Origin: Bacteroidales bacterium
GTDB lineage: Bacteria > Bacteroidota > Bacteroidia > Bacteroidales > UBA932
Assembly (NCBI GenBank): GCA_017651465.1
Contig: JAGCCX010000011.1
Location: 1-37,222, forward strand
Direction of reading: 5' to 3'
Length of the DNA stretch: 37,222 nucleotides
The notes beneath the pieces are model-generated. The model was not told the DNA's origin. It did not search any database and worked only from the letters and a program-made list of their open reading frames with translations. Below are positions 1-37,222 of the stretch, piece after piece. Positions within the stretch are counted from its first letter, which is position 1, and each line of letters begins with the position of its first letter. A program made the position numbers and the translations under genes.

Positions 1-63
1 CCGGGATCTGTCGTCCCGCATACTCACCCTGCCCCTGTATCCGGGTATCTGCAGGGAGGATAT

Positions 64-966
64 TTACCGGGTCTGCGGTTTGGTGCGGGGGATTACTACG
101 ATGTAGGTGCGCTGCTCTTTGTTGACCAGTTTGTTGTCGCGCAGCCACAGGTTGGCCCGCTTGAGGTCGGCGTAGCTGATTGAGTATTGATTGGCAAATT
201 CTACCAGGCTCTCGATGCTTCCTGATACTGTAACTGTGTGCAGAGGTTCGACATAGGAGTACTTCTCCTTGATGTCGTATCCGAAGGCTTTTGGGTTGGC
301 GAACAGCATTTTGGCCGCCAATATTCTGTAGATATAGCGCGTGGTCTCTTCGGGGAGCCACAAATCTTCAAATGCTTCCTGCTGCTGGTCGGCGATGCGG
401 GAGCTGACTCCGCCCATTCCGCAGTTGTAGCTGGCGGCTACGTTGTACCAATTTTTGAATTTGGCGTAGGCTCTCTTTATGTACTGGCAGGCGGCTTCGG
501 TCTCCTTGGCATCGTTGAAGCGCTCGTCCACCTCGCCGTTCACCATCATCCCGTAGTCGCGTGCCGTTGCCTTGGTGAACTGCCACAGTCCGGCGGCTCC
601 GCTCACGGACACGGCCTTGGGATCGAGGTTGCTCTCGATGACGCAAAGATACTTGAAGTCGTCGGGTATTCCTGCGGCCTTGAGGGCTTTTTCGATCATG
701 GGGAAGTAGCGTCCGGAGCGCTTGATCATAAGGGTGGTGGTGGAGTGCATAAAGGTGAAGGACATTAGTTCCCTGTCCATCCGTTCGTACTTTTCGGGGG
801 TGTCGAACCATAGGGTGTCGCCGCAGAAGACTGCGTATGCGGGTACCGGGGGCGGGGAGGGGTGCAGTTCGTCGGAGGGTGGTGCATACAGGCCCTGGGC
901 GCTGCATGGTGCTGCTATAGCTCCAATGCATGCAATGGCTGTCAGTAGTAGAAGTCGCTTAATCAT
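64..966 (-). CDS. Secreted lytic murein transglycosylase (SLT family, MltD-like)
   Basis: The 300-residue product has an N-terminal signal peptide (about 1-24, ending near CSAQ) and a soluble lytic transglycosylase domain at about 85-215. The motif ESNLDPKAVS with putative catalytic Glu111 is followed by AAGLWQFT and by the SYNCGMGG block near 180-187, the usual SLT layout. Enzymes of this family cleave the MurNAc-GlcNAc bond of peptidoglycan with formation of 1,6-anhydro-MurNAc in the periplasm. Residues about 243-293 look like one degenerate LysM-type wall-binding repeat, fewer than in E. coli MltD. The start is the only Met before the signal peptide. It is transcribed in the same direction as mnmA, but the 154-nt gap before it holds a repeat element, so it may be a separate unit. 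Confidence 0.88.
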   Translation of the reverse strand: MIKRLLLLTAIACIGAIAAPCSAQGLYAPPSDELHPSPPPVPAYAVFCGDTLWFDTPEKYERMDRELMSFTFMHSTTTLMIKRSGRYFPMIEKALKAAGIPDDFKYLCVIESNLDPKAVSVSGAAGLWQFTKATARDYGMMVNGEVDERFNDAKETEAACQYIKRAYAKFKNWYNVAASYNCGMGGVSSRIADQQQEAFEDLWLPEETTRYIYRILAAKMLFANPKAFGYDIKEKYSYVEPLHTVTVSGSIESLVEFANQYSISYADLKRANLWLRDNKLVNKEQRTYIVVIPRTKPQTR

Positions 967-994
967 TGTTCTAAATATTGTTTCAGCGTAGTGC

Positions 995-1100
995 CAACGG
1001 ATTGCAGACTACGGCCTTCGGCCTATCCCTCCCGCTTCGCTTTGCTCGCGGGCCCCTCCCACTCACGGCTGCGTGGGCGCAGACGGTCTGCAACCCGTTG
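995..1100. repeat. Intergenic structured repeat element, copy 1
   Basis: The ends are inverted: 995-1009 and 1086-1100 are complementary at 14 of 15 positions (CAACGG-R-TTGCAGAC). Inside are a GGCC-TTC-GGCC hairpin and the blocks ATCCCTCCC (1025-1033) and GGGCCCCTCCC (1050-1060). The ends of these blocks, with the bases between them, form a CCCGC/GCGGG stem. The same two blocks in the same order occur at 9348-9378 around a different stem. It lies between the mnmA stop and the transglycosylase start and could act as a structured RNA, terminator or small non-autonomous mobile element. No open frame of interest lies in it. Confidence 0.6.
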
Positions 1101-1120
1101 TCGCTCCGCTGGTCATTTAG

Positions 1121-2428
1121 TTACTGTTCTATTACTCCGCTGCCGAGGAGCTCCGGGGCGTCGTAGGGGTCCGATTCGTCGCGCAGGGCATAAAAAGCGG
1201 CAAACTGCCCGGGCGTGATGCTCCGCTGCGCCTGGTCGAAAACCACATAGAGCCCCCCATCCCTCATCAGGAGCGTAGCGTCCTGCAGTTCCTGGCGGTA
1301 GCGTATCCTCACCCGGCACTTCAAAACTCCGCCCACGGGGAGCGCTAGGGCGGGACGGATCCAGTGAATCTCGTCCGGAGCGATACGCAACACCCTGCGC
1401 CACAGGCCCTTATGTTCTTCTCCCTCGCCCACGTAGATACGGTTCGCATCTATATCGGTGGCAAGGACGAAGAGGGGCTTTGCGTGCCCTCCGATGGACA
1501 GCCCCTTGCGCTGGCCGAGGGTATAGAACTGAGCACCCTCGTGGCGCCCTATAATCTTCCCGTAGGGATTGTCTTTGTAGCGGGTCTTCTTGATATGGTG
1601 CTTGCCGGAGCGGTAAGTTTCGGTCTGGAAGACGAGCGAAGAATAGTCAAGCGGCTTTGACAACTCTTCCAGCTCCTTGTCGGAGAGAAGGGCAGGGTCG
1701 GCGTTGGCACTCAGCAGAGCATTGTCCTCGCGGTATTTTTGAGACTCGGAGTACCAGGCGTCGAAGACCTCCACCACATCCCCCTCCTCACTCTTTAGTT
1801 TCTGCTGCAGGAAGACCGGCAGGTCAACCTTGCCCACGAAACAGATGCCTTGCGAGTCTTTTTTGTCCGCCGAGGGCAGGTCGGCCTCCACGGCGAGCGC
1901 CCTCACTTGGCTCTTGAGCATACCGCCTATGGGGAAGAGTGCCCGGGAGAGCTGCTCCTGACTGAGCTGGCAGAGGAAGTAGCTCTGGTCTTTGCCGGGG
2001 TCTATGCCTTCCAGCAGCTTCCAGCTTCCGTCCGGAGCCTGTTCCTTACGGCAATAGTGACCCGTGGCCACCATATCCGCTCCCAGAGCGAGGGCCTTGT
2101 GGAGGAAAGCGTCGAACTTGATCTCGCGGTTGCAGAGCACGTCGGGATTGGGCGTACGGCCGCGGGAGTACTCGTCGAACATATAGTCCACCACTCTCTG
2201 CCGGTATTCGCCGGAAAGATCCACGAAGTAGAAGGGGATACCAATCTTGCGGGCCACCAGTTCGGCCACGAACTTGTCTTCTTCCCACTCGCAGTCGCCG
2301 TGCAGGGTGCCCTCGGTGTCGTGCCAGTTCTGCATAAACATCCCAAAAACATCGTAGCCCTGTGCTTTGAGCAACAGGGCCGCGACGCTGGAGTCAACGC
2401 CTCCGGATAGTCCTACGCAAACTTTCAT
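1121..2428 (-). CDS. mnmA: tRNA-specific 2-thiouridylase MnmA
   Basis: MnmA thiolates U34 in the wobble position of tRNA-Lys, -Glu and -Gln using ATP and relayed persulfide sulfur in the cytoplasm. The PP-loop SGGVDSS is at residues 8-14. The two family cysteines are in PNPDVLCN (about Cys99) and GICFVGK (about Cys196), and the YTLGQRKGL block is near 302. I start at the Met of MKVCVGLSGG, because it overlaps the upstream stop as ATGA. An in-frame ATG 21 nt further upstream exists but lies inside the preceding gene. At 435 residues it is longer than the roughly 360 usual; the extra length is a charged insert at about 215-285. It is the last gene of the DUF4290-ftsK-lolA-mnmA overlapping run. 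Confidence 0.95.
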   Translation of the reverse strand: MKVCVGLSGGVDSSVAALLLKAQGYDVFGMFMQNWHDTEGTLHGDCEWEEDKFVAELVARKIGIPFYFVDLSGEYRQRVVDYMFDEYSRGRTPNPDVLCNREIKFDAFLHKALALGADMVATGHYCRKEQAPDGSWKLLEGIDPGKDQSYFLCQLSQEQLSRALFPIGGMLKSQVRALAVEADLPSADKKDSQGICFVGKVDLPVFLQQKLKSEEGDVVEVFDAWYSESQKYREDNALLSANADPALLSDKELEELSKPLDYSSLVFQTETYRSGKHHIKKTRYKDNPYGKIIGRHEGAQFYTLGQRKGLSIGGHAKPLFVLATDIDANRIYVGEGEEHKGLWRRVLRIAPDEIHWIRPALALPVGGVLKCRVRIRYRQELQDATLLMRDGGLYVVFDQAQRSITPGQFAAFYALRDESDPYDAPELLGSGVIEQ

Positions 2429-2937
2429 CTCAGGTCGGTAATTACCCACGAAGAATCCAGCGAACTGGTATTGAATGTAAATTCGGAGTTGTTCCCAAGG
2501 GGAGCTGATGCCTTGATTGACGTGAGTACGAAGGTGGCGCCCTTGGCGGGACCCTCACCCGTGTACTTGCCGCTGGCAGTGGCATCGCCCACAATGAGCT
2601 TGGTTACGCTCCCGAGCAGTTTTTCGGGTGAGAGGAGCATATCTTCTTCCTCGCCGGGGGCCTCGATGTACACCTCTTTGGCTGCATTGTCAACCGTCCA
2701 GCGGACCTTCCCGTTGCACCAGATCTCGGCACCGTTGTCGTTGAAAATGTAGCAATTACCCTCGATGAGGGCTGTGCCGTTGTGCTTTACGGACACTTTG
2801 TCGGCGGTGGTGAGGCTGAAGTCGAACGATACCCGCTTGCCCTCGATCTTCTTGAGAAGGGCCTGGGCGGATGTGCCCTGCGCCGCCGCCCCCAGGCTGG
2901 CGGCCGCGAGCAAAACTATGAGTGCGAACCGTTTCAT
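2425..2937 (-). CDS. LolA-like outer-membrane lipoprotein carrier
   Basis: The 170-residue exported protein has a clear signal peptide (about 1-19, ending AAAQ). The body matches the LolA-like family of Bacteroidota: alternating beta strands such as VSFDFSLTTADK, GNCYIFNDNGAEIWCNGK, and VRWTVDNAAKEVYIEAPGEEEDMLLSPEKLL. LolA-type carriers ferry lipoproteins across the periplasm from the inner membrane to the outer membrane. Its position directly after ftsK is common in this phylum. Both ends overlap neighbours by ATGA (ftsK stop upstream, mnmA start downstream), so translation is probably coupled. Family assignment rests on fold-like pattern and context rather than on a catalytic motif. Confidence 0.75.
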   Translation of the reverse strand: MKRFALIVLLAAASLGAAAQGTSAQALLKKIEGKRVSFDFSLTTADKVSVKHNGTALIEGNCYIFNDNGAEIWCNGKVRWTVDNAAKEVYIEAPGEEEDMLLSPEKLLGSVTKLIVGDATASGKYTGEGPAKGATFVLTSIKASAPLGNNSEFTFNTSSLDSSWVITDLR

Positions 2938-5318
2938 TTTACAAAAGCGTCAAGCAGGCTCTGGAGACTGTTCAGGTCGGGGATAAGAACCTGACGGGGC
3001 TTGGCTCCGTCCTGCGGTCCCACCACTCCGGCGGCCTCCAGTTGTCCCATTACTCTTGCAGCCTTCGCAAATCCCATACCGAGACGGGTCTGAAGATAAG
3101 AAGTTGATGCTTTTTGTGTAGTTACCACCAGTTCGGCAGCCTCGCGGAAGCGCTCGTCCACGTCGGACATATCGGTTCCGCCGCCACCGCCTTCACCCTC
3201 GGCGTCTTCGGCGCTCGGAAGGTAATAAGGCGTATTGTAGCTCTTGGCGTAGCCCTGCTGGTCGCTGATGTAGGAGGTGATTTCCTCAATCTCGTCGCCG
3301 CTCACAAAGCCGCACTGGATACGCTCGGTATCGATGCCGGCCGAGAAGAGCATATCGCCCTTGCCTATGAGTTTCTCGGCCCCGGGAGCGTCCAGGATGG
3401 TCATCGAGTCAATCCTGGAGGCAACCCTGAACGCAATGCGCATAGGGAAGTTGCTCTTGATAAGGCCGGATATCACGTCCACCGAAGGCCTCTGGGTGGC
3501 AAGTATCACGTGGATGCCCGCCGCACGGCCTTTCTGTGCCAGGCGGATGATGGAGCCGGTGATGCTGCGCCCTGCTGCCTTGGCCTCGGGGCCTCCGCCG
3601 CTGGTCATCGTGAGGTCGGCGTATTCGTCCACCACCACTACCAGATACGGGAGGAAGCGATGCCCCTGGTCGCTGCGCAGATGGTGCTGGCGGAACTTGT
3701 CGTTGTACAGGGTGATCTTGTTCACGCCGGCCTTGGACAGCAGCTCGTAACGCTCGTCCATCTCGATGCACACCGAGCGCAGGATCTTTTCGGCGTCCTT
3801 GGGCTTCTTGACTATGGCGGCGCTCATCTCCTCCTCTTCCGACACCGCGTCGGGCATAACTGCCAGATAGTGGTGCAGCAGTTTGGCGTATGAGGAGAAC
3901 TCGACCATCTTGGGGTCGATGAACACGAACTTGAGTTCCGAGGGATGGCGGCTGTACAGCAGCGAGCTCACTATCACGTTGAGGCCCACCGATTTACCCT
4001 GTTTGGTAGCACCCGCTATGAGCAGGTGGGGAGCGTCGGCCAGGTCGAACACCTTGACCTTCTGGGTGATGGTGTAGCCTATGGCCACCGGAAGCTCGGC
4101 CTTGCTGTTGCGGAAGGCGTCGTCGTTCAGCAGTGCCTTGAGGGGCACGATCGATGCAAAATCGTTGGCTACCTCTATGCCCACCGAATCTTCCAGGGTA
4201 ATGACGCGTACGCCCTTGGCCCTGAGCGACATAGCAATATCTTCCTGGAGTTTCTTGATGTCGGAAATCTTGACTCCCGGAGCGGGGTACACCTTGTAGA
4301 GGGTGACCGTAGGACCTACAATGGCCGTTACGTCGTTGACCTGTATCTTGTAATTGGCGAGGGCTGCGCGTATCTTGTTGCGGTTGCGCACCAGCTCCTC
4401 GGTAGAAACATCGTGGTGATTGCTGTCGTGAGACTCAAGCAGCTCGAGCGAGGGCGGAAAGTTGAACTTGGGCAGCCCGTCCGGCGGGTCGAGACGGTTG
4501 TTTATGGGCTTGAGCTCCTTTTTGATGTCGGTGTCAAGCCCCTCGCCGTAATCGGCGGTAATGGGATCGTCCTCAGAGGGTTGAGGGTCTTTAGGCGCCT
4601 GCGGCTTTTCCGCCTTAGTTTGTTTAGGCGACTGCATTACGGGGGCGCTGACTACGGGGCCGCTAACCGGCTCGGCGGCGGGATCGGTCACCGGCTTGGG
4701 ACGGGGGCGGCGGGGAGAAGGAAGTTCGATCTCGATGTCGTCTCCGCCCTTGTTCTTGTTCCACAGTCCGGACAGCCAGCTGTTGAAGCGGCTCGAGAAG
4801 AAGAACAGCCAGAGCACGATCAGCAGCAGAATGACAATAGCAGTGATGTACGGCCCGAGCACACGGAAAGAAAAGCCCGTGAGGGCAGCTCCGCAGGCTC
4901 CTCCGAGCCCTCCGCCGAAGGCGTTGTCGAGGCCGGCCACGTTGCTGACGAAGGCAAGCAGCAGCGATGCTACAAAGGCACCCGAGAGGGTGAGCAGCAG
5001 GGTTTTGGCAAAAGAGGCTATCCAGCGTCCGGTCAGCAGCCGCACCGCAATTACCACCAGTATAACCAGCAGGGCAAAGCTCCCGAGCCCCAGGAAATCG
5101 CATACGAAGAACTTGCCGGTCTTATATCCCAGGGTGCCGGCGGCGTTGGACACCGTCTCGCCCGGGACGAAACTCATATCCTGCTTCCAGTGGAACAGGT
5201 ACGATACGGTAGAAATCAGAATGAACAGAGCCGCGGCCGCCACTATCAAGCCAAGTATCTTGACGGCGGAAGCGCGCTGGTTCTCGTCCCAGTTGCGTAT
5301 GAACGAGGGAGCTTTCAT
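2934..5318 (-). CDS. ftsK: DNA translocase FtsK/SpoIIIE family
   Basis: The 794-residue septal DNA pump moves chromosome termini apart and supports XerCD dimer resolution at division. Four membrane segments lie at about 22-42, 75-97, 105-128 and 155-176. A proline/charge-rich linker follows (about 195-275). The motor has Walker A GATKQGKS (about 436-443) and Walker B VVVVDEYAD (about 560-568). A winged-helix gamma domain at about 718-790 would read KOPS-like DNA sites. The linker is short compared with E. coli FtsK, as is usual in Bacteroidota. The ATG overlaps the DUF4290 stop by one base (TAATG) and its stop overlaps the lolA-like start. Confidence 0.96.
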   Translation of the reverse strand: MKAPSFIRNWDENQRASAVKILGLIVAAAALFILISTVSYLFHWKQDMSFVPGETVSNAAGTLGYKTGKFFVCDFLGLGSFALLVILVVIAVRLLTGRWIASFAKTLLLTLSGAFVASLLLAFVSNVAGLDNAFGGGLGGACGAALTGFSFRVLGPYITAIVILLLIVLWLFFFSSRFNSWLSGLWNKNKGGDDIEIELPSPRRPRPKPVTDPAAEPVSGPVVSAPVMQSPKQTKAEKPQAPKDPQPSEDDPITADYGEGLDTDIKKELKPINNRLDPPDGLPKFNFPPSLELLESHDSNHHDVSTEELVRNRNKIRAALANYKIQVNDVTAIVGPTVTLYKVYPAPGVKISDIKKLQEDIAMSLRAKGVRVITLEDSVGIEVANDFASIVPLKALLNDDAFRNSKAELPVAIGYTITQKVKVFDLADAPHLLIAGATKQGKSVGLNVIVSSLLYSRHPSELKFVFIDPKMVEFSSYAKLLHHYLAVMPDAVSEEEEMSAAIVKKPKDAEKILRSVCIEMDERYELLSKAGVNKITLYNDKFRQHHLRSDQGHRFLPYLVVVVDEYADLTMTSGGGPEAKAAGRSITGSIIRLAQKGRAAGIHVILATQRPSVDVISGLIKSNFPMRIAFRVASRIDSMTILDAPGAEKLIGKGDMLFSAGIDTERIQCGFVSGDEIEEITSYISDQQGYAKSYNTPYYLPSAEDAEGEGGGGGTDMSDVDERFREAAELVVTTQKASTSYLQTRLGMGFAKAARVMGQLEAAGVVGPQDGAKPRQVLIPDLNSLQSLLDAFVK

Positions 5319-5980
5319 TATTTCCTCTTGCCTTTTTTACGGAACCCGCGGTTCTTGCCGCCGCCCTGGCCCACGTTGATGTTGAGCCCGGGACGGTTGA
5401 ACTGGGTGTCCTGGTTGATTTGGTTAAGCTTTATGCCTTCGGGGACCTTGAGGCGGTAGTCCGAGAGCTTTTCGATGTCTTTGAAGATGGTCTCGTCCGA
5501 CACGCTGTCTTTGTTCCAGATGAGGTATTGCTGGCGCATATAAATGGCCAGCGAACGTATCATTTCGGTTTTTATTTCGCTGTCGGGCTCCTCGCACAGG
5601 AGGCAGATTATCTTCTCGATGTTGCGCCCGTAGTGGGTGGCCTTGATCTTCTCGCCCTTCATAGGGATGGGCACGGGCCGGGTTTTCATTTCTTCCTCCA
5701 CGGGGGCGGGGTAGGGGGAGTCCACGTCCAGGTCGTATCCGGCAATCATATACAGATGGTCCCAGAGCTTGTGGTCGTAGTTGTCGAGGCTCCTCACCTG
5801 GGGATTGAGGATCTCCATTACCTTGATGATGGCCCTGGCCTGCCGGGTGCGCTTTTCGCGGTCGGTGATGCATTTCATCAGTTCGACCATTTTGAGCACG
5901 TTGCGCCCGTATTCGGGCATATCGAGCTTCTCCCGCTCCGTATTGTAATCCAGCCCGATGTTATTTATGCTTTGCTCCAT
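5318..5980 (-). CDS. DUF4290 domain protein
   Basis: The 220-residue soluble protein has the signature of the Bacteroidota-specific DUF4290 family: DYNTEREKLDMPEYGRNVLKMVELM near the start, then HYGRNIEKIICLL and MRQQYLIWNKD. Its function is not known. The C terminus is basic and Gly/Arg/Lys-rich (GGGKNRGFRKKGKRK), which suggests nucleic-acid contact. I chose the Met at 5980 rather than the in-frame Met at 6007. A minus-strand -7 box TATATTTG at 6012-6005 would sit over the upstream ATG, and family members start just before the YNTER block. It is first gene of the ftsK operon. Confidence 0.85.
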   Translation of the reverse strand: MEQSINNIGLDYNTEREKLDMPEYGRNVLKMVELMKCITDREKRTRQARAIIKVMEILNPQVRSLDNYDHKLWDHLYMIAGYDLDVDSPYPAPVEEEMKTRPVPIPMKGEKIKATHYGRNIEKIICLLCEEPDSEIKTEMIRSLAIYMRQQYLIWNKDSVSDETIFKDIEKLSDYRLKVPEGIKLNQINQDTQFNRPGLNINVGQGGGKNRGFRKKGKRK

Positions 5981-6004
5981 AGTATGTTCAAATATGTCAG
6001 ATAG

Positions 6005-6031
6005 CAAATATAATACTTTTTTTTATCTTTG
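6005..6031. promoter_or_regulatory. Divergent Bacteroidota-type -7 boxes
   Basis: On the minus strand 6012-6005 reads TATATTTG, placed to start the DUF4290-ftsK operon. On the plus strand 6024-6031 reads TATCTTTG, placed to start the kinase-protease-PqqD-ABC operon 25 nt before its ATG. Both match TAnnTTTG, the -7 element of the main Bacteroidota sigma factor. I see no convincing -33 TTTG at the expected spacing for either. Confidence 0.5.
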
Positions 6032-6055
6032 TAAGCCCAAATATTAGTTGATACT

Positions 6056-6946
6056 ATGACCAAACACTATAAAGTGGCGGGGCATCTGTTCTCGCTCTCC
6101 GCTCCCGAATCCTGTACCCTTTGGCCCAGGCTCTCGCAGTATGAGCCCTTCGAGGTGCCCGAGGGCAGCGGAGAGCCGCTCTTCAGCCTCGAGCTGGTAA
6201 AAGATATGTACGAGCCCCAGGCGGAGAGGGAACTTGTGTACGATGCTCCCACCGAGGAGGGCGAGACGGTTATAAAGCTCTATCACAACGCCGCCGGAGG
6301 CTGGGATTTCGATATGGCTCCGGACAAGGATTTGCCTTTCCACTCGCATATGCGCAGCAATGAGGACTTCAGCAGCGCGGTGCTTATGCTCGACAACCGC
6401 AAAGTATCCGAGGCGCTGTTCGGCATCAACAACTCGCTGATGCTCCTCTTCGCCTTCCGCACGGCGCCGCTCGATACCCTTGAGATGCACGCCTCTATGG
6501 TGGGCAACTCCGGCAAGGCCTTCCTCTTCCTGGCGCGCAGCGGTACGGGAAAAAGTACTCACAGCAGCCTATGGCTGGAGCACGTCCCCGGCACGGAGCT
6601 TATGAACGACGACAATCCCATAGTGCGGGTGTGGCCCGACGGCAGCATCATAGCTTACGGGTCTCCGTGGAGCGGAAAAACCCCGTGCTACCGCAATATC
6701 GAAGCCCCTGTGGGCGCATTTGTGCGTATCCGCCGCTGCTCCGAAAACAAGATAACCCCGCTCGGGCTGCTGGAATCGTACGCCCTGCTCTACTCGTCCA
6801 GTTCGGGCTTCAAGGCCGACAAGGCCATTGCCGACGGACTGCACTCCACCCTCGAAAGAATAGTTACCACCACACCTTGCTACGTGCTTGACTGCCGTCC
6901 CGACGAAGAAGCGGCCAGGGTGTGTTCAGCCGAAGTCCTGAAATGA
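6056..6946 (+). CDS. HPr-kinase/PEPCK-superfamily serine kinase-like protein
   Basis: The 296-residue protein carries an HprK/PEPCK-fold P-loop: HASMV (about 145-149), then FLARSGTGKSTHSSLW (about 158-173), NDDNPIV (about 184-190) and YGSPWSGKT (about 201-209). In HPr kinases and the HprK-like tailoring kinases of some lasso-peptide clusters these are the ATP site, metal site and closing loop. The N-terminal 140 residues are not the HprK N domain and may bind a substrate. It is first of four tightly coupled genes, the others being a serine protease, a PqqD-like protein and an ABC exporter. I infer that it phosphorylates a peptide or a Ser/Thr in a partner. True HPr phosphorylation is unlikely given this context. 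Confidence 0.75.
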   Translation: MTKHYKVAGHLFSLSAPESCTLWPRLSQYEPFEVPEGSGEPLFSLELVKDMYEPQAERELVYDAPTEEGETVIKLYHNAAGGWDFDMAPDKDLPFHSHMRSNEDFSSAVLMLDNRKVSEALFGINNSLMLLFAFRTAPLDTLEMHASMVGNSGKAFLFLARSGTGKSTHSSLWLEHVPGTELMNDDNPIVRVWPDGSIIAYGSPWSGKTPCYRNIEAPVGAFVRIRRCSENKITPLGLLESYALLYSSSSGFKADKAIADGLHSTLERIVTTTPCYVLDCRPDEEAARVCSAEVLK

Positions 6947-7401
6947 AGACGAGCAAGGTAGTGCTGCCCAATGCAGTGATGCTGGGCGAGGTTTCGAGGT
7001 TCCTGGGTGAGGGCAAGTCGGTGATTATCGCCACCAAGGGCTCAAGTATGTCGCCCTTCATCAGGGGAGAGCGCGACAGCGTGGAGCTGCTCAAGATGCC
7101 CGATGTGGCAGTGGGAGACATAGTGCTCTGCCAGCTGACTCCCGGGCACTACGTGCTTCACCGCGTGAACGCCATTGCGGGAGAGAGGCTTCGCCTGAAG
7201 GGAGACGGCAACCTTGACGCTACCGAATTATGCACCAAGGCCGATGTTTGCGGCACGGTGACCGCCATACTCCGCAAAGGCGAGAAGCGCATCGACTGCA
7301 CCACCCCGTGCTTCAAGCGCAGGAGCCGGATTTGGGTAGGCGCACCGAGGATTATAAGGCGCTATGCATTAGGAATTTACAGAAGAATTAAGATATTATG
7401 A
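6943..7401 (+). CDS. S24/S26-type serine protease (SipW/Sec11-like, soluble)
   Basis: The 152-residue protein starts at the ATG overlapping the kinase stop (ATGA). The motif GSSMSPF gives nucleophile Ser35. GDIVLCQL follows, then YVLHRV with His73 where bacterial LepB-type enzymes have Lys, and GDGNLD with Asp88/Asp92. This Ser-His-Asp order is that of the SipW/Sec11 (S26B) signal peptidases rather than of LepB. No membrane segment is obvious, unlike typical signal peptidases; the C terminus is Arg-rich (KRRSRIW, RIIRRYALGIYRRIK). I infer a cytoplasmic or peripheral processing protease for the same pathway as its neighbours, possibly removing a leader peptide. An in-frame ATG at 6922 was rejected as it lies inside the kinase gene. 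Confidence 0.72.
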   Translation: MKTSKVVLPNAVMLGEVSRFLGEGKSVIIATKGSSMSPFIRGERDSVELLKMPDVAVGDIVLCQLTPGHYVLHRVNAIAGERLRLKGDGNLDATELCTKADVCGTVTAILRKGEKRIDCTTPCFKRRSRIWVGAPRIIRRYALGIYRRIKIL

Positions 7402-7667
7402 AAACAGTACCTGGTTTTACCCTCCGTCCGCTCGGAAAAGAGTTTATCATTACAGCCGAGAGCATCCAGAAGATCAATTTCAACAAGATGATCTCGCTCA
7501 ATGAGTCGGCGGCTTTTCTGTGGAAAGAAGTTGACGGAAAGGAGTTTACCCCCGAAGATCTGGCCGACCTGCTGGTAGGCCGTTACGAGGTTGACCGCGA
7601 GACCGCTCTCAAAGATTCGGAGGCTATTGCCGCCAAATGGATTGAAGCCGGAATAGTTACTGAGTAG
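7398..7667 (+). CDS. PqqD-like protein (RiPP recognition element fold)
   Basis: The 89-residue protein has the PqqD pattern. N-terminal strands are followed by the block KMISLNESAAFLWKEVDG, then the helices EFTPEDLADLLVGRY and DRETALKDSEAIAAKWIEAGIV. PqqD and related RRE domains bind the leader of a precursor peptide and present it to modifying enzymes. The start overlaps the protease stop by ATGA and the stop is 2 nt from the exporter ATG, so all four proteins are probably made together. No PQQ biosynthesis, radical SAM or lasso cyclase gene is in the window, so the cognate peptide is unknown. Confidence 0.82.
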   Translation: MKTVPGFTLRPLGKEFIITAESIQKINFNKMISLNESAAFLWKEVDGKEFTPEDLADLLVGRYEVDRETALKDSEAIAAKWIEAGIVTE

Positions 7668-7669
7668 TA

Positions 7670-9304
7670 ATGAGGCCTTTCCGCTCGTGTTTCAGGGGTT
7701 TGATGCGTATGGTGCGCGGACAGAGGTTCCGCGTACTGGTAAGCGTGTTGATAGGTTTGGTGGGCGTTGCAGCCTCCCTTGGATTCGTGTGGATATCTAA
7801 GAAGGTGGTGGATTTGGCCACCGGCGCTGCCGGGTCTGAACTGACTCCCTTCGTGCTTGTTATGCTCGGCATTATGCTGCTTCAGCTGCTATGCCGGGTG
7901 GGAGGCCGTTATTGGGAGGGCCTGATAGTGGTGAAGGCGCAGAACGCCCTTCGCTCGTCGGCTTTTCGCAAGGTTATGTTCAGCACCTGGAGCGGCAAAG
8001 ACCGCCTTCACAGCGGCGATACCGTAAGCCGTCTGGAGGAGGATATCAGGGTGGTGGTGGACTTTATCTGCGTGAGCCTTCCCGACGCCCTGATAACGAT
8101 CATACAGTTGCTTGCCGCGTCGGCCTACATCTTTGTGCTTTCGCCCAACCTGGCCTGGATACTGCTGCTGATTATGCCCGTTGCAGTGCTCTGCAGCCGT
8201 CTTTTCTTTAAAAAGCTGCGGGCCCTCACCGGCGAAATCCGCTCGGGCGACGCCCGCGTGCAAGGGCACATCCAGGAGAATACCCAGCGCCGTGTGCTGG
8301 TGCGTATGCTCGGGGCAACCGGGCGGGTGATCGAAAAGCTCGGAGGCTTGCAGGAGTATGTGTACGGCAAGACTGTTACCCGCCTTAACTACAATGCTAT
8401 CTCGCGCGGGTTTATGCAGCTTGGCTTCTCGGCCGGGTACGCCCTAGTATTTCTGTGGGGCGTGTTCGGCCTGCGTGACGGAACCATTGGTTACGGCACA
8501 ATGGTGGCTTTCCTGCAGTTGGTGGGGCAGGTCCAGCGCCCGGTGGCGGGCATTGCGATGCAGATTCCCGCCTTCATCCGCGCCCTTTCTTCCGAAGACC
8601 GTCTTCTCGACCTGGTGGAGGCGCCCCAGGAAGAAGAGGGGAGCGATATTGTGCTGCAGGGTGCTCCCGGCGTGAAGGTTGAGGGCGTGAGCTTTACTTA
8701 TGAGGGCGTCAACAACCCGGTGGTGCGGGGGCTCGATTTCGATTTTACGCCCGGTTCTATGACGGCCATCATTGGTTCGACCGGCGCCGGCAAGTCAACT
8801 TTGGTACGTGTCATTATGGCCCTGCTGCCGCCCGACTGCGGTTCCATTACACTTTACGACGGCACCGGCGCGCGTGTCCCTTCGGGCGTGAGGACGCGTT
8901 GCAATTTTATGTATGTGCCGCAGGGTAATTCGTTGATGAGCGGTACTATACGTGAGAATCTGCTGCTGGCCAAGCCGGATGCTACCGACGATGAATTGAG
9001 GGAGGTGCTGCATTTGGCGGCGGCGGATTTCGTGTACGATTTGCAGGATTCGCTTGAGACTACTTGCGCGGAGATCGGGGCTGGTTTGAGTGAGGGGCAG
9101 GCTCAGCGTATCGCTATTGCGCGTGCTTTGTTGAGGCCGGGCGGGATTCTGGTTCTCGACGAGGCGACTTCGGCTCTGGATGCCGATACGGAGCTGGAGT
9201 TGTTGGAGAGGCTGGGGGCGAGGTTCCGCGGCTCCAAGACCATCCTTTGTATTACCCATCGTCCTGCAGCTACTTCCTACGCCGATAAAGTGCTGAAGTT
9301 GTAG
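7670..9304 (+). CDS. ABC transporter, fused permease and ATPase
   Basis: The 544-residue half-transporter has a six-helix exporter-type membrane domain (about 20-300). The ATPase domain has Walker A GSTGAGKST (369-377), Q-loop YVPQG (415-419), signature LSEGQ (473-477), Walker B ILVLDEAT (493-500) and an H-loop THR (about 530). There is no N-terminal C39 peptidase domain, so it is not a self-processing bacteriocin exporter; a separate protease is encoded two genes upstream. It most likely exports the product of the cassette, working as a homodimer in the inner membrane. A lipid or drug substrate cannot be excluded from sequence alone. Confidence 0.88.
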   Translation: MRPFRSCFRGLMRMVRGQRFRVLVSVLIGLVGVAASLGFVWISKKVVDLATGAAGSELTPFVLVMLGIMLLQLLCRVGGRYWEGLIVVKAQNALRSSAFRKVMFSTWSGKDRLHSGDTVSRLEEDIRVVVDFICVSLPDALITIIQLLAASAYIFVLSPNLAWILLLIMPVAVLCSRLFFKKLRALTGEIRSGDARVQGHIQENTQRRVLVRMLGATGRVIEKLGGLQEYVYGKTVTRLNYNAISRGFMQLGFSAGYALVFLWGVFGLRDGTIGYGTMVAFLQLVGQVQRPVAGIAMQIPAFIRALSSEDRLLDLVEAPQEEEGSDIVLQGAPGVKVEGVSFTYEGVNNPVVRGLDFDFTPGSMTAIIGSTGAGKSTLVRVIMALLPPDCGSITLYDGTGARVPSGVRTRCNFMYVPQGNSLMSGTIRENLLLAKPDATDDELREVLHLAAADFVYDLQDSLETTCAEIGAGLSEGQAQRIAIARALLRPGGILVLDEATSALDADTELELLERLGARFRGSKTILCITHRPAATSYADKVLKL

Positions 9305-9305
9305 G

Positions 9306-9485
9306 TTCCTCCGGAGGCTGCCGCCAGGAGGAAACTTCGCTTCGCTCATCCCTCCCAGCCGGTGGCTGGGCCCCTCCCGTCTCTTCGAGACATTTCTACC
9401 CCCTGTAGTCCCCCAGGGGACATTTGCCTAAAGGGCGGCCACGGGCGGCCACGGTTTCCCTCCTGGCGGCAGCCTGCCGGAGGAA
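9306..9485. repeat. Intergenic structured repeat element, copy 2, with long inverted ends
   Basis: 9306-9335 and 9454-9485 form an inverted repeat of about 30 bp with only two single-base insertions between arms (core CCTCCGG, GGCTGCCGCCAGGAGG). Inside are ATCCCTCCC (9348-9356) and GGGCCCCTCCC (9368-9378), the blocks also found at 1025-1060, here enclosing CCCAGCC-GGT-GGCTGGG. A GTCTC-TTC-GAGAC hairpin, a CCCCTG/CAGGGG hairpin and a tandem GGGCGGCCAC pair (about 9433-9452) follow. It sits between the converging ABC transporter and ApbE genes. It may be a terminator, a MITE-like element or a structured RNA. Confidence 0.65.
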
Positions 9486-9553
9486 GCATCACTTGCTTAT
9501 CCCTATCAGCTTGCAGCCGGACCGCTGCCATCCACGTGGGCACGGGCAGAAAA

Positions 9554-10483
9554 TCAGAATCCGGGGGAGGTCCAGGTGAGGTCGGAAGTAATGAGGCAGG
9601 CCTCAATGCCCGGGTGTTCCTCCACCCAGCTGCGGGCCTGTTCGAAACCAATCACCATAAAGTATGTAGCCAGGGCGTCAGCCTCGGTGGCCGTGGGCGC
9701 TATCACCGTGGCACTCAGCAGGTTATGATCCACCGGATATCCGGTCCTGGGGTCGATGGTGTGGGCGTATTTCTTGCCGTCTTTGATGTAGAACTTGCGG
9801 TAGTTGCCCGACGTTACCACCCCGTATGCGCCGCCGTCGGAGCGCCAGAGTCCCGAGATTGACGCCCCGGGAGTGTTGTTCCCGTCGGAGGGAGTGTCTA
9901 TAGCGATGGTCCAGCCGCGGCCCTTGGGATTGACGCCCTCGCAGTAGATTTCGCCTATATCCACCAGCATATCCTTCACCCCTATCGAATGCAGGTAGGC
10001 GGCCACCTTGTCGCAGCTGTAGCCTTGGGCTATAGCGTTGAAATTCAATACTTCCCGCCTGCGGCAACGCTCCCTTGCGGCGGCGATTATCTCCTCCGAG
10101 GGCAGGCTGTCGGAGGTGAATCCGAAGCCCCACACGTCGAACAGGGGCCCGGCGGCTACGTCGAACGCTCCCTCGCTCAACTGGCGGTAGTGCTCAGATA
10201 TCTCTTCCAGCTCGCGGAACATATCGTTGAGTTCGACCACTTCGCCGGCGTTCCTGCGGCTCAGAATCGACTTGCGGTTGTATCCCGAGAGCGTGGTGTC
10301 GATCGCTTCCAGTATCCCGTCCACCGCCTGCTGCGCCTCGGCGCGGCTCACCTTCACCCCTGCGGGATTGTATTTTACGCTGTAGATGCCGCCCTGGGCA
10401 TAGCCGCCCAGAGTCACATAATTCTGCGTGCAGGCACACGAAACCAACGCAGCAATGGCTAAAAGTGCTGTTTTTAGCTTCAT
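9554..10483 (-). CDS. apbE: FAD:protein FMN transferase (ApbE family lipoprotein)
   Basis: ApbE attaches FMN covalently to Thr/Ser of target flavoproteins such as NqrB/NqrC and RnfG/RnfD, acting outside the cytoplasmic membrane. The 309-residue product starts with a lipoprotein signal (lipobox LVSC at 13-16). It shows the family blocks SEGAFDVAAGPLFDVWGF, NFNAIAQGYSCDKV (about 147-160), VDIGEIYCEGVNPKGRGW and HTIDPRTGYPV (241-251). A longer open frame extends far upstream, but the Met at 10483 is right because it opens the signal peptide and lies 19 nt after a minus-strand TACCTTTG box (10510-10503). No target flavoprotein gene is nearby. Confidence 0.92.
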   Translation of the reverse strand: MKLKTALLAIAALVSCACTQNYVTLGGYAQGGIYSVKYNPAGVKVSRAEAQQAVDGILEAIDTTLSGYNRKSILSRRNAGEVVELNDMFRELEEISEHYRQLSEGAFDVAAGPLFDVWGFGFTSDSLPSEEIIAAARERCRRREVLNFNAIAQGYSCDKVAAYLHSIGVKDMLVDIGEIYCEGVNPKGRGWTIAIDTPSDGNNTPGASISGLWRSDGGAYGVVTSGNYRKFYIKDGKKYAHTIDPRTGYPVDHNLLSATVIAPTATEADALATYFMVIGFEQARSWVEEHPGIEACLITSDLTWTSPGF

Positions 10484-10502
10484 TTTCGGCAAAGTATTTG
10501 TA

Positions 10503-10510
10503 CAAAGGTA
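10503..10510 (-). promoter_or_regulatory. Candidate -7 box for apbE
   Basis: On the minus strand this reads TACCTTTG, a full match to TAnnTTTG, 19 nt before the apbE start codon. No -33 element is evident. Confidence 0.45.
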
Positions 10511-10561
10511 GCGGAAATTCGCGTAAAATTGACCATATTTGCAATTTGTAACCCTAAAAAG

Positions 10562-11581
10562 ATGAATTTTAAAACATACTGCATACTCGCTCTGGGACTT
10601 GTTTTGCTTTCCGTTTCTTCCTGCAAAGAGAAAGAAATCGAAAAGACATATATGAACGGAAAGCTCAAGATAGACTGCAAGATTCCGCATTTTGTCAATC
10701 CCGGAGACTCTTTCACCATCACGGCATCGGGCATTACCGCCCCCGACGGAACGGACGTAGCGTATTATTGCACATCCACCGCCGACAGCAAGCGCCGCGA
10801 TTCTCTTTTTACCGTTCCAGCCGTATTCCATTTCGAGGTTCCCGATACCCTCGGCCAGTTCACCCTCTCGGTGGTGGCCTATCCGGTCCAGTCGTCGGAC
10901 AAGTATTATCACTCCACCGGTTCGGTTGAATTCGTGATTGTCAAAGACGACGCCGACAACGGGTCCCTCACCGGCATCCCCAATCACGACGACGACCTGG
11001 TGGAGGAGCTCCATTCGAGGAAGTACAACGTTACTTCGGCCGGCGGCAGGGAGTGGATACGCAGCAACCTGAGCTATGTGGAGCGTGACCCGGACGGAAC
11101 AGAGACCTTCGGCCGTTCGTACGCCGGCAGCAAGGCTATGCAGAACATCTTCGGCGCATATTACACCTGGGAAGAGGCTCAGCAGGCCTGTCCCCTCGGG
11201 TGGCATCTTCCCTCCGACCAGGAGTGGGTCGATCTGCTCAAGAGCTGCGGCGCTCCTTCCGCTCTCAAGCCCCTGGAAAACTCGCCCAGCGGCGCCGGGG
11301 CGCTTATGGTAAAGGCCCGTTTCAACGGCGACGAAATGTGGAGCTACTACCGCGGAGTGAACATTACCGACAAGTGCATCAGCGTCATCCCAGCCGGCTA
11401 TGCCGTCAAGGAGGCGAGCGGCTGGACATACATAGGTTACCAGGCTTATGCTGCATTCTGGACCGCCGACTCCCTGGAGGGGCAAGGGGTGTACCGCTAC
11501 ATTTACAAAGAAAACGACAACGTATTCGTGTCCTCGGCGAGCAAGACCGATTTTGCCGCCAGCGTCCGATGCGTGCGATGA
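10562..11581 (+). CDS. FISUMP-domain lipoprotein of unknown function
   Basis: The 339-residue product begins with a lipoprotein signal (Cys21 after LLSVSS). Residues about 35-135 form a beta-rich region. From about 150 on is a FISUMP domain (Fibrobacter succinogenes major paralogous domain) with GREWIRSNLSYVE, YYTWEEAQQACPLGWHLPSDQEWVDLL and, at the end, AASVRCVR. FISUMP proteins are surface or outer-membrane-anchored in Bacteroidota and Fibrobacterota and have no established enzymatic role. I start at MNFKTY, as the upstream in-frame Met (10529) would put 11 residues before the signal. Its stop is 1 nt before the RelA/SpoT gene, so the two are probably co-transcribed. Confidence 0.82.
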   Translation: MNFKTYCILALGLVLLSVSSCKEKEIEKTYMNGKLKIDCKIPHFVNPGDSFTITASGITAPDGTDVAYYCTSTADSKRRDSLFTVPAVFHFEVPDTLGQFTLSVVAYPVQSSDKYYHSTGSVEFVIVKDDADNGSLTGIPNHDDDLVEELHSRKYNVTSAGGREWIRSNLSYVERDPDGTETFGRSYAGSKAMQNIFGAYYTWEEAQQACPLGWHLPSDQEWVDLLKSCGAPSALKPLENSPSGAGALMVKARFNGDEMWSYYRGVNITDKCISVIPAGYAVKEASGWTYIGYQAYAAFWTADSLEGQGVYRYIYKENDNVFVSSASKTDFAASVRCVR

Positions 11582-11582
11582 T

Positions 11583-13448
11583 ATGGACCAGACAGAAAGG
11601 ATACAAGAAGCCGCTCAGCACGTATTTGACGTGATGGCCAAGCGCGTGGGCCCGGAGGACCTGCAGCGCATCAAAGATGCGTATGCCCTTGCCGCCGAGG
11701 CGCACAAGGACCAGAGACGCAACACCGGCGAGCCGTACATCGTGCATCCCATCGCCGTCGCCAACATAGCGGCGGAGGAGCTCGAACTGGACGCCAATAC
11801 CGTCATAGCCGCTTTCCTGCACGACGTAGCTGAGGATACTTCTTATACCGTAGAGGATATCAGGGAGCGTTTCGGCGACGACGTGGCCTTCCTGGTGGAT
11901 GTGGTGACCAAGCGCAAGAAGCACAACTACGAGTTCACCAAGCAGGTGGACAATTACCGCCAGATACTCGAATCGGTGCACTACGACATCCGCGCCCTGC
12001 TCGTCAAGCTGTCCGACCGTCTGCACAATATGCGTACGCTCGACAGTATGCGCCCCGACAAGCAGATGAAGATCGCCGGCGAAACCGACTTCTTCTATGC
12101 CCCTCTCGCCGGCCGTCTGGGCCTGTATCACGTCAAGACCGAGCTGGAGAACCTATCGTTCCATTTCCGCTGCCCGCGCGAGTACGACGTGATTTCCCGC
12201 CAGCTGGAGGAGGACAAGATCAGGACCCAGGGCGCTGTGGACGATTTTACCGCCGAGATCAACGAGATCTTCAAGACCATAGGCATTCCCGCCCGCACCC
12301 AGGTCCGTTACCGCAAGCCCTACAGCATCTGGCGCACTATGCGCGAGGAAGGCTGCGACTTCGCCCACGTGGATTTCAAGCACTTTGTGCGTATTATCTA
12401 TACCCCTATCAATGAATGGCTGCGTTCCCAATCTCCGGAGAAGGATACCAGCCTTTTCATTTATTCCTGCCTGTCTGGGCGTTTCAAGGAGCGCCCGGGG
12501 AGCGTGGTCAACTATATCGACAACCCCAAGGACAACGGCTACCAGAGCTTCCACGTGCAGCTGCTCAACCGCGCCGGGGCCTGGGAAGAGATGCACATCG
12601 CCTCGGAGCGGATGCACCGCAACTCGAGGCTCGGCTGCATAGTCGAGCGTGGCGAGAGCTGGCTGGAGCGCTTCAAGACCGTACTGCAGAACATCGCCGA
12701 CAGCGGTGACGGATACATCTTTATGGACGGAGTGAGTTCGTCGCTGTACAACGAGGACATTCTTGCCTTCACCCCCAACGGCAAGGGAATTATCCTGCCC
12801 AAGGGAGCCACCGCGCTGGACTTCGCGTTCGAGGTGCATACCGAGATAGGCGAGAAGGCCAAGTTCGCCCGTATCAACGGCGCGCTTTGCCCAATCAAGA
12901 CGGAACTTCACCGCGGTGACTGTGTGGAGATAGGCACTTCCGACGACGTGGTGCCCAAGCCCGACTGGCTGAATTACGCCAAGACTTACAAGGCCCGCCG
13001 CCGTCTGCACGACCTGCTCCGCAATATCCCGACCCCCGACTTCAAAATATGCGACCGCTGCCATCCCATTCCGGGAGAGGAGGTCATAGGCTATGTCGAT
13101 GCAAACGGGCAGGTGACTATGCACAGCCGCCATTGCCCCGAGGTCATAAAGCTCGCGTCCGAAGACGGCAACAGCCTGGTGTCGGTGCCCTTCGAGCCCG
13201 ACCCTTTGCAGCTCTATCCCGTGCGCATACGCATAGTCGCCATCGACCGCTACCATCTGCTGCGCGACATAATCGACTGCTTCGTGGAGCGCCAGCACCT
13301 GTCTATGAACAAGTTGAGCACCCACACCGAAGACGAGATAGTGGAGTGCATCATCGACTTCCCCGTACATTCGGTAGACGAGCTCCACATTACTATGGAG
13401 AGCATCTCGGCTATCGACGGAGTCGATGAGGTGCAGCGTATCATATAG
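11583..13448 (+). CDS. RelA/SpoT homologue, intact hydrolase and degenerate synthetase
   Basis: The 621-residue protein has the HD-TGS-ACT layout of (p)ppGpp enzymes. The hydrolase is intact: His55 in VHP, His80-Asp81 in FLHDVAED and Asp145 in LSDRLHNMRTL. The synthetase region (about 235-350) keeps NPKDNGYQSFH, but the motif normally EIQIRT reads EMHIAS. The GRxKxxYS block reads RYRKPYS with a missing position, and the catalytic Asp region reads VDFKHFVRII. A TGS domain (about 393-455), a zinc-finger-like CDRCH...HSRHC segment (about 490-518) and an ACT domain (545-621) follow. I infer a mainly hydrolytic, SpoT-like role. Start is 1 nt after the FISUMP stop; the end overlaps comEC-like gene convergently by 8 bp. 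Confidence 0.85.
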   Translation: MDQTERIQEAAQHVFDVMAKRVGPEDLQRIKDAYALAAEAHKDQRRNTGEPYIVHPIAVANIAAEELELDANTVIAAFLHDVAEDTSYTVEDIRERFGDDVAFLVDVVTKRKKHNYEFTKQVDNYRQILESVHYDIRALLVKLSDRLHNMRTLDSMRPDKQMKIAGETDFFYAPLAGRLGLYHVKTELENLSFHFRCPREYDVISRQLEEDKIRTQGAVDDFTAEINEIFKTIGIPARTQVRYRKPYSIWRTMREEGCDFAHVDFKHFVRIIYTPINEWLRSQSPEKDTSLFIYSCLSGRFKERPGSVVNYIDNPKDNGYQSFHVQLLNRAGAWEEMHIASERMHRNSRLGCIVERGESWLERFKTVLQNIADSGDGYIFMDGVSSSLYNEDILAFTPNGKGIILPKGATALDFAFEVHTEIGEKAKFARINGALCPIKTELHRGDCVEIGTSDDVVPKPDWLNYAKTYKARRRLHDLLRNIPTPDFKICDRCHPIPGEEVIGYVDANGQVTMHSRHCPEVIKLASEDGNSLVSVPFEPDPLQLYPVRIRIVAIDRYHLLRDIIDCFVERQHLSMNKLSTHTEDEIVECIIDFPVHSVDELHITMESISAIDGVDEVQRII

Positions 13449-14490
13449 AGGCTATAGTCTCCAGGCAGAATTCCAAGCATTGAACCATCACTCCGCAGGC
13501 TCTTATGAGCACCGGCGGGCATATTCCTGCTGCGTCCAGCGCCAGCGATCCGGCGGCCAGGGGGATGATCAGCCCGGTCAGGGGCATTGCCAGCAGATTG
13601 GTAATCAGGAAGTACTTGGGGAAGCTGTGGAAATGGGCCCAGGCCACGGGCGCCGTAAACAACTGGCAGGAGATAGACAGGGCCGCACATTGCCAGACTC
13701 TTTTCAGCGGGCCGCGCCTTCCCGGGTACCATTGTTCCAGGTACGGATACACCAGGGTTATGCCCGTCATTGCAAGATACGAAAGCTGGAAGCCGGCGGA
13801 GGAGATGTAGCCGGGATTGAGGATGAGTTGGAGCGTAAGTGCCGCGCAGAAGGTTCCCAGCGCCGTGCGCTCCCGCCCGGGGCAGAAGCTCGCGGCCTCG
13901 TTTATGCTTATGAACAGCAGGGCCCTGATTATCGAGGGCGACGCTCCCGTGGCAAAGGCGTAGAAAGCGCTGAAACTCACAGTGATAACGCTTTTTATGA
14001 CCCGTGCGGCAAGAGAGTTCCCGATAGGGGAGAGAAGGCGGCGCACCAGCAGGTACAGTACGCCCAGGTGCAGGCCCGAAAGGGCCAGGATATGCGAGGC
14101 TCCGCTTTTGCGGAATATCTCAACTACGCTCCTGTCAAGGGCACTCCGCCGGCCGGTTAGCAGGGCCTTGAGTATGGCGGCGCTGTGCTCGCCGGGAAAC
14201 CCCGCCCCGTCGATTCTCCGGCAGAGATAGTCCATCGCGGGTGAAGAGCCGGGCTTTACCGGCACCCCTCTCAGCGCATCGGTGCACCAGCACAGTGCTC
14301 CCAGGGCGAAGAACAGGGCGTACAGCCCCGCAGCGCGGCGTTTGCCGTCTTTGAAGCAAAGGTAGAAGAGTAGAGCGGCGGCGCAGCTGCAGACTATTGC
14401 GCACGGGTAGGGCCTGGAGAGCAGGGCGGCCGCCGACACGCCGGCGGCGAAGGGAAGGGACACCAAAATGATTCCGCTTTTGTTTTTCAT
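13441..14490 (-). CDS. ComEC/Rec2-type membrane protein, competence domain only
   Basis: The 349-residue polytopic membrane protein has the ComEC core motif KSGASHILALSGLHLGVLY at about 128-146, followed by GASPSIIRALLF and SAGFQLSYLAMTG. ComEC forms the inner-membrane channel for single-stranded DNA uptake. Full ComEC is about 700 residues; this one lacks the N-terminal OB-fold region and the C-terminal metallo-beta-lactamase nuclease-like domain. No adjacent frame supplies them. It could be a domain-reduced variant found in some Bacteroidota, or a remnant. I start at MKNKSG because the earlier in-frame Met would add 11 polar residues. It runs convergently into the RelA/SpoT gene. Confidence 0.78.
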   Translation of the reverse strand: MKNKSGIILVSLPFAAGVSAAALLSRPYPCAIVCSCAAALLFYLCFKDGKRRAAGLYALFFALGALCWCTDALRGVPVKPGSSPAMDYLCRRIDGAGFPGEHSAAILKALLTGRRSALDRSVVEIFRKSGASHILALSGLHLGVLYLLVRRLLSPIGNSLAARVIKSVITVSFSAFYAFATGASPSIIRALLFISINEAASFCPGRERTALGTFCAALTLQLILNPGYISSAGFQLSYLAMTGITLVYPYLEQWYPGRRGPLKRVWQCAALSISCQLFTAPVAWAHFHSFPKYFLITNLLAMPLTGLIIPLAAGSLALDAAGICPPVLIRACGVMVQCLEFCLETIASI

Positions 14491-14530
14491 AGTTTGTTTT
14501 GTTTGGCGCTGCAATTTAGACAATTATTGT

Positions 14531-14538
14531 TAAATTTG
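14531..14538 (+). promoter_or_regulatory. Candidate -7 box for ackA
   Basis: TAAATTTG matches TAnnTTTG and ends 8 nt before the ackA ATG. If transcription starts about 5 nt after the box, the leader is only a few bases. Confidence 0.5.
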
Positions 14539-14546
14539 TAACCATT

Positions 14547-15761
14547 ATGATAATACTAGTAATCAATTGCGGCAGCTCTTCGGTGAAATACCAGCTTCTG
14601 GATATGAAGAGCGATGATGTATATGACATTCTGGCCAAAGGTCTCGTAGAAAAAATCTATCTTCCCGAGGGTACCATCACTCACAAGCCTACAGGCAAAG
14701 AGGGTTTCGTTCGCAACCTGCCCATCCCCGACCATACCGTGGGAATGAAGCTTGTGCTCGACGCCCTGGTGGATCCTGAATACGGTGTGCTCTCCTCCTT
14801 CGACGACATCGAGGCTGTGGGCCACCGTATAGTGCAAGGTGCCGATTTCTTCAGCGGCAGCGCCCTTGTGGACGAGGACGTGCTGCGCAAGATAGAAATC
14901 TGCTGCGACTTCGCCCCCCTGCACAATCCTGCCCATCTTCTGGGCATACGCGCAGTGAGCACCGTGCTCCCCGAGGTCCCGCAGGTGGTGACCTTCGATA
15001 CTGCATTCCATCAGACTATGGAGCCTTACGCCTATATGTACGCCCTGCCCTGGGAGTACTACGAGAAGTACCACGTACGCCGTTACGGCGCCCACGGCAC
15101 GAGTCATCAGTACGTGTCGCAGCGGGGTGCCAAACTGGCCGGAATCGACCTGGAGCACTCCAAGATCATCACCTGCCACATAGGCAACGGCAGCTCGGTT
15201 ACCGCCATCAAAGACGGCAAGTGCGTTGACACCTCTATGGGCTTCACTCCGCTCGAGGGTATGATTATGGGCACGCGCTGCGGCATCATCGACGCCAACA
15301 TCATTCCTTACATAATGAAGAAAGAGCATCTGACTCCGGACCAGATGACCGAAATAATGAACAAGAAGAGCGGCTTCCTGGGCCTGAGCGGCGTGAGTTC
15401 GGATGCGCGCGATATGAATGCGCTTGCCCTGCAGGGAGACCCCAAGGCCAAGATCGTGCTCAAGAAGCTCACCTTCGACATTGTCAAGCTGGTGGGCGGT
15501 TACATTGCCGAGATGAACGGCGTGGACCTGATAATCTTTACCGCCGGTATTGGCGAGCACAATCCCAGGCTGCGCAGGCGTGTATGCGAGCAGTTGGGTT
15601 ATATGGGAGTCAAGATCGACGCCGAGGTTAACGATGCGGCCCGCTCCGAGACCATCATCTCCGCTCCCGATTCCACCGTCAAGGTGGCCCTTATCCCTAC
15701 TGACGAGGAACTTGTCATCGCCAGGGATACAATGAAGATAGTATCAACAATTGAAGAATAA
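14547..15761 (+). CDS. ackA: Acetate kinase
   Basis: AckA converts acetyl phosphate and ADP to acetate and ATP, the final step of acetate fermentation. The 404-residue length and motifs fit acetate rather than butyrate kinase. Visible blocks are NCGSSSVKYQL (7-17), GHRIVQGAD, TFDTAFHQTM, YGAHGTSHQYVS, CHIGNGSSV, GTRCGIIDANII and FTAGIGEHNPRLR. It is followed after 5 nt by a Ptb-type phosphate acyltransferase and then by mazG, probably one operon. A TAnnTTTG box lies 8 nt before the ATG, so the transcript may be nearly leaderless. Confidence 0.95.
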   Translation: MIILVINCGSSSVKYQLLDMKSDDVYDILAKGLVEKIYLPEGTITHKPTGKEGFVRNLPIPDHTVGMKLVLDALVDPEYGVLSSFDDIEAVGHRIVQGADFFSGSALVDEDVLRKIEICCDFAPLHNPAHLLGIRAVSTVLPEVPQVVTFDTAFHQTMEPYAYMYALPWEYYEKYHVRRYGAHGTSHQYVSQRGAKLAGIDLEHSKIITCHIGNGSSVTAIKDGKCVDTSMGFTPLEGMIMGTRCGIIDANIIPYIMKKEHLTPDQMTEIMNKKSGFLGLSGVSSDARDMNALALQGDPKAKIVLKKLTFDIVKLVGGYIAEMNGVDLIIFTAGIGEHNPRLRRRVCEQLGYMGVKIDAEVNDAARSETIISAPDSTVKVALIPTDEELVIARDTMKIVSTIEE

Positions 15762-15766
15762 AGTTT

Positions 15767-16678
15767 ATGATCAAGAATTTTAACGACGTATTCGAGACCC
15801 TTAAAGCTAAAGGTATCTGCAAGCGTATGGTTGTGGCCTGGGGTGTGGACGAGCATTCCATCGAGGCTGCATACAAGGCCGTTGAGAAGGGTTTTGTGAG
15901 TGTTACCTTGGTGGGCGACGCCGCCAAAATAGCCGCCGTGTGTGCCGATAACGGGCTGAATGTATCAAAGTTTACCGTGATTGACAATCCCGTGGAGCTC
16001 AAGGCTGTGGCCCAGGCTGTGCAGATGGTTCACGACGGCGAGGCCGATGTACTTATGAAGGGTCTCTGCTCGACGGACAAGTTTCTTCGCGCCATCCTCA
16101 ATAAAGAGACCGGCCTCCTTCCTCCCAAGGGGCTGCTGTCCCACGTGAGCGTGGTGGAGAATCCTCAGTATCACAAGCTTATATTCTTCAGCGATATGGC
16201 TGTGGTGCCCCTGCCCGACTTCCGTCAGAAAGTTAAGATCGCCGGATTCCTGCTTGGCGTGGCCAGGTCGTTCGGCATCGAGAAACCCAAGATTGCCTTT
16301 GTCGCCGCATCGGAGCAGATGCTCGATTCAATGCCCGCCTGCATCGAGGGAGCTATGCTTGCCAAGATGTGCGACCGCGGCCAGATTCCCGGCTGCATAG
16401 GCGACGGCCCCCTGGCCCTCGACGTCTGCATCGACCAGGAGTCGGTAGAGATCAAGAAGCTCCGCAGCGAGGTTGCCGGCGACGCCGACTGCCTGCTGTT
16501 CCCCAACATCGAGTCGGCCAATGTGTTCTGGAAGACCAACAGCAAGCTCTGCACCGGGGTCCGTCAGGCCGGTATGCTCGTGGGCACCACTGCACCTTGT
16601 ATCCTTGCCAGCCGTGCCGACAGCGTAGATACCAAGCTGAACTCCATCGCCGAGGCGGTGATGTTCGTCAGTAAGTAA
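15767..16678 (+). CDS. Phosphate acyltransferase, Ptb (phosphate butyryltransferase) type
   Basis: The 303-residue product belongs to the PTA/PTB family, which exchanges CoA for phosphate on acyl-CoA. Blocks include VAWGVDEHSIEAAYKAVEKG, DVLMKGLCSTDKFLRAIL, LSHVSVVENP, DADCLLFPNIESANVFWKT and LVGTTAPCILASRADS. Length and sequence are closer to phosphate butyryltransferase than to the usual Pta. Beside an acetate kinase it probably makes acetyl phosphate, but butyryl- or branched-chain acyl-CoA are possible substrates. It lies 5 nt after ackA and 2 nt before mazG. Confidence 0.85.
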   Translation: MIKNFNDVFETLKAKGICKRMVVAWGVDEHSIEAAYKAVEKGFVSVTLVGDAAKIAAVCADNGLNVSKFTVIDNPVELKAVAQAVQMVHDGEADVLMKGLCSTDKFLRAILNKETGLLPPKGLLSHVSVVENPQYHKLIFFSDMAVVPLPDFRQKVKIAGFLLGVARSFGIEKPKIAFVAASEQMLDSMPACIEGAMLAKMCDRGQIPGCIGDGPLALDVCIDQESVEIKKLRSEVAGDADCLLFPNIESANVFWKTNSKLCTGVRQAGMLVGTTAPCILASRADSVDTKLNSIAEAVMFVSK

Positions 16679-16680
16679 TT

Positions 16681-17466
16681 ATGCACAGCAGAGAAGAGAA
16701 ATTAGCCGCCTTCGGGCGGCTTCTTGACGTAATGGACGCCCTTCGCGAGCAGTGTCCGTGGAACGCCGCGCAGACTATGGAAAGCATACGGCGCCTCACC
16801 GAGGAGGAGGTCTATGAACTTAGCGACGCCATAGTCAAAGGAGATGCTCCCGGCGTTGCAAAAGAGATTGGCGACCTGCTTTACCATATGGTGTTTTATG
16901 CCAGGATAGGGCAGGAAGACGGAGCGTTCGACATAGCCGATTGCCTCGACAAGGTGTGCGAGAAGATGATCTTCCGTCACCCCCACGTGTTCGGCGACAA
17001 GAAAGGCGAGACCACATCGGCCAAGGAGATTGCCGATACCTGGGAGCTGGTAAAGGCCCGCGAGAAGGGCGGTAATAAAACCGTAATGGAGGGAATTCCC
17101 GACGCTATGCCCGCCCTGCTCAAAGCCATCGCTATGCAGGAGAAGGCCCGCGGCTGCGGCTTTGACTGGGAGAAGAAAGAAGACGTGTGGGCCAAGGTGG
17201 TAGAGGAAGTGGGCGAGGTCCAGGAGGCCGCGGCGTCTGCGGCTGACCTGCAGGAAGAATTCGGCGATCTGCTCTTTGCCGTTATCAATGCCGCACGCCT
17301 CTACGGAGTTGACGCCGAAGTGGCTCTTGGGGCCTCCTGCAGCAAATTCCGCCGCCGTTTCAACTATATCGAGGCTTCCATCAAGGCCCAGGGGCGCAGC
17401 CTCTCCGACGCTACGCTCGCCGATATGGACGCCCTCTGGGACCAGGCCAAGGGCCACGGCCTGTAG
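16681..17466 (+). CDS. mazG: Nucleoside triphosphate pyrophosphohydrolase MazG
   Basis: MazG hydrolyses (d)NTPs to NMP and pyrophosphate, cleaning abnormal nucleotides. The 261-residue protein has two MazG modules, the usual full length. The first has CPWNAAQTMESIRRLTEEEVYEL and KEIGDLLYHMVFYARIG (about 20-80). The second has GCGFDWEKKEDVWAKVVEEVGEV and EEFGDLLFAVINAARLYGVD (about 160-220). The Glu/Asp metal ligands EE..E and GD are present in both. It is 2 nt after the ptb gene. It could lower (p)ppGpp indirectly, as shown in E. coli, which is notable given the RelA/SpoT-type gene 3 kb away, but no direct link is visible. Confidence 0.93.
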   Translation: MHSREEKLAAFGRLLDVMDALREQCPWNAAQTMESIRRLTEEEVYELSDAIVKGDAPGVAKEIGDLLYHMVFYARIGQEDGAFDIADCLDKVCEKMIFRHPHVFGDKKGETTSAKEIADTWELVKAREKGGNKTVMEGIPDAMPALLKAIAMQEKARGCGFDWEKKEDVWAKVVEEVGEVQEAAASAADLQEEFGDLLFAVINAARLYGVDAEVALGASCSKFRRRFNYIEASIKAQGRSLSDATLADMDALWDQAKGHGL

Positions 17467-17508
17467 CGGGCGGTTTAGGGCGATACTGTATCTGCCGGGC
17501 TCAGTATA

Positions 17509-18096
17509 TCAGAATTCTTTACGGCCGGTTAGAGAGTCGAACAAGCGACTGTAAACTTCCGCCTTCTTTTCAAGCGGGAGAGGGTATGCTCTGGAGGTGG
17601 AGGGCATTCTCCAAAAGCGGAGCTCCCTCCCGCGGTAGTTAACTGCCTTATAATCACCTATGGTAGGGAGCTCGCAGCCAAAGTGCCCGGCCAAGATTTC
17701 GGCCGCCTTTTGACCTGTTGCCGCAATTGATTCACATTCAGGTATCTTTACCAGCAGGGCGGCAATATCTGTGGGCTCTGTAATCTCGAGGTATTTGTCG
17801 GATGCATTGTCTTGCAGCCGCCTTACCGCCGTTGCCGTATCGAACAGGGCAATTCCCTGATGCTTGCAGAATTCAATTATCCTGTCTTTGTCGAAGCGCT
17901 TTGCTCCGGGTAGTATAAAGTGCTCCCGGTCGTCATAAAACAACAATCCGCAGATTCTCCAGAAGTCGTTGATATAATTCGGATAAAAGAAATCTATGCA
18001 CCAGCGCTTTTTCTGCGGCGGGAAACTGCCCAGGAACAGCACCCTTGCTCCAGCGGGCAGGAAAGGCTCGAATGGATGCTTTTCTGTTTCAGCCAT
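17509..18096 (-). CDS. Uracil-DNA-glycosylase-superfamily protein
   Basis: The 195-residue cytoplasmic protein has UDG-fold motifs. VLFLGSFPP (about 18-26) occupies the place of the water-activating loop, FYPNYINDFWRICG follows, and MPSTSRAYP near the C terminus (about 163-171) corresponds to the DNA minor-groove loop. The SIAATGQKAAEIL strand-helix also fits. Proteins of this kind in Bacteroidota are annotated as UDG-family or Mug-like; which base it removes is not known. The start codon follows directly on the stop of the alpha/beta hydrolase (TAA-ATG, no gap), so the two are coupled. Confidence 0.75.
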   Translation of the reverse strand: MAETEKHPFEPFLPAGARVLFLGSFPPQKKRWCIDFFYPNYINDFWRICGLLFYDDREHFILPGAKRFDKDRIIEFCKHQGIALFDTATAVRRLQDNASDKYLEITEPTDIAALLVKIPECESIAATGQKAAEILAGHFGCELPTIGDYKAVNYRGRELRFWRMPSTSRAYPLPLEKKAEVYSRLFDSLTGRKEF

Positions 18097-19320
18097 TTAG
18101 AGTTTCTTGATCCACTCTATAATGTCTGCAATCACCTCTTCCGACATAGTCTCCTCTATCTTGGCATACTCGGTGCCAAGGCCGGTTTTGCAATGCTGGA
18201 AAAGGTGGTTGAGGTCGGGATACAGGCGGCAGTCGGCCCCGGGGCACAACGCCTCTATCTTGGAGAGGTTGTATTCCGGGATGACCTGGCTGTCTTTCTC
18301 ACCGTTGAGGGCGAGCACAGGGCAATTGATACGGCTGATGTAGGGCGCGGGATCGAGGGCAATGAAAGACTCCATCCATTTGCCTCCCGCCTTGACAGTT
18401 TTCTTGTATGTTATTTTGGCGGCGAATTCCGCGGCTTTCTCGGGGGCTCCGTTGAGGATGATCATTTTGGTCATCTGGCGAAGCAGCGTGCTGTCACCCC
18501 TGTCGGCCATTCCGGCCAGGCTGATTATGAAGTCGGGCGAGCCTTCCGAGGGCTCTTCAGCGCCTGCGAGCATCAGGGCTATGGTGCCGCCCTCGCTATG
18601 TCCGAGTATGCCCACTTTTGAATAGCCGCGGGAGCGCAGGAACTGCACGGCCGAGGCAGCGTCCAGGGCAAAATCGGCGGTGGTGGCATCGGCAAACACG
18701 CCTGTCGAGCCGCCGCACTCTCTGTCGTCGTAGCGGAGCGAGGGGATACCGGCGCGTGCAAGGGCATCGGCGAGTACCGCAAAGGGTTTATGTCCCATAA
18801 GGCTCTCGTCCCTGTCCTGCTTGCCGCTGCCGCTTACCATCACCACTACAGGGGCGTCGGAGGCCTCGGGGAGGCAAAGAGTGCCGGCAAGCGACACGTC
18901 TCCGTCGGCAAATGTAACTTCTTCGGTGTTATACGGGAAGGGCTCCTCGGGAGTTTGGGGGCGGAGGCGCACAATCTCCCCGCGGCCCATCCGTAATTGC
19001 TTTTTCAGGCCCATCTGCGAGAATCGGCCGATCAGCGAATCGCCCTGTAGCTTGCCCTCGAAAGAGGCGTGGAACTCGGGGAACTTTACGCTTACCGATT
19101 CCCCGTCAGCCTTTTTAACCACGGCTTTAAAACCGTATGCTTCCTGGTCGGGGGAGTCAACCGTGCAGGTATCGCCCAGGTGCATCTGGAGGGAAAGTCC
19201 CAGACCATCAATCTCTCCGCTCCAAGTACCTTTCAATGAGTCCGGAAGCTGGGGAGCGCTGGTGCACATTACACAAAATGCCGCCAAAATGGCCAAAGCA
19301 AATACTCTTCTCATAAACAT
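18097..19320 (-). CDS. Alpha/beta-hydrolase lipoprotein (S9/S33-like esterase or peptidase)
   Basis: The 407-residue exported protein has a lipoprotein-type signal (Cys19 after FCVM; start may also be the Met at residue 3). An N-terminal beta domain of about 110 residues (GTWSGEIDGLGLSLQMHLGD) precedes the hydrolase fold. The hydrolase has VVVMVSGSGKQDRD (oxyanion region), nucleophile Ser242 in GHSEGG, acid Asp343 in LNGEKDSQV and base His372 in PDLNHLF. The substrate is unknown; an acyl ester or short peptide is possible. It is co-transcribed with the UDG-like gene and downstream of the transposase gene. Confidence 0.82.
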   Translation of the reverse strand: MFMRRVFALAILAAFCVMCTSAPQLPDSLKGTWSGEIDGLGLSLQMHLGDTCTVDSPDQEAYGFKAVVKKADGESVSVKFPEFHASFEGKLQGDSLIGRFSQMGLKKQLRMGRGEIVRLRPQTPEEPFPYNTEEVTFADGDVSLAGTLCLPEASDAPVVVMVSGSGKQDRDESLMGHKPFAVLADALARAGIPSLRYDDRECGGSTGVFADATTADFALDAASAVQFLRSRGYSKVGILGHSEGGTIALMLAGAEEPSEGSPDFIISLAGMADRGDSTLLRQMTKMIILNGAPEKAAEFAAKITYKKTVKAGGKWMESFIALDPAPYISRINCPVLALNGEKDSQVIPEYNLSKIEALCPGADCRLYPDLNHLFQHCKTGLGTEYAKIEETMSEEVIADIIEWIKKL

Positions 19321-19351
19321 ACTATATTAGTTATGCTAAGTTAACACATTT

Positions 19352-20278
19352 TTATCGAAAAACAATATTTAACCGCAAATACTTTGCAAGTTGCCTCTTA
19401 TTTATGCCCGTATTATGATATATAGTCCACATTAGCTCTTCACGTTCCTGTTCCGATTTAAGGAACACCTCGTGCACATCCTTCAGTTTCAAATTCTTAA
19501 TTAACCAGGCGCTTATTTTGGAATAGCATTCATCGGAGCGGCCCACGAAGTTCTCACTTATATCATATTCGCTGCCCGTATTGTACTCCATAGCTTTCAG
19601 CATTTGGTCAAACCCGCCGAAGAAACTGGCCGAATACTCATAATCTATAACGTTGTACAACGAGATAATGTGATCCACCAACTGAAGTTTCTCTTTGTTT
19701 GACAACGGCTTAAAGAGGCGCTGGAGCTGATTATAGGAGAGAGCTGTTTGCCGTTTATGCTCAGCCCTAACTTCTTTGACGGCCTTCTTCATATGCCAGG
19801 AAGCCTTTCTTATGACCAGTTTTTCAGAGAACGGGTGATCACTGCAGGCATAGGCAAGAAAATTCCATCGATACTCTACGGCCTTGAAGCATAGTTTTCG
19901 CTCTACAGGGTTATTGCCGATGTAGATTATATTGGTCCTGACCTTTTTATCGCCGATTTTAGGCGCGCTTCCGAAGGGTCTGTTAAAGAGATTCCCGCTT
20001 CTGTGGCAAGTGCAAGTGTCGGAATAAGAGTATTCTGAAGATACTTCACGAATGAAGGCCGACAAATTACCCGGCTCCGAGGCTTTTACGCCGGAGTGGA
20101 TATGGTCGATCATTATGCACAAGGCAGCAACAGTTATTTTGTGGCGCGTGGCCGAAACGCATAAATGAGTAAAATACACCAGGAAATCACTGACACTGTA
20201 GAATAGCAAATAACCGTTGACGGTATTCTGATAACAGTGAATGAGGGTGTTAGCGGCAAAAGTACGTTTAGTAGCCAT
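19352..20278 (-). CDS. Y1 (HUH) transposase, IS200-like/REP-associated type
   Basis: The 308-residue protein has the Y1 transposase core: His59-x-His61 in MIDHIHSG and a tyrosine in NIIYIGNNPVERK (about Tyr119). These enzymes nick and join single-stranded DNA at hairpin ends. A C-terminal extension (about 190-308) ends in a helix-turn-helix-like NTGINKRQLAKYLRLN, more like REP-associated transposases (RAYTs) than compact IS200 TnpA. I start at the ATG at 20278; a TTG four codons upstream is in frame. The gene is visibly AT-richer than its neighbours. Only 31 bp separate its stop from the next gene, so no right end is seen, but a 112-bp palindrome lies upstream. Confidence 0.8.
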   Translation of the reverse strand: MATKRTFAANTLIHCYQNTVNGYLLFYSVSDFLVYFTHLCVSATRHKITVAALCIMIDHIHSGVKASEPGNLSAFIREVSSEYSYSDTCTCHRSGNLFNRPFGSAPKIGDKKVRTNIIYIGNNPVERKLCFKAVEYRWNFLAYACSDHPFSEKLVIRKASWHMKKAVKEVRAEHKRQTALSYNQLQRLFKPLSNKEKLQLVDHIISLYNVIDYEYSASFFGGFDQMLKAMEYNTGSEYDISENFVGRSDECYSKISAWLIKNLKLKDVHEVFLKSEQEREELMWTIYHNTGINKRQLAKYLRLNIVFR

Positions 20279-20342
20279 TTCATAGTTCAATTTAGTGTTG
20301 TAAATATGGGAATTATATGGATAATATGCAAAGCTGCAAAAT

Positions 20343-20454
20343 GGCCGTAAAACGTAAAGTGCTTATACTCAACAAGAACTATAATCGCTATAGTCCTGAA
20401 AAACTATAGCGATTTCTGTTCTGGCTGATTATCAGGTAGATACAGTTTACGGCC
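20343..20454. repeat. 112-bp imperfect palindrome beside the Y1 transposase
   Basis: The two 52-nt arms (20343-20394 and 20403-20454) align without gaps around an 8-nt loop and are complementary at 38 of 52 positions. The ends GGCCGTAAA/TTTACGGCC (9 bp) and the centre AATCGCTATAGT/ACTATAGCGATT (12 bp) are perfect. Pairing stops sharply beyond 20343 and 20454, so the element has defined ends. No T-run follows on either strand, which argues against a plain terminator. Confidence 0.75.
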
Positions 20455-20590
20455 CTAGGAAAATCACGCTGCCGCCGGGAGAGGTGCGGCTCTAAGGCCT
20501 TCCGGTGGGGAGTCGAACGGCTGGCGGGGACTGTCTGAGGCCCTCCGAGGAGAAATCACGCTGCGGACGGTGCCCCCCCTAAAAAAAAGC
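20455..20590. repeat. G+C-rich intergenic stretch with a 92-bp-spaced direct repeat
   Basis: AAATCACGCTGC occurs at 20461-20472 and again at 20553-20564. After it come C7 (20573-20579) and A8 (20581-20588), directly after the rsmD stop when read on the minus strand; the resulting T8 could help termination. With 20279-20454 this makes a 312-nt stretch without a gene. No tRNA and no convincing small open frame was found in it. Confidence 0.45.
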
Positions 20591-21133
20591 TTACTCGCCA
20601 GGGGCTTCGAAGAAGCTGAAGTGGACGCGGCCGTACGAGCGTTCCTTTACAAAAAAGGGATGGGAGGAGAAAGAATGCTCCCCGCCGTGCTCGAGAATGA
20701 AATACCCGCCGGGATGCAGAAGGCCGCGTTCCATAACCTTGTCGGGAATGCCATCCAGGCCGTCGATGGCGTAAGGGGGATCGGCAAAAACAATGTCGAA
20801 GCGCTGTCTGCAGATATCCAGAAAATCAAAAACGTTGGCGTGAACGACGGTTACGTTGTCAAGGCCCAGGCGCGCCGCCTCGCGCTTGATAAAAGCGGCA
20901 TTGTCACGGGCCATCTCCACGCACCAAACCCTGCCCGCCCCGCGAGATGCGAACTCGAACGACACGGCCCCGGTGCCTCCGAACAAGTCGAGCACCTTGA
21001 GGTCGTCGAATTCGTACTCGTTATCGAGGATATTGAAAAGCCCTTCCCGGGCAAAGTCGGTGGTGGGCCTCGCCTTGTAACCCATAGGAGGGTTGATGGT
21101 CTTGCCTTTTAGGCGTCCGCCGATTATTCTCAT
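20591..21133 (-). CDS. rsmD: 16S rRNA (guanine966-N2)-methyltransferase RsmD
   Basis: RsmD methylates N2 of G966 in 16S rRNA during 30S assembly. The 180-residue protein shows the family start MRIIGGRLKGK, then RPTTDFAREGLFNIL. The SAM site is VLDLFGGTGAVSFEFASRGA (about 47-66), and the N-methyltransferase motif IV is DPPY (about 117-120). Length is normal. Its ATG overlaps the stop of the DUF3822-like gene (ATGA). A T8 tract follows two bases after the stop codon on the coding strand. Confidence 0.94.
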   Translation of the reverse strand: MRIIGGRLKGKTINPPMGYKARPTTDFAREGLFNILDNEYEFDDLKVLDLFGGTGAVSFEFASRGAGRVWCVEMARDNAAFIKREAARLGLDNVTVVHANVFDFLDICRQRFDIVFADPPYAIDGLDGIPDKVMERGLLHPGGYFILEHGGEHSFSSHPFFVKERSYGRVHFSFFEAPGE

Positions 21134-21588
21134 TGGCTGTTGCGGCAGTCCACCGCCTTGAAATATCGGTAGAGAGACATTTCGGAATCCTCGGGAAGAG
21201 GGTGCCTGAAGTGGATTGTGGTAACCTCGGGATTGAGCTGCAAAGACTTAAGCGCCAGGAAGATATAATACTGGGCCGTGGTAAAGTCGGGGGCTTTGAA
21301 CTCGTTGGCCAGCAGCAGGCTCCGGCCCTGGGCTACCCCAAGCGTAAGCACTCCTCCCTTCCAGGTGCAGAGCAGCTTGTTGTACTCCTGGCAATAGGGG
21401 AGTTCCTCGAGGATAAAAAATACTTCCGGCGGAAGGCTGTTTCCGTCGGAAGTATATATCAGCACCGCAGAATACTGCGGAATATCTTTGTACAAAACCT
21501 CTTGTCCGTCCGTTATCTTGCCAATCCCGGCCAAGGCTTCACGAGCCGATGCCGGATTGAAGAAATTGACGGGAACGAGGGTAAACAC
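21130..21588 (-). CDS. DUF3822-like protein, short form
   Basis: The 152-residue soluble protein resembles the C-terminal half of DUF3822 proteins, which commonly precede rsmD in Bacteroidota. The segment LLLANEFKAPDFTTAQYYIFLALKSLQLNPE, followed by HFRHPLPEDSEMSLYRYF, is the recognisable part. DUF3822 members are usually about 260-280 residues, so this one seems to lack the N-terminal half. The upstream gene ends only 5 nt before the ATG, so no room is left for a longer form. Function is unknown. It overlaps rsmD by ATGA and is probably translated with it. Confidence 0.6.
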   Translation of the reverse strand: MFTLVPVNFFNPASAREALAGIGKITDGQEVLYKDIPQYSAVLIYTSDGNSLPPEVFFILEELPYCQEYNKLLCTWKGGVLTLGVAQGRSLLLANEFKAPDFTTAQYYIFLALKSLQLNPEVTTIHFRHPLPEDSEMSLYRYFKAVDCRNSQ

Positions 21589-21593
21589 CGCTT

Positions 21594-22286
21594 CTACTCC
21601 CAGTTACCGGCGTTGTTGTTAGGAGCGGTAACGCTGCCCACCTGCAGACCCTCGTACTTATTCTGGTCTTTGCGGTCGGCGTCGAGATTGATACGCAACT
21701 GGTTGTCCAGACCCTTGAGGAGGAGCTTGTAAGGCATTTTGGCCTCGAAGAGGGGCACGGGAACACCTGAAACCATATGGGTCTCTGCGGTCATTTCTAC
21801 GGGAGCGCCGCCGGAGAAGGGGATGGTCTTGAGGGAGTCGATGCAGAAATCCTCGCGGCTGGTGAAGAGCGTGTCTTTGACGGGGATTTGAGTCACCACG
21901 GAGAACACCAGGTTCTTATCTCCGGCCTCGTACATTTCAAGGAGCTTCTCGGGAGTGATTTTGCGGTTGGCCTTCTTGACCTTCTCGGTGTGGGCCCAGG
22001 CCACTGAGTCGTCGGCCGAACCGATTTGCATCACCACAGCCATTTTGCCGTTCTCGTAGAAATTCTTCAGGGAGTCGATGGTGGAAACGAACTTGCCGTT
22101 CACGCTCTTGTAGGCTACCTGCAGCGTACGGATGTCTTTCAGCCGCTGGATGGCGACCGTCTCACGTCTTTCTTTTTGCTTGTTGAAGTTGACGGGCTTC
22201 ATAATGCTGCTGTAGATAAGGTACACCAGAGCAATGATTCCGATGAAGAGGAGAACCTCCAGAACGATCTTAAGTGCTTTATTCAT
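21594..22286 (-). CDS. Membrane-anchored protein of unknown function
   Basis: The 230-residue product has one N-terminal membrane segment (about 5-25, IVLEVLLFIGIIALVYLIYSS). A helical stretch (NKQKERRETVAIQRLKDIRTLQVAYKSVNGKF) then resembles the stem of pseudopilin-like proteins, and a beta-rich periplasmic domain follows. I do not recognise a named family. I start at MNKALK, 33 nt after a minus-strand TAACTTTG box (22326-22319); an in-frame Met 63 nt upstream overlaps that box. It is first in a three-gene unit with the DUF3822-like gene and rsmD. Confidence 0.7.
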   Translation of the reverse strand: MNKALKIVLEVLLFIGIIALVYLIYSSIMKPVNFNKQKERRETVAIQRLKDIRTLQVAYKSVNGKFVSTIDSLKNFYENGKMAVVMQIGSADDSVAWAHTEKVKKANRKITPEKLLEMYEAGDKNLVFSVVTQIPVKDTLFTSREDFCIDSLKTIPFSGGAPVEMTAETHMVSGVPVPLFEAKMPYKLLLKGLDNQLRINLDADRKDQNKYEGLQVGSVTAPNNNAGNWE

Positions 22287-22318
22287 TTTATGTGTTTTTA
22301 TTTGTTTCCAAAGTCTGA

Positions 22319-22326
22319 CAAAGTTA
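22319..22326 (-). promoter_or_regulatory. Candidate -7 box for the rsmD unit
   Basis: Minus strand TAACTTTG matches TAnnTTTG and lies 33 nt before the chosen ATG of the first gene of the unit. Confidence 0.45.
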
Positions 22327-22358
22327 TAAAAATGATTTATGAAATGCAATATTATTGC

Positions 22359-22366
22359 TAAATTTG
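22359..22366 (+). promoter_or_regulatory. Candidate -7 box for the nrnA-like operon
   Basis: TAAATTTG matches TAnnTTTG and ends 4 nt before the GTG start. A transcript starting about 5 nt downstream would begin at or next to the start codon. Confidence 0.48.
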
Positions 22367-22370
22367 CGTC

Positions 22371-23429
22371 GTGATTGAGCGCGAAAATGCTTTGCTGTTA
22401 AGCAAGTGGATTGATTCGGCAGAAGTTATCTCTGCCGTTTGTCACGCCCGTCCCGACGGGGATGCGGCGGGATGCGTGGTGGCCGCGGCCCTCTACGCAT
22501 CGCTCTGCCGTGGCAAAGACGCCCTCATCATCCTTCCCGACGCTGCTCCCGCCTCGATACAGTTCATCTTCGACCAGGCTCCCCTGAGAGTGATCGACGC
22601 CCGGTCCAATCCGCTTGAGGCCGGAGAGAGGCTGCGCCGTACCGATTTGCTTTTCTGCCTGGATTTCAATACCCTCTCGCGCACCGAGGGCCTGGAAGAG
22701 GCCCTTCGCTCCTGCCCGGGCCGCAAGGTGCTGGTGGATCATCATCAGGCGCCCGCACTGGAGGAGTTCGACCTGTGCTTCAGCAGCACCGGGGTATCGT
22801 CGGCCTGCGAGCTCTTGTACAATCTGCTCCTGCAGATGCCGGATATCGACTCCGACGCTTCCAGGCTGCCGCTGCCTGCGGCCACGGCCCTTATGTGCGG
22901 TATGACCACCGACACCAACAATTTTGCCAATTCGGTATTTCCCGGTACGCTGCGTATGGCCTCCGAGCTGCTGGCGGCGGGAGTTGACCGGGGCGACCTT
23001 ATCGACAAGCTCTACTTCAGCGAGCGCCCCAACCGCATTGCCGCGCAGGGCGAAATGCTCAGCTCCAAGATGAGCCTGCTCTCCTGCGGCGTGGCGGTGA
23101 CGGTGCTCGACAAGAGTTTTTACGAGCGCCACGCCCTGCTGGACGGGGAGACCGAGGGCTTCGTGAATATTCCCCTTACCATCAAAGATATCAAACTGAG
23201 TATCCTGGCCCGCGAGGAAGACGGCCGCCTGAGAGTGTCGCTGCGCTCCAAGAGGGGCGTGTCGGCGCGGGAGCTTGCCGTACAGAGCTTCCACGGCGGA
23301 GGCCACGAGCAGGCTTCCGGAGGCAAGATACTCATTCCCGACGACATAGCCTCGCCCTCCCTGGCCCAAGCCTATATCGAGGACGTAGCGGCACGGTTTA
23401 TGCGGGAGAATTACGCCATAGAAAAATGA
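22371..23429 (+). CDS. DHH-family phosphoesterase (NrnA-like oligoribonuclease / pAp phosphatase)
   Basis: The 352-residue protein has a DHH domain with CHARPDGDA (24-32, metal ligands His25, Asp29, Asp31), LFCLDFN (94-100) and VDHHQ (Asp123-His124-His125), and a DHHA1 domain with FHGGGHEQASGG (307-318). NrnA-type enzymes degrade 2-5 nt RNA and dephosphorylate 3'-phosphoadenosine 5'-phosphate; some relatives cleave cyclic dinucleotide products. The start is GTG, fixed by the family N terminus. It overlaps the FKBP lipoprotein by ATGA and opens a long co-directional housekeeping run. Confidence 0.87.
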   Translation: MIERENALLLSKWIDSAEVISAVCHARPDGDAAGCVVAAALYASLCRGKDALIILPDAAPASIQFIFDQAPLRVIDARSNPLEAGERLRRTDLLFCLDFNTLSRTEGLEEALRSCPGRKVLVDHHQAPALEEFDLCFSSTGVSSACELLYNLLLQMPDIDSDASRLPLPAATALMCGMTTDTNNFANSVFPGTLRMASELLAAGVDRGDLIDKLYFSERPNRIAAQGEMLSSKMSLLSCGVAVTVLDKSFYERHALLDGETEGFVNIPLTIKDIKLSILAREEDGRLRVSLRSKRGVSARELAVQSFHGGGHEQASGGKILIPDDIASPSLAQAYIEDVAARFMRENYAIEK

Positions 23430-24481
23430 AGAAATATATAATAATCACGGCCATTCTGGCTTGTCTTGCTGCCGGTTGCGCCAAATCGCCTTCGTCGTTG
23501 AGCACAGACGCCACCAAGCGCTATCTGGATGCCTGGGTGCACGTACAGAAGCAAAAGCATCCCGAATATCTGTGGAAGCAAACTCCGCTCGGGGCCTGGA
23601 TCCTGGAGGAAGACCCGGGTGCCGGCAATACCCTGGGCGAGTTCGGCGACTCCCTCTATCTGAGGGTCAATTATTCCTACTCCAACCTCGACGGCACCAT
23701 TTCGTCCACCACCCTCGAAAAAGTGTCCCAGCAGCTGGGAACTTATAACGAAACCTACTACTACGGCCCTCAGGTTTGGTATGCCAAGGGTATCTATTCC
23801 GGCCTCGAAGACGCCCTTAAGGGGATGAAGCCCGGCGGCAGGCGCAAGGTGATGATTCCCTCGTGGCTGCTCAATTACACCCGTTTCGACACCGAGGCGG
23901 AGTATCTGGCCGCAGACCAGTCCAAGAACGGCGACACTGGCATTTACGACCTCGAACTGGTGGAGTTTTTCGACTACGTGAACGAGTGGGAGATTGATTC
24001 CATAAGCCGCTACATAGTGCGCAACTTCAGCGAGGAGTTCGGCACCAGCGTATCTAAGGCCAGGGCCGATTCGTCGGGAGCCCACGGCTTCTACTACGTC
24101 CAGACCCAGGCCCCCTCGGACACTGTGACCCTTAGGGATACTACGGTGTATATCAATTACATAGGGCGCCTTCTCGACGGCAAGGTATTCGACACTACCA
24201 TAAGGGATACGGCCATCTTCTACGGCATCTACAACGAGGGCCGCAGCTATGAGCCCGTGTCGGTTCAGATGGGTGACGAGTGGTCCAAGACCACTATGGG
24301 CTCCGACAGCAACTCTATCATCAAGGGCTTCGCCCGCACCCTTTTCAAAATGAAATCGTTCGAAAAGGGTACAGGCATATTCTATTCCCCTCTGGGGTAT
24401 GGCTACAAGGGTTCCGGAAACTCCATCCCCGGTTATTCTCCTTTGCGATTCGACGTAGAACTGGTTGCGGCACCCAAGTAG
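23426..24481 (+). CDS. FKBP-type peptidyl-prolyl isomerase lipoprotein
   Basis: The 351-residue lipoprotein has Cys18 after CLAAG. Two FKBP-like units are visible. The first (about 70-182) is degenerate but keeps GLEDALKGMKPGGRRKVMIPSWL and IYDLELVEFFD. The second (about 225-351) has VYINYIGRLLDGKVFDTT, IIKGFARTLFKMK and GYGYKGSGNSIPGYSPLRFDVEL. Such enzymes speed proline isomerisation during folding of exported proteins in the periplasm. In Bacteroidota related lipoproteins include the gliding protein GldI; no gliding genes are nearby. The ATG overlaps the upstream stop and the stop is 1 nt from the MATE start. Confidence 0.87.
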   Translation: MKKYIIITAILACLAAGCAKSPSSLSTDATKRYLDAWVHVQKQKHPEYLWKQTPLGAWILEEDPGAGNTLGEFGDSLYLRVNYSYSNLDGTISSTTLEKVSQQLGTYNETYYYGPQVWYAKGIYSGLEDALKGMKPGGRRKVMIPSWLLNYTRFDTEAEYLAADQSKNGDTGIYDLELVEFFDYVNEWEIDSISRYIVRNFSEEFGTSVSKARADSSGAHGFYYVQTQAPSDTVTLRDTTVYINYIGRLLDGKVFDTTIRDTAIFYGIYNEGRSYEPVSVQMGDEWSKTTMGSDSNSIIKGFARTLFKMKSFEKGTGIFYSPLGYGYKGSGNSIPGYSPLRFDVELVAAPK

Positions 24482-24482
24482 T

Positions 24483-25877
24483 ATGGCCTCGTCCGCATCC
24501 GCCCCGCTTGAGCTGGGTACCGAACGCATCGGCACGCTGCTCAGAAAGTACGCCGTCCCGGGCATAATAGCCCAGACGGCGGCTTCGCTATACAATATGG
24601 TGGACAGTATCTACATCGGGCACATTCCCGAGGTAGGACCGTATGCCATATCGGGGCTCGCGGTGACCTTCCCCCTGATGAACATCAGCATAGCCCTGGG
24701 TACGCTGGTAGGCGTGGGCGCTATGACGCTGATCTCCATCCTGCTGGGGCAGAAAAACTACGAGGCGGCCGGCAAAGTGCTCTCCAACACGCTCACGCTC
24801 AATATCTTGATAGGCGTGTTGTTCACCGTCGTCGCCCTTGTCTTCCTCGACCCTATACTCTATTTCTTCGGGGCGAGCGAGCGGACCATTCCCTTCGCCC
24901 GGGACTATATGACCATCATCATCCTGGGCAATACTTTCTCGCACCTGATGCACGGGTTCAACGGAATAATCCGCAGCTCCGGGCATCCCAAGACGGCTAT
25001 GGGGCTCACCCTCTTTACGGTCATATCCAACGCCCTGCTCGATCCGCTCTTCATCTTCGTATTCAATATGGGCATCAGCGGAGCTGCGCTCGCTACGGTT
25101 ATCTGCCAGCTGATGGCCCTTGCCTATACGCTCAAGTTCCTCTCCGACAAGAGCCATTTCCTGCACTTCAACAAGCCGGTCTTCACCATCGACAAGCGCA
25201 TAGCCAAGCAGTCGCTGGCCATAGGCCTGGCCCCCTTCCTTATGAACTGCGCGGCCAGCCTGGTGGCCCTGTTCGTCAACCAGCAGCTTCGCAAGTACGC
25301 AGGCGACCTGGCCATCGGAGCCTACGGAATAGTGAACCGCTTCACGATGCTCTTCATTATGATCTGTATGGGATTCAATCAGGGGCTGCAGCCCATTGCA
25401 GGCTATAATTTCGGAGCGCGGCAGTATCATAGGGTCAAGGAGGTTTTCATCCTTACGGCCAAGTGGGAGGTTTTGGTTACGGGCATTTGTTTCCTGATCT
25501 CTATGTTCCTGCCCGAGGCGGCCGTGAGCCTTTTCACCAACGATCCCGAGCTCTCGGCCCTTTCGTCCAAGGGCCTGCGGTATATGAATTCGGGCCTGGC
25601 CCTGGTGGGGTTCGGCATTGTGTCGTCCAACCTCTTCCAGTGCCTGGGGATGGTGAAGAAATCGATATTCCTTTCGCTCTCGCGCCAGCTCATTTTCCTC
25701 CTGCCGCTCTTGTACTCTCTGCCCCTGTGGTTCAGCGAGACGGGAGTCTGGCTCAGTTTCCCCATCTCCGACCTCCTGAGCATAGTGGTGTCGGCGATTT
25801 TCATAATTCATCTGTTCCGCAAGTTTAACCGCCTGAGCGACGGGGAAGACGCTTCATCGCTGGGCAGCGCAGTATAG
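24483..25877 (+). CDS. MATE-family efflux transporter
   Basis: The 464-residue inner-membrane protein has about 12 membrane helices in two homologous halves, the length usual for MATE exporters. Recognisable parts are RKYAVPGIIAQTAASLYNMVDSIYIGH near the start, GFNGIIRSSGHPKTAM (about 160-175) and GFNQGLQPIAGYNFGARQYHRVKE (about 299-322). MATE proteins expel cationic drugs or metabolites by Na+ or H+ exchange. I start at MASSAS, since the earlier Met lies in the FKBP gene. The next gene starts 2 nt after its stop. Confidence 0.92.
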   Translation: MASSASAPLELGTERIGTLLRKYAVPGIIAQTAASLYNMVDSIYIGHIPEVGPYAISGLAVTFPLMNISIALGTLVGVGAMTLISILLGQKNYEAAGKVLSNTLTLNILIGVLFTVVALVFLDPILYFFGASERTIPFARDYMTIIILGNTFSHLMHGFNGIIRSSGHPKTAMGLTLFTVISNALLDPLFIFVFNMGISGAALATVICQLMALAYTLKFLSDKSHFLHFNKPVFTIDKRIAKQSLAIGLAPFLMNCAASLVALFVNQQLRKYAGDLAIGAYGIVNRFTMLFIMICMGFNQGLQPIAGYNFGARQYHRVKEVFILTAKWEVLVTGICFLISMFLPEAAVSLFTNDPELSALSSKGLRYMNSGLALVGFGIVSSNLFQCLGMVKKSIFLSLSRQLIFLLPLLYSLPLWFSETGVWLSFPISDLLSIVVSAIFIIHLFRKFNRLSDGEDASSLGSAV

Positions 25878-25879
25878 CT

Positions 25880-26494
25880 ATGGACAAACACATCATAATC
25901 AACATCGGAAGACAGTTCGGAAGCGGCGGCAAGCAGGTTGCTACCGCGCTTGGCGAACGTCTGGGCATTGCGGTATATGACCGCGAGCTGCTCATCAAGG
26001 CCGCAGAGAAGAGCGGCCTGAGCGAGGCATTGTTCAAGCAGACCGACGAAAGACGGAGTTTCCTCAAGCTCGGCGGTATGTTCGGGGCTCCCCAGTACGG
26101 AGACTTTTCGGGCAATATGCTGGGCGACGGAGACTTGTTCCAAATCCAGAGCGAGACTATCCGCGACCTGGCCTCGCAGGGGAGCGCCATCTTTGTGGGA
26201 CGTGCCTCCGACTATGTGCTCCGGGAGTTCAAGACCCTCGACGTGTTCGTGTCGGCGCCCCTTGAAGTGCGCAAGAAGAATATCGTCGCCCGCCTCGGCA
26301 TAAGCCTCGAGGATGCCGAAGACCTGATACGCAAGAAAGACCGCCGCCGTAAAGACTATTACGACCTCATTACGATGGGGGATAACTGGGGCGTGGCCTC
26401 CAACTACGACCTGTGCGTAGATGCGTCGATACTCGGAATCGAGGGCAGCGCCGACTATATAATCAGCTTCGGCAAGGCGGCAGGACGTATCTGA
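25880..26494 (+). CDS. Cytidylate-kinase-like family protein
   Basis: The 204-residue P-loop protein has the N-terminal nucleotide site INIGRQFGSGGKQVATALGERLGI with the family-type GxxGSGG loop. YDRELL and FVGRASDYVL follow, then RKKDRRRKDYYDLI, which resembles the lid/NMP-binding Arg cluster. It belongs to the cytidylate-kinase-like (CMK-2) group that is distinct from housekeeping Cmk. The real substrate is not known. It is the last gene of the nrnA-FKBP-MATE run, and a promoter box for prfB follows within 9 nt of its stop. Confidence 0.8.
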   Translation: MDKHIIINIGRQFGSGGKQVATALGERLGIAVYDRELLIKAAEKSGLSEALFKQTDERRSFLKLGGMFGAPQYGDFSGNMLGDGDLFQIQSETIRDLASQGSAIFVGRASDYVLREFKTLDVFVSAPLEVRKKNIVARLGISLEDAEDLIRKKDRRRKDYYDLITMGDNWGVASNYDLCVDASILGIEGSADYIISFGKAAGRI

Positions 26495-26502
26495 AAAATA
26501 GT

Positions 26503-26510
26503 TATATTTG
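26503..26510 (+). promoter_or_regulatory. Candidate -7 box for prfB-fumarase-serB
   Basis: TATATTTG matches TAnnTTTG, lies between the kinase-like stop and the prfB ATG, and ends 6 nt before the ATG. Confidence 0.5.
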
Positions 26511-26516
26511 TAAGCT

Positions 26517-27584
26517 ATGATAAGTCAGGAACAAGTCAAAGATCTCCAGACCCGCGTCGAGGCGCTTCACAAATATCTGAAAATCAGCGCGCGGCGCAGT
26601 GAGGTGGCCGACAAGGAAGCCCGCACCCACGAAAGTGGCTTCTGGGACGATCCCAAGGCGGCGGAGCTCTTCCTCAAAGACTTGAATTCCGTTAAATCGT
26701 GGGTTACCGCTTTCGATAAGCTTAAGTCGAGCGTCGATGACCTGGAAGTGCTTCTTGAACTTGACCCCGAAGGGGCCGAGACCGACGAGGCCTACGCCTC
26801 GGCCCTCGGCGCCCTGGAAGACCTGGAACTCAAGAATATGCTGGGCGCCGAGGGCGACAACCTCGGAGCCGTGCTCACCATCAATTCCGGCGCCGGCGGT
26901 ACCGAAGCCAACGACTGGAGCGCGATGCTTATGCGTATGTACATACGCTGGGGCGAGCGAAACGGCTACAAGATGACCACCACCGAGCTCATCGAGGGCG
27001 ACGAGGCCGGCATCAAGTCTTGTACCGTCCAGTTCGAAGGTGACTTCGCCTACGGTTATCTTAAGTCGGAGTCGGGGGTCCACCGCCTGGTGCGTATATC
27101 TCCTTTCAATGCTCAGGGCAAGCGCCAGACCACATTCAGCAGCGTTTTCGTCTATCCTCTTGTGGATGACAGCATCAACATCGAAATCAACCCTTCGGAC
27201 ATTGAGTGGGACACTTTCCGCAGCGGCGGTCACGGCGGACAGAACGTCAACAAGGTCGAGACCGGAGTACGTGTAAGGCACATTCCCACCGGAATAACCG
27301 TCGAGAATACCGAAACCCGTTCCCAGCAAGACAACAGGCAGCGGGCTCTGCTCATACTTAAGTCACGCCTCTACGACATAGAGCTCAAGAAGCGCCAGGA
27401 GAAGCAGGCTGAGCTTGAAGGGCAGAAAAAGCGGATTGAATGGGGGAGCCAGATACGCTCTTACGTCCTGCATCCCTACCGTATGGTCAAGGACCTGCGC
27501 ACCGGCTGGGAAACCGCCGATACCCAGGGAGTTCTTGACGGCGACCTGAATGCCTTTATGAAAGAATTTTTAATGAACCAATAA
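26517..27584 (+). CDS. prfB: Peptide chain release factor 2
   Basis: RF2 reads UGA and UAA and triggers peptide release on the ribosome. The 355-residue protein shows the RF2-type tripeptide SPF (in VRISPFNAQ) and the peptidyl-transferase motif GGQ in [30 protein letters not shown] and [17 protein letters not shown] also fit. The gene is in one open frame from ATG to stop. The site of the programmed +1 frameshift (usually Leu codon then UGA near codon 25) reads TAT-CTG-AAA, so there is no in-frame stop and no autoregulatory shift. It is followed 4 nt later by the fumarase gene. Confidence 0.95.
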
Positions 27585-27588
27585 AGAT

Positions 27589-29235
27589 ATGGCAGAATTC
27601 AAATATGCACCGATGTTCCAGCTCGGTGCCGACACAACCGAGTACTACAAGATTCCGGGGTCTGAAAAGCTTGTGAAGACATCCAAGTTCGGCGGCCATT
27701 GCGGCTGCGGTGGGAAAACCATCCTGGAAGTTTCTCCCGAGGCCCTTACGCTTGTGGCACAGCAGTCCTTCCACGATTGCGAGTTCATGCTGCGCCGCTC
27801 TCACAACGAGCAGGTTGCAAAGATACTTCAGGACCCCGAGGCATCCGAAAACGACAAGTACGTTGCCTTGCAGTTCCTCCGCAACGCAGAGACTGCCGTC
27901 AAGGGCGTGCTGCCGTTCTGCCAGGACACCGGCACGGCCATTATCCACGGCGAGAAGGGCCAGGGCGTATGGACCGGATTCGAAGACGAAGAGGCCCTGA
28001 GCCGCGGTGTGTTCAATACCTTCACGCAGGAGAATCTCCGCTACAGCCAGAACGCCCCTCTGGATATGTACAACGAGGTCAACACAAGGTGCAACCTTCC
28101 CGCCCAGATCGACATCGAGGCCACCCAGGGCAACGAGTACCGCTTCGTGATGGTCGCCAAGGGCGGCGGCAGCGCTAACAAGACCTATTTCTATCCGATG
28201 ACCAAAGCTACGATCCAGAACGAAGGGACTCTCCTTCCGTTCCTTGTCGAGAAGATGAAGAGTCTCGGTACGGCTGCCTGCCCTCCCTACCATATTGCAT
28301 TCGTTATCGGCGGAACATCTGCGGAGAAGAACCTCCTTACCGTGAAGCTCGCCAGCATAAAGTATTACGACAACCTTCCCACCACCGGAGATGAGACCGG
28401 CCGGGCTTTCCGCGACATCGACCTTGAGCAGAAACTCCTTAAGGAGTCGGCCAAAATCGGCCTCGGAGCCCAGTTCGGCGGGAAATACCTGGCCCACGAC
28501 ATCCGCGTGATCCGTCTGCCCCGCCACGGCGCCAGTTGCCCGATCGGTATGGGCGTGAGCTGCTCGGCCGACCGCAACATCAAGTCGAAAATCAATGCCG
28601 ACGGCGTGTGGATAGAGAAAATGGACATGAACCCCTCGGAGCTGATTCCGGAGGAGTACCGCCGTCCCGGCGAAGGCCCTAAGGGAATCGTAATCGACCT
28701 CGACAAGGGTATCGACGCCGTGCGTGCCGAGCTTACGAAGTACCCGGTCAGCACCCGCGTAAACCTTAACGGTACCATCATTGTGGCCCGCGACATCGCC
28801 CACGCCAAGCTTAAGGCCAGACTCGATGCCGGCGAAGGCCTGCCGCAGTACTTCAAGGACCACCCGGTGCTTTATGCCGGCCCTGCCAAGACCCCGGAAG
28901 GATATCCCTGCGGCTCCATGGGCCCGACCACGGCCAACCGTATGGACCCGTATGTCGATGAATTCCAGGCCAATGGCGCTTCGCTTGTGATGATTGCAAA
29001 GGGCAACCGCACCCAGCAGGTCACCGATGCCTGCAAAAAGCATGGCGGATTTTACCTCGGAACCATCGGAGGCGTAGCGGCTATCCTTGCGCAGGATAAC
29101 ATCAAGTCTATCGAGTGCGTGGAATACCCCGAGCTCGGTATGGAGGCGGTCTGGAAGATCCGTGTCGAAGACTTCCCGGCATTCATACTGGTTGACGACA
29201 AGGGCAACGATTTCTTCAAGAAACTCGGACTGTAA
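27589..29235 (+). CDS. Class I fumarate hydratase (iron-sulfur)
   Basis: Class I fumarase interconverts fumarate and malate with an oxygen-sensitive [4Fe-4S] cluster. The 548-residue one-piece protein matches E. coli FumA/FumB. It has [10 protein letters not shown] (Cys111), [21 protein letters not shown] (Cys231) and [21 protein letters not shown] (Cys317 and Cys325) as cluster candidates. The C-terminal swivel domain has [15 protein letters not shown] and [11 protein letters not shown]. In Bacteroidota it works mainly in the reductive branch toward succinate. It lies 4 nt after prfB and its TAA is followed at once by the serB ATG. Confidence 0.95.
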
Positions 29236-30444
29236 ATGATAGAGATAATACAAGTCAATATTTCCGGCGACGACAAGCCGGGCCTTACTGCGGCACTGAT
29301 GGGCATACTTGCCAGGTACGATGCATTCGTGCTTGACATAGGCCAGTCAAACATTCATAAGTCGCTGGTATTGGGTATTTTGTTCCGTACCACCACGGAG
29401 CAGTCGGGCTTCATAATGAAGGACCTTCTCTTCGAGGCTTCCCGGCTGGGTGTGCAGATCCGTTTTACTCCCATCGAAAGGGAGCAGTACGATGCGTGGG
29501 TGGCCCGTCAGGGGCGTAACCGTTACATCGTCACCCTCTTAGGGCGCGAGGTTACTGCGGCCGAGATAGCCGAGGTAAGCTCAGTTATAACCGCTCACGG
29601 TTTGAATATCGACGCGATCAAACGCCTTACCGGCCGTATGCCGCTTGATAACCCGGTGGGGAAGTCCTGTATCGAGCTTTCCATTCGCGGCCAGCTTTCA
29701 CAGGATGACAAGCTGGCATTCCAGAAAGAACTAATTTCGCGCTCGGGTTCGGGCCTGGATATTTCTTTCCAGAAAGACGATATTTACCGCCGGTCCCGAA
29801 GGCTGATATGCTTCGATATGGACTCCACCCTTATCGGTACCGAATGCATAGACGAACTGGCTGACAGGCATGGAGTAGGGGAGCAGGTGAAGGCCATCAC
29901 AGCCTCGGCCATGCGCGGTGAGATAGATTTCAAAGAGAGTTTCACCCGCCGGGTGGCGCTTCTGAAAGGACTTGACGAGAGCGTGATGGAAGATATAGCC
30001 CGCAACCTGCCTTACAACGAAGGTCTTGAGCGTATGATGCGCATCCTCAAGATGGTGGGCTACAAGACTGCCATCCTTTCAGGAGGATTTACCTATTTCG
30101 GCAACTACCTCAAGATGAAATTCGGCTTTGACTATGTATATGCCAACGAACTTGAAATTGTGGACGGCAAGCTTACCGGACGTTATCTTGGCGAGGTTGT
30201 TGACGGAGCGCGCAAAGCAGAATTGCTGAAGCTCCTGTGCCAGGTTGAGAATATCCATCTGGAGCAGGCTGTAGCAGTGGGAGACGGTGCCAACGATCTG
30301 CCTATGCTGGGCCTTGCAGGACTTGGCATAGCTTATCACGCCAAACCTAAAGTCAAAGCTACGGCCGACCAGAATCTTTCGACCATCGGCCTTGACGGCA
30401 TACTCTACTTCCTCGGCCTCAAGGACTCCCAGATAGACCCTTAG
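29236..30444 (+). CDS. serB: Phosphoserine phosphatase with tandem ACT domains
   Basis: SerB removes phosphate from L-3-phosphoserine, the last step of serine synthesis. The 402-residue protein has two N-terminal ACT domains (about 3-78 and 96-175; VNISGDDKPGLTAALMGIL and VTLLGREVTAAEIAEVSSVI). They probably sense an amino acid. A HAD domain follows with the nucleophile Asp194 in DMDSTL, the switch Ser in ILSGGFTYF and GDGANDLPML (349-358). The gene starts directly at the fumarase stop without a gap. A G+C-rich hairpin follows its stop. Confidence 0.95.
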   Translation: MIEIIQVNISGDDKPGLTAALMGILARYDAFVLDIGQSNIHKSLVLGILFRTTTEQSGFIMKDLLFEASRLGVQIRFTPIEREQYDAWVARQGRNRYIVTLLGREVTAAEIAEVSSVITAHGLNIDAIKRLTGRMPLDNPVGKSCIELSIRGQLSQDDKLAFQKELISRSGSGLDISFQKDDIYRRSRRLICFDMDSTLIGTECIDELADRHGVGEQVKAITASAMRGEIDFKESFTRRVALLKGLDESVMEDIARNLPYNEGLERMMRILKMVGYKTAILSGGFTYFGNYLKMKFGFDYVYANELEIVDGKLTGRYLGEVVDGARKAELLKLLCQVENIHLEQAVAVGDGANDLPMLGLAGLGIAYHAKPKVKATADQNLSTIGLDGILYFLGLKDSQIDP

Positions 30445-30465
30445 ATGCTGCCCTCCGGATACAAA

Positions 30466-30499
30466 GAGGCCGGCGCAGGCTTTGCGCCCGGCCGGCCTC
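30466..30499. terminator. Hairpin between converging serB and Big_2 lipoprotein genes
   Basis: GAGGCCGG (30466-30473) pairs perfectly with CCGGCCTC (30492-30499), with a possible inner CGC/GCG stem. On the minus strand the stem is followed by TTTGT, on the plus strand by no T-run. It may stop transcription from both sides, better for the minus-strand gene. Confidence 0.5.
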
Positions 30500-30520
30500 G
30501 ATGCACATCAGAGTCTTGTT

Positions 30521-33500
30521 CTAAATAACTTGAACAGTGAAAGTCATAACAAAATAGTGGTCAACATCGACTATCTTCATAGTGATAGTGGCTTTTCCTG
30601 TAGCTTTCGGCATTAGAGTCACATAGTTTCCATTACTGGACGTAAAGTCATTGACTGCACCAGCCGTGACGATGCTTGAATTTGAACTGGTAACTTGATA
30701 ATTTGCATCACCAATTGGCGTTTTATCTAAAATATTATAGAACTTTATATTTGCTCGTTGATCCTTATCCAGTTTAACCGTAGTGTTATTAACGAAATGA
30801 TAAATACCTTCTTTTTCTTTTGTTCCGTCACTCCCCTGTAAAGTGCCTGAACTGGTTGACCAGGATGCAGTAGAATACCCTTTCCAAGTGACGACCTTGA
30901 CGGTCCTGACCTTTTTGTATCCCACTTTCTTTCCGTCCGGGTTGGGAACGGCAGTAATATCCACAGGACCTGTAAAGGAACTCGAATGGATAGTGACCAA
31001 GCCTGTATTATAGCCGACCTCGGCTTTAGACGTGTCGCCTGATTTCCACAAGAAATTATCCGCGCTGGTATATGAGGCATTGCTGGGACTCAGAGTGTAA
31101 TCCGTCCCATAGGTCATCTGCTTGGTTACATCACTTTGATGGTAACCAACAAGATAAGGTTTACTATTGGCAGTGATTCCAGTGACTGCATTATAGACCT
31201 GAATCCATGTGGAACGCTCAGCGCCGTTGCTGTCAACTCCGGTTATCTTCACCTTGCCGGGGCCTACGGCCGTCACTACCGTTGAACTGCCAGCAGAGGG
31301 GCTTACGGTAGCAATAGACGTGTTGGAACTCTTCCATAAAATACTCTTGGAAGAATCGCTTGTATAAGCGTTGGCCGATGTTGTATTGCCGTTATACGCG
31401 TAAATTGTCTGTGTTGTCCCTTTCGCCATATAGCCAGGAGAATCTTGCGGCCTGCTGTTGCCTGGGGAGTTGGCTACGATATCTGAACTGGCCCAGGTGA
31501 ACTTGGACACAACCTTAACATTGATTCTTACTCTCAAATAACCGTTGTCACCTGCATCGATTACATTAACGACAGCAGTGCCGGCGCTTTTTGCCGTAAT
31601 GTCCAGATAACCAGCGCCAGCGTAATTTTGTGGAGTCAAGCTTACGCTGTAAGTGGATGTCGTACTGCTGTTCCATTTTGTGTCACCCATGACATTATAG
31701 TTGTTACCGACGGAATCGGACAGACCTACACTCACTTTGTCTCCGACAACAAGAGTAACATTACCGTCATACGCAATTCTGGTATCATTAGGCAGGGTAG
31801 CGCAGCCGGACCTGACCTCAACATATGGCTCCACGACCTGGAAGAATCTTGCCTTCTTATAGTCAGAACCTGATGACCAGCTTCCCTTGTTTGGCATTAA
31901 TTGTATTTCGGTGGTTCCCGTTGCTTTGGCGGTGACAAGACCGTCCTTCTCGCCGACGGAAGCAAAACCGCTGTTGGTAGAACGCCAGTTAAAGTCACTC
32001 ACTTTCTGGTAGGTGGCGTCGGAAGGAGAGATGGTAAAATCTACGCCCGGTGTCATCGTATGGGTATCACCCTTTGAGATTATGAATGTTGTGGAATTAG
32101 GTGTGAGTGTGGTGATTTCCTTATACACTGTTACGAAGTAGCTTCTGGTAGAGCCGTCCTTACCCTTGGCCGTAACTGTAACATCGCCGGGAGTCTTGCC
32201 CGTAATCTGACAGTAGCGGCACCCCTGGGATGTAGATGAGCTCAGCGTTACATTACTGTTGGACACGCTCCAGGTTATGTCAACAAGGTCGTTAGTATCA
32301 TACATATTACCGTCGCCCTTGCGTACGTATAGACCGAGGGCCTTGTTCACAGGCAGGAAGTAACGGTTGGCGGTGGAGTTGTTGCTGTTGGTGGAGCTAT
32401 AGTCAATACGGTCACTTCCAGCAAGATAATTTTTATTCACGGTAATCTTGACGGTCTTGTCAAGCTTGTTGCCTTTGTAGTCGATGTATTTAACGCTGAC
32501 ATTGGAAGTTCCGACATCCTTGTATGTGAGTTCTACATACGGGTTGTTGGAGGCGCTGTTAGTATACTCGGACATGCCAACGACAGAAGACTTGGAATTA
32601 CTGTAAGTGTAAGAAGCCATATTTTTGGTGTCGGGCACGCCATACTTCAAGTCGTCGAAGTTGACCCAGACTCTCATATAGCCATCGTCTCCCGACTTCT
32701 GCATAGTGTAAGTGAAGGCGCCGCTGGTCAAGTCAACATCCGATCCAACTTTTTGTGTTCCCTTCAGCTTATAGCTGAATGCGGAAGTAGCGGATGAACT
32801 GGCAATACAAAGTCTGGTAGATTTGGTGATCTTTGTCCCTCCCGGGCCGGTGTATGTAAATGTAAGGTCGCTGAAGGCTTCCGGAGAAGATGTAGGATTC
32901 AAAACTGCCTTTACTACAAACGCATAGTGAGATCCTATCTTTTCTTTAGTTACAGTTACGTTTGCGGTCTTTGACGATGTGGCGGTATAGTGCGAGGCGT
33001 CGGTGTCATCAACAACGTTGTTCTTGTTGTAGTCCCAGGGAACTACCAGGAACTCGTTGGCGGTGCCGCGATAGTTGGTGCCGTACTTGAAATGGATAAC
33101 GTCGCCGAAGGTTGCCGCAGTTGTCTTGTCCTCAAGGAACTGGGTGCGGAGCTCGATGGTAGGAGCGGTGACGCTTACCGCGCAGGTGGCCTTCTTGCCT
33201 CCGTCCTTGGTGGTGACGGTAATGGTGGCGCTTCCTGCTGCTTTGGCCTCCACCTTGCCGTTTTCGTCAACGGTGGCTATGGAAGTCTTGTCCGAAGACC
33301 AGGTAACCTGCTTGTTGGAAGCATTGTCGGGCTTGACGGTGGCGTTGAGGATAGCGGTCTCGCCAATCTTCATGGCCAGACTGGTCTTGTCAAGAGACAC
33401 TCCGGTTACTGCCACTGTGCCGGCCTTTACTGTGACGGTACACTTGGCAGTCTTGCCTCCGTCCTTGGTGGTAACGGTGATAACGGCCGTACCGGCGGCC

Positions 33501-34825
33501 TTGGCAGTTACTTTACCGTTTTCATCTACGGTGGCAACCGATTCTTTGTCGGAGGACCAGGTAACCTGCTTGTTGGAAGCATCGTCTGGTTTGACGGTGG
33601 CCTTGAGCGTCGCGCTCTCGCCCTCTGTGAGCGTGAGGGTGGTCTTGTCCAGGCTGACTCCGGTTACCGCTACCGAAGCGGCCTTGACGGTAACAGTACA
33701 CTTGGCAGTCTTGCCTCCGTCCTTGGTGGTAACGGTGATAACGGCCGTACCGGCAGCCTTGGCCGATACTTTACCGTTTTCATCTACGGTGGCTACGGAA
33801 GTCTTGTCGGAAGCCCAGGTGACGGTCTTGTCGGTGGCGTCGTCCGGTTTGACTGTGGCCTTAAGAGTTACATCTTCTCCCACGGTCATTGTAAGAGTGG
33901 ACTTGTCGAGAGTGACTCCTGTGACGGCGACCGTGGAGCTGGAAGCGGTTACCTTAACCGAGCAGGTGGCCTTTTTGCCTCCATCGGCCGTGGTGGCTAT
34001 GATGGTGGCATTGCCTACGCCCTTGCCGGTGACGGTGCCGTTGTCATCGACGGTGGCGATGGCAGAGTCATTGGTAGCCCAGTTGACTTTTTTATTGGTG
34101 GCGTTGGACGGCTCGATCGTAGCTACGAGAGTCTGGCTTTCACCTACGCCGATGGTAATGGACGACTTGTCCAGCTTTATGCCGGTCACGGCGACCGTGG
34201 AGCTGGAAGAGGTTACCTTAACCGAGCAGGTGGCCTTTTTGCCTCCGTCTGCCGTGGTGGCTATGATGGTGGCGGAGCCTACTCCCTTGCCGGTGACATT
34301 ACCCTCGTCATCGACCGAAGCGATGGCGGAGTCGTTGGAAGTCCAGTTGACTTTCTTGTTGGTGGCGTTGGACGGCTCTATGTTGGCCACGAGGGCCTGG
34401 GTCTCGCCAACGCCGATGGTAATTGAAGTCTTGTCAAGAGAAATGCCTGTAACCGCAACGGTCTTGGCTTCTACCGTTACGGTGATGGTAGCTGTGACCT
34501 TGCCATCTTTGGATGTGATGGTGATGGTGGCAGTGCCGGGGCCTACCGCGGTCACAACACCGTTCTTGTCAACAGTCACGACGGAAGTGTCGCTTGAAGT
34601 GAAAGTTATGCCATCTTTGGAGGCATCGCTGGGAGACACGGTGAAACTGATGGTAGCGCTTTCTCCCTCTTTGACCGTCAGAGTTGCGCTGCTTACAGTT
34701 ATGTCCGTCACGGGAATCTCGGAAGGTTCCGGCTTCTTACATGAGTTAACCGACAGGGCGGCAACTCCCAGTACGATGGCGGCAAAAGCCGTCATTACTT
34801 TGGTGGTGAAACTGTTGTAAATCAT
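30521..34825 (-). CDS. Large Big_2 (Ig-like) repeat lipoprotein
   Basis: The 1434-residue surface lipoprotein has a signal ending SVNSC (Cys29). Six tandem Big_2 domains lie at about 38-119, 122-206, 211-294, 299-382, 385-468 and 471-554, each with VAVTGxxLDKxxLTxxxGE, a W-x-S/T-x-D/N strand and an ATVDExGxVTAKAxGxAxITV end. From 555 to the end is a beta-rich region with further Big_2-like units (about 950-1035 and 1235-1320, with SPSDATYQKVSDFNWRSTN and SPSNASYTSADNFLWKS). Big_2 domains act as stalks in adhesins and surface enzymes; no catalytic domain is seen. The last two-thirds is AT-richer than the repeats. Its N terminus is near-identical in plan to the gene starting at 37085. Confidence 0.85.
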   Translation of the reverse strand: MIYNSFTTKVMTAFAAIVLGVAALSVNSCKKPEPSEIPVTDITVSSATLTVKEGESATISFTVSPSDASKDGITFTSSDTSVVTVDKNGVVTAVGPGTATITITSKDGKVTATITVTVEAKTVAVTGISLDKTSITIGVGETQALVANIEPSNATNKKVNWTSNDSAIASVDDEGNVTGKGVGSATIIATTADGGKKATCSVKVTSSSSTVAVTGIKLDKSSITIGVGESQTLVATIEPSNATNKKVNWATNDSAIATVDDNGTVTGKGVGNATIIATTADGGKKATCSVKVTASSSTVAVTGVTLDKSTLTMTVGEDVTLKATVKPDDATDKTVTWASDKTSVATVDENGKVSAKAAGTAVITVTTKDGGKTAKCTVTVKAASVAVTGVSLDKTTLTLTEGESATLKATVKPDDASNKQVTWSSDKESVATVDENGKVTAKAAGTAVITVTTKDGGKTAKCTVTVKAGTVAVTGVSLDKTSLAMKIGETAILNATVKPDNASNKQVTWSSDKTSIATVDENGKVEAKAAGSATITVTTKDGGKKATCAVSVTAPTIELRTQFLEDKTTAATFGDVIHFKYGTNYRGTANEFLVVPWDYNKNNVVDDTDASHYTATSSKTANVTVTKEKIGSHYAFVVKAVLNPTSSPEAFSDLTFTYTGPGGTKITKSTRLCIASSSATSAFSYKLKGTQKVGSDVDLTSGAFTYTMQKSGDDGYMRVWVNFDDLKYGVPDTKNMASYTYSNSKSSVVGMSEYTNSASNNPYVELTYKDVGTSNVSVKYIDYKGNKLDKTVKITVNKNYLAGSDRIDYSSTNSNNSTANRYFLPVNKALGLYVRKGDGNMYDTNDLVDITWSVSNSNVTLSSSTSQGCRYCQITGKTPGDVTVTAKGKDGSTRSYFVTVYKEITTLTPNSTTFIISKGDTHTMTPGVDFTISPSDATYQKVSDFNWRSTNSGFASVGEKDGLVTAKATGTTEIQLMPNKGSWSSGSDYKKARFFQVVEPYVEVRSGCATLPNDTRIAYDGNVTLVVGDKVSVGLSDSVGNNYNVMGDTKWNSSTTSTYSVSLTPQNYAGAGYLDITAKSAGTAVVNVIDAGDNGYLRVRINVKVVSKFTWASSDIVANSPGNSRPQDSPGYMAKGTTQTIYAYNGNTTSANAYTSDSSKSILWKSSNTSIATVSPSAGSSTVVTAVGPGKVKITGVDSNGAERSTWIQVYNAVTGITANSKPYLVGYHQSDVTKQMTYGTDYTLSPSNASYTSADNFLWKSGDTSKAEVGYNTGLVTIHSSSFTGPVDITAVPNPDGKKVGYKKVRTVKVVTWKGYSTASWSTSSGTLQGSDGTKEKEGIYHFVNNTTVKLDKDQRANIKFYNILDKTPIGDANYQVTSSNSSIVTAGAVNDFTSSNGNYVTLMPKATGKATITMKIVDVDHYFVMTFTVQVI
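33164..34465 (-). repeat. Tandem DNA repeats encoding Big_2 domains 2-6
   Basis: Five units of about 250-267 bp. Neighbouring units are very close at the DNA level: the stretches beginning at 33441 and 33699 (258 bp apart) differ at only a few of about 95 bases, and those beginning near 33926 and 34190 (264 bp apart) are also nearly identical. The first domain and the region after domain 6 are not part of this block. Confidence 0.8.
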
Positions 34826-34890
34826 AGTGTATTGTTTTAATAAATTTTAGGCACAATGCGAATATAAACAATTTTCTCCTAAATTATATT

Positions 34891-34898
34891 TATATTTG
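34891..34898 (+). promoter_or_regulatory. Candidate -7 box for the antiterminator-sulfatase unit
   Basis: TATATTTG matches TAnnTTTG and ends 8 nt before the antiterminator ATG. On the opposite strand 34866-34859 reads TATATTCG, one mismatch from consensus, a weaker candidate for the Big_2 lipoprotein. CCTAAA/TTTAGG copies (34846-34851, 34878-34883) form a small inverted repeat in between. Confidence 0.45.
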
Positions 34899-34906
34899 AG
34901 AAAAAT

Positions 34907-35389
34907 ATGGACAAAGAGCTTCATTGGTATGCGCTTCGCGTGTTCTGGAACAGGGTTGGGCAGGTAAAAGAAATGCTTGACGCAAAGGATATTGAGTATT
35001 ATTCTCAGACCATTCTCCCTTCTTATGTGTTTGTCCATACCGATCTGGATACTCTGGAGACTATCCGCAAATACGAGTACGACAACGACTTGCACCGGTT
35101 TTTCGTGTATTGGGACAAAGAAAAGCACCTGCCGGTCGTAGTCCCCGACAAAGAACTCGAGATTTTCCGCATTGTTACTTCTGCCGGCAGCACCGGCCTG
35201 CAGTTCCTCGGCGAGGATCCTTCGGTCTATCAGCAAGGCGACAAGGTGCGTGTCACCGACGGCCCTTTCAGGGGCGCTGAAGGATATATCAAGCGCATCA
35301 AAAAAGACCGGCGACTTGTGGTGACCATCTCGGGGGTGGCCGCCATCGCCACCTCTTTCATCCCCCCGGAATTACTCGAAAAGATATGA
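34907..35389 (+). CDS. NusG/UpxY-like transcription antiterminator
   Basis: The 160-residue protein has an NGN domain (about 5-100) with HWYALRVFWNRVGQVKEML, ILPSYVFVHTD and PVVVPDKELEIF. A KOW domain (about 110-155) follows with QGDKVRVTDGPFRGAEGYIKRI. The pattern is that of specialised NusG paralogues such as UpxY of Bacteroides capsule loci rather than of housekeeping NusG. UpxY proteins act on their own operon, preventing early termination. Here it is the first gene of a unit with a sulfatase (ATGA overlap) and possibly the Big_2 lipoprotein beyond, not with capsule genes. Confidence 0.82.
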   Translation: MDKELHWYALRVFWNRVGQVKEMLDAKDIEYYSQTILPSYVFVHTDLDTLETIRKYEYDNDLHRFFVYWDKEKHLPVVVPDKELEIFRIVTSAGSTGLQFLGEDPSVYQQGDKVRVTDGPFRGAEGYIKRIKKDRRLVVTISGVAAIATSFIPPELLEKI

Positions 35390-37023
35390 AATATAAAGCA
35401 TTGACCGGTCTTGCGGCACTCGTCCCGCTGGCAGCCTGTACCAACAAGGCGCAGCAACCTAACATCGTCTTTTTCTTGGTAGATGATTTCGGCTGGGTTG
35501 ACAGCAGCGTGCAGTACGGCGAGGAGTTGTATCCCAATAATCTTCGTTTCAACACTCCTAACATGCAGCGCCTCAGCGAGCGCAGCACGGTGTTCGGAAG
35601 TGCTTATGCCTGCGCCGTGTCCACTCCTACGCGCACCAGTATAATGACCGGCATGAATGCCGCCCATACCCGCATAACAAACTGGACCTCAGCATATAAA
35701 GATATTCCCTCCGATGCCACCGGAGGCGGGTTCTGGATGTCCGACAACAAGAGTAGCGGAGATGCCGCGGCGGGTGATGTGCTGGGCCGTCCGGACTGGA
35801 ACCTCAACGGGATAAGTCCTGTGGAGGGAGTCCCCCATACTCAGTACGCCAATTCGCTGGTGCAGTATCTCAAAGATGCGGGATACTTTACGATCCATGT
35901 GGGAAAGGCGCACTGGGCTTCGGCCGGCACCCCGGGCGTAAATGCCTATAACCATGGTTTCTGCGTAAACGTAGCCGGCACCATGGCCGGTATGCCGCGC
36001 GACTACAGCGGTATGGACAATTATGGCAATACTAAAGAGCGTTGGAACGAGTTCGCAGTCCAGAATCTTGTGGAATACTATGGCACGCCGACTCATTTGA
36101 CCGACGCTCTTACCAGCGAGGCTTTAAAGACTCTCGACTATCCTATACTGCACCGTCAGCCTTTCTACTTGTATCTTGCAAGTTATGCTACGCATACACC
36201 CATCCAGGCCGACGAGCGTTTTGCGCAGAAATACCGCGACGCCGGCATGGACGAGGGGCAGGCTGCCTACGCCTCGCTTGTGGAGGGAGTGGATGCGAGC
36301 CTGGGGAGAGTGCTTGACTTTCTTGACGCCAAAGGCATTGCCGATAATACTGTGATTATCTTCATGACCGACAACGGCGGTAATTCCGAGAACAAGCAGA
36401 AAGGCGGGGTGCTGCACACACAAAACAAACCGCTCCGTGAAGGCAAGGGCTCCAATTATGAGGGCGGCATTCGTGTGCCTTTGATGATCTGCTGGCCCGG
36501 CAAGAACAGGATTTGCCGCTGCGACGTTCCTGTAATATGTGAAGATATGTTCCCGACCATTCTGGATATTGCCGGTATAAAAGACTACCGGACCGTGCAG
36601 GATCTTGACGGACAGTCCATTCTGCCGCTTGTAACCGGCAAGGGCGAAGGCCCTTCTCCGGACAGACCGCTGGTATTCCATTATCCCCACAAATGGAAAC
36701 CTTACGACCTTGTGGATATCGACTTCTTGAGTGCCGTGAGGGTAGGTGACTGGAAGCTGGTGTACCGCATAATCGACGGAGCGCTCGCAGTATCTGCGCC
36801 CACTCCAGGCGAGCGCTCGGCGGCTGCGGCAAGGGCCATTGAATTATATAACCTGAAAGACGATCTGGGTGAGGAGCACAACGTGGCGGCGGACTATCCC
36901 GACATAGCCAGGCGCCTTGCAGATACATTGTCGGCCAAGCTGAGACGTTGGGATGCAGTAATGCCGATAGTGCTTTCCACCGGTGCTCAGGCTCCTCTCC
37001 CTGACCAATTAGTTTTGGAATAA
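35386..37023 (+). CDS. Ser-type sulfatase lipoprotein
   Basis: The 545-residue sulfatase (alkaline-phosphatase superfamily, S1-like) has a lipoprotein signal (Cys18 after PLAA). Metal ligands are Asp33-Asp34 in LVDDFGW and Asp329-Asn330 in TDNGG. The formylglycine motif is STPTR, with Ser79 in place of Cys, so it needs the anaerobic maturase anSME, which is not in the window. Other expected residues are HVGKAHW (Lys174, His176), ATHTP (His270) and KPLREGKGSNYEGGIRVP (Lys348). Such enzymes desulfate host or algal glycans or mucin outside the inner membrane. No glycoside hydrolase or SusC/D pair is adjacent. It overlaps the antiterminator gene by ATGA. Confidence 0.92.
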   Translation: MKYKALTGLAALVPLAACTNKAQQPNIVFFLVDDFGWVDSSVQYGEELYPNNLRFNTPNMQRLSERSTVFGSAYACAVSTPTRTSIMTGMNAAHTRITNWTSAYKDIPSDATGGGFWMSDNKSSGDAAAGDVLGRPDWNLNGISPVEGVPHTQYANSLVQYLKDAGYFTIHVGKAHWASAGTPGVNAYNHGFCVNVAGTMAGMPRDYSGMDNYGNTKERWNEFAVQNLVEYYGTPTHLTDALTSEALKTLDYPILHRQPFYLYLASYATHTPIQADERFAQKYRDAGMDEGQAAYASLVEGVDASLGRVLDFLDAKGIADNTVIIFMTDNGGNSENKQKGGVLHTQNKPLREGKGSNYEGGIRVPLMICWPGKNRICRCDVPVICEDMFPTILDIAGIKDYRTVQDLDGQSILPLVTGKGEGPSPDRPLVFHYPHKWKPYDLVDIDFLSAVRVGDWKLVYRIIDGALAVSAPTPGERSAAAARAIELYNLKDDLGEEHNVAADYPDIARRLADTLSAKLRRWDAVMPIVLSTGAQAPLPDQLVLE

Positions 37024-37037
37024 AGGATTTCTTTGTT

Positions 37038-37045
37038 TAAATTTG
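37038..37045 (+). promoter_or_regulatory. Candidate -7 box before the second lipoprotein
   Basis: TAAATTTG matches TAnnTTTG, 39 nt before the ATG at 37085. It would allow expression independent of the sulfatase unit. Confidence 0.42.
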
Positions 37046-37084
37046 GGTATCGTATTTTGCAATACTTTTTAATTTTTCTATACT

Positions 37085-37222
37085 ATGACTCGCAACAGAT
37101 TGATAACCAGTGTCATGACAGCGATAGCAGTCGTGGCGCTGGGGGTTACCGCACTGTCGGTCAACTCCTGTAAGAACAAGGAGACTGAGATCCTTGTGAC
37201 CGGTGTAAAGGTGAGCACTCCC
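37085..37222 (+). CDS. Big_2-type lipoprotein, 5' part only (runs off the window)
   Basis: The visible 46 residues start with MTRNRLITSVMTAIAVVALG, continue to a lipobox SVNSC (Cys29) and then KNKETEILVTGVKVSTP. The signal peptide, Cys position and the beginning of a Big_2-like VTGVKVS strand match the 1434-residue lipoprotein at 30521-34825 (MTAFAAIVLGVAALSVNSC, VTDITVS). It is therefore probably a paralogue. It begins 61 nt after the sulfatase stop in the same direction. Its length and further domains cannot be seen. Confidence 0.75.
   Translation, partial: MTRNRLITSVMTAIAVVALGVTALSVNSCKNKETEILVTGVKVSTP

Follow-up and report, generated by a model that had tools for sequence, protein, structure and literature searches.

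An LPP-like kinase, peptidase, RRE and exporter cassette of Bacteroidales and its remote candidate precursor peptides

What does a compact cassette encoding a kinase, a peptidase, a PqqD-like protein and an exporter act upon when no precursor peptide is recognised beside it? The question is raised by a 37,222-nucleotide stretch of DNA from a Bacteroidales bacterium (contig JAGCCX010000011.1; hereafter the window), in which four linked genes had been predicted to add phosphate to a peptide bound by an RRE domain, cleave it and send it out of the cell, in an assembly unlike all known classes. The first part of that interpretation stands, being well supported by sequence and predicted fold as a putative function; the second does not, since the Bacillota pathway for linear polyphosphorylated peptides (LPP) has the same parts. 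We conclude that the four genes form, in all likelihood, the common module that matures and exports the products of an LPP-type pathway for linear, phosphorylated RiPPs, with precursors encoded remotely. The evidence comprises the module and its conservation, predicted folds, YxxP-binding residues, a precursor family, gene linkages and co-occurrence across genomes.

The cassette was confirmed as originally described. Its first gene, K (6056..6946, + strand), encodes a 296-residue HprK/PEPCK-like, LppK-like kinase with a P-loop (SGTGKST) and an NDD motif; G163, G165-K166-S167-T168 and N184-D185-D186 are invariant in 26 of 26 aligned sequences. P (6943..7401, +) encodes a 152-residue S26-type Ser/His peptidase resembling LppS and SipW, for which the S26 fold is predicted and in which no membrane helix was evident by eye. 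D (7398..7667, +) encodes an 89-residue discrete RRE of the PqqD fold, like LppB and the lasso B1 proteins, and structure prediction returned the RRE fold that the original prediction had expected. T (7670..9304, +) encodes a 544-residue LppD-like ABC exporter with permease and ATPase domains (PF00664 and PF00005), in which a Pfam scan found no C39 domain. By profile score T does not fall with the lipid A flippases: its top NCBIfam scores, 229.9 bits for LssB and 227.4 bits for MsbA, are both well under the family cut-offs, which for MsbA is 602 bits. Strong purifying selection acts on K, P, D and T alike.

Searches with K and P, and the gene neighbourhoods of K, bore out the expectation that the four families co-occur in other genomes. 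Of 200 relative genomes, 111 carry K (E<=1e-3) and 106 carry P (E<=1e-5); at E<=1e-10, K was detected in 58 of the 393 genomes searched for the order and in 13 of the 395 for the phylum. Some weak K matches may belong to other systems or to other HprK-like kinases. Among named GTDB contigs, the best 80 of at least 587 confirmed K relatives were examined, and these come mostly from Bacteroidales MAGs of ruminant and other gut samples, together with the isolate Segatella baroniae B14. In these best 80 loci, P and D each lie near K in 70, T in 53, and a gene for a PF14907-like NTP transferase (N) in 17; K, P, D and T are all present in 50, of which 44 lack N and 6 have it. Gene order varies between species, and the cassette genes thus remain together despite rearrangement. 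A longer K variant (about 360 residues or more) occurs without adjoining P, D or T at L062 (9171-10253, with neighbours that resemble rpiB and truB by eye), L063, L064, L065 and L066; these genomes carry P elsewhere, so the cassette is split there.

LPP, reported in May 2026, are encoded by lppA-K-B-S-D-N in Paenibacillus alginolyticus, and in that study (PMC13381572) the functions of LppK, LppS and LppB are established by experiment, with LppB gripping YxxP via N33 and D70, core Ser3 as the residue that LppK polyphosphorylates, and LppS cleaving after the leader only when LppB is present. The same study confines LPP and paeninodins to Bacillota, describes the main LPP peptidase cluster as predominantly from Bacillota, places LPP clusters of Bacilli often within capsule loci, and goes no further on their role than speculation about biofilms (PMC13381572). 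LPP and the window cassette have in common an HprK-like kinase, a SipW-like SpI Ser/His peptidase, a discrete RRE and an MsbA-like exporter, and LPP and the Bacteroidales peptides described below share a YxxP leader and a Ser shortly past it. As in LPP, the window's own genome encodes an NTP transferase, and it has no lasso cyclase above cut-off and no B2 protease. By HMMER alignment, LppB N33 corresponds to Asn35 of the window D, conserved in 31 of 31 sequences, and LppB D70 to Asp73, conserved in 29 of 31. Profile scores place TfuB1 (E 1e-7) above PbaB1 (9x90, 0.002) and LppB (9x8z, 0.036) for D; the last two were not among the structure matches listed for D, which carries no weight.

Several differences stand out. 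The NTP transferase belongs to the core LPP cluster, whereas the window cassette has no N; the single NTP_transf_5 (PF14907) gene of the window's own genome (L137, 9246-10328; G000:C18) is apart from the cassette and sits among genes that by eye resemble glycan-synthesis genes. The LPP precursor lies within or near its cluster, whereas in our genome the candidate precursors are remote from the cassette and numerous. Of the LPP consensus YxxPxVLxHQxIxFETxxS, the segment VLxHQxIxFET is absent here, with YxxP and the approximate Ser spacing kept (P+16 here, P+15 in LPP), and the predicted cut is [AC]/x-Ser instead of FET/AQS. The peptides are paired with surface lipoproteins, unlike those of LPP, and the phylum is Bacteroidota rather than Bacillota. 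Because the cassette lacks N, its cluster lacks a precursor and the leader consensus differs past YxxP and Ser, we describe the system as LPP-like and not as a member of LPP. A search of open-licence PMC literature found neither LPP-type clusters in Bacteroidota nor YxxP peptides beside surface lipoproteins; as far as that search reaches, the second phylum, the remote and numerous precursors and the partner lipoproteins are new.

The original prediction had found no recognisable precursor in the window. A scan with a leader model likewise found none there, but a candidate family is recognisable outside it, and the proposed hunt for short ORFs nearby and elsewhere in the genomes did yield a conserved YxxP peptide family. 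The first clue was that short ORFs adjoining distant cassettes have common YxxP...EV leaders, two of which match the paeninodin precursor model NF033524 weakly (E 0.017 and 0.042). A leader model of 25 columns, built from 23 leaders, gave 28 matches of at least 11 bits among 15549 short ORFs of the examined loci, and no reversed or shuffled ORF reached that score; since 23 of these matches had themselves trained the model, the control speaks for its specificity and does not make them 28 independent discoveries. The window's own genome has 11 such peptides at E<=0.02, all 11 of which were inspected, and 13 at E<=0.05. Core statistics were taken from 35 peptides outside the first model, which were chosen by leader models and are hence biased. 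Of these 35, 32 have a Ser between P+15 and P+17, and in 25 it stands at P+16. Among the 32, 24 carry A or C at Ser-2 and 29 carry I, L or F at Ser-3; the tails, counted from this Ser, have a median length of 18.5 residues and 23% D+E, are free of Cys throughout, and carry W or F among their last four residues in 23. Cores vary strongly among the YxxP ORFs.

Some of the peptide genes are linked to the cassette itself. Ten leader matches of at least 11 bits lie inside the best 80 of at least 587 K loci. Peptide genes stand immediately upstream of K at L068, L108, L110 and L115, and close to D at L118. All five of L166-L170 have K-P-D-N, then a peptide, then a lipoprotein; L219 has the order peptide, lipoprotein, K, P, D, N; and L244, from a Bacteroides sp. 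MAG, carries K, P, D, N, T, peptide and lipoprotein in a single run. For the window's genus, a precursor adjoining the cassette was considered and set aside, as this holds at only some loci (L038, next to D; L178, near K).

The peptide genes are also paired with genes for surface lipoproteins. In the window's own genome, 11 of 11 peptides precede (within about 70 nt) or overlap a long lipobox ORF, ten called by rule and one (C52:46617) by eye. By rule, 18 of the 28 leader matches are followed by a lipoprotein gene, compared with 100 lipoproteins among 1214 background genes (p 7e-13, with partners judged on the longest possible ORF and background genes on called starts); by eye, so are four more (L135 8564, L038, L044 and L103). 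A second set, partly overlapping the 28, held 24 loci with a recognised peptide after 10 with a missing or wrong frame were dropped. In it the partner is a lipoprotein by rule in 13 and by eye at L125 and L151, the peptide is followed by K at L147 and L153, and no partner lipoprotein was found within 3 kb at L140, L146, L152, L156, L160, L161 and L165 (7 of 24). A further 12 loci yielded 12 peptides in 11 loci, nine with a lipoprotein; none was found at L260, L262 and L264. Pfam was mostly silent on 20 partner lipoproteins, whose C-terminal domains are mixed (Lcl_C, BACON, NAGPA, GDSL, GLUG and Big), the Lcl_C, Big_2 and Big_3 matches being below cut-off. We call the N-terminal region of the partners fimbrillin-like because Mfa_like_1 matched one of them, below its cut-off, and because a T[RKA]...W..GD pattern, chosen post hoc, occurs in 14 of 18 partners, compared with 20 of the 84 lipoproteins outside this set.

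Peptide and K co-occur across genomes. In the order, both were found in 24 genomes, the peptide alone in 3, K alone in 34 and neither in 332 (p 2e-19), a tally that assumes the same 393 genomes in both searches; with the window's own genus and the model A6 genomes removed, the counts are 14, 3, 34 and 332 (p 2e-11). The corresponding figures are 88, 8, 12 and 13 in the genus (p 4e-6) and 5, 0, 6 and 68 in other relatives (p 2e-5), and all of these p values overstate independence, the genomes being related. In the phylum, two of 198 genomes (G000, the window's own, and G514) are peptide-positive; both have K and both fed the leader model. Counting against the proposed link, the peptide was not found at E<=0.02 in 34 of the 58 K-positive genomes of the order, and the three peptide-positive genomes lacking K there are G286, G359 and G413. 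Of the eight such genomes in the genus, three (G010, G046 and G111) have P. Another of the eight, G032 (91% complete), is an exception to the co-occurrence: the leader model matches it 16 times at E<=0.05, yet searches detected no K or P in it. Four of these matches were inspected (L256-L259), and all lie upstream of a lipoprotein gene, one of them 194 nt away.

From sequence, and by analogy with LPP, we infer an order of binding, phosphorylation, cutting and export. D would bind the YxxP part of the precursor leader, and K would phosphorylate the conserved Ser shortly past it. P, with its substrate presented by D, would then cut off the leader where a small residue ([AC]) stands between a preceding I, L or F and a following x-Ser; a small residue before the cut would suit an S26 peptidase. 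T would export the acidic, Cys-free core of about 20 residues. In the window's genus one module would serve many remote precursors, and N may act in trans. Since the precursor genes lie just upstream of those for large surface lipoproteins, the product and the lipoprotein probably work together at the cell surface. A fuller reading, for and against which we judge the chances evenly balanced, is a dispersed RiPP system, in which an in-trans module phosphorylates and exports about a dozen different linear peptides. Each peptide would be encoded alongside, and perhaps translated together with, a fimbrillin-like lipoprotein of its own, and gut Bacteroidales would in this way match phosphorylated peptides to their surface adhesins.

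The position of the YxxP ORFs, which often directly precede or overlap a lipoprotein start, together with their highly variable cores, would also fit regulatory upstream ORFs that control lipoprotein translation, the cassette processing something else. We consider this improbable: the leader motif matches LPP and lasso precursors, some of the peptides are encoded upstream of K or next to a cassette, they co-occur with K, and their tails are acidic and Cys-free with a Ser at a near-fixed distance. Lipoproteins are Sec/SPII substrates bearing their own signals. This speaks against the somewhat less probable proposal that the cassette modifies the surface lipoproteins, with the peptide a mere tag or chaperone; tight pairing (18 of 28 next genes) favours such a role, but an RRE, an S26 peptidase and an exporter better suit a small leader peptide, and at L068, L108, L110 and L115 the peptide precedes K, not a lipoprotein.

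A degenerate paeninodin-type lasso pathway that has lost its cyclase and B2 protease is very unlikely and was already disfavoured. The paeninodin-type pathway does share with this system an HprK-like kinase, a PqqD RRE, an NTP transferase and a Y/WxxP leader, and the weak NF033524 matches point the same way. However, an S26 peptidase takes the place of B2, and all four genes are under strong purifying selection. The reported absence of a lasso cyclase and B2 from the window extends to the whole of G000 (95% complete), which has no asparagine synthase (PF00733) match above cut-off, the one sub-cut-off match lying in the window at 2120-2428 (18.5 against 21 bits), and no B2 (PF13471) match at E<=0.01. 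The SynChlorMet (Scm) families of NCBIfam matched the cassette weakly (ScmC, E 0.016; ScmD, E 0.049), far under their cut-offs, and the cassette has no radical SAM gene.

LPP-like machinery, with a likely precursor family, is thus widespread in gut and rumen Bacteroidales, and its layout of one cassette and many remote precursors would be overlooked by cluster-based genome mining. The physical link to surface lipoproteins makes peptide function testable, and Segatella baroniae B14 (L231, N-K-P-D) offers a culturable test host. At that locus a radical SAM-like protein is encoded nearby (10079-11389, - strand), and neither T nor a scoring YxxP peptide was found within the 12.8 kb examined. If the dispersed-RiPP reading is true, LPP-type chemistry would be a common surface function of Bacteroidales, not a rarity of Bacillota.

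Two further roles were considered and rejected. One was polysaccharide export, raised by Wza/Wzc-like neighbours at L101, the one locus scanned for such genes. The other was a radical-SAM RiPP, raised by a SPASM-like pair at L061, yet the corresponding radical SAM model matched only one of the best 80 of at least 587 K loci (L231). At L061 (9667-12664, - strand), two radical SAM/SPASM-like proteins and a second PqqD-like protein adjoin K-P-D. Directly upstream of the outer SPASM-like gene is an FxxP peptide frame with Cys (12548-12664), truncated where the contig stops; these genes may form a second RiPP branch with a similar leader. Among the partner lipoproteins, that of L134 (2189-6190, - strand), with 1334 residues, ends in a C-terminal NAGPA phosphodiester glycosidase domain (E 2.7e-14), a curious neighbour for a putative phosphopeptide gene.
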